From Ichthyobacteriaceae bacterium (GTDB lineage: Bacteria; Bacteroidota; Bacteroidia; Flavobacteriales; JADGDT01), in NCBI GenBank assembly GCA_016744755.1, contig JADGDT010000018.1, positions 1-39,762 on the forward strand: a stretch of DNA of 39,762 nucleotides, written 5' to 3'. The first letter of the stretch is position 1; each line of letters starts with the position of its first letter. Below, one piece after another: positions 1 to 39,762 of the stretch. The notes under the pieces are model-generated. The model worked only from the letters and a program-made list of their open reading frames with translations, ran no database searches and was not told where the DNA came from. Both the position numbers and the translations under genes were made by a program.

Positions 1-393
1 TTCGAAAGTTCGTGGAAAGTACTAAATGGCTCTACAAGATACGAGTGGCAGGATGTAAACGTATGGACACAGGTTTGTGATTACAGTCCAAGTGATGGAT
101 CACAAGATTTTGATGCTAAATTTGAAGACATGGATGGCGATAATGGCGACAACTGCCACTACGAGTACGTAGCACAACCACGAAAAGTACTAGTAAAAGA
201 AGAAAGTGATGGTTTACTTAATGAAAAAACACAAACTTATTTACAAGGAGCAGTTGCTGTGGAATGTAAAGAAGTAAATCATATACAAATGCTTGGGCAT
301 CCTGAGGTAATAGATCAATTAAATGAAGTGTTTGATGGTACGACTAACCCAACAACAGGAGACATAGGATTCTTTGAAATAAATGAAAGGTAG
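1..393 (+). CDS. C-terminal part of a hydrolase-like protein (5' end outside window)
   Basis: The frame is open from the first base of the window, so this is the last 130 residues of a longer protein. The visible part is acidic and ends with the segment VNHIQMLGHPEVIDQL about 30 residues before the stop. A His in the context NH-x-x-ML-x-HP followed by a helix is what the last catalytic His of an alpha/beta hydrolase (lipase/esterase) usually looks like, but the nucleophile elbow would lie upstream of the window, so the family is an inference. The stop TAG is two bases before the ATG of the lipoprotein gene at 396, so the two are almost certainly co-transcribed. An effector with its immunity lipoprotein, or an enzyme with a partner lipoprotein, are both possible. 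Confidence 0.6.
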   Translation, partial: FESSWKVLNGSTRYEWQDVNVWTQVCDYSPSDGSQDFDAKFEDMDGDNGDNCHYEYVAQPRKVLVKEESDGLLNEKTQTYLQGAVAVECKEVNHIQMLGHPEVIDQLNEVFDGTTNPTTGDIGFFEINER

Positions 394-395
394 CA

Positions 396-1592
396 ATGAA
401 AGCACTAATAACATTATCATTTAGTATTATGCTATCATGGGTATCTTGCGTAAAAGAGGATCCTGATATTATAAAAAACAGTGATGGAGTAGTAACATAT
501 AAAAAACCATTATGGCGTACAAGCATGACTGATAATGGTTGGATAACTTCTGCCTTTTCTGGAACTATATTAATTAATAACACTCAATATTATCAAGCAT
601 CTTTATCAGATGGGAATGGGTATATTTCTCTATTGGATTATAAAGGGAATATTTTATATTCTACAATCTATAGTGAATCAAAAACGTATAAAGTTAGGAG
701 AAAACCATATATATATGAAAATATACAATATTGTGATATGGGTAAAAATATAATTACGTTAAATCCGAATGAAGAAAAATATACTTTATTAGATACTCCT
801 CTTGATAATTGTACATTCTTGGGAGGGATAAATAATGAAATTTTTATCACTAATTTTACATGGGGTGATGTTATTGACCCAGTAATCTATAATTTGGATA
901 ACAATACTTCAAAGCAAGATGGTTTTATAGATTATTTTATAAAAAAAGATCGACACATAGATGAAATAGAAGCATTTGCTAATAAGTACTTATTAATAAC
1001 AACAAAAAACAGAGAACCTACGACTCCCGGTGTAATAAGAGATTATTTTGTTTCAATATATGACTATCAAAATAAAATGTTCATTATAGAAGAAGTGGAG
1101 GTAGATGGTTTGTCACGACAGCCGGTACTTGGAGAAGGTTTAATATATTTTGAAATAGACCAAATGGTATGGGCTATAAGTATAGATAATAAAAATATAG
1201 AATGGAAAACTACAAAGAAAACACAAGATTATTATGCCGGTTACTATTATAACGGAGTTGTTGTTTATAGTAACTTTGATGATTATATCTACGGCTACCA
1301 TGCAGAAACTGGCCAAGAGCTATGGAAAATTTCAGGTTCTGGAAATGGCACAAAACAATTTAAAGAGCTAAACGGTATATTGTATTACAGAAATGGAGGT
1401 AATGCTACATTGGAAGCACTAGATCCACTAGAAGGTAAATTGGTATGGCAAATAGAATGCCCCGACACCAAATTTGATAGAGGTGCATTTTTTAAAGATG
1501 AAATTGTAGTAATACCAGGCAATAATGGTGAAAAAGGTAAGATTATAGCTCCTGCATATCTTGCTACATTTGGATATGAGGCAGAAAGGTAA
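396..1592 (+). CDS. Probable surface lipoprotein with PQQ-type beta-propeller
   Basis: 398 residues. The N-terminus is a lipoprotein signal peptide: a short hydrophobic stretch ending WVSC at residues 15-18. Tryptophan at -3 makes the lipobox imperfect. The residues after the cysteine, VKED, resemble the K-(D/E)2 lipoprotein export signal that sends Bacteroidota lipoproteins to the cell surface. The rest is beta-rich, with two late repeats of the PQQ/WD-like form (YGYHAETGQELWKI near 305 and LEALDPLEGKLVWQI near 345), so a PQQ-like propeller is likely. No redox cofactor residues can be claimed; such propellers often serve as binding scaffolds. The start ATG lies two bases after the previous stop. 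The IS91-type remnant begins just after its own stop. Confidence 0.75.
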   Translation: MKALITLSFSIMLSWVSCVKEDPDIIKNSDGVVTYKKPLWRTSMTDNGWITSAFSGTILINNTQYYQASLSDGNGYISLLDYKGNILYSTIYSESKTYKVRRKPYIYENIQYCDMGKNIITLNPNEEKYTLLDTPLDNCTFLGGINNEIFITNFTWGDVIDPVIYNLDNNTSKQDGFIDYFIKKDRHIDEIEAFANKYLLITTKNREPTTPGVIRDYFVSIYDYQNKMFIIEEVEVDGLSRQPVLGEGLIYFEIDQMVWAISIDNKNIEWKTTKKTQDYYAGYYYNGVVVYSNFDDYIYGYHAETGQELWKISGSGNGTKQFKELNGILYYRNGGNATLEALDPLEGKLVWQIECPDTKFDRGAFFKDEIVVIPGNNGEKGKIIAPAYLATFGYEAER

Positions 1593-1855
1593 TTAAAAAT
1601 AACGAACACCAATAAATAGGAATATGAGCGGTCTGCAAGACCCAGCGATGAGTCTAGTGTTGAACTACATCCGTGCATTCTGCTATGTACCTATTGAAGG
1701 GTTTAGTAGTTTTACTTATGAATTTGAAACTTTATGAAGAGATAAATAGCTTTGACTGCTAAATTTTACGAGTATATTTTAGTTGAAATTGTTAATCCAA
1801 TATACAATATTATTTTTTCTGCTTATTCTCCCAATATTTTAGACAATATAAATCC

Positions 1856-1877
1856 AAGCCTTATGAAAATAAGGCTT
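1856..1877. terminator. 9-bp hairpin just past the fused recombinase gene
   Basis: AAGCCTTAT (1856-1864) pairs perfectly with ATAAGGCTT (1869-1877) around a GAAA loop. TTTTA follows on the plus strand. It sits 17 bases beyond the stop of the minus-strand fused gene, so it may be a terminator or a subterminal palindrome of the IS91-type element. Confidence 0.5.
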
Positions 1878-1893
1878 TTATAGTTCTGTAATA

Positions 1894-2979
1894 TTACTGT
1901 AACTTAGATAATAGTATCGATGGCAAATGACCTGGTGGTGCCCTGTTTCGGGGTATTTCTCGTATAATATGCATCCTGCCTTTTTTACATTTCTGGCATA
2001 GACCAATATCAAAACCTGTAAGTCTTTTTATACGCTCTGTGGGAGTTTCCTTTTTTTTGGATTCAATTAATTCATCTATATCAGGTTTATGCTCTGCTTC
2101 AAACTGTAATTCTAAATTACGTTTTGTGGTATGATTGTAAATACCATAACGTCTTATTCGTACAAAACGTTTGGGAAAAACATGAAGACAGAATCGCTTT
2201 AAAAATTTAACTCCTTCTTCGAGTAAATGAGTTGCATAAGTATGTCGTAATGAATGGAGGTTTACTTCTTTTGTAATAGATGTTTTCTTTAAGTTTTCTC
2301 GCATTACCCACGATAGTCCCCTAATACTATATTGACTATCTAACTGTTTACCATTGAATAACCAAATATGTGGATTTTCTGCTTTTAAATACTTTTTCAA
2401 TCCATATGACATGGTTGGTGATAGAGGTAATATTCTATCTTTCTTATACTTGCTTTGGCGAATATGTATTGTCATACGCTCAAAATCAACATCAGATATT
2501 TTAAGATTTATAACTTCTTGTCCTCGTAAACCTGCTGAATATATTAAAGTTAAAACTATACGTTGCTTTAGTAGTGACGGTGCCAAAAACAACTCTCTAA
2601 GTTCTTTACGATTTAGAATAATAGGTAGTTTGGTCTCTCGTTTTAAGCTAGGTAATGCTATTGCATTTTTATTCATACCTAGTAGTCGATAATAATAGCG
2701 GAGACCATAAACCATATGCTTAAAACTACTACGTGAAGGAGATTTTGGATCGCGAGCTAGAGATACCAAATACTCATTAATCTCATCTTCACTTACTTGT
2801 TCTGGTAGCCTTTTAAAATGGAGTACAAACAAAGCTATGCGTCTTCCATAATTACTTAAGGTACTTTCACTTTGTCTTCGTAAAGTAACTTGTTGTGATA
2901 ATTTCACAAGTACTTTTTTGAAACCAGGAACTACAATAATTGCCCGTTCCAAAATGGTTGGAGAGATTCTATTTCTCAT
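1894..2979 (-). pseudogene. Fused tyrosine recombinase / Y2 (IS91) transposase tail
   Basis: This 361-residue frame is a chimera. Residues 1-257 are a tyrosine recombinase: SAM-like core-binding domain about 25-105, catalytic domain from about 115, with Arg I in GLRGQEV (R152), a Lys in the SKYKKDR beta-hairpin and HSLRHTYATHL (H242, R245). After EEGV at 254-257 the sequence switches without a stop to KFLKRFCLHVFPKRFVRIR, a conserved segment of the IS91 Y2 transposase, and ends with CQKCKKGRM (327-335), that family's zinc-ribbon tail. The second catalytic His/Trp and the Tyr nucleophile of the recombinase are missing, as are the HUH and Tyr motifs of the transposase, so neither enzyme can work. 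An in-frame deletion between two adjacent genes explains it; the junction lies near 2208. Confidence 0.85.
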
Positions 2980-3310
2980 ATCTGTATCTTTTAAAATTAG
3001 TATTACAGATATAGTAGACTATTTTTTTTGAATTCACTACTTTTGAACTAGAGATGAGCTAGCCGCCGTTGGCGGATTTAGTTCAACAATGTATAAAAAC
3101 AATAAGGGTTTTAGTTCTTAACCCAAAGTTCAGTCCATTTTACAAAGTCCGCCAAATTTAAAATTTTGCGGATTGTTTTTTGAAAGAAAAATTGCAAATT
3201 TGGCTAAGTGATAAACTGAATATTAAGCACTTTTTTAATCCCTTACGATTCTTACACCAACCGATACTCGCCATTTTCGGTATAACAAATAAGTTTATGC
3301 CACTGGTTAA
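2980..3310. other. Gene-free stretch between IS91 remnant and repeat copy A
   Basis: No coding frame of note. It holds the right-end palindrome of the IS91-type element (3043-3086) and a hairpin TCCGCCAAATTT / AAATTTTGCGGA at 3148-3172 followed by TTGTTTTTT. That hairpin looks like a terminator for plus-strand transcription and could be the original end of the transcript from 396-1592, now separated from it by the insertion. Confidence 0.4.
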
Positions 3311-3315
3311 TATTA

Positions 3316-3577
3316 TGGTTCTACTGTTATTTTAATGGTTCTATACTCATTTGTATGGATTTTCTAATTTAGAATACCGTCATGTTGAGCGTGGTTGGTG
3401 AGCGTAGTCGAATCATAATTTCCTTTGTGCAACAAAAGGAGATACAGCTCGCCTTGACTGTCTAGGCAGGTCGAAACATCTATAGCTACAGTGATAACAT
3501 GATGTGAACTATTTTGGAATAGACCTTTCGGCTTCGCTCAAGGTGACGATTGTTCCACTAAATTAGTGGTAGAACCA
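3316..3577 (+). repeat. L/R miniature element, copy A
   Basis: The left end has two tandem starts: TGGTTCTACTGTTATTTTAA at 3316 and TGGTTCTATACTCATTTGTA at 3336. The right end, read on the minus strand, is TGGTTCTACCACTAATTTAG. The interior is a diverged homologue of copy B (29111-29477): both share TAATTTAGAATA, CGTCAT-x-TTGAGC, TTTCCTTTGT, CAACAAAAGGA, ATCTATAGC-x-ACAGTGAT, ATAGACCTTTCG and CAAGGTGACGATTGTTCCAC in the same order. No clean target duplication is visible (flanks ATATTA and ATTATA). The GTCAT-TTGAGC / TCGAA units belong to a repeat type common between genes in this phylum. Confidence 0.65.
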
Positions 3578-3647
3578 ATTATATTTACTCTAGATCAATC
3601 AATTAATTTTTGATGTTTTTTTCACTTAAAATAAAAGTTTGAATAAA

Positions 3648-4223
3648 CTACTTATAAAAATTCTCTTCATCTATAAAATTCCAAATACCTTCGGGGAGTA
3701 ATGGACTAATATTTTTACCTTCTTTAATTCCTTTACGAATATTTGTTGCAGAAATATCCATCAAAGGAGCATCCTTTATTATAGTCACATTTTTGTGATT
3801 GGAATACTCTGAATTACCAGAATTAGGTCTTGGGTAAACAAACAACTTATGAGTAGATATTATGTTTTCGTGATTTTTCCACTTATGGAAATTATCTAAA
3901 TTATCTTCTCCCATAATTAACGAAAACTCATGCATAGAATACTTCTCTTGCAAGACAGCTAGTGTTTTGTATGTATAATTTGGCTGAGATAAATGAAACT
4001 CAATATCTGTGGCTCTTAACTTAGGATAATTTACTATTGCCTTGTTTACAATATCTAACCTGTGATAATCGTTGAGCAAAGTACTTTTCTTTTTGAAAGG
4101 ATTGTGAGGAGTAACAACAAACCACACCTGATTTAGGTCGCTATTCTCGACCATGTGATTGGCAATAATCATATGCCCAACATGAATTGGATTGAATGTT
4201 CCGAAATATAACCCTATCAACAT
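3648..4223 (-). CDS. nadD: Nicotinate-nucleotide adenylyltransferase
   Basis: Transfers AMP from ATP to nicotinate mononucleotide, giving deamido-NAD in cytoplasmic NAD synthesis. The 191 residues match the usual family length. The nucleotidyltransferase signature GTFNPIHVGH is at residues 8-17 and the C-terminal ATP-site motif ISATNIRKG is near 158-166 (consensus ISSTxIR). It is the last gene of the minus-strand yicC-gmk-nadD cluster; only three bases separate it from the gmk stop, so it is translated from the same message. No clear terminator follows. Confidence 0.95.
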   Translation of the reverse strand: MLIGLYFGTFNPIHVGHMIIANHMVENSDLNQVWFVVTPHNPFKKKSTLLNDYHRLDIVNKAIVNYPKLRATDIEFHLSQPNYTYKTLAVLQEKYSMHEFSLIMGEDNLDNFHKWKNHENIISTHKLFVYPRPNSGNSEYSNHKNVTIIKDAPLMDISATNIRKGIKEGKNISPLLPEGIWNFIDEENFYK

Positions 4224-4226
4224 AAA

Positions 4227-4799
4227 CTACTTTTCTAAGAATTTAATTAATAATTGCTCTGCTTCGTCTTGTGCTACCTCAAGTACATCATTGTACAAAG
4301 TGTAATCAAATTTTTCGGCATACTGAATTTCTTCTTCGGCCTTGGCAACTCTCATTGCAATTTTCTCTGGTGTTTCGGTTGCTCTACCCACTAGTCTTTT
4401 CTTTAATTCTGCCACACTTGGTGGCTGAACAAAAATAGCTAAAGTATTATCGGGATACTGTTTCTTTATGTTTAACCCACCAATAACATCAATATCGAAA
4501 ATAACATGTTTTCCTGAATCCCAAATTCTTTGAATCTCACTTTTGAGTGTTCCATAGAAATTATTTGTATAAACCTCTTCCCATTCTACAAATTCATCTC
4601 TTTCAATTTTATTTCTGAAATCTTCTAGAGATATAAAATGATAATCCTTTGCATTAATTTCGTTTGGTCTAGGTTCTCTAGATGCGGCAGAAATTGAAAA
4701 CTCAAGATCTAAATCTCTAGATAATAAATTCTTTACTATAGTTGTTTTTCCTGAACCTGATGGTGCCGAGAAAACTATAAGCTTACCTTGTTTGGACAT
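4227..4799 (-). CDS. gmk: Guanylate kinase
   Basis: Phosphorylates GMP to GDP with ATP in the cytoplasm. The 190-residue protein has the P-loop APSGSGKT at 12-19, the GMP-binding segment SREPRPNEINAKDYHFIS near 41-58 (guanylate kinases usually have SR-x-PR-x-GE-x-x-G-x-DY-x-F), and VIFDIDVIGGLNIKKQYP near 99-116. It lies between yicC and nadD, with a 38-base gap to yicC and a 3-base gap to nadD. This order is common in Bacteroidota. Confidence 0.96.
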   Translation of the reverse strand: MSKQGKLIVFSAPSGSGKTTIVKNLLSRDLDLEFSISAASREPRPNEINAKDYHFISLEDFRNKIERDEFVEWEEVYTNNFYGTLKSEIQRIWDSGKHVIFDIDVIGGLNIKKQYPDNTLAIFVQPPSVAELKKRLVGRATETPEKIAMRVAKAEEEIQYAEKFDYTLYNDVLEVAQDEAEQLLIKFLEK

Positions 4800-4803
4800 A
4801 TAA

Positions 4804-4830
4804 AACGGGTTGCGGGTTACGAGTTACGGG
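4804..4830. repeat. Short GGGTTACG-type tandem repeat between gmk and yicC
   Basis: The gap contains GGGTTGCGGGTTACGAGTTA and continues with CGGGTTT, that is, several degenerate 7-base units of GGTTACG type. Such low-complexity units are frequent between Bacteroidota genes. It lies inside the yicC-gmk operon and is not expected to end transcription. Confidence 0.5.
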
Positions 4831-4837
4831 TTTAAAA

Positions 4838-5698
4838 TTAAAGAGCGTTTAGCACTTGTTCTTTTATTTTTTCAAGTTCATCTTTCATCTGCACTACAAT
4901 ACGTTGCATCTGCGAATGGTTAGATTTTGAACCTAATGTATTTATTTCACGACCAATTTCCTGAGAAATAAACCCTAATTTCTTTCCTTTAGACTCTCCG
5001 CCTTCTAACTCTTCCTTAAAATATTTAAGGTGATATTCAAGTCTTACTTTCTCTTCTGTAACATCTAGCTTTTCTAGATAAAAAATCATCTCTTGCTCAA
5101 AACGGTTTTCATCTACATTTACTTTAAGATCATCAATATTCTTAGCAATCCTTTCCCTAACAGTAATAATACGCTCTTCTTCGTATTGTGGAATCTCTGT
5201 TAATAATTGAGCTATATTATTAATACGCAAAGTTAGTTCGTTGAATAACGATACTCCCTCTTCTTCACGATAAGTAACTAAGTTTGCAATGGCTTCTTTG
5301 ACTAATTCAGAAACTTCGTCCCATTCTTCGTCTCCTAATTCTTCGCGTTGAGTTTTTACAGTATCAGGCATTTTTACAGCCATAGCAAGGTAATCTTGTT
5401 CTGGAGCATCTCCATAAACTTTCTTTAAACCTGCAATGTAACCTTCTATTATTTGAGTATTAACTGTATAAGGAGAATCGCTACCTGTAATTTCGGCAAA
5501 TAAATTAAATTCAACTTTTCCACGCTGTACTGATTTTGCAAGTAGAGTACGAATATCAAGTTCTTTTGATCTGTAAAACGAAGGAACTCTAACGTTCAAA
5601 TCTAATTGCTTACTATTAAGTGATTTAATTTCTATTGTTAGTTTTTTATTTGGAATTTGCTTTACAGCTCTACCAAACCCAGTCATGGAAAGTATCAT
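4838..5698 (-). CDS. yicC: YicC/YloC family endoribonuclease
   Basis: 286 residues, the normal length for the YicC family, recently described as ribonucleases acting on RNA in the cytoplasm. The diagnostic start MILSMTGFGRA, the NVRVPSFYR segment near 35-43 and the C-terminal EKVRLEYHLKYFKEELEGGESKGKKLGFISQEIGREINTLGSKSNHSQMQRIVVQMKDELEKIKEQ region (about 216-280) are all present, the last split by no gap and rich in the conserved GKKLGFxxQE-REINTxGSKS pattern. It is the first gene of the minus-strand cluster with gmk and nadD. A TAAATTTG box lies about 25 bases upstream of the start. Confidence 0.92.
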   Translation of the reverse strand: MILSMTGFGRAVKQIPNKKLTIEIKSLNSKQLDLNVRVPSFYRSKELDIRTLLAKSVQRGKVEFNLFAEITGSDSPYTVNTQIIEGYIAGLKKVYGDAPEQDYLAMAVKMPDTVKTQREELGDEEWDEVSELVKEAIANLVTYREEEGVSLFNELTLRINNIAQLLTEIPQYEEERIITVRERIAKNIDDLKVNVDENRFEQEMIFYLEKLDVTEEKVRLEYHLKYFKEELEGGESKGKKLGFISQEIGREINTLGSKSNHSQMQRIVVQMKDELEKIKEQVLNAL

Positions 5699-5720
5699 AT
5701 TTCTATTTTTTAGAATTGTG

Positions 5721-5728
5721 CAAATTTA
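5721..5728 (-). promoter_or_regulatory. Candidate -7 box for yicC-gmk-nadD
   Basis: TAAATTTG on the minus strand, 23 bases before the yicC start, fits the Bacteroidota -7 consensus TAnnTTTG. I find no good TTTG at the expected distance upstream. Confidence 0.4.
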
Positions 5729-5902
5729 ATCAACTTATATTTATTAGCTAATTTTAAAATATAATATCTATTCAAAAATAAAGTCTTATAATTATGAAAC
5801 TGTAAAGACTTAAAATACTGAGATTTAGAAAATAAAACCTAAATTTGCATTCTAAATTTCAAAAAGTAGTAAATGTACATTTTACACTTAGTAAATTAAT
5901 TG

Positions 5903-5910
5903 TATATTTG
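5903..5910 (+). promoter_or_regulatory. Candidate -7 box for fba
   Basis: TATATTTG fits TAnnTTTG. A TTTA, rather than TTTG, sits 18 bases upstream. The fba ATG is 45 bases downstream. Another TAAATTTG at 5840-5847 is a weaker alternative. Confidence 0.45.
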
Positions 5911-5954
5911 TCGAGATTTAAACGGAAATATTTTTAATAATTTATAAAACTGTC

Positions 5955-7022
5955 ATGGGTTACAATATCAAACCAGGAGTAGCAACAGGAAAAGAGGTTC
6001 AAGAACTTTTCAAATTAGCAAAAGATAAAGGATTTGCCTTACCAGCTGTAAACGTAATTGGAACAAACTCTATGAACGCTGTTATGGAAACAGCTAGAGA
6101 CCTTAATTCTCCAGTAATTGTACAATTCTCTAACGGAGGAGCTGTATTTAATGCAGGAAAAGGTTTATCAAACGAAGGACAAAAAGCTGCTGTTTTAGGT
6201 GGTGTTTCTGGAGCTTTACACATTCATAAATTAGCAGAGGCTTATGGAGTTCCTGTAATTATGCACACAGATCACGCTGCAAAAAAATTACTCCCTTGGA
6301 TTGACGGGTTACTTGATGCTAGTGAGGTTCACTTCGCTGCAACAGGAAAACCATTATATTCTTCTCACATGCTAGATCTTTCTGAAGAGCCTATAGAAGA
6401 AAATATTGCAATTTGTAAAACTTACCTTGAGCGTATGAGCAAAATGGGTATGACTTTAGAAATTGAATTAGGTATTACTGGAGGAGAAGAAGATGGTGTT
6501 GACAACTCTGATGTTGACGAGTCTAAATTATACACTCAACCAGAAGAAGTAGCTTATGCTTACGAAGAATTATTGAAAGTTAGTCCTAACTTTACAATTG
6601 CTGCATCTTTCGGTAATGTACACGGTGTTTACAAACCAGGTAACGTAAAACTTACTCCAAAAATTCTTGATAACTCTCAGAAATATATCTCTGAAAAATA
6701 TGATGTAGCTGCAAACACAGTGGACTTTGTATTCCACGGTGGTTCTGGATCTACTGTTGAAGAGATTAGAGAAGCTATTGGTTACGGTGTTATTAAAATG
6801 AACATCGATACTGATATGCAATATGCTATGATGAGTGGTGTTAGAGATTATTTTGATGAGAAGAAGGAATATATCCAATCTCAAATTGGTAGTCCTGATG
6901 GAGCTGATTCTCCTAACAAAAAATATTACGACCCACGTGTTTGGATGCGTAAAGGTGAAGAAGCTTTCAAAACAAGATTGAAGCAAGCATTTGAAGATTT
7001 AAATGCAATTGATACTCTTTAA
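5955..7022 (+). CDS. fba: Class II fructose-bisphosphate aldolase
   Basis: Zinc-dependent cleavage of fructose 1,6-bisphosphate to glyceraldehyde 3-phosphate and dihydroxyacetone phosphate in glycolysis, and the reverse reaction in gluconeogenesis. The 355 residues match the class IIA (E. coli FbaA-like) length. Visible motifs are the metal-site HTDHAAKKLLPWIDGLLDA (about 105-123), ELGITGGEEDG (about 172-182), NVHGVYKPGN (metal His, near 220), VFHGGSGS (metal His and phosphate loop, near 260) and MNIDTDMQYA (near 282). It is monocistronic: its own promoter box lies upstream and a strong terminator downstream. Codon use is regular, as expected of a highly expressed gene. Confidence 0.96.
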   Translation: MGYNIKPGVATGKEVQELFKLAKDKGFALPAVNVIGTNSMNAVMETARDLNSPVIVQFSNGGAVFNAGKGLSNEGQKAAVLGGVSGALHIHKLAEAYGVPVIMHTDHAAKKLLPWIDGLLDASEVHFAATGKPLYSSHMLDLSEEPIEENIAICKTYLERMSKMGMTLEIELGITGGEEDGVDNSDVDESKLYTQPEEVAYAYEELLKVSPNFTIAASFGNVHGVYKPGNVKLTPKILDNSQKYISEKYDVAANTVDFVFHGGSGSTVEEIREAIGYGVIKMNIDTDMQYAMMSGVRDYFDEKKEYIQSQIGSPDGADSPNKKYYDPRVWMRKGEEAFKTRLKQAFEDLNAIDTL

Positions 7023-7047
7023 TTTTAGAGTTGAATAAACAACACTA

Positions 7048-7080
7048 AGGTTGCTTCATATTTGAGGCAACCTTTTTTTT
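7048..7080 (+). terminator. Rho-independent terminator of fba
   Basis: AGGTTGCTTC (7048-7057) pairs with GAGGCAACCT (7064-7073), one mismatch, 6-base loop, then a run of T from 7072. Confidence 0.9.
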
Positions 7081-7264
7081 TATTAGTACATAATAAACTG
7101 AGTCTAAAACTAAATATTCAATTAATTTTGCCCTTCCCTAAACGGTAATCCATAGAAAATTTAACACTCTTTATCTCTTTATAATTTTTAGATAAGCCAA
7201 AAAAAAATACCATGTATTTTTATTAGATTAGCCTATAGTTGGCTTTCACTAAAAAACATAACAT

Positions 7265-8080
7265 ATGAGAAGCATATTAATCCTATTTTTTACAAGTATA
7301 TATTTAATTAGCTGTGGGAATCATGAACTAAATCAAGATCAAATTCCAAAACACGAAACTTTTAAAATAGAATCAAAACAAGTTGGAGAAACAAGAATAA
7401 TAAATGTTTGGACACCATCTTCATACCAAAATGGCAACGAAAAATATCCTGTTTTGTATATGGCTGACGGAGGTATAAAAGAAGATTTTTCACACATAGC
7501 AAATACCATTTCAAAACTGATAGCTGATAAAGGTATTCCACCTATTATTCTTATTGGAATTGAAAATACAGAAAGGGGTCGTGATTTAACAGGTTTTTCT
7601 GAATCGGAATATGATGCTCAGTATTGTCCATTGACAGATGGAGCAAAAAACTTCCGAGAATTTATAACCCAAGAATTAATGCCAAAGATAAATAGCAAGT
7701 ATAGAACTTCTAATAAGAAAGGAATTATAGGAGAATCGTTGTCAGGACTATTTGTAATGGAAACTTTTATGCAACATCCTGAATCTTTTGATTTTTACAT
7801 AGCTTTTGACCCTTCTTTATGGTGGAATGACCATTATTTAGTTAGAAATTCTAATGACCTATTTGTGAAATTTCCTGATAAAGAAATTAAACTTTGGTTT
7901 GCAGGTTCAAGTGCTGAAGATATTTCGAAATATACAAATGAATTGAACCATGTTTTGGAAAATAAAGCACCCAATAAACTAAAATGGAAATATTCATACG
8001 AGCCAAAAGAGAAACATAATACTATTTTTAGAGCAACAAAAGAAAAGGCTTTAATGTGGATATTGAATGACCAAAAATAA
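7265..8080 (+). CDS. Esterase-D-type alpha/beta hydrolase lipoprotein
   Basis: 271 residues with a clean lipoprotein signal peptide, lipobox LISC at residues 14-17, so it is anchored to a membrane facing the periplasm or surface. The catalytic region follows the putative esterase family (COG2819, related to enterochelin esterase): YPVLYMADGG near 60, then GESLSGLFV with the nucleophile Ser158, FDPSLWWND near 180, and a late EKHNTIFR carrying the likely catalytic His. Substrate is unknown; relatives cleave carboxyl esters such as siderophore or sugar esters. It has a 240-base upstream gap of its own and is separated from the debranching enzyme by 43 bases, so a shared transcript is possible. 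Confidence 0.85.
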   Translation: MRSILILFFTSIYLISCGNHELNQDQIPKHETFKIESKQVGETRIINVWTPSSYQNGNEKYPVLYMADGGIKEDFSHIANTISKLIADKGIPPIILIGIENTERGRDLTGFSESEYDAQYCPLTDGAKNFREFITQELMPKINSKYRTSNKKGIIGESLSGLFVMETFMQHPESFDFYIAFDPSLWWNDHYLVRNSNDLFVKFPDKEIKLWFAGSSAEDISKYTNELNHVLENKAPNKLKWKYSYEPKEKHNTIFRATKEKALMWILNDQK

Positions 8081-8123
8081 AAATACCAACAATAGATATT
8101 GTTACAAGTAATAGATAAACATT

Positions 8124-10178
8124 ATGAGATTGAAAAAATTAATCACTAAACCAGGAACACCATTTCCCATAGGATCTTCTATAAAAGGCAACGGTGTAAA
8201 CTTTTCCGTTTTTTCTAAGAATGCTAAATCTATTGAATTGCTTCTTTTTGATGATAAAGATGACGTAAAACCATCTAATGTTATCGAGCTAAAAGAAGAA
8301 AAAAATAAATCATATTTCTACTGGCATATTTTTATTGAAAACTTAACTACTGGTCAGTACTACGCTTATAGAGTAGATGGCGAATACAATCCATCTAAAT
8401 CATTGGCTTTCGATAAATCTAAAGTATTGATTGATCCTTATGCAAAGGGAATTTACGCTAGTAACTACGACAGAAATTCGGCAAAAGGATATGGAAATGA
8501 CAACCTACCCTACTCCTACAAATCGGTAGTTGTTGCCAAAGATAATTACAATTGGGAAGGAGATGCTCCCCTATCGTTGAAACTAGAAGATCTCACTATT
8601 TACGAAATGCACATTGGTGGATTTACAAAATCTGAGAGTTCGGGAATTGAAAGTAGTAAAAGAGGAACTTACTCTGGAGTTATAGAAAAAATACCTTACT
8701 TAAAATCTCTTGGTATAAATGCCGTTGAATTACTTCCTGTTTATGCTTTCGACGATCAGGACTCCCCAATTGGTAAAAGTAATTATTGGGGATATTCACC
8801 ATTAAACTTTTTTGCAATACACAACTCTTATAGTGTAGATAAAGATCCAATTTCGGCTATCTCTGAGTTTAAGGATATGGTTAAGGCTTTTCATAAAGCA
8901 GGAATTGAAGTTATTCTTGATGTTGTTTACAATCACACATCAGAATCCAACTATGATGGACCACTACAGTGTTTTAAGGGATTTGAAAACCAAACCTACT
9001 ACATCCTCGATAATATAGACAAATCTAAACATCAGGATTTTACTGGATGTGGAAACTCTGTAAATGCTAATCACTCTGTAACTCACAGGATGATAATTGA
9101 CTCCTTAAAATATTGGGTTGAGGAGATGCATGTTGATGGTTTTCGTTTCGATCTTGCTTCTGTTTTATCGAGAGATGAATCGGGAGAACCTATGGAGAAT
9201 CCTCCAGTACTTTGGTCTATAGAGTCTGAACCTACACTATCCTGCACAAAAATAATTGCTGAAGCTTGGGATGCATCAGGACTTTATCAGCTCGGAGTTT
9301 TTACTGGCGATAAATGGGCAGAATGGAATGGAAAATACAGAGATGATGTAAGACAATTTATAAAAGGTAACGATGGACTTACATCAACCATAGCATCAAG
9401 AATTGTAGGAAGTCCAGATATTTTTAAAAAAGATTCTTATTCAGTTTCAAAAAGCATACATTTTGTTACTTGTCACGATGGATTTACGCTTAACGATCTT
9501 GTTTCGTACAACCATAAGCACAATGCCGAAAATGGAGAAAATAACATGGATGGAGCCAACGATAACTATAGTTGGAATTGTGGTATAGAAGGTAAAACAG
9601 ATGATGCTGAAATTGAAAAACTTCGTTTAAAGCAAATGAAAAACTTTTTTGTTATTTCTCTATTTTCACAAGGAACTCCTATGATACTTATGGGAGATGA
9701 AGTGCAGAGAAGTCAGGATGGAAATAACAATGCATACTGCCTCGATAATCAAGTAAATTGGTTTGATTGGAATCTAGTTGAAAAAAATAAAGAATTGCTA
9801 AACTTTGTAAGGTCAATAATTTCAATTACTCAAGAGTTTGAAGTACTCAGGTATTCTAAAACAATGGAGACCCTGCATAAAACAGAAGGTTGCCCATACA
9901 TAACTTGGCATGGCACAGAGCTAAACGAACCAGATTGGAGTAAGAACTCACACACGCTAGGTTTCGAATATCATTTCCCAGAAAAGAAAGAAAGAATTCT
10001 TGTACTTATGAATATGTATTGGGACAAACTTACTTTTGAAATACCAAAAGAGATTTACGGAAAATGGAATCTACAAGTTGATACATCGCAAGACAACAGC
10101 GATACTTGTACCCTACTCGATGCTAATAAAAAAATAACATTAGAAAGTAGATCTATAATTGTGTTGATTGATAAGTAG
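8124..10178 (+). CDS. glgX: Glycogen debranching enzyme (GlgX/isoamylase type, GH13)
   Basis: Hydrolyses alpha-1,6 branch linkages of glycogen or starch fragments in the cytoplasm. 684 residues, typical of GlgX/TreX. The N-terminal CBM48 domain (about 10-110) starts PGTPFPIGSSIKGNGVNFSVF; the GH13 barrel follows from about 155. Conserved regions are DVVYNHT (region I, near 267), GFRFDLAS with nucleophile D343, IIAEAWD with acid/base E380, and TCHDGFTL with D452. GTPMILMGDE near 520 and NNAYCLDNQVNWFDWN near 540 are the usual isoamylase segments. No signal peptide, consistent with storage-glycogen turnover. No other glycogen gene is in the window. Confidence 0.95.
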   Translation: MRLKKLITKPGTPFPIGSSIKGNGVNFSVFSKNAKSIELLLFDDKDDVKPSNVIELKEEKNKSYFYWHIFIENLTTGQYYAYRVDGEYNPSKSLAFDKSKVLIDPYAKGIYASNYDRNSAKGYGNDNLPYSYKSVVVAKDNYNWEGDAPLSLKLEDLTIYEMHIGGFTKSESSGIESSKRGTYSGVIEKIPYLKSLGINAVELLPVYAFDDQDSPIGKSNYWGYSPLNFFAIHNSYSVDKDPISAISEFKDMVKAFHKAGIEVILDVVYNHTSESNYDGPLQCFKGFENQTYYILDNIDKSKHQDFTGCGNSVNANHSVTHRMIIDSLKYWVEEMHVDGFRFDLASVLSRDESGEPMENPPVLWSIESEPTLSCTKIIAEAWDASGLYQLGVFTGDKWAEWNGKYRDDVRQFIKGNDGLTSTIASRIVGSPDIFKKDSYSVSKSIHFVTCHDGFTLNDLVSYNHKHNAENGENNMDGANDNYSWNCGIEGKTDDAEIEKLRLKQMKNFFVISLFSQGTPMILMGDEVQRSQDGNNNAYCLDNQVNWFDWNLVEKNKELLNFVRSIISITQEFEVLRYSKTMETLHKTEGCPYITWHGTELNEPDWSKNSHTLGFEYHFPEKKERILVLMNMYWDKLTFEIPKEIYGKWNLQVDTSQDNSDTCTLLDANKKITLESRSIIVLIDK

Positions 10179-10415
10179 ATTGGTGTCCTTCGACTATGCT
10201 CAAGAACCGAATTGGTAATCATGAACATAATTTATTTACACAACAAAATAATAATTGAATTCAATAATAATTACTAATATTGGTTATTGATTTTTGCTAA
10301 CCAACAATCGCACACCTTTTTACAGTAGGAAAAATATATTCATGAGCTTTATTTATGGTTGAATAAATACTGGGATTTAATTAACTTGAATATTCTTAAT
10401 AAATAGAAATATCTT
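10179..10415. other. Gap with a fragment of a dispersed repeat
   Basis: CCTTCGACTATGCTCAAG at about 10188 resembles the TTCGACT-GCTCAA unit found inside repeat copies A and B, so this is probably a worn repeat fragment after glgX. Nothing else is recognised here. Confidence 0.4.
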
Positions 10416-10727
10416 ATGAAAATAAATATATCAATATTAAAACCTAAAACTGGAATATTTTTTGGTGTTTGTCAAAAATCAGGAATTAGATATAATATTA
10501 GTCCAAATATTTTTCGCTTATTATTCATTATTTTATCTTTAATATTCTTCTTACCCTCTATTTTAATATATTCCATAATGGTATTTATTAATATCAAAAA
10601 TTCTGAAAATAAAAGAGAAAATCTAATTAAGCTTATACTTTGGTTATCCATAATTATATTCATACACTATTGGGCAGGAAACATGATTTCTGCATTTTTA
10701 TATGTAATTGCAAACTATATTCAATAA
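10416..10727 (+). CDS. Small PspC-like membrane protein
   Basis: 103 residues. GIFFGVCQKSGIRYNISPNIFRLLF (residues 13-37, shown here as a region; key residues G17, C19, N27, P31, R34) matches the start of the PspC domain, in which a short soluble helix leads into a membrane helix. Membrane segments are at about 36-57 and 70-95. PspC proteins respond to envelope stress in enterobacteria; the role of such short PspC-like proteins in Bacteroidota is not settled. Preceded by 236 bases and followed by 200 bases without genes. Confidence 0.7.
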   Translation: MKINISILKPKTGIFFGVCQKSGIRYNISPNIFRLLFIILSLIFFLPSILIYSIMVFINIKNSENKRENLIKLILWLSIIIFIHYWAGNMISAFLYVIANYIQ

Positions 10728-10927
10728 CAATGAATCAAAACTGAAGAATTACTTCAAGTAATAGAATAAATCTAACTTTGTACTTAAAAATGAATCTCAT
10801 GTTGAAAATAATAAAGCATATATCTGCTATTTTTATGAAAGTAAACTTGTTTTCTTTTAATGGCTTCTAAAATAAAACTCAGAAAACACCAATAAAATAA
10901 ATAACAAAAAACAAGTAAATAAAAACT

Positions 10928-11404
10928 ATGAAATCAAAAGAAATACTTGATAAATTAGAAGGTATAATTAGTAATGAAATTAATGAATCAGAGAAAAATA
11001 AAACAGATTCTGAGGACAATTCTGATAAAGATATAGTTAAGAATATTAAATATTTAGCGTTGTCATTTTTTGTAAATATCCTAAAATCTCCATTTAAAAT
11101 AATAGCTAAATATTTAAGAGATGAAATATTTACAGCTATAAAAAATGATGCAAAGCTCTATGCGATAATCATGGGAATAATGGGCGTGTTATTTGTATTC
11201 TTTTCTGTACTATGGCTTTTCATCTCTATTGCAATAGGAGTTTACTTTTTCGAAAAAGGACAATCAATACTATTATCTGTAACCTACTCCATAGTATTTC
11301 AAATATTCAGTTTTATACTAATTAGCTTAATTGCTTTAGTTGCTTCAAGTAAACTAAAATCATTGAAAATCATGAAAAAACTTAACAATTATAATGAAAA
11401 ATAA
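10928..11404 (+). CDS. Holin-superfamily-III-like membrane protein
   Basis: 158 residues: a charged N-terminal stretch (to about 40), a short amphipathic region, then two strong membrane helices at about 75-103 and 113-137, with a basic C-terminal tail. This layout matches the 'phage holin family' proteins (Actinobacteriophage holin superfamily III) that are widespread in bacterial chromosomes and are not necessarily phage-derived. Function is not known. Its TAA is followed immediately by the ATG of the EamA transporter gene, so the two are translationally linked. Confidence 0.65.
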   Translation: MKSKEILDKLEGIISNEINESEKNKTDSEDNSDKDIVKNIKYLALSFFVNILKSPFKIIAKYLRDEIFTAIKNDAKLYAIIMGIMGVLFVFFSVLWLFISIAIGVYFFEKGQSILLSVTYSIVFQIFSFILISLIALVASSKLKSLKIMKKLNNYNEK

Positions 11405-12328
11405 ATGACAGAAAGATCAACTCTAAGAATAAGTATTCTAGCAATAATAGCAACATTTTTATGGTCTACGGCATTCGTTGGTATAAAGATTGGATTACAG
11501 TACACCCAACCTATACAGTTTGCAGGTATTAGATTTTTCATCGCTGGATTAATGATTCTTCCATTGATAAAGAATAAAAAAACTTTAATACCAACTATAA
11601 AAGATAATTTTGGATTTATTGTTAAGATAGCTATTTTTCAAACTTTTCTTCAATACACTTTTTTCTATCTAGGAATCGAAAAACTATCAGGAGCACTTAG
11701 TGCCATAATTATTGGAGCTGGCCCTTTATTCATAGCCATCATGGCTCATTTTTTAATGCCTAATGATAAATTAGATTTCAAAAAATTAGTTGGGGTTTTA
11801 ATTGGTTTCTCAGGTATTACATTGGTAGCCCTAGCTAAGGACGGAAACTTCACTGATAATAACGTACTACTAATTGGAATTGGTTTCTTAACGCTTGCAA
11901 ATATAAATATGGGTTATACAAATATTTTTATTGCAAAAAATAAAAAGGCCATCCCTCCTCTAATCCTAAGCTCTTCTTCTTTATTGCTAGGTGGAGTAAT
12001 GCTAATGATTTTTTCTACGACAATTGAAACAATAGATTTAGGGGTAAAACCTACTGAATATTACTACTCTCTATTTTGGCTGAGTTTTGTTTCTGCAGGG
12101 GCAATATCTATATGGACAGCACTTTTACAGACGAAAGGAGTTGTGATATCTACTCTAAATATGTGGAAATTTATAGTTCCTGTATTTGGTGCAATATTAG
12201 CTTGGATTTCACTTCCTGAAGAACAACCGCATACACTTTCTATAGTTGGAATGATATTAATCTCAATTTCGCTATTGTGGGTTAATTACTTAAATAGGAA
12301 ACGTAGAAAAGTAACATATATAAAATAA
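11405..12328 (+). CDS. EamA/DMT-family transporter
   Basis: 307 residues with ten predicted membrane segments arranged as two EamA repeats: the first begins LAIIATFLWSTAFVGIKIGL at residues 12-31 and the second begins near 150. These proteins export metabolites such as amino acids or nucleotides across the inner membrane; the substrate here cannot be told. The gene starts directly after the stop of the upstream holin-like gene with no gap. Confidence 0.9.
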   Translation: MTERSTLRISILAIIATFLWSTAFVGIKIGLQYTQPIQFAGIRFFIAGLMILPLIKNKKTLIPTIKDNFGFIVKIAIFQTFLQYTFFYLGIEKLSGALSAIIIGAGPLFIAIMAHFLMPNDKLDFKKLVGVLIGFSGITLVALAKDGNFTDNNVLLIGIGFLTLANINMGYTNIFIAKNKKAIPPLILSSSSLLLGGVMLMIFSTTIETIDLGVKPTEYYYSLFWLSFVSAGAISIWTALLQTKGVVISTLNMWKFIVPVFGAILAWISLPEEQPHTLSIVGMILISISLLWVNYLNRKRRKVTYIK

Positions 12329-12539
12329 AAATTCTATTTACCAGAATGGAAAAAAAACAACAAATTTCGATTATTTAAGTCAGAAACTAGATATTAATAA
12401 TATTGAGAAGTATATAAAAGCAATAAATTATAATGATTTTTTGAAAATAACAACCATTTATAAGGAATCAAAATATTTTGAAGGAAATCTAAGGTCGGAG
12501 AATAACAGAAAGTCACTTACAAAAATCAGCATAAAATAA
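12324..12539 (+). pseudogene. Probable gene remnant without start codon
   Basis: Just after the EamA stop, a second frame stays open for about 70 codons and reads ...NFDYLSQKLDINNIEKYIKAI... to a TAA at 12537-12539, with no ATG, GTG or good ribosome site at its head. Composition is coding-like (Lys/Asn/Ile-rich with helical periodicity), which suggests a 3' fragment of a lost gene. I do not recognise the family, and AT-rich noise is the alternative. Confidence 0.3.
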
Positions 12540-12823
12540 ATCGAAAAAGAGAATAATCATAAAGGGATACTTATGTTCTTGCTAGAGATAAAGTAGCTAT
12601 CTGATTATTGTTTTTAGGAAAGAGACAAAAAAAAATTCCAAAACTAAAAAATAGTATTGGGGTATTACATTTTTGAACATAGAACTAGATTACCTCTGAA
12701 AGCGCCTATTTAACCACTAATACCGATAGATATCGAGATTAAAGTTTTACACAAAGTATCACAAAAAATGTATTCAAAATACATAAACCTTGTGACCTTA
12801 GTGTTCTTTGTGGTTATGAAACT
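12540..12823. repeat. Gene-free gap with a worn palindromic repeat
   Basis: Contains TTAACCAC (about 12710) and, inverted, GTGGTTA (about 12810), bracketing ACACAAAGTATCACAAA and CTTGTGACCTTAGTGTTCTT. This matches a repeat type (TTTGTGACCTTTGTGTTCTTTGTGG-like) commonly seen between Bacteroidota genes. No coding frame of note. Confidence 0.45.
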
Positions 12824-14326
12824 CTAATCCTTCAACGAATTAAATGCTTTACCTAAATAATCAATAATATTTATAGCCGAAAAACTCTCCATAGATTCTA
12901 TTCCTTCTTCTATTGCAATTTCGGATGTAAGACCGTGAATATACACTCCTAAAATGGAAGCCTCTACATTGCTGTAACCCTGAGCTATCAACGATGTAAT
13001 AATCCCTGTAAGAACATCACCACTACCTCCCGTTGCTAGTGATGAATTTCCTGTACTATTGAAGTAAATATTTCCATCTGGAATAAATATTGCTGTATTA
13101 GCTCCTTTCAAAATTAATATAATTTGATAATTGATTGCAAACTCTGTTGCTAATTTCAACTTTTCGAAATCTCCATTCCATTTACCCACTAATCTCTCAA
13201 ACTCTTTTGGATGTGGAGTTAATATTGAACCTTCTGGCAACAATGTCAACAATTCTCTATGAGTAGAAATTAGGTTTAGAGCATCGGCATCTATTACCAA
13301 AGGGGCATTGTTATCTTCGAAAAATCTCTTGAGAAGTTCTGTTGTACCCACAACCATACCTAATCCTGGACCAATTCCTATTGCCGATGGATTTATATTG
13401 TAGTACAAACTTTGTAAATTATTCTCTCCTTCTATCAACACCATAGCTTCTGGTACGGCAGTTTGCATTATCTGATAACCACATTTTGGAATTAGAGATG
13501 TTACTAAACCAGAACCACTTTTTACAGCAGCCTTTGTTGCTAGCAGAATAGCTCCCACTTTACCACTGCTGCCCCCTACTAACAAACTATGTCCGTAAGT
13601 TCCTTTATGAGAAAACTTTTTTCTTTTCTTATAAATTTTTAAGATATCTTTCTTTTCAGTGTAGTGATGGTGAACTTCTTCATTTTTTATAAAATCAGGA
13701 TGCAAACCTATATTTAAAACTACGAACTCTCCTGAAAACTCTGAATACTCTGGTAGCAATAATGATAACTTAACAGATTGTAAAGTGATTGTAAAATCAG
13801 CTTTAACTATTGCTTCTTTATCTGTAGTTACAGTATCACCATACAATCCCGAAGGCATATCAATGGATACAATTTTGGCAACACTATTATTTATTTCATT
13901 AATTAAATCTCTAGTAAATCCTCTTGGAGACTTACTTAGTCCTACTCCAAAAATGGCATCAACAACAATAGTTTCTACTACTTCGGGAATGGTATTATTG
14001 TCTATCACATGTTTTATTGGCGATAAAACTTCTAAACGTTTGTAGTTAGTTGTAAAATCTATGCTGTAATTATTTGAGAATTCAACTACATAAGTTCTTA
14101 CTTTCCATCCTGCATCTATCAGCATTCTAGACAAAGCTAAACCATCGCCACCATTATTCCCTACTCCACAAAATACAGCTACAGTTTCTTCTGAATTATG
14201 TTTTTCGATAAACCATTCGAAACATTTAGTAGCCGCTCTTTCCATTAAATCTAAAGATGAAACGGGCTCGTTCTCGATAGTGTACTTATCTGCTATTTTA
14301 ATTTGAGATGGGGATAATATTTTCAT
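12824..14326 (-). CDS. nnr: Bifunctional NAD(P)H-hydrate repair enzyme
   Basis: Repairs hydrated NADH/NADPH in the cytoplasm: the N-terminal YjeF domain epimerises the hydrate and the C-terminal kinase-like domain dehydrates it with ADP. 500 residues, usual for the fused form. N-domain: GVGNNGGDGLALSR (about 54-67) and the catalytic-Asp segment VDAIFGVGLSKSPRG (about 122-136). C-domain (from about 230): GTYGHSLLVGGSSGKVGA, GIGPGLG, VIDADALNL, LTPHPKEFERL and the nucleotide-site GNSSLATGGSGDVLTG (about 435-450, catalytic Asp in GSGDVL). The gene stands alone, with a 113-base gap to the TPR gene. Confidence 0.95.
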   Translation of the reverse strand: MKILSPSQIKIADKYTIENEPVSSLDLMERAATKCFEWFIEKHNSEETVAVFCGVGNNGGDGLALSRMLIDAGWKVRTYVVEFSNNYSIDFTTNYKRLEVLSPIKHVIDNNTIPEVVETIVVDAIFGVGLSKSPRGFTRDLINEINNSVAKIVSIDMPSGLYGDTVTTDKEAIVKADFTITLQSVKLSLLLPEYSEFSGEFVVLNIGLHPDFIKNEEVHHHYTEKKDILKIYKKRKKFSHKGTYGHSLLVGGSSGKVGAILLATKAAVKSGSGLVTSLIPKCGYQIMQTAVPEAMVLIEGENNLQSLYYNINPSAIGIGPGLGMVVGTTELLKRFFEDNNAPLVIDADALNLISTHRELLTLLPEGSILTPHPKEFERLVGKWNGDFEKLKLATEFAINYQIILILKGANTAIFIPDGNIYFNSTGNSSLATGGSGDVLTGIITSLIAQGYSNVEASILGVYIHGLTSEIAIEEGIESMESFSAINIIDYLGKAFNSLKD

Positions 14327-14385
14327 TTTACATCCTTTTAAATCTTAGTATAAAAGTACATAATAACGAAATGTTTATGCATAAA

Positions 14386-14418
14386 AAAACTGCTAAATCT
14401 TAAAGGTTTAGCAGTTTT
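14386..14418 (-). terminator. Terminator of the TPR gene
   Basis: AAAACTGCTAAA (14386-14397) and TTTAGCAGTTTT (14407-14418) form a perfect 12-bp stem with a 9-base loop. On the minus strand it is followed by a T run, 22 bases past the TPR gene stop. Confidence 0.9.
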
Positions 14419-14439
14419 AAATAAAAGTTTAAAAATATA

Positions 14440-15903
14440 TTATTTTGCTTCTAGAGCATCTAATTCTTTTTTTATTTTCATGAAATCATCATTTCTATCA
14501 AGAGCATAATATATGTTCTTCATTGTAGACAATAACGCAGTATTTGTTTTATCGTACTCGTAAGCACCTTCTAAATAAGTAATAGCCTCTTTGTAGACAC
14601 TAGTTTTCTCTTTTTTTAGATTATTAAGTTTGGCTCTATTTTTTTTGTTAAGTTTTATTGGTAAAGCAGAAATTTCTTCATTAATTTCTTTCTCTCTTCC
14701 TAAAATCATAGCAGCAAGGTTGATGTATGCATCAGTATAATCTGGCTTAATTTCAATAGATTTTTTATAAGCTTGTTTAGCTTCATCTTTCATCCCTAAG
14801 TCATTACTTACAACTCCAATGTTGTAATAAAGAACTTCGTTTGTAGGATCTTGTGCAATAGCTTCTTTCATTGCGTTTACAAATCCTTGCTGATCTCCAT
14901 CCTTAAGGTAAGTATTTCCTAGAGTAAGTAATAAATCATAATCACCAGGGAACTTAGATTTACCTTCTTTAAGTACTTCTAAAGCTTTGTGGTAATATTC
15001 TTTTTTCTCTTCCTTTTTAGATTCTTCAAGTACATCTCCCATATTAAGGTAGATACTACCTACACTACGATACATTGATGGTTGCAGGTTTTTAGTTGTA
15101 TAAATTGAGTCATTCTCTATAAGACCTAACTTTACTTGCATATCTAAATCTTTCTGATTTCCGAATACAGCCTTTTCTCCAGTTTCTTTATTGATACCTT
15201 CATATACAGTTGTAATACCTGTATAATTCATATCTAATAACTGAGTGTAAATTTTAACTGCTGAAGGATAATCATTTCCAGAAACAGCTACAGCTGCAGC
15301 ATTGTAAAGCAAAGTTGTATCAGATTTACCTACTAGTTTACTTGAATAAATATCGTAAGCATTTACAAATTCCTGAGACGATTTAGAATAATCTTTTGCA
15401 TTGTATGAATCAATTGCTCCTTGATGTAATTTAACTGCAATATTACCTACAGTTACACCTAGGTCTTTAGAGTGGTAATCTTTAATTTCTTTAGCTTTAG
15501 CTTTCTTGTAGTTACCTGTAGCAACTGCAGCATCTAAATCATCTTGACTCTTGAAATATTCATAGTCACCACTTTCTTTATTCTTAGCAGAAAAAGAAGT
15601 ACCTTTCTCGAAAACATAAAGTTTGTTAAATACATTAGATGCATTTACCAAAGCTTTATCATTTCCTTTTTCTCCAATAGCATTACATATACTACCTTTT
15701 ACAAAAAGGTAATCAGAAACTATTTCTGGATCGAAAGAATAACTGTTTTCATCAGTTATTTTTACTTCGTGAATTAAATTCTTTGCTTCATCAAGTTTTC
15801 CTTTATTCAAAGCATCTTGTGCTTTTTCAATTTGTTCTTCTTGTGCAAAAGCAGTAACACTTATTACTAGTGATGCTGCAATACTAATAAATCTCTTGTT
15901 CAT
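14440..15903 (-). CDS. Exported tetratricopeptide-repeat protein
   Basis: 487 residues. Sec signal peptide at 1-20 (MNKRFISIAASLVISVTAFA, cleaved before QEEQ), so the protein is periplasmic or surface-associated. TPR units are visible throughout; the clearest are YYNIGVVSNDLGMKDEAKQA near 360-380 and AYKKSIEIKPDYTDAYINLA (382-401), each with the A-x-x-x-Y/F pattern. Such proteins act as protein-interaction scaffolds; no catalytic domain is seen. It has its own terminator, and a TAATTTTG box lies about 50 bases upstream, so it looks monocistronic. No specific partner can be named. Confidence 0.85.
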   Translation of the reverse strand: MNKRFISIAASLVISVTAFAQEEQIEKAQDALNKGKLDEAKNLIHEVKITDENSYSFDPEIVSDYLFVKGSICNAIGEKGNDKALVNASNVFNKLYVFEKGTSFSAKNKESGDYEYFKSQDDLDAAVATGNYKKAKAKEIKDYHSKDLGVTVGNIAVKLHQGAIDSYNAKDYSKSSQEFVNAYDIYSSKLVGKSDTTLLYNAAAVAVSGNDYPSAVKIYTQLLDMNYTGITTVYEGINKETGEKAVFGNQKDLDMQVKLGLIENDSIYTTKNLQPSMYRSVGSIYLNMGDVLEESKKEEKKEYYHKALEVLKEGKSKFPGDYDLLLTLGNTYLKDGDQQGFVNAMKEAIAQDPTNEVLYYNIGVVSNDLGMKDEAKQAYKKSIEIKPDYTDAYINLAAMILGREKEINEEISALPIKLNKKNRAKLNNLKKEKTSVYKEAITYLEGAYEYDKTNTALLSTMKNIYYALDRNDDFMKIKKELDALEAK

Positions 15904-15948
15904 TTTATTATTATTTATTTATTCTTCTACCTTTTGTTAATTTCAGCA

Positions 15949-15956
15949 CAAAATTA
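15949..15956 (-). promoter_or_regulatory. Candidate -7 box for the TPR gene
   Basis: TAATTTTG on the minus strand fits TAnnTTTG, 45 bases before the start codon. No clear -33 element was found. Confidence 0.35.
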
Positions 15957-16025
15957 ATATAAATGTGTTATTAATACATTGACATTTAGCAGGTTTTATA
16001 ATAAAAAACCTAATTTTAAAATACG

Positions 16026-16058
16026 TAAACAGCTAAACATAAATTGTTTAGCTGTTTA
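16026..16058 (-). terminator. Hairpin terminator after gyrA
   Basis: A perfect 14-bp stem, TAAACAGCTAAACA (16026-16039) with TGTTTAGCTGTTTA (16045-16058), loop TAAAT. It lies 21 bases past the gyrA stop, between gyrA and the TPR gene. The T tract on the minus strand is short. Confidence 0.8.
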
Positions 16059-16078
16059 TAAATATTATGTTAATAAAT

Positions 16079-18625
16079 TTATTCTTCGTTATTATCAACT
16101 TCTGTGCCGTTTTCTTCCGATTGAGTATCACCTCCATCTTTTTCTACAGCACCTTCTACGTTTTCAGCTCCTTCAACCTCTTCCTCCTCGCCTTTTGCTA
16201 CTTTTGCAACTGCTGCGATAGAATCATTTTTCTTAAGGTTGATTAGTTTAACTCCTTGAGCTGCTCTACCCATAACACGTAAAGTATCGACTCCTAAACG
16301 AATAATAACTCCTGATTTATTGATAATCATCAAATCATCTTCGTCAGATACGTTTTTAATAGAAATTAAATCTCCTGTTTTTTCGGTTACAGTAATAGTT
16401 TTAACTCCTTTACCTCCACGATTAGTAATTCTGTAATCTTCTAGTGAAGATCTCTTTCCAAATCCATTTTCAGAAACTACTAAAATATCAGAAGTAGGAT
16501 CATCTGTACAAACCATACCAATCACTTCATCATTTTCGTTGGCAAGTGTAATACCTCTAACTCCCGAAGCATTACGTCCCATTGGTCGAGTTTTACTTTC
16601 ATCAAAACGTATAGCCTTACCTGATCTTGCTCCAATAAGAATATCGCTATGACCTGTAGTAAGTTTTGCTTCAAACAAAGTATCATCTTCACGAATAGTA
16701 ATGGCATTAATACCATTTGTACGTGGACGAGAATATTGCTCTAACGGAGTTTTCTTAACTACCCCTTTCTTAGTAACCATAACAACATTATGGCTATTTA
16801 CATACTCTGCATCTTTAAGGTCTCCTGTCTGAATAAAGGCTTTAACTTTATCCTCTGTACTAATATTAATCAAATTCTGAATTGCTCTACCTTTAGATAT
16901 CTTAGATCCTTCTGGTATTTCGTAAACTCTCATCCAGAAACATTTTCCTGCCTCTGTAAAGAACAACATGTATTGATGGTTTGTAGCCACAAATAGGTGC
17001 TCTAAGAAATCTTTATCTCTAGATGTAGCTCCTTTATGACCAGTACCTCCTCTATTCTGTTTTTTGTATTCTGACAGTGCTGTACGCTTAATATAACCTT
17101 CGTGAGAAATTGTTACTACAACTTCTTCGTTAGGAATCATATCTTCAATAGAAACTTCTGCAGCAGATAACTCTATAACCGAACGTCTCTCATCACCATA
17201 CTTTTCTCTAACTACTTCTAGTTCTTCTTTAATTATAGTAAATCTTCTTTCTTCGCTTTCAAGTATTTCTTTTAAGTCTGCAATAAGTATCATTAACTCA
17301 TCGTACTCTGCACGTAATTTGTCTTGCTCTAAACCAGTAAGCTGACGAAGTCTCATTTCTACAATGGCTCTCACCTGTAAATCGGAAAATTCAAAGCGCT
17401 CAACTAATTTTGTTTTAGCCTCATCTGTATTTTTAGAACCTTTAATTATTGCAATTACCTCGTCAATATTATCACTAGCAATAATAAGTCCTTCTAGAAT
17501 ATGAGCACGTTTTTCTGCTTGTTTTAATTCGAACTGAGTACGGCGAATAACTACCTCCATTCTGTGATTCACAAAATGGAAAATCATATCCTTTAAATTC
17601 AAAGTTTCAGGACGGCCATTTACTAGTGCAATATTATTTACACTAAACGAAGTTTGAAGCTGAGTATATTTGAATAATTTATTTAAAACTACTTTAGGAA
17701 CAACGTCTTTTTTAAGAATGTAAACAATTCGCATTCCTTTTCTATCGGATTCATCACGAATACTTGTAATTCCTTCTAATTTCTTATCGTTAACAAGATC
17801 AGCAGTTTTCTTAATCATTTCTGCTTTGTTCACTTGGTAAGGAATCTCAGAAACAATTATGCAATCACGCCCGTGAACTTCCTCAAATCTAGCTTTAGCA
17901 CGCATTACTACACGTCCTCTACCAGTATGGAAAGCATCTTTTACACCTTCGTATCCGTAAATTGTTCCTCCTGTTGGAAAATCTGGAGCTTTTATGTACT
18001 CCATCAATCCATCTATATCGATGTCATTATTTTCTATGTAAGCAATTACACCATTCACAACTTCTGTTAAGTTATGTGGAGGCATATTGGTTGCCATACC
18101 TACTGCAATACCCGAAGCACCATTAATTAATAAACCTGGTATTCTTGTTGGTAAAACAGTTGGTTCTTCAAGTGTATCGTCAAAGTTTAGAGAATGATCT
18201 ACAGTATCCTTATCAATATCAGCAAGCATATCTTCCGATATCTTACGCATACGAGCCTCGGTATAACGCATTGCTGCAGGACTATCGCCATCTACAGAAC
18301 CAAAGTTACCTTGACCATCGACAAGCATGTAACGCAACGACCACTCTTGAGCCATACGAACCATAGCATCGTAAACAGAAGTATCTCCGTGAGGATGATA
18401 TTTACCCAAAACCTCTCCAACAATCCTTGCAGACTTCTTGTGAGCTCTGTTAGAAGCGACTCCTAATTCGTGCATTCCAAACAAAACTCTACGGTGTACA
18501 GGCTTTAATCCGTCTCTTACATCAGGTAAAGCACGCGAAACAATCACCGACATTGAATAATCGATGTACGCACTTTTCATCTGTTCCTCTATATTAATAG
18601 GAATTACTTTTCCTCCATCTGCCAT
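16079..18625 (-). CDS. gyrA: DNA gyrase subunit A
   Basis: Breakage-reunion subunit of DNA gyrase, which with GyrB introduces negative supercoils. 848 residues. The catalytic Tyr is Y121 in AAMRYTEAR. The quinolone-determining region reads [10 protein letters not shown] (77-86): Thr82 stands at the E. coli Ser83 position and Asp86 at Asp87, a normal non-resistant pair. The C-terminal propeller begins near 500 and has a GyrA box of variant form ([10 protein letters not shown] instead of QRRGGKG) and a later NRGGKGVKT repeat. The last 38 residues are a Glu/Asp-rich tail. Monocistronic and divergent from clpC. Confidence 0.97.
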
Positions 18626-18719
18626 AAAATCAGAATTTTATATTTTAATGTCTTATTTACTCCAAAACTTGACGAATATACATAAAAATCACAATTAAAA
18701 AAGGTGTTTACACTGTTAA

Positions 18720-18764
18720 TAATTGATGATTTTTCAACAAAAAAAGTTAAGAAATCAACAATTA
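18720..18764. promoter_or_regulatory. Long imperfect palindrome between gyrA and clpC
   Basis: TAATTGATGATTTTTCAAC (18720-18738) and GTTAAGAAATCAACAATTA (18746-18764) pair at 16 of 19 positions around seven A residues. It lies in the 323-base divergent gap between gyrA and clpC, about 95 bases before the gyrA start and 185 before clpC. It could be a regulator site or a structured 5' leader of the gyrA message. The rest of this gap is AT-rich; the best clpC promoter candidate (TATATTGA near 18862) is poor. Confidence 0.45.
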
Positions 18765-18933
18765 TATTTTTTGGTTTTAGATAGAAGAATTGTATCATTA
18801 ACCTTTAGTAAAAAACAACAAATATTTCACGATGTTTTTTTACATAAATAGCAATAAAAACGTATATTGAGTTAGTTTTCACTTATAAAAAAACTACTGT
18901 TAGAGTTAATAAAATCAACCAAAGATATAAAAT

Positions 18934-18940
18934 AAAGGAG
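18934..18940 (+). promoter_or_regulatory. Strong Shine-Dalgarno site of clpC
   Basis: AAAGGAG, eight bases before the ATG. Most genes in this window have no such site, as is usual in Bacteroidota, so it stands out and fixes the clpC start. Confidence 0.6.
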
Positions 18941-18948
18941 TTAGAATT

Positions 18949-21492
18949 ATGGAAGACAAATTTTCGCCAAAAGTAAAAGAGATTATCTCTTACAGCAAGG
19001 AAGAAGCTATTCGTCTTGGTCATGAGTTTATTGGGACAGAACACCTTGTGCTTGGGATTTTAAGAGATGGAGATGGAAAAGCAATTGAAATACTAAACAG
19101 TTTCAATATAGATTCCAATAGATTGAAAAATATATTGGAGGCATTAAATCCTACTGTTTCAAATTTTGAAATGGACAACAAACAAACAATAAAACTTACT
19201 GCATCAGCAGAAAAAGCATTAAAATCTACTTACTTAGAAATAAAACTTTTTAAAAGTCATTCTATAAATACAGGACATTTGTTGTTAAGTATTCTTAGAA
19301 ACGATAACGATCCAACAACGAAGATATTGAACAAACAAAAGATAATTTACCAATTGGTGAAGGAGGAATTTAAACTACTTCTTCTAGAAGATGAAACTTT
19401 TGAATCTCCTACTGCCGAATCTTTTTCAGATGAAGGTTTCGACCCTTCGGAAAATCCATTTGGAAGAGGTGCTGAAAACCTTGGTACTGGGGCTAAACAC
19501 CCTGCTAAAAAATCAAAGACTCCAGTTTTAGATAATTTCGGTAGAGATCTTACTCAGTATGCCGAAGAAGGTAAACTAGATCCTGTTGTAGGTCGTGAAA
19601 AAGAAATAGAAAGAGTTTCTCAGATTCTGAGTCGTCGTAAGAAGAACAACCCTTTACTTATTGGTGAGCCAGGAGTAGGTAAATCAGCAATTGCCGAAGG
19701 ATTAGCTTTGCGAATTATTCAGAAAAAAGTTTCTAGAGTTTTATTCAACAAACGTGTTGTAACACTCGATTTAGCTAGTTTAGTAGCTGGCACAAAGTAT
19801 CGTGGTCAGTTTGAAGAGAGGATGAAAGCTGTAATGAATGAGCTAGAAAAAAATGATGAGATAATTCTTTTTATTGATGAGCTTCATACAATTGTAGGAG
19901 CTGGTGGAGCAACGGGATCACTTGATGCTTCAAATATGTTTAAACCTGCTCTAGCACGTGGCGAACTTCAATGTATTGGTGCCACTACTCTAGACGAATA
20001 CCGTCAGCATATTGAAAAAGACGGAGCTTTAGAAAGGCGTTTTCAGAAAGTGATGGTTGAACCTACAAACGAAGAGGAAACTATAGAAATACTTAACAAT
20101 ATAAAAGAACGTTACGAAAGTCATCACAATGTTAACTATACAGACGATGCTATTAAAGCATGTGTAAAATTAACAGATAGATATATTTCCGACAGACATT
20201 TACCAGATAAAGCTATTGATGCTTTAGACGAAGCAGGTTCTCGTGTTCATATTACGAATATAAGGGTCCCTAAAGAAATTGTTGAGATGGAAAAATCTCT
20301 TGAAATAATAAGAGAAAAAAAATCTAGAGTTCTTAAAAGTCAAAAATACGAAGAAGCTGCAAAGTTGCGTGATGAAGGGAAACAAATTGAAAGAGATTTA
20401 ACTAATGCTCAACAAAAATGGGAAGATGATGTAAAGGCAAAACGTGAAACAGTTTCGGAAGAAGATGTAGCAGAAGTTGTTTCGATGATGACTGGTATTC
20501 CTTTGCAACGTGTGGCAGAAGCAGAGAGTAACAAACTTGCTTTGCTAGCTGAATTAATTCAAGGTACATTAATTGGACAGGAAGAAGCTGTAAAGAAAGT
20601 TGTAAAAGCAATACAAAGAAATAGAGCTGGACTGAAAGATCCATCAAAACCAATAGGAAGTTTTATTTTTCTAGGACAAACTGGAGTTGGAAAAACTCAA
20701 TTAGCCAAAGTATTGGCAAAAACTCTGTTTGATTCTGAAGAAGCACTTATAAGGATAGATATGAGTGAGTACATGGAGAAGTTTGCTGTTTCTAGATTGG
20801 TTGGTGCACCTCCTGGTTATGTTGGCTACGAAGAAGGAGGACAACTTACTGAAAAAGTTAGACGTAAGCCCTACTCTGTTATTCTTTTAGACGAAATAGA
20901 GAAAGCTCATCCTGATGTATTCAACTTGATGTTGCAGGCTCTAGACGATGGTCAAATGACTGATAGTTTAGGTAGGAAAGTTGACTTCAAAAACACTATT
21001 ATCATTATGACATCTAACATTGGTACTCGTCAATTAAAAGATTTTGGTACTGGTGTAGGTTTTGGTACTTCAGCTAGAGTAAATAATTCTTCTGATGACG
21101 CCAAAGGAGTTATAGAAAATGCATTGAAAAAAACATTTGCTCCAGAATTCCTTAACAGAATTGATGATGTAGTACTGTTTAACTCTCTTGAAAAGGAAGA
21201 TATCAGAAAAATTATTGATATAGAATTAAAAAAACTTATTGAACGTATCGAAGCTTTAGGATACAATTTCACTTTTAGCGAAGAAGCAAAAGACTTTGTA
21301 GCCGATAAAGGTTACGACAAACAATTTGGAGCTAGACCTTTGCAAAGAGCTATTCAAAAATACATTGAAGATCCTTTGGCTGAAGAAATAATTAATTCTA
21401 ACATAGTAGAAGGAGATTCTATTTTGATGGATTTTGATAAAGAGAATGATGAAATAACGATAAAATCAACTAGTAAAGAATCTAAGAAATAA
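18949..21492 (+). CDS. clpC: ATP-dependent Clp protease ATP-binding subunit ClpC
   Basis: AAA+ unfoldase that feeds substrates to ClpP or refolds them, cytoplasmic. 847 residues. Two Clp N repeats at about 5-70 and 80-145, first AAA+ domain with Walker A GEPGVGKS (239-246) and Walker B ILFIDELH, a UVR-type middle segment [19 protein letters not shown] (about 465-483) that marks ClpC rather than ClpA or ClpB, second AAA+ domain with Walker A GQTGVGKT, Walker [15 protein letters not shown] and sensor region [11 protein letters not shown], then the C-terminal ClpB_D2-small domain. Own terminator; divergent from gyrA. Confidence 0.95.
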
Positions 21493-21524
21493 ATTATTTA
21501 CTTTTAAAAGTATTGTGTAATTTT

Positions 21525-21557
21525 AAAGGTCACCTATTATCTTAGGTGACCTTTTTT
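21525..21557 (+). terminator. Rho-independent terminator of clpC
   Basis: AAAGGTCACCTA (21525-21536) and TAGGTGACCTTT (21543-21554) form a perfect 12-bp stem with a 6-base loop, then a T run. Confidence 0.93.
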
Positions 21558-21578
21558 AAATCCAAAAATCAACCTAAA

Positions 21579-22256
21579 ATGAAATTACACATTAAACTAT
21601 TATTATTTACAAGTATATATCTTCTGAGTAATACTACAGAGGCTCAGACAGATACTGAACTTTCAACACAAGTTAACAACTCATACCCATTGAAATCATA
21701 TGTAGATACTACAAGTAAATGGGAGCAAAAAATAATTTTCAAATCTTCTGATAAGTCAAGAGGGCTATATGGTGCTGTAACGATAAAATACGGAACTGTA
21801 GAAAACAGTAATACTATTTTTATAGGAGGTAGAGGTGGATGGATAATTAATCATAAAATTGCATTTGGTTTTGGAGGATATGGATTTTATGGAGATAAAC
21901 AAAACTTAACTACAAATATTCAATATAACTACTCTGGAGGGTATGGTGGGTTTATTGTTGAACCCATTTTTTATTCAAGCAAAGTAGTACATTTTTCTAT
22001 GCCAATAATGCTTGGTGGTGGTTGGGTTGGTAGAATTCAGAAATTTGATGATCATTCCGAGATAATGTATTCCGACTTAGTATTTTTAGCCGTAGAACCA
22101 GGACTAGAAGTTGACTTTAATATTACTAAAAAATTTAGAATTGCAATTGGAGCATACTACACAATTGCAAATGATATAGATAGTTCGTCTGAATTGAGTG
22201 ACGAAATAATGAATAACCTATCAGTTGGTTTGCAGTTTAAGTGGGGGATATTCTAA
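21579..22256 (+). CDS. Outer-membrane beta-barrel protein
   Basis: 225 residues from the ATG at 21579. An upstream in-frame GTG at 21546 lies inside the clpC terminator stem and is not credible. Signal peptide MKLHIKLLLFTSIYLLSNTTEA is cleaved before QTDTEL. The mature part has alternating aromatic/glycine strands (GGRGGWIINHKIAFGFGGYGF, FSMPIMLGGGWVGRI, KFRIAIGAYYTIA) and ends VGLQFKWGIF with a C-terminal Phe, the typical terminus for insertion into the outer membrane. No transport or enzyme role can be assigned. Confidence 0.8.
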   Translation: MKLHIKLLLFTSIYLLSNTTEAQTDTELSTQVNNSYPLKSYVDTTSKWEQKIIFKSSDKSRGLYGAVTIKYGTVENSNTIFIGGRGGWIINHKIAFGFGGYGFYGDKQNLTTNIQYNYSGGYGGFIVEPIFYSSKVVHFSMPIMLGGGWVGRIQKFDDHSEIMYSDLVFLAVEPGLEVDFNITKKFRIAIGAYYTIANDIDSSSELSDEIMNNLSVGLQFKWGIF

Positions 22257-22312
22257 ATAATTATCATTAGAAAAAATGTTTAAAAAATATCGGACAATTA
22301 TATCTTTAATTG

Positions 22313-22320
22313 TATTTTTG
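22313..22320 (+). promoter_or_regulatory. Candidate -7 box for the small zinc-finger gene
   Basis: TATTTTTG fits TAnnTTTG and lies 32 bases before the ATG at 22353. Confidence 0.4.
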
Positions 22321-22352
22321 CCAAAGTTATATTAACATTAAGAAACAAAAAA

Positions 22353-22526
22353 ATGGCAAAAAGTTGTATTGTTTGCGGGAAAACTCACGAAGAGATACCT
22401 GTAACTAAGTTTTATTATAAAGAAAGTGAATTTTATATTTGTCCTCAGCACATTCCAATGCTGATACACAAACCAACAGAATTAGCAGGTATGATTCCTG
22501 ATGCGGAGAACTTTCCTGCAGGCTAG
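22353..22526 (+). CDS. 57-residue zinc-finger-like protein
   Basis: A complete short gene in the gap after the outer-membrane protein: ATG at 22353, stop TAG at 22524-22526, 57 residues. It reads MAKSCIVCGKTHEEIPVTKF and continues to YICPQHIPMLI. Cys5, Cys8, Cys30 and His33 form a CxxC-x21-CxxH set, a typical structural zinc site, and the tail is Pro/Ala-rich (TELAGMIPDAENFPAG). It has its own -7 box and a good terminator, so it looks expressed alone. I do not recognise a named family; a role as a small RNA-, DNA- or protein-binding adaptor is only a guess. Confidence 0.8.
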   Translation: MAKSCIVCGKTHEEIPVTKFYYKESEFYICPQHIPMLIHKPTELAGMIPDAENFPAG

Positions 22527-22547
22527 TAAATCACTAAAATATTATTT

Positions 22548-22582
22548 AAACAGTAAGTCTAATTTTTGATTTACTGTTTTTT
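22548..22582 (+). terminator. Terminator after the small zinc-finger gene
   Basis: AAACAGTAAGTC (22548-22559) pairs with GATTTACTGTTT (22568-22579) at 11 of 12 positions, followed by a T run. Confidence 0.88.
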
Positions 22583-22598
22583 TATGGACATATGCTTT

Positions 22599-23177
22599 CT
22601 AAAAGATTGTTTTAAACAGGAGTTTTAAATCTTCTGTAAAAGACCAATTTTTCAGATACAATCTATTAATTCTAACTTTATTAGGCCAGATAACTTCGTC
22701 GTTAAATTTGATCTTATCCTCTTGTTTTTCCAATAACTCCTCCTCATTTCTGTAATAAAGTGTAGCAGGCCCTGTTATTCCTGGTTTAACATTTAGAATT
22801 ATTTTATCATCACCAGTTAACTTGTCGGCGTATCCAACTACATCGGGTCTGGGACCTACAAAAGACATTTCTCCTTTCAGTATATTTAATATTTGTAGTA
22901 ATTCGTCTAGTTTAGTCATTCTAATTACATGACCAAATTTAGTAATACGTGGATCGTTTGCTGCTGTAATCACATCTTGATTTTGAATATCCATAGATCT
23001 CACTTTGTAAATCCTGAAAATTTTTCCATCCTTACCTACTCTAGCTTGAGAAAAAACACCAAACTTACCTGTAGAAATCGTAGATAAAACAACTAATACT
23101 ATCAGTAGTGGAAATAGTACGATTAGCAAAAATAGAGCTAATATATAATCAAATATTGTTTTACATATTCTGCCCAT
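22599..23177 (-). CDS. Membrane sugar-1-phosphate transferase (WcaJ/PglC type)
   Basis: Transfers a sugar-1-phosphate from a nucleotide sugar to a polyprenyl phosphate at the inner face of the cytoplasmic membrane, the first step of many glycan pathways. 192 residues, the short PglC-like form without the large WcaJ N-domain. It has one N-terminal membrane segment (about 10-32), then FRIYKVRSM (54-62), MTKLDELLQILNILKGEMSFVGPRPDV (about 85-111) and NVKPGITGPATL (about 128-139), the conserved blocks of PF02397. Start and upstream stop overlap as TAATG, so it is translationally coupled to the GT39 gene. Confidence 0.92.
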   Translation of the reverse strand: MGRICKTIFDYILALFLLIVLFPLLIVLVVLSTISTGKFGVFSQARVGKDGKIFRIYKVRSMDIQNQDVITAANDPRITKFGHVIRMTKLDELLQILNILKGEMSFVGPRPDVVGYADKLTGDDKIILNVKPGITGPATLYYRNEEELLEKQEDKIKFNDEVIWPNKVRINRLYLKNWSFTEDLKLLFKTIF

Positions 23178-24832
23178 TACTTGTCTATACGTTTGTAAAA
23201 AACAAAACCATTCTTCTCTCCTATTACTTCTAGATTTTTATGTCTTTTAAGTACTTGATTTTTTTGAGTAATTCTGGAAATAAAATATGCAGGTTTATCA
23301 ATATCTCCTGTCAATAACCATCCAATATTATTGTGATTTGGATTCTTTTGAGGTTGTTTTTCTGAATAAAACAAGTAAGCATAAGACCTATACATTAGCG
23401 GTGCAACGTAAGCAGAATCATCATTAAATTTTTGAAAAAACTCTATTGCTGCATTCTGAGTATATTTTTCAATTTTTGGAACATTAACAGCTGTAAAAAC
23501 AAACATAGTAATCATTATTGCCACATTCAGAACCATCATTCTAATTCCTGCATTGAAGGATTTATTGAACAGAGTGAATAGTATAGCTACTAATAAAAAC
23601 AAACCTATAATTCCTTCAAAACCTGTCCAATTAACTACAGCTTGCATATTTGCTTTTGCAAACTCATCGCCTATAAATGATGAAGTTCTTAATTTATCGG
23701 TATTCATTCCAACAACAGGCAACAACAGCATCAATAGTGTCCAAATAAAACCTACTACCGATAATGCTATCGTCATCCACCTACTCCACTTAATCCTATC
23801 GCTTAACAAGTAATAAACAGTGTGAGCTGCAAGAAAGGTCAACGAAAAATAAGTCATTGACGAGTAATGAACAATTTTAGTTTTTACTGATGAAAAAACA
23901 ATTAAAACTACCCAAAACAGGATTTTCATCATCAAGGTAAGATGCTTCTGTTTTGTATCGTCAGAAATATTATTTCCAAACGATTTGATAGCTAAAATAG
24001 CCGCAGGAAAAACTCCTATAAATAATACTATCGAATGGTAATACCAAGGTTGCTCGTGATCTGCTACATTCTTAGAAAGCAAATCAATCTGAACCTGTAT
24101 AAATTCGTAAACTACGGCTTCGTTCCCTCTAATAAATTCAATAATAAACCAAGATCCTCCTGTTAAAATCATTACCGAAAAGAAAATAGTAAAATCTAAA
24201 ATAGATGGAAAACCTTTGAACCAATTGATTAAGAAATACACTCCTAAAGTCAATAAAATCAGCAATAACGCAACAGGTCCTTTGGTAAGTATACCTAAAC
24301 CAATTGCCATACCCGACCATACTAAATTCCATTTATTTCTACCTTCTGTTTCATCAAGATACCTTGTAGCGTAATAAATACCTAAGAATATAAAAAAATT
24401 AAACCAAGGATCAATAATTCCTGATTTAAAATAAAAGAATGGTAGAATTGAACCTGCGTAACTAATCACCCAAATTAATCCAAACTTAGTATCATAATAT
24501 CTTTTACCAATATTAAAAATAAGAAGTAGCGATAATACTCCAACTATTGCATTGGGAAAACGAGCTGCAAATTCGTTAATACCAAATACATGCATCGATA
24601 AGGCTTGCATCCAAAAGAAAAGTGGCGGTTTTTCGAAAAAAGCTTGATAATCTATTTGTACAACAGAATAATTACCTGTGAGAAGCATTTCTCTGGCTGC
24701 TTCCGCAAAATTTATCTCATCCCAATCAAAAAGATAAACATCACCTAAAAAAGGAATAAATAGTAATAATGAAACTACAATTATACCTAAGCGTATTTTA
24801 TTATCTGTACTAAAATTTTTAATAAAAGACAT
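23177..24832 (-). CDS. GT39/ArnT-like membrane glycosyltransferase
   Basis: 551 residues with about ten to twelve membrane helices. Enzymes of this class move a sugar from a polyprenyl-phosphate donor onto lipid A, glycan or protein at the periplasmic face. YLFDWDEINFAEAAREML (about 29-46) contains the catalytic Asp/Glu region of the first periplasmic loop (D34, E35 or nearby), and FFEKPPLFFWMQAL (about 64-77) is the usual second block, as in ArnT. The soluble C-terminal part follows about 440. It is the middle gene of a tight operon with a PAP2 phosphatase (1-base gap) and a sugar-phosphate transferase (1-base overlap). Confidence 0.9.
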   Translation of the reverse strand: MSFIKNFSTDNKIRLGIIVVSLLLFIPFLGDVYLFDWDEINFAEAAREMLLTGNYSVVQIDYQAFFEKPPLFFWMQALSMHVFGINEFAARFPNAIVGVLSLLLIFNIGKRYYDTKFGLIWVISYAGSILPFFYFKSGIIDPWFNFFIFLGIYYATRYLDETEGRNKWNLVWSGMAIGLGILTKGPVALLLILLTLGVYFLINWFKGFPSILDFTIFFSVMILTGGSWFIIEFIRGNEAVVYEFIQVQIDLLSKNVADHEQPWYYHSIVLFIGVFPAAILAIKSFGNNISDDTKQKHLTLMMKILFWVVLIVFSSVKTKIVHYSSMTYFSLTFLAAHTVYYLLSDRIKWSRWMTIALSVVGFIWTLLMLLLPVVGMNTDKLRTSSFIGDEFAKANMQAVVNWTGFEGIIGLFLLVAILFTLFNKSFNAGIRMMVLNVAIMITMFVFTAVNVPKIEKYTQNAAIEFFQKFNDDSAYVAPLMYRSYAYLFYSEKQPQKNPNHNNIGWLLTGDIDKPAYFISRITQKNQVLKRHKNLEVIGEKNGFVFYKRIDK

Positions 24833-24833
24833 A

Positions 24834-25496
24834 TTATTTTCTGAAATTCAATAACGATTTATCTAGAATTTTGTTTTCTTTAAATATTTTATTGAAATAA
24901 TAAAACACCAATAAAGCTACAGCAAATCCAATAATAGAACCAACAACAGTATCTCTAACAAAATGTTGACTAAGGTAAACTCTAGAGAAAGCCGCAAGAA
25001 TTGCAAATATTGCCAATAAAAATTTACCAATATTCTTTTTACAAAAAAATGCCAAAAGAGTATACAGTCCGAAAGCAGTGGTAGAATGACCAGAAGGAAA
25101 AGTAGAAATCATGTGATTACGAACTCCTTCTATATAATGTAAGCTAATATCTAGTTTACCAAATACATTTGCAGGACGTGGCCAATCGTGAAAAAGCAAT
25201 TCTTTACTAATAAAACTAATAATTATAAGTGTTAAAATTCCAACAACTGCAGAGTAAAGAGATATTCTAAAGCGAACAAATAGCCCAATAATTATTACTA
25301 CTCCAAACATTATTCCATCTCCTAAATGGGTGACGTATCTAAAAAATGTATCAAAAAAACTATTGTGATACTGGTTTATTAGTAAGTGTCCGTCATTAAG
25401 AGAATATGCACTCATAAAAAATGCCCCTCCTAAAATTGCTATTAGAAATGGCATTATAAAATATTTATTCTCGACCAATATTTGCTTTAAAGTCAT
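24834..25496 (-). CDS. PAP2-family membrane phosphatase
   Basis: 220 residues from the ATG at 25496. A longer frame beginning with a TTG at 25514 would place the start inside the -7 box, so the shorter start is preferred. Six membrane helices are predicted. The three PAP2 motifs are in order: KELLFHDWPRP (Lys...Arg-Pro), STFPSGHSTT (Ser-Gly-His) and SRVYLSQHFVRD (Arg...His). This class removes phosphate from lipid phosphates, for example undecaprenyl pyrophosphate or lipid A. It is the first gene of the operon with GT39 and the sugar-phosphate transferase. Confidence 0.92.
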   Translation of the reverse strand: MTLKQILVENKYFIMPFLIAILGGAFFMSAYSLNDGHLLINQYHNSFFDTFFRYVTHLGDGIMFGVVIIIGLFVRFRISLYSAVVGILTLIIISFISKELLFHDWPRPANVFGKLDISLHYIEGVRNHMISTFPSGHSTTAFGLYTLLAFFCKKNIGKFLLAIFAILAAFSRVYLSQHFVRDTVVGSIIGFAVALLVFYYFNKIFKENKILDKSLLNFRK

Positions 25497-25511
25497 TGTG
25501 TATGTTTTCTG

Positions 25512-25519
25512 CAAATATA
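25512..25519 (-). promoter_or_regulatory. Candidate -7 box for the PAP2-GT39-transferase operon
   Basis: TATATTTG on the minus strand, only 15 bases before the preferred ATG, implying a very short leader. No TTTG is seen at the expected -33 position. Confidence 0.4.
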
Positions 25520-25548
25520 GTTTATTTTTTATTCTGAATTCTATAAAA

Positions 25549-25929
25549 CTAACTACCTATAACATGTTTTAATTCACTGATTTGGTTCTCCCAAAACATT
25601 TTAGACTCTTCTGCTTCATCATCGTCATCAGCAAAATCAGTAACAATAAGAGAAACATCTTTAGTGAGTTCATCAACTTCAATCTTCATCTCCCAAAAAG
25701 TATCATCTTCTTTCTCGTCCCATCTAAACCTAACAAGTCTATCCTGTTTTTTAGTTAGCAAATGAGCTATCTCTTCAGTATCATCCCATATAAAAACAAA
25801 TTTTTCAGATCTAGAATTTACATTATCAGCAAACCATTCTGCTAGACCACTTGGTGTTGAAATATAATTATATAATAATTTGGGTGAAGACCTCAGTACA
25901 AATTCAATTTGAAATTTAACGTTACTCAT
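25549..25929 (-). CDS. START-like (SRPBCC) domain protein
   Basis: 126 residues from the ATG at 25929; the frame extends nine codons further only to a TTG. The START-like/AHSA1 fold is suggested by FQIEFVLRSSPKLLYNYISTPSGLAEWFADNV (about 5-36, with the P-x-x-LY-x-x-x-S-x-P-x-GL-x-x-WF-A-D pattern) and the late helix region SKMFWENQISELKHVIG. Acidic tail loop DDDDEAEE. Proteins of this type bind hydrophobic ligands or act as co-chaperones; this one is the short single-domain version frequent in Bacteroidota. No catalytic assignment is possible. Confidence 0.82.
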   Translation of the reverse strand: MSNVKFQIEFVLRSSPKLLYNYISTPSGLAEWFADNVNSRSEKFVFIWDDTEEIAHLLTKKQDRLVRFRWDEKEDDTFWEMKIEVDELTKDVSLIVTDFADDDDEAEESKMFWENQISELKHVIGS

Positions 25930-26134
25930 ATTTTTATCTTTAGTAAATTTTGTCAATAGCTTTTTCTTTCATCGCAATATATATAATCAATATTTAATAG
26001 TAAAACAAAAACCATAAAAAAAGTAAATATTTAGTTTTAGGTTAAAAATAAAGATTTAATACTCTGATTAACAAGCTCTATCTTTAAGACTGAAAAACAA
26101 TAGATGAAAAAGCATAATTTTTAATCTTAAATTG

Positions 26135-26165
26135 TTTGCCTCAACAGATATTGTTTATATATTTG
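26135..26165 (+). promoter_or_regulatory. Promoter of the tRNA pair
   Basis: TTTG at 26135-26138, a 19-base spacer, then TATATTTG at 26158-26165: an exact fit to the Bacteroidota consensus TTTG-N19-TAnnTTTG. The first tRNA begins 18 bases further on. Confidence 0.85.
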
Positions 26166-26183
26166 CACCCGCTAAAGCAAAAA

Positions 26184-26257
26184 GGCGAGGTAGCTCAGCT
26201 GGTTAGAGCGTCGGATTCATAACCCGGAGGTCGCGGGATCGTGCCCCGCTCTCGCTA
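26184..26257 (+). tRNA. tRNA-Met(CAU), copy 1
   Basis: 74 bases. Acceptor GGCGAGG pairs with TCTCGCT (1-72 is G-U), D arm GCTC/GAGC, anticodon loop TTCATAA with anticodon CAU, T stem GCGGG/CCCGC. The G-U at position 1-72, not the C-A mismatch, argues against the initiator. An elongator Met is most likely, but tRNA-Ile2 (lysidine-modified CAU) cannot be ruled out. Odd points: the anticodon stem has an A-C mismatch at 31-39, and the T loop reads ATCGTGC instead of TTCGANN. CCA is not encoded. Confidence 0.92.
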
Positions 26258-26325
26258 CGATTACGTTTGAAGTATTTTTTGATGTTAACTTCTAAACGAA
26301 CAACCAGAAACATCAAATACATTTT

Positions 26326-26399
26326 GGCGAGGTAGCTCAGCTGGTTAGAGCGTCGGATTCATAACCCGGAGGTCGCGGGATCGTGCCCCGCTCTCGCTA
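26326..26399 (+). tRNA. tRNA-Met(CAU), copy 2
   Basis: Identical to copy 1 over all 74 bases, including the unusual T loop and the A-C pair at 31-39. The 68-base spacer between the copies is not tRNA-like but contains an inverted pair (ATTTTTTGATGTT / AACATCAAAT) that may help processing. Both copies share one promoter and the terminator at 26405. Confidence 0.92.
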
Positions 26400-26404
26400 C
26401 AAAT

Positions 26405-26439
26405 ATCCTCAAGAACTTTGTTTTTGAGGATTTTTTTTG
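26405..26439 (+). terminator. Terminator after the tRNA pair
   Basis: ATCCTCAA (26405-26412) and TTGAGGAT (26424-26431) form an 8-bp stem followed by eight or nine T. The stem's right arm overlaps the trmD -33 element. Confidence 0.85.
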
Positions 26440-26453
26440 TTTCCATATATTTG
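26423..26453 (+). promoter_or_regulatory. Promoter of trmD
   Basis: TTTG at 26423-26426, a 19-base spacer, TATATTTG at 26446-26453. The ATG is 15 bases further on, so the leader is very short. The -33 element lies inside the terminator of the tRNA pair. Confidence 0.8.
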
Positions 26454-26468
26454 TAAAAAATATTACGT

Positions 26469-27146
26469 ATGAGAATTGATATCATTACTGCTGTACCTAG
26501 TTTATTTGAAGGACCTTTAAGCGCCTCTATTGTAAAAAGAGCAATGGATAAAGGCTTCGTTGAGATTGTTATTCACGATTTAAGAGATTACTCAACGAAC
26601 AATTATCGGCAAATAGATGATTATCAATTTGGTGGTGGTGCAGGAATGGTAATGATGGCAGAGCCTATATCTAAATGCATAGACAAATTACAATATCAAA
26701 GAAAGTACGACGAAATTATCTACGTTACACCCGATGGCAAAACTTATAATCAGCAATGTGCAAACATGCTTTCGTTAGATGAAAATCTAATTATTTTAGC
26801 AGGCCATTACAAAGGTGTAGATCAAAGAATACGCGATATTTACGTTACAAAAGAGATTTCGGTTGGTGATTTTGTTCTTTCTGGTGGTGAGATGCCTGCT
26901 GCTATCATTGCAGATTCTATAATCAGATTAATTCCAGGTGTTTTAGGAGATGAGACCTCTGCCCTATCAGATTCTTTTCAAGACAATTTACTTGCTCCTC
27001 CTGTTTACACTCGCCCTTCTGATTTCAGAGGCAATAAAGTTCCTGATGTACTTATGAGTGGTGATCATAACAAGATTGAAAATTGGCGTTATGACGAAGC
27101 AATAAAGAGAACTGCAGAACGAAGACCTGATCTTTTGGGGGATTAG
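26469..27146 (+). CDS. trmD: tRNA (guanine-37-N1)-methyltransferase
   Basis: Methylates G37 next to the anticodon using S-adenosylmethionine, preventing frameshifts. The 225-residue length is typical of bacterial TrmD. SPOUT-fold trefoil-knot motifs: FGGGAGMVMMAEPI (about 57-70), LAGHYKGVDQRI (about 110-121) and EISVGDFVLSGGEMPA (about 129-144), which form the cofactor pocket. The C-terminal region ends YTRPSDFRGNKVPDVLMSGDHNKIENWR. It lies directly after the two tRNA genes but has its own promoter. Confidence 0.96.
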   Translation: MRIDIITAVPSLFEGPLSASIVKRAMDKGFVEIVIHDLRDYSTNNYRQIDDYQFGGGAGMVMMAEPISKCIDKLQYQRKYDEIIYVTPDGKTYNQQCANMLSLDENLIILAGHYKGVDQRIRDIYVTKEISVGDFVLSGGEMPAAIIADSIIRLIPGVLGDETSALSDSFQDNLLAPPVYTRPSDFRGNKVPDVLMSGDHNKIENWRYDEAIKRTAERRPDLLGD

Positions 27147-27251
27147 TGATGCAGTTAGCCATTAGCAGTTAGCAGTGTTCTATGCAAAATTAAAAATTTT
27201 ATCAGTTACACAATTAAACAGTTAAACAGTTAAACATTTACACTATTAAAC
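27147..27251. repeat. Short tandem GTTAGCA / CAGTTAAA repeats
   Basis: The trmD-CPBP gap carries GCAGTTAGCCATTAGCAGTT followed by CAGTTACACAATTAAACAGT and AAACAGTTAAACATTTACAC, i.e. degenerate repeats of GCAGTTA and CAGTTAAA. Such arrays are common spacers in this phylum. Confidence 0.5.
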
Positions 27252-28136
27252 ATGAAAACCAAGCACGCTATCTTATATATTTTCATTCTAATAATTCTAT
27301 TAATTCCTTCTATTTTTATTGTTGAAGGACTTGTGCAGTTGGCATTAAATACAATTTATCCTTATAATTCTGAAAATACAGATATTTTAAATTCTATTAT
27401 TTTCATGAGCTCAAGCATGCTTGGAGCATTTGGATTAATAGCTATTTACAGAAAATATATTGATAAAGAGAGTTTCTTTGATATGGGTTTCTCTACAAAA
27501 AATAGACTCTTCGATTTGTTTTTTGGTATTGCGACTGGAATAATTCTTATCTCTATTGGATTCATCTTTTTAATTGCAATTGGGAGCTTAGAAGTAATAG
27601 AGCTAGATTTTAATGCTAAATGGTTTTTTGGAAGTATGGTACTGATGATACTTGTTTCATTACACGAAGAAGTAATTGTAAGAGGTTATCTTTTAAATTC
27701 ATTAATGAGCATTAGTAATAAATATTTTGCTCTTGCACTGTCCTCTATTTTATTTGGAGCTATGCATTTAATGAATCCTAATATATCAGTTGTATCTTTT
27801 GTAAACATTGTACTAGCAGGTTTCTTATTGGGGATTTCATATTTACATTCCAAAAATCTTTGGTTTCCTATGGGGCTACACTTCTCATGGAATTTTTTCC
27901 AAGGACCAGTTTTAGGTTTTGAGGTAAGCGGACAAGAAATAAAATCATTGATAACTCAAAATATCAGTGGTAATGAATTAATCACTGGTGGAGAATTTGG
28001 TTTTGAAGGATCATTACTAGCTACAGTATTAATGATTACAACTATTTTCGGGCTAAATTGGTTTTTCAAAAAAAAGGAAGCACTAACCCAAAAAGTAACT
28101 ATTGATTTTAGTGATAATGAACTTACAATAAAATAG
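27252..28136 (+). CDS. CPBP-family intramembrane metalloprotease
   Basis: 294 residues with about eight membrane helices. The glutamic intramembrane protease motifs of the Rce1/CPBP (ABI) family are present: HEEVIVRG with E139, E140 and R144, then FGAMHLMNP with its His near 174, and GLHFSWNF with the third block H-x-x-x-N near 213. Some members process bacteriocins or anchored proteins; the substrate here is unknown. It has a 105-base spacer after trmD and is followed by a UspA gene. Confidence 0.88.
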   Translation: MKTKHAILYIFILIILLIPSIFIVEGLVQLALNTIYPYNSENTDILNSIIFMSSSMLGAFGLIAIYRKYIDKESFFDMGFSTKNRLFDLFFGIATGIILISIGFIFLIAIGSLEVIELDFNAKWFFGSMVLMILVSLHEEVIVRGYLLNSLMSISNKYFALALSSILFGAMHLMNPNISVVSFVNIVLAGFLLGISYLHSKNLWFPMGLHFSWNFFQGPVLGFEVSGQEIKSLITQNISGNELITGGEFGFEGSLLATVLMITTIFGLNWFFKKKEALTQKVTIDFSDNELTIK

Positions 28137-28256
28137 CAATCATAATAGTTCACTACCACATGCAATCCTTATCAAACAACTTTTATTCAACTAGTTAAAT
28201 AAAATAATATTCCGTAATTTTACTTGTATAGAAACTCATCTCTTAATACAAATACT

Positions 28257-29087
28257 ATGGAATATATACTTGTACCTACAGATTTTTCGAAAAATGCTTT
28301 TAACGCATTAGAGTATGCAATTGACGTTGCTAAACTTTTTGATGCAAAAATTATAGTTCTTCATACATACGAAGTTCCTACAGGAGGTGCTTCTTCTTTC
28401 AAGAACATAAGCTACAAATTAAAAGAAATTGCAGAAGAAGAAATTGTTCATTTATACAATACCATAATCGAAAAAGGATTAAATGAAATTGTATCAATTG
28501 AATTTGATAATTTAAATACTGATATCGTTACAGGTATACGAGATACGATTGAAACAAACGATATTGGTCTTGTAATAATGGGTACAGCAGGAGCTTCAGG
28601 GCTAAAAGAACTATTCTTAGGATCTAATACTTCCGAAGTAATAAAACATATTTCATGTCCTGTGATTGCAGTCCCTAAAAATGCTAGTTTCAAAAAAATA
28701 GAAAATATAATTTTTGCTACTGATTTTGATATGAATTGTGATAACAAAAATATTCCATTGATTATAGACCTTACAAAAAGACTGAAAGCAAGACTTACTA
28801 TGGTAAATATTCAGACTGTAGCAACTGACTTTGCAAACACTAGAGATAATGCTGATAAGTTTTTTGAAGAGTGCAAAGACGCTTTGAAAAATATAAACTA
28901 CGACTACCACTATATTATTGATGAGGATATTACAAACGGAATAAACAAAGCTTACAAAAACAACAATGCAGATTTATTGGTGATGATAAAAAAATCTCAT
29001 GGATTGATTGATCACCTTTTCAATAAAAGTATGACTAATGCCGTTATATCAGATGCTAGACTTCCGCTACTTACTATTATGGGATAA
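28257..29087 (+). CDS. Tandem universal-stress (UspA) protein
   Basis: 276 residues from the ATG at 28257; the longer TTG-started frame at 28224 would add 11 atypical residues before the UspA core. Two UspA domains, about 1-140 and 145-276. The first starts EYILVPTDFSKNAFNALEYAI (2-22) and ends with VIMGTAGASGLKELFLGSNTSEVIKHISCPVIAVP; its G-x-x-G-x-9-G(S/T) ATP-site segment is therefore intact (GTAG...LGSNT). The second domain (IIFATDFDMN...) lacks that glycine-rich loop (KKSHGLIDHLFNKSMT). Cytoplasmic stress protein; the signal is unknown. Confidence 0.9.
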   Translation: MEYILVPTDFSKNAFNALEYAIDVAKLFDAKIIVLHTYEVPTGGASSFKNISYKLKEIAEEEIVHLYNTIIEKGLNEIVSIEFDNLNTDIVTGIRDTIETNDIGLVIMGTAGASGLKELFLGSNTSEVIKHISCPVIAVPKNASFKKIENIIFATDFDMNCDNKNIPLIIDLTKRLKARLTMVNIQTVATDFANTRDNADKFFEECKDALKNINYDYHYIIDEDITNGINKAYKNNNADLLVMIKKSHGLIDHLFNKSMTNAVISDARLPLLTIMG

Positions 29088-29110
29088 TTTAGATGGTACT
29101 ATAACTAATT

Positions 29111-29477
29111 TGGTTCTACCCTTATTTGTGTGGAAGTTGTAATTTAGAATAGTCGTCATCTTGAGCAGAATTTCCTTTGTTGCCTGCCCTGAGCAAAGTC
29201 GAATGGGCAACAAAAGGAAATGTAGTCGAAAGATCTATAGCAACAGTGATTACACAATGTGCTATTTGTGTAATAGACCTTTCGACTTCGCTTTGGCTCC
29301 GCTACCCATGACGACTTTGTAATTATCTCGCAAAGGCGCAGAGTCGCAAAGCTAATTTTCTTAGCGCCTTGGCGACTTTGCGAGACTCAAATCGTCATTA
29401 GCTCATTGGAATTTTTTTTGAGAAAAAAACTTAGGCCTCAAGGTGACGATTGTTCCACAACATTCAGGGTAGAACCA
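29111..29477 (+). repeat. L/R miniature element, copy B
   Basis: Left end TGGTTCTACCCTTATTTGTG (L type), right end on the minus strand TGGTTCTACCCTGAATGTTG (R type). The flanks are identical, CTAATT at 29105-29110 and 29478-29483, a 6-bp target duplication. The interior is homologous to copy A and includes two hairpins: TTTCCTTTGTTGCC (29171-29184) with GGCAACAAAAGGAAA (29206-29220), and ATTACACA (29249-29256) with TGTGTAAT (29267-29274). A second repeat unit of the type CGCAAAGGCGCAGAGTCGCA / TTGGCGACTTTGCGA has been added at about 29330-29390. No coding frame of note. Confidence 0.8.
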
Positions 29478-29497
29478 CTAATTTTACTTTAAAAAAA

Positions 29498-29571
29498 TGG
29501 GTTAACTGGTTGAATAGGTTATAAAAACATACAAACTATAACCTTTTCACCATCTAACCTATTAACCCAAA
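29498..29571. repeat. GGTTA-type inverted repeat
   Basis: TGGGTTAACTGGTTGAATAG...GTTATA on the left and TATAACC...CTATTAACCCA on the right form an imperfect stem of about 26-30 bases with a loop of about 15. It is built of GGTT-A/T units, another common spacer repeat, and lies between copy B and the long palindrome. Confidence 0.5.
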
Positions 29572-29590
29572 TTACATTATCAAAATGAAA

Positions 29591-29776
29591 TTATACCTTA
29601 AATCCGCAAGTGGTTTCGTTATGAAAAGCTGTAATGTATGTTGTCATTGGTGTAGCACAAGAAAAAGTAACGCAGACGTATCCATAGATACGATGAGTAA
29701 GTTTTTATGAGCATTGCCAATGATAGCGTGCAGTACAGTTTTGTAATAGAAATCCATTTGCGGATTTAAGGTTATA
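29591..29776. repeat. Long imperfect palindromic element (about 185 bp)
   Basis: ACCTTAAATCCGCAA (29595-29609) is matched exactly in reverse by TTGCGGATTTAAGGT (29758-29772), and the arms continue to pair, imperfectly, to the centre GTATC-CATA-GATAC (29678-29691). The inner arms share, for example, TTGTCATTGG with CCAATGATAG, and CGCAGACGTATCC with its counterpart GGATACG-like strand. The whole block can fold into one long hairpin. It sits about 100 bases before the M48 protease start. Confidence 0.6.
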
Positions 29777-29876
29777 CATTATTAATACTAAATAAACAAA
29801 GTAAGACCAATACATTATCTTCATTGATTTATCTACCTATTTTTATTAAATTCGCCAACTCAATAAAACAGATAAA

Positions 29877-31106
29877 ATGGTAGACATCATATATATAAGT
29901 ATAATTTCAATTTTTGTTGTTTCACATGCTTGGGAAAGCATTATAGATTTTTTCAATGCTAAATGGTTCGATAGAAAACCTGATAGTTTAGTAGATGATA
30001 TTTACGACAAAGAAGAATACAACAAACAACAGCTTTATAAAAAGGATAATTATAAATTTTCTAATATTTCAGGTACAATCAGTTTTGTAATTACTGCTTT
30101 GATACTCATATTCGGATTATTTGGTAAATTAGATATTCTTATTTCATCACAAGTATCTTCTCCCCTATTCCAAACATTAGTCTTCTTTGTTATAATAGGA
30201 TTTGGAAGCACAATACTTTCGCTTCCATTTTCATTTTATCACACATTTTTTATAGAAGAGAAATTTGGATTCAATAAAAGTAGCAAATTTACATTTTGGA
30301 TGGACTCTTTAAAGTCTATGCTACTAGGAGCAATTATAGGAGGTGTAGTTTTAACTAGCCTAGTTTGGATTTACAACTATGTACAAAATGATTTTTGGTG
30401 GATAGCTTGGATATTTATCAGTTTATTTTCCATTGGATTAAACTTCTTCTACTCTACCTTAATCGTTCCTCTATTCAACAAACAAACACCATTAGAAGAA
30501 GGAGACTTAAAACAAGCCATAAAAAGCTTTGGAGAAAAAGCTGGATTTGAAATTGATAACATCTATGTAATAGATGGCTCAAAAAGGTCGAGTAAAGCAA
30601 ATGCATATTTTGCAGGATTCGGAAAAAAGAAAAGAATAGTTTTATACGATACATTAATTAATCAAATGAGTACCGATGAAATTGTTGCTGTACTAGCTCA
30701 CGAAATAGGGCATTATAAGCACAAACATACAATAGCCAATCTACTTATGGGCATAACTCAAACAGGAATTATGCTTTACATCTTATCACTATTTTTAACA
30801 AATACTGATTTGAGTATAGCGTTGGGTGGTTCTGAAAATAAATTTCATTTAGGAATAATTGCTTTCAGTATTCTTTTCTCTCCTATATCGGAATTTATTG
30901 GCGTTTTTATGAATATACTTTCTAGAAAATTTGAGTATCAAGCAGATAATTTCGCGAAAAGCTTCGGGCTGGAGAATGACTTGATAAGCGGATTAAAAAA
31001 CCTTTCAAAAAACTCTTATTCAAACCTTACACCGCACCCATTATATGTTTTTACTAATTACTCTCATCCACCAATAAAAGAAAGAATAACTAATCTAAAA
31101 GGTTAG
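29877..31106 (+). CDS. M48 family (Ste24/HtpX-related) metalloprotease
   Basis: 409 residues, Ste24-like length. Multi-pass membrane protein, helices at about 2-20, 65-85, 95-125, 145-165, 175-195 and two more after 290. The N-terminal peptidase region seen in CAAX prenyl protease 1 is present (ISSQVSSPLFQTL...FSFYHTFFIEEKFGFN...). The zinc motif is HEIGH (275-279) with third ligand E353 in EYQADNFA. Bacteria do not prenylate CAAX proteins, so the substrate is more likely a misfolded membrane protein or an exported peptide. Its 5' flank contains three repeats (29111-29776). No operon partner. Confidence 0.92.
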   Translation: MVDIIYISIISIFVVSHAWESIIDFFNAKWFDRKPDSLVDDIYDKEEYNKQQLYKKDNYKFSNISGTISFVITALILIFGLFGKLDILISSQVSSPLFQTLVFFVIIGFGSTILSLPFSFYHTFFIEEKFGFNKSSKFTFWMDSLKSMLLGAIIGGVVLTSLVWIYNYVQNDFWWIAWIFISLFSIGLNFFYSTLIVPLFNKQTPLEEGDLKQAIKSFGEKAGFEIDNIYVIDGSKRSSKANAYFAGFGKKKRIVLYDTLINQMSTDEIVAVLAHEIGHYKHKHTIANLLMGITQTGIMLYILSLFLTNTDLSIALGGSENKFHLGIIAFSILFSPISEFIGVFMNILSRKFEYQADNFAKSFGLENDLISGLKNLSKNSYSNLTPHPLYVFTNYSHPPIKERITNLKG

Positions 31107-31562
31107 TAACTACAATAATCAACACAAAGGAATATTGCCCAATTAAAGAATAATGCCTTTCAGTATCTTATTAGCTGAATTTTACATGTATAATTATTAC
31201 TATTTAACCACTAATATTCTATGATTATCTCTCTTACAAGATAGTTCTTTAAATATAGAATATTTCTAAATAATTTAATCCTTACAGATAATTATTAAAT
31301 ATAACACACTGTAATACAATTAAATACATTACATATAGACATCTAAATACATTATTATAAAACACCTCCCTAAAGCATTATTTTAGTATGTGTACAAAAC
31401 ACACACATTAATGATATAACTCATGTTATTGTTATTGAATTTTATACTACTTTTATGCCACTTTTCAAAGACGTGTAAAGGGATGCTCAAAATAGCATAA
31501 AATCATTACACAACAGGTCTTTACAAGTAAAAACACGTAATTTTATAACTAATTATTCGATT
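31107..31562. promoter_or_regulatory. 455-base leader region of the pyruvate:ferredoxin oxidoreductase gene
   Basis: No coding frame. Two structures near the 3' end are notable: ACGTGTAAAG (31471-31480) can pair with CTTTACAAGT (31519-31528), 9 of 10 bases, and between them ATGCT (31483-31487) pairs with AGCAT (31494-31498). TGTGT (31391-31395) and ACACA nearby form another small hairpin. The last inverted pair ends 34 bases before the ATG, so it could be an operator or a leader structure. No TAnnTTTG box with a -33 partner was found with confidence. Confidence 0.4.
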
Positions 31563-34500
31563 ATGTCTAACGATAAATTGAAGTCTCCAAAGAAAATGAT
31601 TGGAGATGGTAATGAAGGAGCATCATGGATTGCATACAAATGTAGTGAGGTTGCCGGAATTTACCCTATTACACCTTCATCTAACATGGGTGAAAATGCT
31701 GATATGTGGTCAGCTAACGGTGTTAAGAACATTTGGGGAAATGTTCCTAAGATTATGGAAATGCAATCTGAAGCAGGTGCCGCTGGTACTGTTCATGGTG
31801 CATTAACAACCGGAGCAATGACTACGACGTTTACAGCGTCTCAAGGTCTTTTGCTTAAAATACCTAATATGTATAAAATTGCTGGTGAGTTATTACCAAC
31901 AGTTATACATATTTCTGCACGTACTTTGGCTTCGCATGCACTATCTATCTTTGGTGATCACCAAGATGTTATGGCTGCTCGTCAAACTGGTTTTGCAATG
32001 TTATTTGGAAACAATGTTCAGGAGGCTCAAGATATGGCAATGATTGCACATGCAGCAACATTAAGATCTCGTATTCCTTTCATGAATATATTTGATGGAT
32101 TTAGAACTTCTCACGAAATAGCTAAAATCGACATGATTTCTGACGAAATAATCAGAGAGATGATTGACGAAGATTTAGTTCTTGCTCATAGAGATAGAGG
32201 ACTTAATCCTGATAGACCAGAGATTAGAGGTACTGCTCAAAATCCTGATGTATTCTTCCAAAACAGAGAAGCTACAAACAAATATTACGATGCAGTTCCT
32301 GCAATTGTTCAAACTGAAATGGACAAATTTGCAAGTTTAACTGGTCGTTCTTATAAATTATACGAATACTACGGTGCTGCAGATGCTGAGAAAATCATCA
32401 TTATGATGGGTTCTGGTGCTGAAGCTGCTGAAGAATCGGTTGACTACTTAAACGCTAATGGCGAAAAAGTTGGTTTACTTAAAATTCGTTTATACCGTCC
32501 GTTCGATGTTAAAGCATTAATGGAAGCTATACCAAGTACAGTTAAAGCTATTTCTGTTTTAGACAGAACTAAGGAGCCAGGACAAGTTGGTGAGCCTTTA
32601 TTCTTAGACGTTATATCTGCATACCACTCTACTGACAAGATGGCTACAATGCCTAAAGTTATTGGTGGTCGTTACGGATTATCTTCAAAAGAATTTACTC
32701 CAACAATGGTAAATGCAGTATTTGCTAACCTTGATGTTGAAACTCCAAAAAGAAAGTTCACAGTTGGTATTAATGATGATGTTACTAATCTTTCTTTAGA
32801 TTACGACAAAAACTTTACTATCGATTCTGATGTATTCTCTGGAATGTTCTACGGACTAGGTTCTGATGGTACTGTTGGTGCAAACAAAAACTCTATTAAA
32901 ATTATTGGCGAAACTACTGATAACTATGTACAGGGTTACTTTGTTTACGATTCAAAAAAATCTGGATCAACTACAACATCTCACTTACGTTTTGGTAAAG
33001 AAAAAATTAGAGCTACATATTTAGTTGAAAAAGCTGATTTTATTGCTTGTCACGTATTTGAATTTTTAACAAAATTCGAATTCATGTTAGAAAGTGCTAA
33101 GGAAGATGCTGTATTCTTATTAAACTCTCCTTACTCTAAGGATGTTGTATGGGATCACTTACCAAAGCACACTCAAGAGCAGATTATAGCTAAAAACATC
33201 CAATTATATGTTATCGATGCTACAACTGTAGCAAAAGATGCTGGAATGGGATCACGTACAAATACAATTCTTCAAACATGTTTCTTCAACATCTCTGGTA
33301 TTCTTCCAGCAGAAGAAGCTATCGCTAAGATTAAAGAAGCAATTGTAAAATCTTACTCTAAAAAAGGAGATAAGATAGTACAAATGAACTTCAACGCAGT
33401 TGATCAGGCTGTTGCTAACTTACATAAAGTTGACTATCCTAAAACTGCTACTTCTACAATTATGATGGCGCCTCCAGTACCTTTGGATGCTCCTGATTTT
33501 GTAAAAGATGTAATTGGAACAATTATTTCGGGTAAAGGTGAAGATCTTCCTGTTTCTGTTTTCCAAGCAGATGGAACTTTCCCTACTGGAACTACGAAAT
33601 ACGAAAAAATGAACATCGCTTCCGATGTTCCTGTATGGGATATGAGCATTTGTACTCAGTGTAACAAATGTGCTATTATTTGTCCTCATGCTGCAATTCG
33701 TCCTAAAGTTTACGATGAGAAGTTCTTAGAAACTGCTCCTGAAACCTGGAAACATGTTGCGGCAAAAGGGAAAGAGTTTAAAGGAGAATACTATACATTA
33801 CAAGTAGCGGTAGAAGATTGTACAGGTTGTGAGATTTGTGTATCTGTTTGTCCTGCTGTAAACAAGCAAGATCCTACTCAAAAAGCTATCAACATGGCTC
33901 CTCAACTTCCTCTACGTGAAGAAGAACGCAAAAACTGGGATTACTTCTTAGATATCCCTAATGTTGATCGTACTAAGGTAAAAGCTGGTTCTGTTAAAGG
34001 TTCTCAGTTCTTAGAGCCATTGTTCGAGTTCTCTGGAGCTTGTGCTGGTTGTGGCGAAACTCCTTACATAAAATTAATTACTCAGTTGTATGGCGATGAA
34101 ATGGTAATTGCCAATGCTACAGGTTGTTCTTCAATCTACGGTGGTAACTTACCTACTACTCCTTACTCTAAGAATGATAAAGGTAGAGGTCCAGCATGGG
34201 CTAACTCATTATTCGAAGATAATGCTGAATTTGGTTTAGGTATGCGTCTTGCTCTTGATAAGAAACGTGAAAAAGCTTTCACTTTCCTTGAGGAAAACAA
34301 AGAACTTGTTGGTACTGAATTGTTTGATGCTATTGTAGCAAACAAAGAAAACACTGATACTGATAAAGAAACTCACGAAGCAAATATTGATGAGGCTATT
34401 GCTAAAATCAAAGCTGCCGGAATAGGTTCTGAAGATAAACTTAGGTTTACTTCTGAAAACTTACGTAAGAAAGCTGTTTGGATTATCGGTGGTGATGGTT

Positions 34501-35105
34501 GGGCTTATGATATCGGTTACGGTGGATTAGATCACGCTATTGCTTCTGGCGAAAATGTGAACATCCTAGTAATGGATACCGAAGTTTATTCAAATACAGG
34601 AGGTCAAGCATCAAAAGCTACACCAATTGGAGCATCAGCTAAATTTGCTGAAAAAGGAAAAGTTATTCCTAAGAAAGATTTAGCTCTTCAAGCTTTGAGT
34701 TATGGTGATGTTTATGTTGCTCAAATTTCTATGGGTGCAAAAGACATGCAAACTGTAAAAGCTATCCAAGAGGCAGCTAATTTCGAAGGTCCTTCTATAA
34801 TAATTGCTTACTCGCACTGTATTGCTCATGGATATAACATGAAAGATGCTGCGGATCAGAACAAAAAAGCTGTAGAGTCAGGTCACTGGCCACTATACCG
34901 TTTCGATCCAACAAAAGATCAGGGTAAACAATATCAGTTAGATTCTAAGTTCCCTACTCTACCATTAGAGGATTATATTTACAACGAGGCTCGTTATGCT
35001 TCTGTTAGAAAAAAAGATCCAGAAATGGCAGCTAAGTTATTAGATATGGCAAAAGTAGAAATTGACAAAAAATGGTTCCGTATCAAGCAATTGATGGAGC
35101 TATAA
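31563..35105 (+). CDS. nifJ: Pyruvate:ferredoxin (flavodoxin) oxidoreductase
   Basis: Converts pyruvate and CoA to acetyl-CoA and CO2, passing electrons to ferredoxin or flavodoxin; a key enzyme of anaerobic metabolism. The single-chain 1180-residue form fuses all four domains. The N-terminal domain begins GNEGASWIAYKCSEVAGIYPITPSS (about 14-38). Two [4Fe-4S] clusters have CTQCNKCAIICP from Cys697 and CTGCEICVSVCP from Cys753. GACAGCGETPY and ATGCSS provide the third cluster's cysteines near 822-850. TPP is bound by GDGWAYDIGYGG (about 977) to NTGGQAS (about 1011). Monocistronic, with a strong terminator 23 bases after the stop. Confidence 0.97.
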   Translation: MSNDKLKSPKKMIGDGNEGASWIAYKCSEVAGIYPITPSSNMGENADMWSANGVKNIWGNVPKIMEMQSEAGAAGTVHGALTTGAMTTTFTASQGLLLKIPNMYKIAGELLPTVIHISARTLASHALSIFGDHQDVMAARQTGFAMLFGNNVQEAQDMAMIAHAATLRSRIPFMNIFDGFRTSHEIAKIDMISDEIIREMIDEDLVLAHRDRGLNPDRPEIRGTAQNPDVFFQNREATNKYYDAVPAIVQTEMDKFASLTGRSYKLYEYYGAADAEKIIIMMGSGAEAAEESVDYLNANGEKVGLLKIRLYRPFDVKALMEAIPSTVKAISVLDRTKEPGQVGEPLFLDVISAYHSTDKMATMPKVIGGRYGLSSKEFTPTMVNAVFANLDVETPKRKFTVGINDDVTNLSLDYDKNFTIDSDVFSGMFYGLGSDGTVGANKNSIKIIGETTDNYVQGYFVYDSKKSGSTTTSHLRFGKEKIRATYLVEKADFIACHVFEFLTKFEFMLESAKEDAVFLLNSPYSKDVVWDHLPKHTQEQIIAKNIQLYVIDATTVAKDAGMGSRTNTILQTCFFNISGILPAEEAIAKIKEAIVKSYSKKGDKIVQMNFNAVDQAVANLHKVDYPKTATSTIMMAPPVPLDAPDFVKDVIGTIISGKGEDLPVSVFQADGTFPTGTTKYEKMNIASDVPVWDMSICTQCNKCAIICPHAAIRPKVYDEKFLETAPETWKHVAAKGKEFKGEYYTLQVAVEDCTGCEICVSVCPAVNKQDPTQKAINMAPQLPLREEERKNWDYFLDIPNVDRTKVKAGSVKGSQFLEPLFEFSGACAGCGETPYIKLITQLYGDEMVIANATGCSSIYGGNLPTTPYSKNDKGRGPAWANSLFEDNAEFGLGMRLALDKKREKAFTFLEENKELVGTELFDAIVANKENTDTDKETHEANIDEAIAKIKAAGIGSEDKLRFTSENLRKKAVWIIGGDGWAYDIGYGGLDHAIASGENVNILVMDTEVYSNTGGQASKATPIGASAKFAEKGKVIPKKDLALQALSYGDVYVAQISMGAKDMQTVKAIQEAANFEGPSIIIAYSHCIAHGYNMKDAADQNKKAVESGHWPLYRFDPTKDQGKQYQLDSKFPTLPLEDYIYNEARYASVRKKDPEMAAKLLDMAKVEIDKKWFRIKQLMEL

Positions 35106-35127
35106 GAAGTTGATTTTTATATAAAAT

Positions 35128-35164
35128 AAAATCCCGTTCGGTGTATGCTGAACGGGATTTTTGT
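35128..35164 (+). terminator. Terminator of the nifJ gene
   Basis: AAAATCCCGTTC (35128-35139) and GAACGGGATTTT (35150-35161) form a perfect 12-bp stem, 10-base loop, then T-rich sequence. Confidence 0.93.
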
Positions 35165-35365
35165 TGTGAATATTTTTTTTTAATAAGAACCTAATCATGC
35201 TTTACGTTTGTAATTGTACCTGCAAAAAACTGTTCATTGTAAAGTCTGCAAGGGGCTTTCTATCGTCAGCCATTGCCTACTTGTATTCACTAGTTTTTAC
35301 AGCCACAAGCTACTACTTCAACCATTGGTAGATCAAAATCACACCATTTCTCTGGTGTATTTTAT
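35165..35365. other. Decayed stretch after nifJ
   Basis: A minus-strand frame ending with TAA at 35202-35204 reads MADDRKPLADFTMNSFLQVQ... after an in-frame TAG at 35277-35279. It looks like the worn 3' end of a gene, but I do not recognise it. The plus-strand frame here shows no family features and is not called. Confidence 0.3.
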
Positions 35366-35740
35366 TTATTCTTTCAGGACAAATCGGTATCCTCTTCTAC
35401 TTACAGTTTCAATAGTGGAAATATTTAAAACTTTATCTACCTTTTGTCTTATCAGATGAATACACGCATCTATAACGTTAGGTGTTACTAATTCAGGTTT
35501 CTCCTAAAGATTATAAAGTAATTCTTCTTTTGTTATAATTTCATTTTTTCTTTTAAGTAGAAAGGCAAAAACCTCAAAAGGGGTTCCTTCTAGGACAATT
35601 GCTTCATCATCGTAAAATATGGCATTACTATTAATGTCAACCAATAATTTTCCTTCACGAAGAACTCTGTAGTTTTTAGATACATTATTAACCCGACTAT
35701 AATTAATAGCTATTAAGCAGTATATTCTATATCTTTGTGC
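35366..35740 (-). pseudogene. Broken response regulator: OmpR-type winged-helix tail
   Basis: On the minus strand the frame open from 35740 encodes NYRVLREGKLLVDINSNAIF, then EGTPFEVFAFLLKRKNEIIT, KEELLYNL, a TAG at 35504-35506, EKPELVTPNVIDACIHLIRQ and ends TVSRRGYRFVLKE-TAA. This is the effector domain of an OmpR/PhoB-type response regulator (beta strands, T-x-x-E-x-x-LL helix, V-D-x-x-I-x-x-LR-x-K recognition helix, GxGYRF wing as RRGYRF). The TAG stands where the family nearly always has Trp (NLW), so one TGG to TAG change explains it. The receiver domain is absent upstream, replaced by the IS630 remnant. Non-functional. Confidence 0.85.
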
Positions 35741-35761
35741 TTAAAGTATTTTATTACTCTC

Positions 35762-36534
35762 TCAGGACTTTATTTCAATAAATCCATATGACTCTGAAAG
35801 TTCTTTTAATTTTTGTTGATTTTTGGGAGAAGGCTTTTCAGAAAGCCCATATTTTAAATCACAATTGAGGTATTTATCAGGGTTTTTCTCAGGAGAATAT
35901 TATGGTAAATAAAACAACTCTATTTCAACTTTATTTTCTTCTACCCATTTCTTTACAAGTTTACTGTGGTGTACTCTCAAGTTCTCTAGTATTAGATAAA
36001 CCTTCTTCTTTTTTACTTTTATTAATTGAACCATAAATTCTATAAACCTATCTGAATTCATCGTTCCTGTATATATCATGAACTCTACCTTACCTTGATT
36101 GGTTACTGTGGATATCATATTTACTGAAAAACGTTTTGTCATACTCGTTTTTACAGGTGTTTTTCCTTTTGGAGCATATGAACATACATGCTGACTATTG
36201 TTTCTAACTTCTGTTTCATCTCCCCAATTAATTTCAGCACCCTCATCCTTAGCCTTCTGTTTTATTGAAGGATACTCTTCTTCTAACCACTTCTTTAAAG
36301 CTTTTGAATTTTGCTCATATGCTTTCTTCTTAGGCTTTTGTGATGAATATCCCCATGACCGCAGGTAATCTCCAGTTGTTGTAATTGCAAGTACAATTTT
36401 CAATTCTCTCTCTATTAATTCTTTCACTGCTTTACGAGTCCATAGACCATAAGGTAATTTCAATTGATCAGGCATTGTATCAACAATCATCTTCTTTCTT
36501 GAATTGATAACTTCCTAAAATCTACTTTCTCCAT
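35762..36534 (-). pseudogene. Broken IS630-family transposase
   Basis: The start ATG at 36534 gives MEKVDFRKLSIQERR and then a TGA. In the next frame RKKMIVDTMPDQLKLPYGLWTRKAV... continues, so roughly the N-terminal third (DNA-binding region) has been deleted with a frameshift. The DDE core follows. First Asp in NWGDET is kept. The second reads LILENLRVHH, Glu in place of the usual Asp. The third block is FYLP-TAA-YSPEKNPDKYLN, where a TAA at 35900-35902 interrupts and the catalytic Glu (NPDE) is Lys. The frame then closes at 35762. Several independent lesions: this is an old remnant. Terminal repeats could not be located with certainty. Confidence 0.85.
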
Positions 36535-36607
36535 AAAAGTAATGATACAAAAACATATCTACATAGGACTATATTTTACCGTTAGGTAAATATGTCTAAT
36601 ACTAGAA

Positions 36608-36782
36608 TGGTACTACCACGAATGTTGTGGAAATTTGAATAAATTACATTCTTAATAAAATAAAAGATTAAGGGTTTAAAGGATTATAGGATTACTGTAC
36701 CTATTGTCTTTACTATGTAATCTTATAATCTAATTTTTACTCTAATACTTTTTTGTTTTCCACACAAATAAGGGTAGAACCA
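36608..36782 (-). repeat. L/R miniature element, copy C (inverted, short)
   Basis: The left end is R type (TGGTACTACCACGAATGTTG) and the right end, on the minus strand, is L type (TGGTTCTACCCTTATTTGTG), so it is inverted relative to copies A and B. The flanks CTAGAA at 36602-36607 and 36783-36788 are identical: a 6-bp target duplication. The 175-base interior is unrelated to A and B; it is AT-rich with AAAGGATTATAGGATTAC and a counterpart GTAATCTTATAATCT that can pair. The target duplication contains the TAG stop of the NUDIX-type regulator gene. Confidence 0.8.
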
Positions 36783-37475
36783 CTAGAATAAGAAGTCGTA
36801 ACCTATAGACGACATTTTTGCGTACTTATCTTCGTCGAACTTATAAAGTTTAGATTCTTTCCCGCTACTTGTTTCTATAGATTTTTCTAAATCAATAAGA
36901 AGCTTAGAGTTGAAAATTTTCTTTCTGAAATTTCTCTTATCAAAAGATTTATTCAATGCCTCTTCATACAACGATTGCAATTGGGCAATAGTAAATTCTT
37001 TTGGCAACAGATTAAATCCTACTGGACGACGCTTAACCCTTCTTTTTAAACGCTCCTTAGCGAAGTCTACAATCGTGTTGTGATCAAAAGCTAAATCAGG
37101 TATTTCATCGTAAGCAAACCATTTAAGTCCTTGCTTTTTAAATTTCTCAGTTTCTTTCGGATCAAATCTAACCAAACCGTAGTGTCCAATATTTAAAACT
37201 CTTCCTAAAGGATTTCTAAAAACCTTTCCACTAGCGTTTAGTTGCTCTATGTAAGCATCGTCAGAACCTATAGACGATATAAGTAATTTCTTTACATTTA
37301 AATCTATACTCTGATCTGGCTTAATGTATTTAGAAGGTAATATATAAGCACCCTTAAAAGGTTCTTCTTCATTGAATTTTAACAAGATGTGTAATTTATC
37401 TAAATCAAATCCAAAAATAACCAACGATGTAGCCAATGCCACATTAAAATATTCTTCAATATCTTTTCTCTCCAT
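36783..37475 (-). CDS. NUDIX-type transcriptional regulator (NrtR/AraR-like)
   Basis: 230 residues: an N-terminal NUDIX fold (about 10-140) and a C-terminal winged-helix DNA-binding domain (about 150-225, FTIAQLQSLYEEALNKSFDKRNFRKKIF). This is the NrtR/AraR regulator architecture. The catalytic Nudix box is lost: where G-x5-E-x7-REUxEExGU is expected, the sequence runs LPSKYIKPDQSIDLNVKKLL, followed by ISSIG, with no REUxEE glutamates, so it should sense a ligand rather than hydrolyse one. NrtR relatives control NAD synthesis, and a Bacteroides homologue controls arabinose use; the ligand here is unknown. It is expressed from its own minus-strand promoter. The stop TAG is within the target duplication of copy C. 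Confidence 0.88.
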   Translation of the reverse strand: MERKDIEEYFNVALATSLVIFGFDLDKLHILLKFNEEEPFKGAYILPSKYIKPDQSIDLNVKKLLISSIGSDDAYIEQLNASGKVFRNPLGRVLNIGHYGLVRFDPKETEKFKKQGLKWFAYDEIPDLAFDHNTIVDFAKERLKRRVKRRPVGFNLLPKEFTIAQLQSLYEEALNKSFDKRNFRKKIFNSKLLIDLEKSIETSSGKESKLYKFDEDKYAKMSSIGYDFLF

Positions 37476-37506
37476 AACTAAATTTTATTTCCATTTTCCC
37501 TAGGTG

Positions 37507-37537
37507 CAAATATAATATAGAAAGTTATGTTTTCAAA
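37507..37537 (-). promoter_or_regulatory. Promoter of the NUDIX-type regulator
   Basis: On the minus strand, TTTG at 37537-37534, a 19-base spacer, TATATTTG at 37514-37507: an exact consensus match. The ATG follows at 37475. Confidence 0.8.
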
Positions 37538-37540
37538 CAT
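37527..37540. promoter_or_regulatory. Candidate operator palindrome ATGTTT-TC-AAACAT
   Basis: A perfect 6-bp inverted repeat with a 2-base centre covers the -33 element of the regulator's promoter. A dimeric winged-helix regulator could bind here and shut off its own gene. A 12-base palindrome in AT-rich DNA can also arise by chance. Confidence 0.45.
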
Positions 37541-37759
37541 TATTATCAGTCTATCAGGGCAAAAGATACTATCTTAAATACCTAATTGTTTTTAATGATT
37601 TAATATGTTAAAGATGTATTTAATTAATGTGTATATGGTGTTATTTGTAAAATAGATTTGTAACTTCATAGTTATAATCTTCGAAAACATATAACTTGAA
37701 GGCTCTTTTTTAAACTTATTTATAAGTATAAAACTCTTTAATATATTTAATATTAATAT

Positions 37760-37767
37760 TACTTTTG
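37760..37767 (+). promoter_or_regulatory. Candidate -7 box for glyA
   Basis: TACTTTTG fits TAnnTTTG and lies 31 bases before the ATG. TTTA rather than TTTG is found 19 bases upstream. The remaining gap (37541-37740) is AT-rich and shows nothing else. Confidence 0.4.
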
Positions 37768-37798
37768 GCGAAACATAAATAACTAAATACTTTATACA

Positions 37799-39085
37799 AT
37801 GCAACGCGATCACGATATATTTAATTTGATTGAAGATGAAAGAGACCGTCAAACAGAAGGTCTTGAACTTATTGCTTCAGAAAACTACGTGAGTGACCAA
37901 GTAATGGAGGCTATGGGCTCTGTACTTACAAATAAATATGCCGAAGGATATCCTGGAAAAAGATATTACGGAGGTTGCGAAGTAGTTGACGATGTTGAAC
38001 AAATAGCTATTGATAGAGCTAAAGAATTATTTGGTGCAGAATATGCTAATGTTCAGCCTCACTCTGGTTCTCAAGCAAATGGGGCTGTTTATTTAGCAGT
38101 TCTTAAACCAGGCGATAAAGTGCTAGGTTTCGACTTATCTCACGGAGGTCATTTAACTCACGGGTCGCCAGTAAACTTCTCTGGTAAAACTTACCAAGCT
38201 GTTTTTTATGGTGTTGATGAAGAAACTGGTGTTCTTAACTACGATAAAATAGAAGAAATAGCTTTAGCTGAAAAGCCAAAAATGATTATTGCAGGAGCTT
38301 CGGCTTATTCTCGTGATATTGACTTTGCACGTTTTCGTGTAATAGCAGATAAAGTTGGTGCAATATTGTTGGCTGATATTTCTCACCCAGCAGGATTAAT
38401 TGCTAAAGGTATCCTTAACGATCCTATTCCTCACTGTGATATTGTAACTACTACTACTCACAAAACATTACGTGGACCAAGAGGTGGTTTGATATTGATG
38501 GGTAAAGATTTCGAGAATCCTTGGGGAGAAAAAACTCCAAAGGGTACTATAAAGATGATGTCTAACATCCTTAATATGGCAATTTTTCCTGGTATACAAG
38601 GAGGTCCTTTGATGCACACAATTGCTTCGAAAGCAATTGCATTTGGTGAAGCTCTTTCTGACGATTATTTGCACTACATGATTCAAGTTAAAAAGAATGC
38701 CAGTGTTATGGCTGCTGAATTTGTTAAGCGCGGATATAAAATTGTTTCTGGAGGAACTGATAATCACATGATGCTTATCGACCTTAGAAATAAAAATATT
38801 AGTGGTAAAGCTGCAGATGCTGCACTTAGTAAAGCTGATATTACTGTGAATAAAAACATGGTTCCTTTTGATGACAAATCTCCATTTGTTACTTCGGGAA
38901 TTAGAATTGGTACTTCTGCAATTACCACTCGTGGACTTGTAGAAAATGATATGCTTAAAATTGTGGAATTGATTGACAAAGTAATAATCAATCATGAAAA
39001 TGAAGATGCTCTTTCTGAAGTTAGATCTGAGGTAAACGAGATGATGTCTCAGTATCCAATATTTGCAACTAAAGTAGAAGCTTAA
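37799..39085 (+). CDS. glyA: Serine hydroxymethyltransferase
   Basis: PLP enzyme converting serine and tetrahydrofolate to glycine and methylene-tetrahydrofolate, cytoplasmic, the main one-carbon source. 428 residues, typical. [44 protein letters not shown] (about 20-63) is the hallmark N-terminal block; the PLP lysine is K222 in [26 protein letters not shown] (about 319-330) and the C-terminal block [14 protein letters not shown] are intact. It is divergent from the NUDIX-type regulator and followed by a strong terminator. Confidence 0.97.
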
Positions 39086-39107
39086 TTTAGATATCTATAT
39101 AAATACC

Positions 39108-39146
39108 AAATGCCCAATTAGTTTACTCTAGTTGGGCATTTTTTAT
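39108..39146 (+). terminator. Terminator of glyA
   Basis: AAATGCCCAATTA (39108-39120) pairs with TAGTTGGGCATTT (39129-39141) at 12 of 13 positions, then a T run. Confidence 0.92.
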
Positions 39147-39282
39147 TTTAAACATCAAACTGAAATTAATAATATTTCATTAAATAATTTTAAAACTATT
39201 GAAATCAGAATTACACTGTGAAACAATAAAGTACAAAACACTATGTGTTAAGAAATGAAAATAAAATACTATGAAATATTTA

Positions 39283-39459
39283 TTATCTGAATATAGAATG
39301 CATCAAACGATTCTTATCATTGATAGATTCTTCCATCGAAATCATACATTCTAAAACTTTTTTGTAAAGCCCAGTAATCACGGTATCTAACAAGCTAGTA
39401 TTTTTTTGGTATGCCAAATAGCGGACTTTTCTATAGTCACCCAGACTGTAAATCACTGT
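39283..39459 (-). pseudogene. Unrecognised gene remnant
   Basis: On the minus strand a frame of 58 codons with no start codon reads TVIYSLGDYRKVRYLAYQKN and continues TSLLDTVITGLYKKVLECMI to SIFR-TAA at 39285-39283. A neighbouring frame just upstream reads IQYLVQPFYNRQ before a TGA, so one frameshift could join them. It looks like the 3' end of a decayed gene. Helical composition; I do not recognise the family. The rest of 39147-39664 shows no gene. Confidence 0.4.
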
Positions 39460-39664
39460 CTATTATAAAACGGTTGAACCAAATATTGTATGATATTACG
39501 ACAGTAATATACACAACGAGTGTGCAATATAGTATATATAACAGGTATTACCAGACAAACGCATGAGATTCTTTTAAAGACCTAGTACTTTCAATAGAAA
39601 TTAATTATCCAAGCAGCTTTTAGTCGTTTAGCTTTGATGCTTATATTTTTAGTATTTACATTTT

Positions 39665-39762
39665 TGGTTCTACCCTTATTTGTGTGGATAAAGACTCAAG
39701 CCACCATTAAAAAAAAGTATAGCACTTCTAAAATTATTGAAGGTTCTGTAGCCTCTAGCAGT
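39665..39762 (+). repeat. L/R miniature element, copy D (left end only)
   Basis: TGGTTCTACCCTTATTTGTG at 39665-39684 matches the L end of copies B and C exactly over these 20 bases. The window ends before any R end. The interior seen so far (GACTCAAGCCACCATTAAAA...) does not match copies A, B or C. Confidence 0.6.

What the first reader, a model, noticed from the sequence alone, without database searches (positions are those of the whole stretch)
3316..3577. Miniature element family with two distinct ends and exchangeable interiors
Four sites in this window (3316-3577, 29111-29477, 36608-36782, 39665 onward) carry the same paired ends. One end is always L type (TGGTTCTACCCTTATTTGTG, or its worn form in copy A) and the other, where visible, always R type (TGGTTCTACC...TTGTGG). 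Copies B and C have exact 6-bp target duplications (CTAATT; CTAGAA) and lie in opposite orientations, which indicates real transposition of non-autonomous units. Copies A and B share a structured interior, C has an unrelated one and D appears different again. Ends that stay constant while cargo changes suggest a mobilisation system that a distant transposase serves.
Basis: partly seen in the sequence, partly recalled or inferred. Interest (0 to 1): 0.62.

Follow-up and report, generated by a model that had tools for sequence, protein, structure and literature searches.

The report
ISL3-driven miniature transposons in Bacteroidota
The four sites are three non-autonomous miniature transposons and one end of the full-length ISL3-family insertion sequence that most likely moves them; the family has at least 80 paired copies in this genome, which is ordinary biology, although one interior type carries an unusual self-nesting palindromic module.

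Summary
The element ends begin at GGTTCTACC, not TGGTTCTACC. The target duplication is therefore 8 bp, not 6: ACTAATTT for copy B and ACTAGAAT for copy C. Genome-wide I found 80 paired units. Of these, 48 have exact 8-bp duplications (0.25 expected after shuffling flanks) and none is exact at 6 bp only. Copies A and B belong to one interior type (61 units) and C to another (15). Copy A's left end is not worn: it belongs to a subfamily with a doubled left end whose outer copy is the functional one. Copy D is not a miniature element. It is the 3' end of the autonomous insertion sequence, which the assembly could not resolve. Its 98 nt encode an in-frame ISL3-like transposase C-terminus, and its 8-bp flank reappears beside the element's other end on contig C194. 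Degenerate copies with ISL3 transposase domains lie on C166 and C41. ISL3-mobilised MITEs with GGYTCT ends and 8-bp duplications are already known from Microcystis (PMC11448079). New member of a known kind. The unusual part is a 24-nt REP-like module in the type I interior that forms nested L^nR^m arrays: all 60 arrays found have every L before every R.

The parts
3309..3316 (.). left target duplication of copy A, decayed (AATATTAT)
   Evidence: 6 of 8 match the right flank
3317..3576 (+). Copy A: type I MITE, doubled-left-end subfamily (outer end 3317-3336, inner end from 3337), 260 bp
   Evidence: sister copies C57, C96, C149 and others have exact 8-bp duplications at the outer end
3392..3415 (+). 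24-nt REP-like module TGGTTGGTGAGCGTAGTCGAATCA inserted after TTGAGCG within copy A
   Evidence: counterpart without the module at C38:14926
3577..3584 (.). right target duplication of copy A, decayed (AATTATAT)
29104..29111 (.). left 8-bp target duplication of copy B (ACTAATTT)
29112..29476 (+). Copy B: type I MITE, 365 bp, L end left, R end right, long hairpin interior
   Evidence: RNA fold z = -9.4
29180..29207 (+). REP-like hairpin insert (TGAGCAAAGTCGAA core) in the loop of copy B's sub-hairpin; boundaries approximate
   Evidence: absent from C100, present in C29 and others
29304..29435 (+). extra palindromic insert in copy B, absent from most type I copies; boundaries approximate
29477..29484 (.). 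right 8-bp target duplication of copy B (ACTAATTT)
36601..36608 (.). left 8-bp target duplication of copy C (ACTAGAAT)
36609..36781 (-). Copy C: type II MITE, 173 bp, R end left, L end right
   Evidence: RNA fold z = -4.7
36782..36789 (.). right 8-bp target duplication of copy C (ACTAGAAT); overlaps the stop codon of the NrtR-like gene at 36783-37475
39658..39665 (.). 8-bp target duplication (ACATTTTT) left of the autonomous element
   Evidence: same 8 bp beside the R end on contig C194
39666..39762 (-). Copy D: L end and transposase 3' end of the autonomous ISL3-family element; the rest is not in the assembly
   Evidence: in-frame TARGYRTFNNFRSAILFFNGGLSLYPHK*; same 97 nt at three other contig ends

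Best explanation
The sites are copies of one transposon family. The autonomous member is an ISL3-family insertion sequence of about 1.3 kb with two related but distinct ends: L, GGTTCTACCCTTATTTGTGTGGA, and R, GGTTCTACCCTGAATGTTGTGGA. Its DDE transposase, acting in trans, recognises the outer ~23 bp of any unit carrying the two ends and inserts it into AT-rich intergenic DNA with 8-bp staggered cuts. Shown: shared ends, L/R pairing, 8-bp duplications, an empty site, and ISL3 transposase remnants with the same ends in the same genome. Inferred: that this transposase moves the MITEs, that at least one copy is intact, and that the mechanism is DDE cut-and-paste or copy-out. The two interiors are unrelated to the transposase gene. 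Type I is a REP-like hairpin that takes up further palindromic modules; type II is a separate AT-rich hairpin.
For: 48 of 80 pairs have exact 8-bp duplications (shuffled mean 0.25, maximum 3 in 1000); exact matches at 6 bp only: 0. DDE_Tnp_ISL3 hits: C166 204.5 bits, C41 99.7 bits; NCBIfam's ISL3 model is the best hit, though below its full-length cut-off for these fragments; Zn_ribbon_ISL3 26.7 bits, cut-off 25.5. L and R ends flank the C41 remnant and L flanks C166. Four contigs stop at the same ~97 nt inside the L side and two at the same ~96 nt inside the R side, as expected for an unresolved repeat; C98 carries the same R side. C236 and C194 share ACATTTTT. An A-type unit sits inside a type II unit with AATAAAAT on both sides. 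Blastn finds no interior match between the MITEs and the element, only ends.
Against: No intact transposase gene is in the assembly; the two assembled copies carry stop codons and frame breaks. Thirteen of 80 pairs match at 4 or fewer of 8 positions, so some pairs are decayed or mispaired. With about 12 contig-end combinations, the C236/C194 match has a few per cent chance of being accidental. Recognition by the transposase was not tested.
Confidence: 0.94

Rival explanations
1. The units are moved by a different transposase of the genome, and the ISL3 copies merely share the ends.
For: The assembled ISL3 copies are broken, and a second, diverged ISL3-type gene is present on C140.
Against: The shared L and R ends are asymmetric and match over 23 bp; the 8-bp duplication is that of ISL3-type elements in the Microcystis precedent (PMC11448079). 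No L/R-like end was found around the C140 copy.
Confidence: 0.04
2. The ends are not transposon ends but a REP/BIME-like dispersed repeat spread by recombination or a RAYT enzyme.
For: The type I interior is REP-like, and the REP core TGAGCRWAGYCGAA occurs 106 times in the genome, also outside the MITEs.
Against: Exact 8-bp duplications in 48 units across both interior types, and an empty site. Type II lacks the REP core. REP cores occur without the ends, so the interiors and the ends are separable.
Confidence: 0.01
3. A rival for the interior only: the nested modules inside type I arise purely by replication slippage of each arm, not by insertion of the module into its own centre.
For: C84 (LLLRR) and C110 (LLRR) have identical 40-nt flanks on both sides of the array and differ by one 13-nt L arm; C8 and C60 differ by one R arm. 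Unequal arrays exist (8 L, 3 R).
Against: A whole 24-nt LR module separates C100 from C202 exactly; 25 of 57 arrays have a counterpart without the array. L and R numbers correlate (rho 0.86; 0.63 for larger arrays), and all 60 arrays are L+R+.
Confidence: 0.4

Closest known systems
ISL3-associated 187-nt MITE of Microcystis aeruginosa (PMC11448079)
   Same: Ends of GGYTCT type matching an ISL3-family element in the same genome, 8-nt direct repeats, stem-loop interior, tens of copies, mostly intergenic
   Different: Here two unrelated interior types and a doubled-end subfamily share the ends; the host is Bacteroidota-like; end sequence GGTTCTACC rather than GGCTCTTCG
ISL3 family of insertion sequences (DDE_Tnp_ISL3, PF01610)
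   Same: Transposase domain, Zn ribbon, 8-bp duplications, ends starting GG
   Different: No intact copy assembled; the closest transposase loci found in the scanned species genomes are only 26-30% identical
CGTC-tagged REPs (PMC3733652)
   Same: The type I hairpin begins CGTCA and carries palindromic modules; the paper lists CGTC repeats in Bacteroidetes and REP dimers inside longer palindromes
   Different: Here the modules lie inside a transposon with its own ends and form nested L^nR^m arrays; membership in a CGTC family was not tested

Membership tests
ISL3 family (autonomous element) | DDE_Tnp_ISL3 transposase domain | tested here: met
   204.5 bits on C166 (cut-off 23), 99.7 on C41
ISL3 family (autonomous element) | N-terminal ISL3 zinc ribbon | tested here: met
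   26.7 bits, cut-off 25.5, partial model match
ISL3 family (autonomous element) | 8-bp target duplication | tested here: met
   C236/C194 ACATTTTT for the element itself; 48 MITE units
ISL3 family (autonomous element) | terminal inverted repeats starting GG | tested here: met
   GGTTCTACCCT at both ends
ISL3 family (autonomous element) | single intact transposase gene of about 400 codons | tested here: inconclusive
   assembled copies are broken; copy D is open over its last 28 codons only
MITE | short non-coding unit with the same inverted ends as a full element and target duplications | tested here: met
MITE | mobilised in trans by the full element's transposase | not testable with these tools
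   needs an assay
REP repeats (interior module) | encoded or mobilised by an associated RAYT (Y1) transposase | not tested
   no genome search left for a Y1 transposase

The most novel reading that the evidence does not exclude
The 24-nt REP-like module TGGTTGGTGAGCG/KAGYCGAACCA has its own centre (TGAGCG^KAG) as insertion target. Repeated insertion therefore nests copy within copy and yields L^nR^n palindromes that grow from the middle, carried along inside an ISL3 MITE.
Probability: 0.45. Interest if true: 0.6.

Novelty: new member of a known kind. Interest (0 to 1): 0.36.

Why it matters
It gives a clear ISL3/MITE pairing in a Bacteroidota-like genome with 80 paired copies. It explains why the assembly breaks where it does, and it offers natural variants of the ends for mapping what the transposase needs. 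The separable, self-nesting REP-like modules in the interior are a natural record of how palindromic repeats grow, and could be tested directly.

Tried and rejected
A 6-bp duplication: 0 units are exact at 6 bp only. Interiors derived from the transposase gene: no blastn match. Ends in other genera: none in the 57 genomes of other genera in the order; the two congeners have 2 weak L ends each and no transposase hit. Empty site of copy B in congener G002: the orthologous gap carries no MITE, but the coding flanks are only 67-73% identical and I could not place the exact empty site. Linking C236 to C194 by synteny in G002 failed because the contig ends beside glyA. Finding GG ends with 8-bp duplications around the distant ISL3 relatives L222-L224 gave nothing convincing. 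No viral contig encodes a close relative of the transposase. Literature on nested palindromes in Bacteroidota: nothing relevant found in the held library.

Full report
Check of the observation. The L 20-mer is present three times in the window with none expected. Genome-wide there are 110 L and 51 R places and none for the reversed patterns. The window is the whole of contig C236 of a 3.64-Mb, 242-contig genome. I fetched the DNA around almost all listed ends, found 227 end-like sites and built 80 convergent pairs after collapsing doubled ends. Pairs are L with R in 57 cases; most of the others involve the doubled or ambiguous ends of A-type units. The host is called Bacteroidota-like from its gene content and REP type only; no taxon name was available.

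The duplication is 8 bp. If the end is taken to start at GG, 48 of 80 units have exact 8-bp duplications, against a mean of 0.25 in 1000 shuffles of the flanks (maximum 3). Exactly matched runs limited to 6 bp were never seen. The base before GG varies across the genome, as expected for target DNA. Sites are AT-rich with a preference for T at -10 and A at +10.

The units fall into two large interior groups: type I, 61 units, with A and B; and type II, 15 units, with C. Only the ends match the insertion sequence by blastn. Within type I, 13 units carry a doubled left end, GGTTCTACTGTTATTTTAAT followed by GGTTCTATCCTCATTTGTG. Nine of these have 8/8 duplications when the outer end is used, so the outer end is functional and not a worn copy. 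Unit C156 shows an A-type MITE inside a type II MITE with AATAAAAT on both sides; the uninterrupted site is the type II consensus, visible in window copy C.

Copy D. Its 98 nt recur at three other contig ends. The reverse strand reads in frame to a stop inside the L end, TARGYRTFNNFRSAILFFNGGLSLYPHK*. C166 and C41 carry the same ends with broken ISL3 transposase genes. Contigs C194 and C130 stop about 96 nt inside the R side, and C98 carries the same R side. C194 has the flank ACATTTTT that also precedes copy D. The simplest reading is that several near-identical autonomous copies collapsed in assembly and their interior was left out; the smallest contig I saw is 3,000 bp. Insertion of the element into a type II MITE is seen on C130.

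Distribution. Among the relatives searched, the two congeners have two weak L ends each and no transposase hit; the 57 genomes of other genera have neither. The family therefore expanded in this species or was gained recently in its genus. By a crude ORF call, units lie mostly between genes.

Interior modules. Type I interiors differ by discrete inserts. C100 and C202 are identical except for exactly 24 nt, TAGTTCGGCTACGCTCACCAACCA. On the other strand this is TGGTTGGTGAGCG-TAGCCGAACTA. Such modules form arrays in which all L arms precede all R arms (60 of 60), with correlated numbers (rho 0.86; 0.63 for arrays above one LR; related copies are not independent). They follow TGAGCG in 41 of 58 cases, which is the module's own centre. 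Single-arm differences between close copies show that slippage also happens. The core motif is frequent outside MITEs, and the 24-nt module occurs alone in two viral contigs without the MITE ends, so it is an independent REP-like repeat that has entered the MITE.

Comparison with what is known. A Microcystis MITE with GGCTCTTCG ends, 8-nt repeats and a matching ISL3 element is already described (PMC11448079). This is the same kind in a new host, with more interior variety. Features defining ISL3 were tested and met, apart from an intact gene, which the assembly does not show. Trans-mobilisation is inferred.

Noticed in passing
window 29596-29771: A second MITE family, 176 bp, near-palindromic, ends CCTTAAATCCGCAA, with 5-bp duplications (TTATA here; TATTA, AAGTA and TAATA elsewhere). 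At least seven other copies in the genome and one diverged copy in congener G001.
   Followed up: partly
C33, C107, C214, L255 and others; window 3392-3415: Nested arrays L^nR^m of a 24-nt REP-like module, never LRLR, up to about six of each arm.
   Followed up: partly
C29:14-120, C131:17980-18039, C211:2828-3053: The same REP core at regular spacings of 31, 23 and 24 nt; the C29 array was read and is a 31-nt tandem repeat.
   Followed up: no
window 35900-36490: Transposase gene with DDE_3 and HTH_33 domains, 196 aa, probably IS630-type and possibly truncated.
   Followed up: no
window 1894-2979: Tyrosine recombinase whose C-terminal part matches Y2_Tnp; possibly a fused or frameshifted integron-like or transposase gene.
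   Followed up: no
window 26184-26405: Two nearly identical 80-nt tRNA-like repeats with CAT in the anticodon position, 142 nt apart.
   Followed up: no
C194:86-388: DDE_Tnp_1 transposase fragment overlapping the R end of the collapsed element on contig C194.
   Followed up: no
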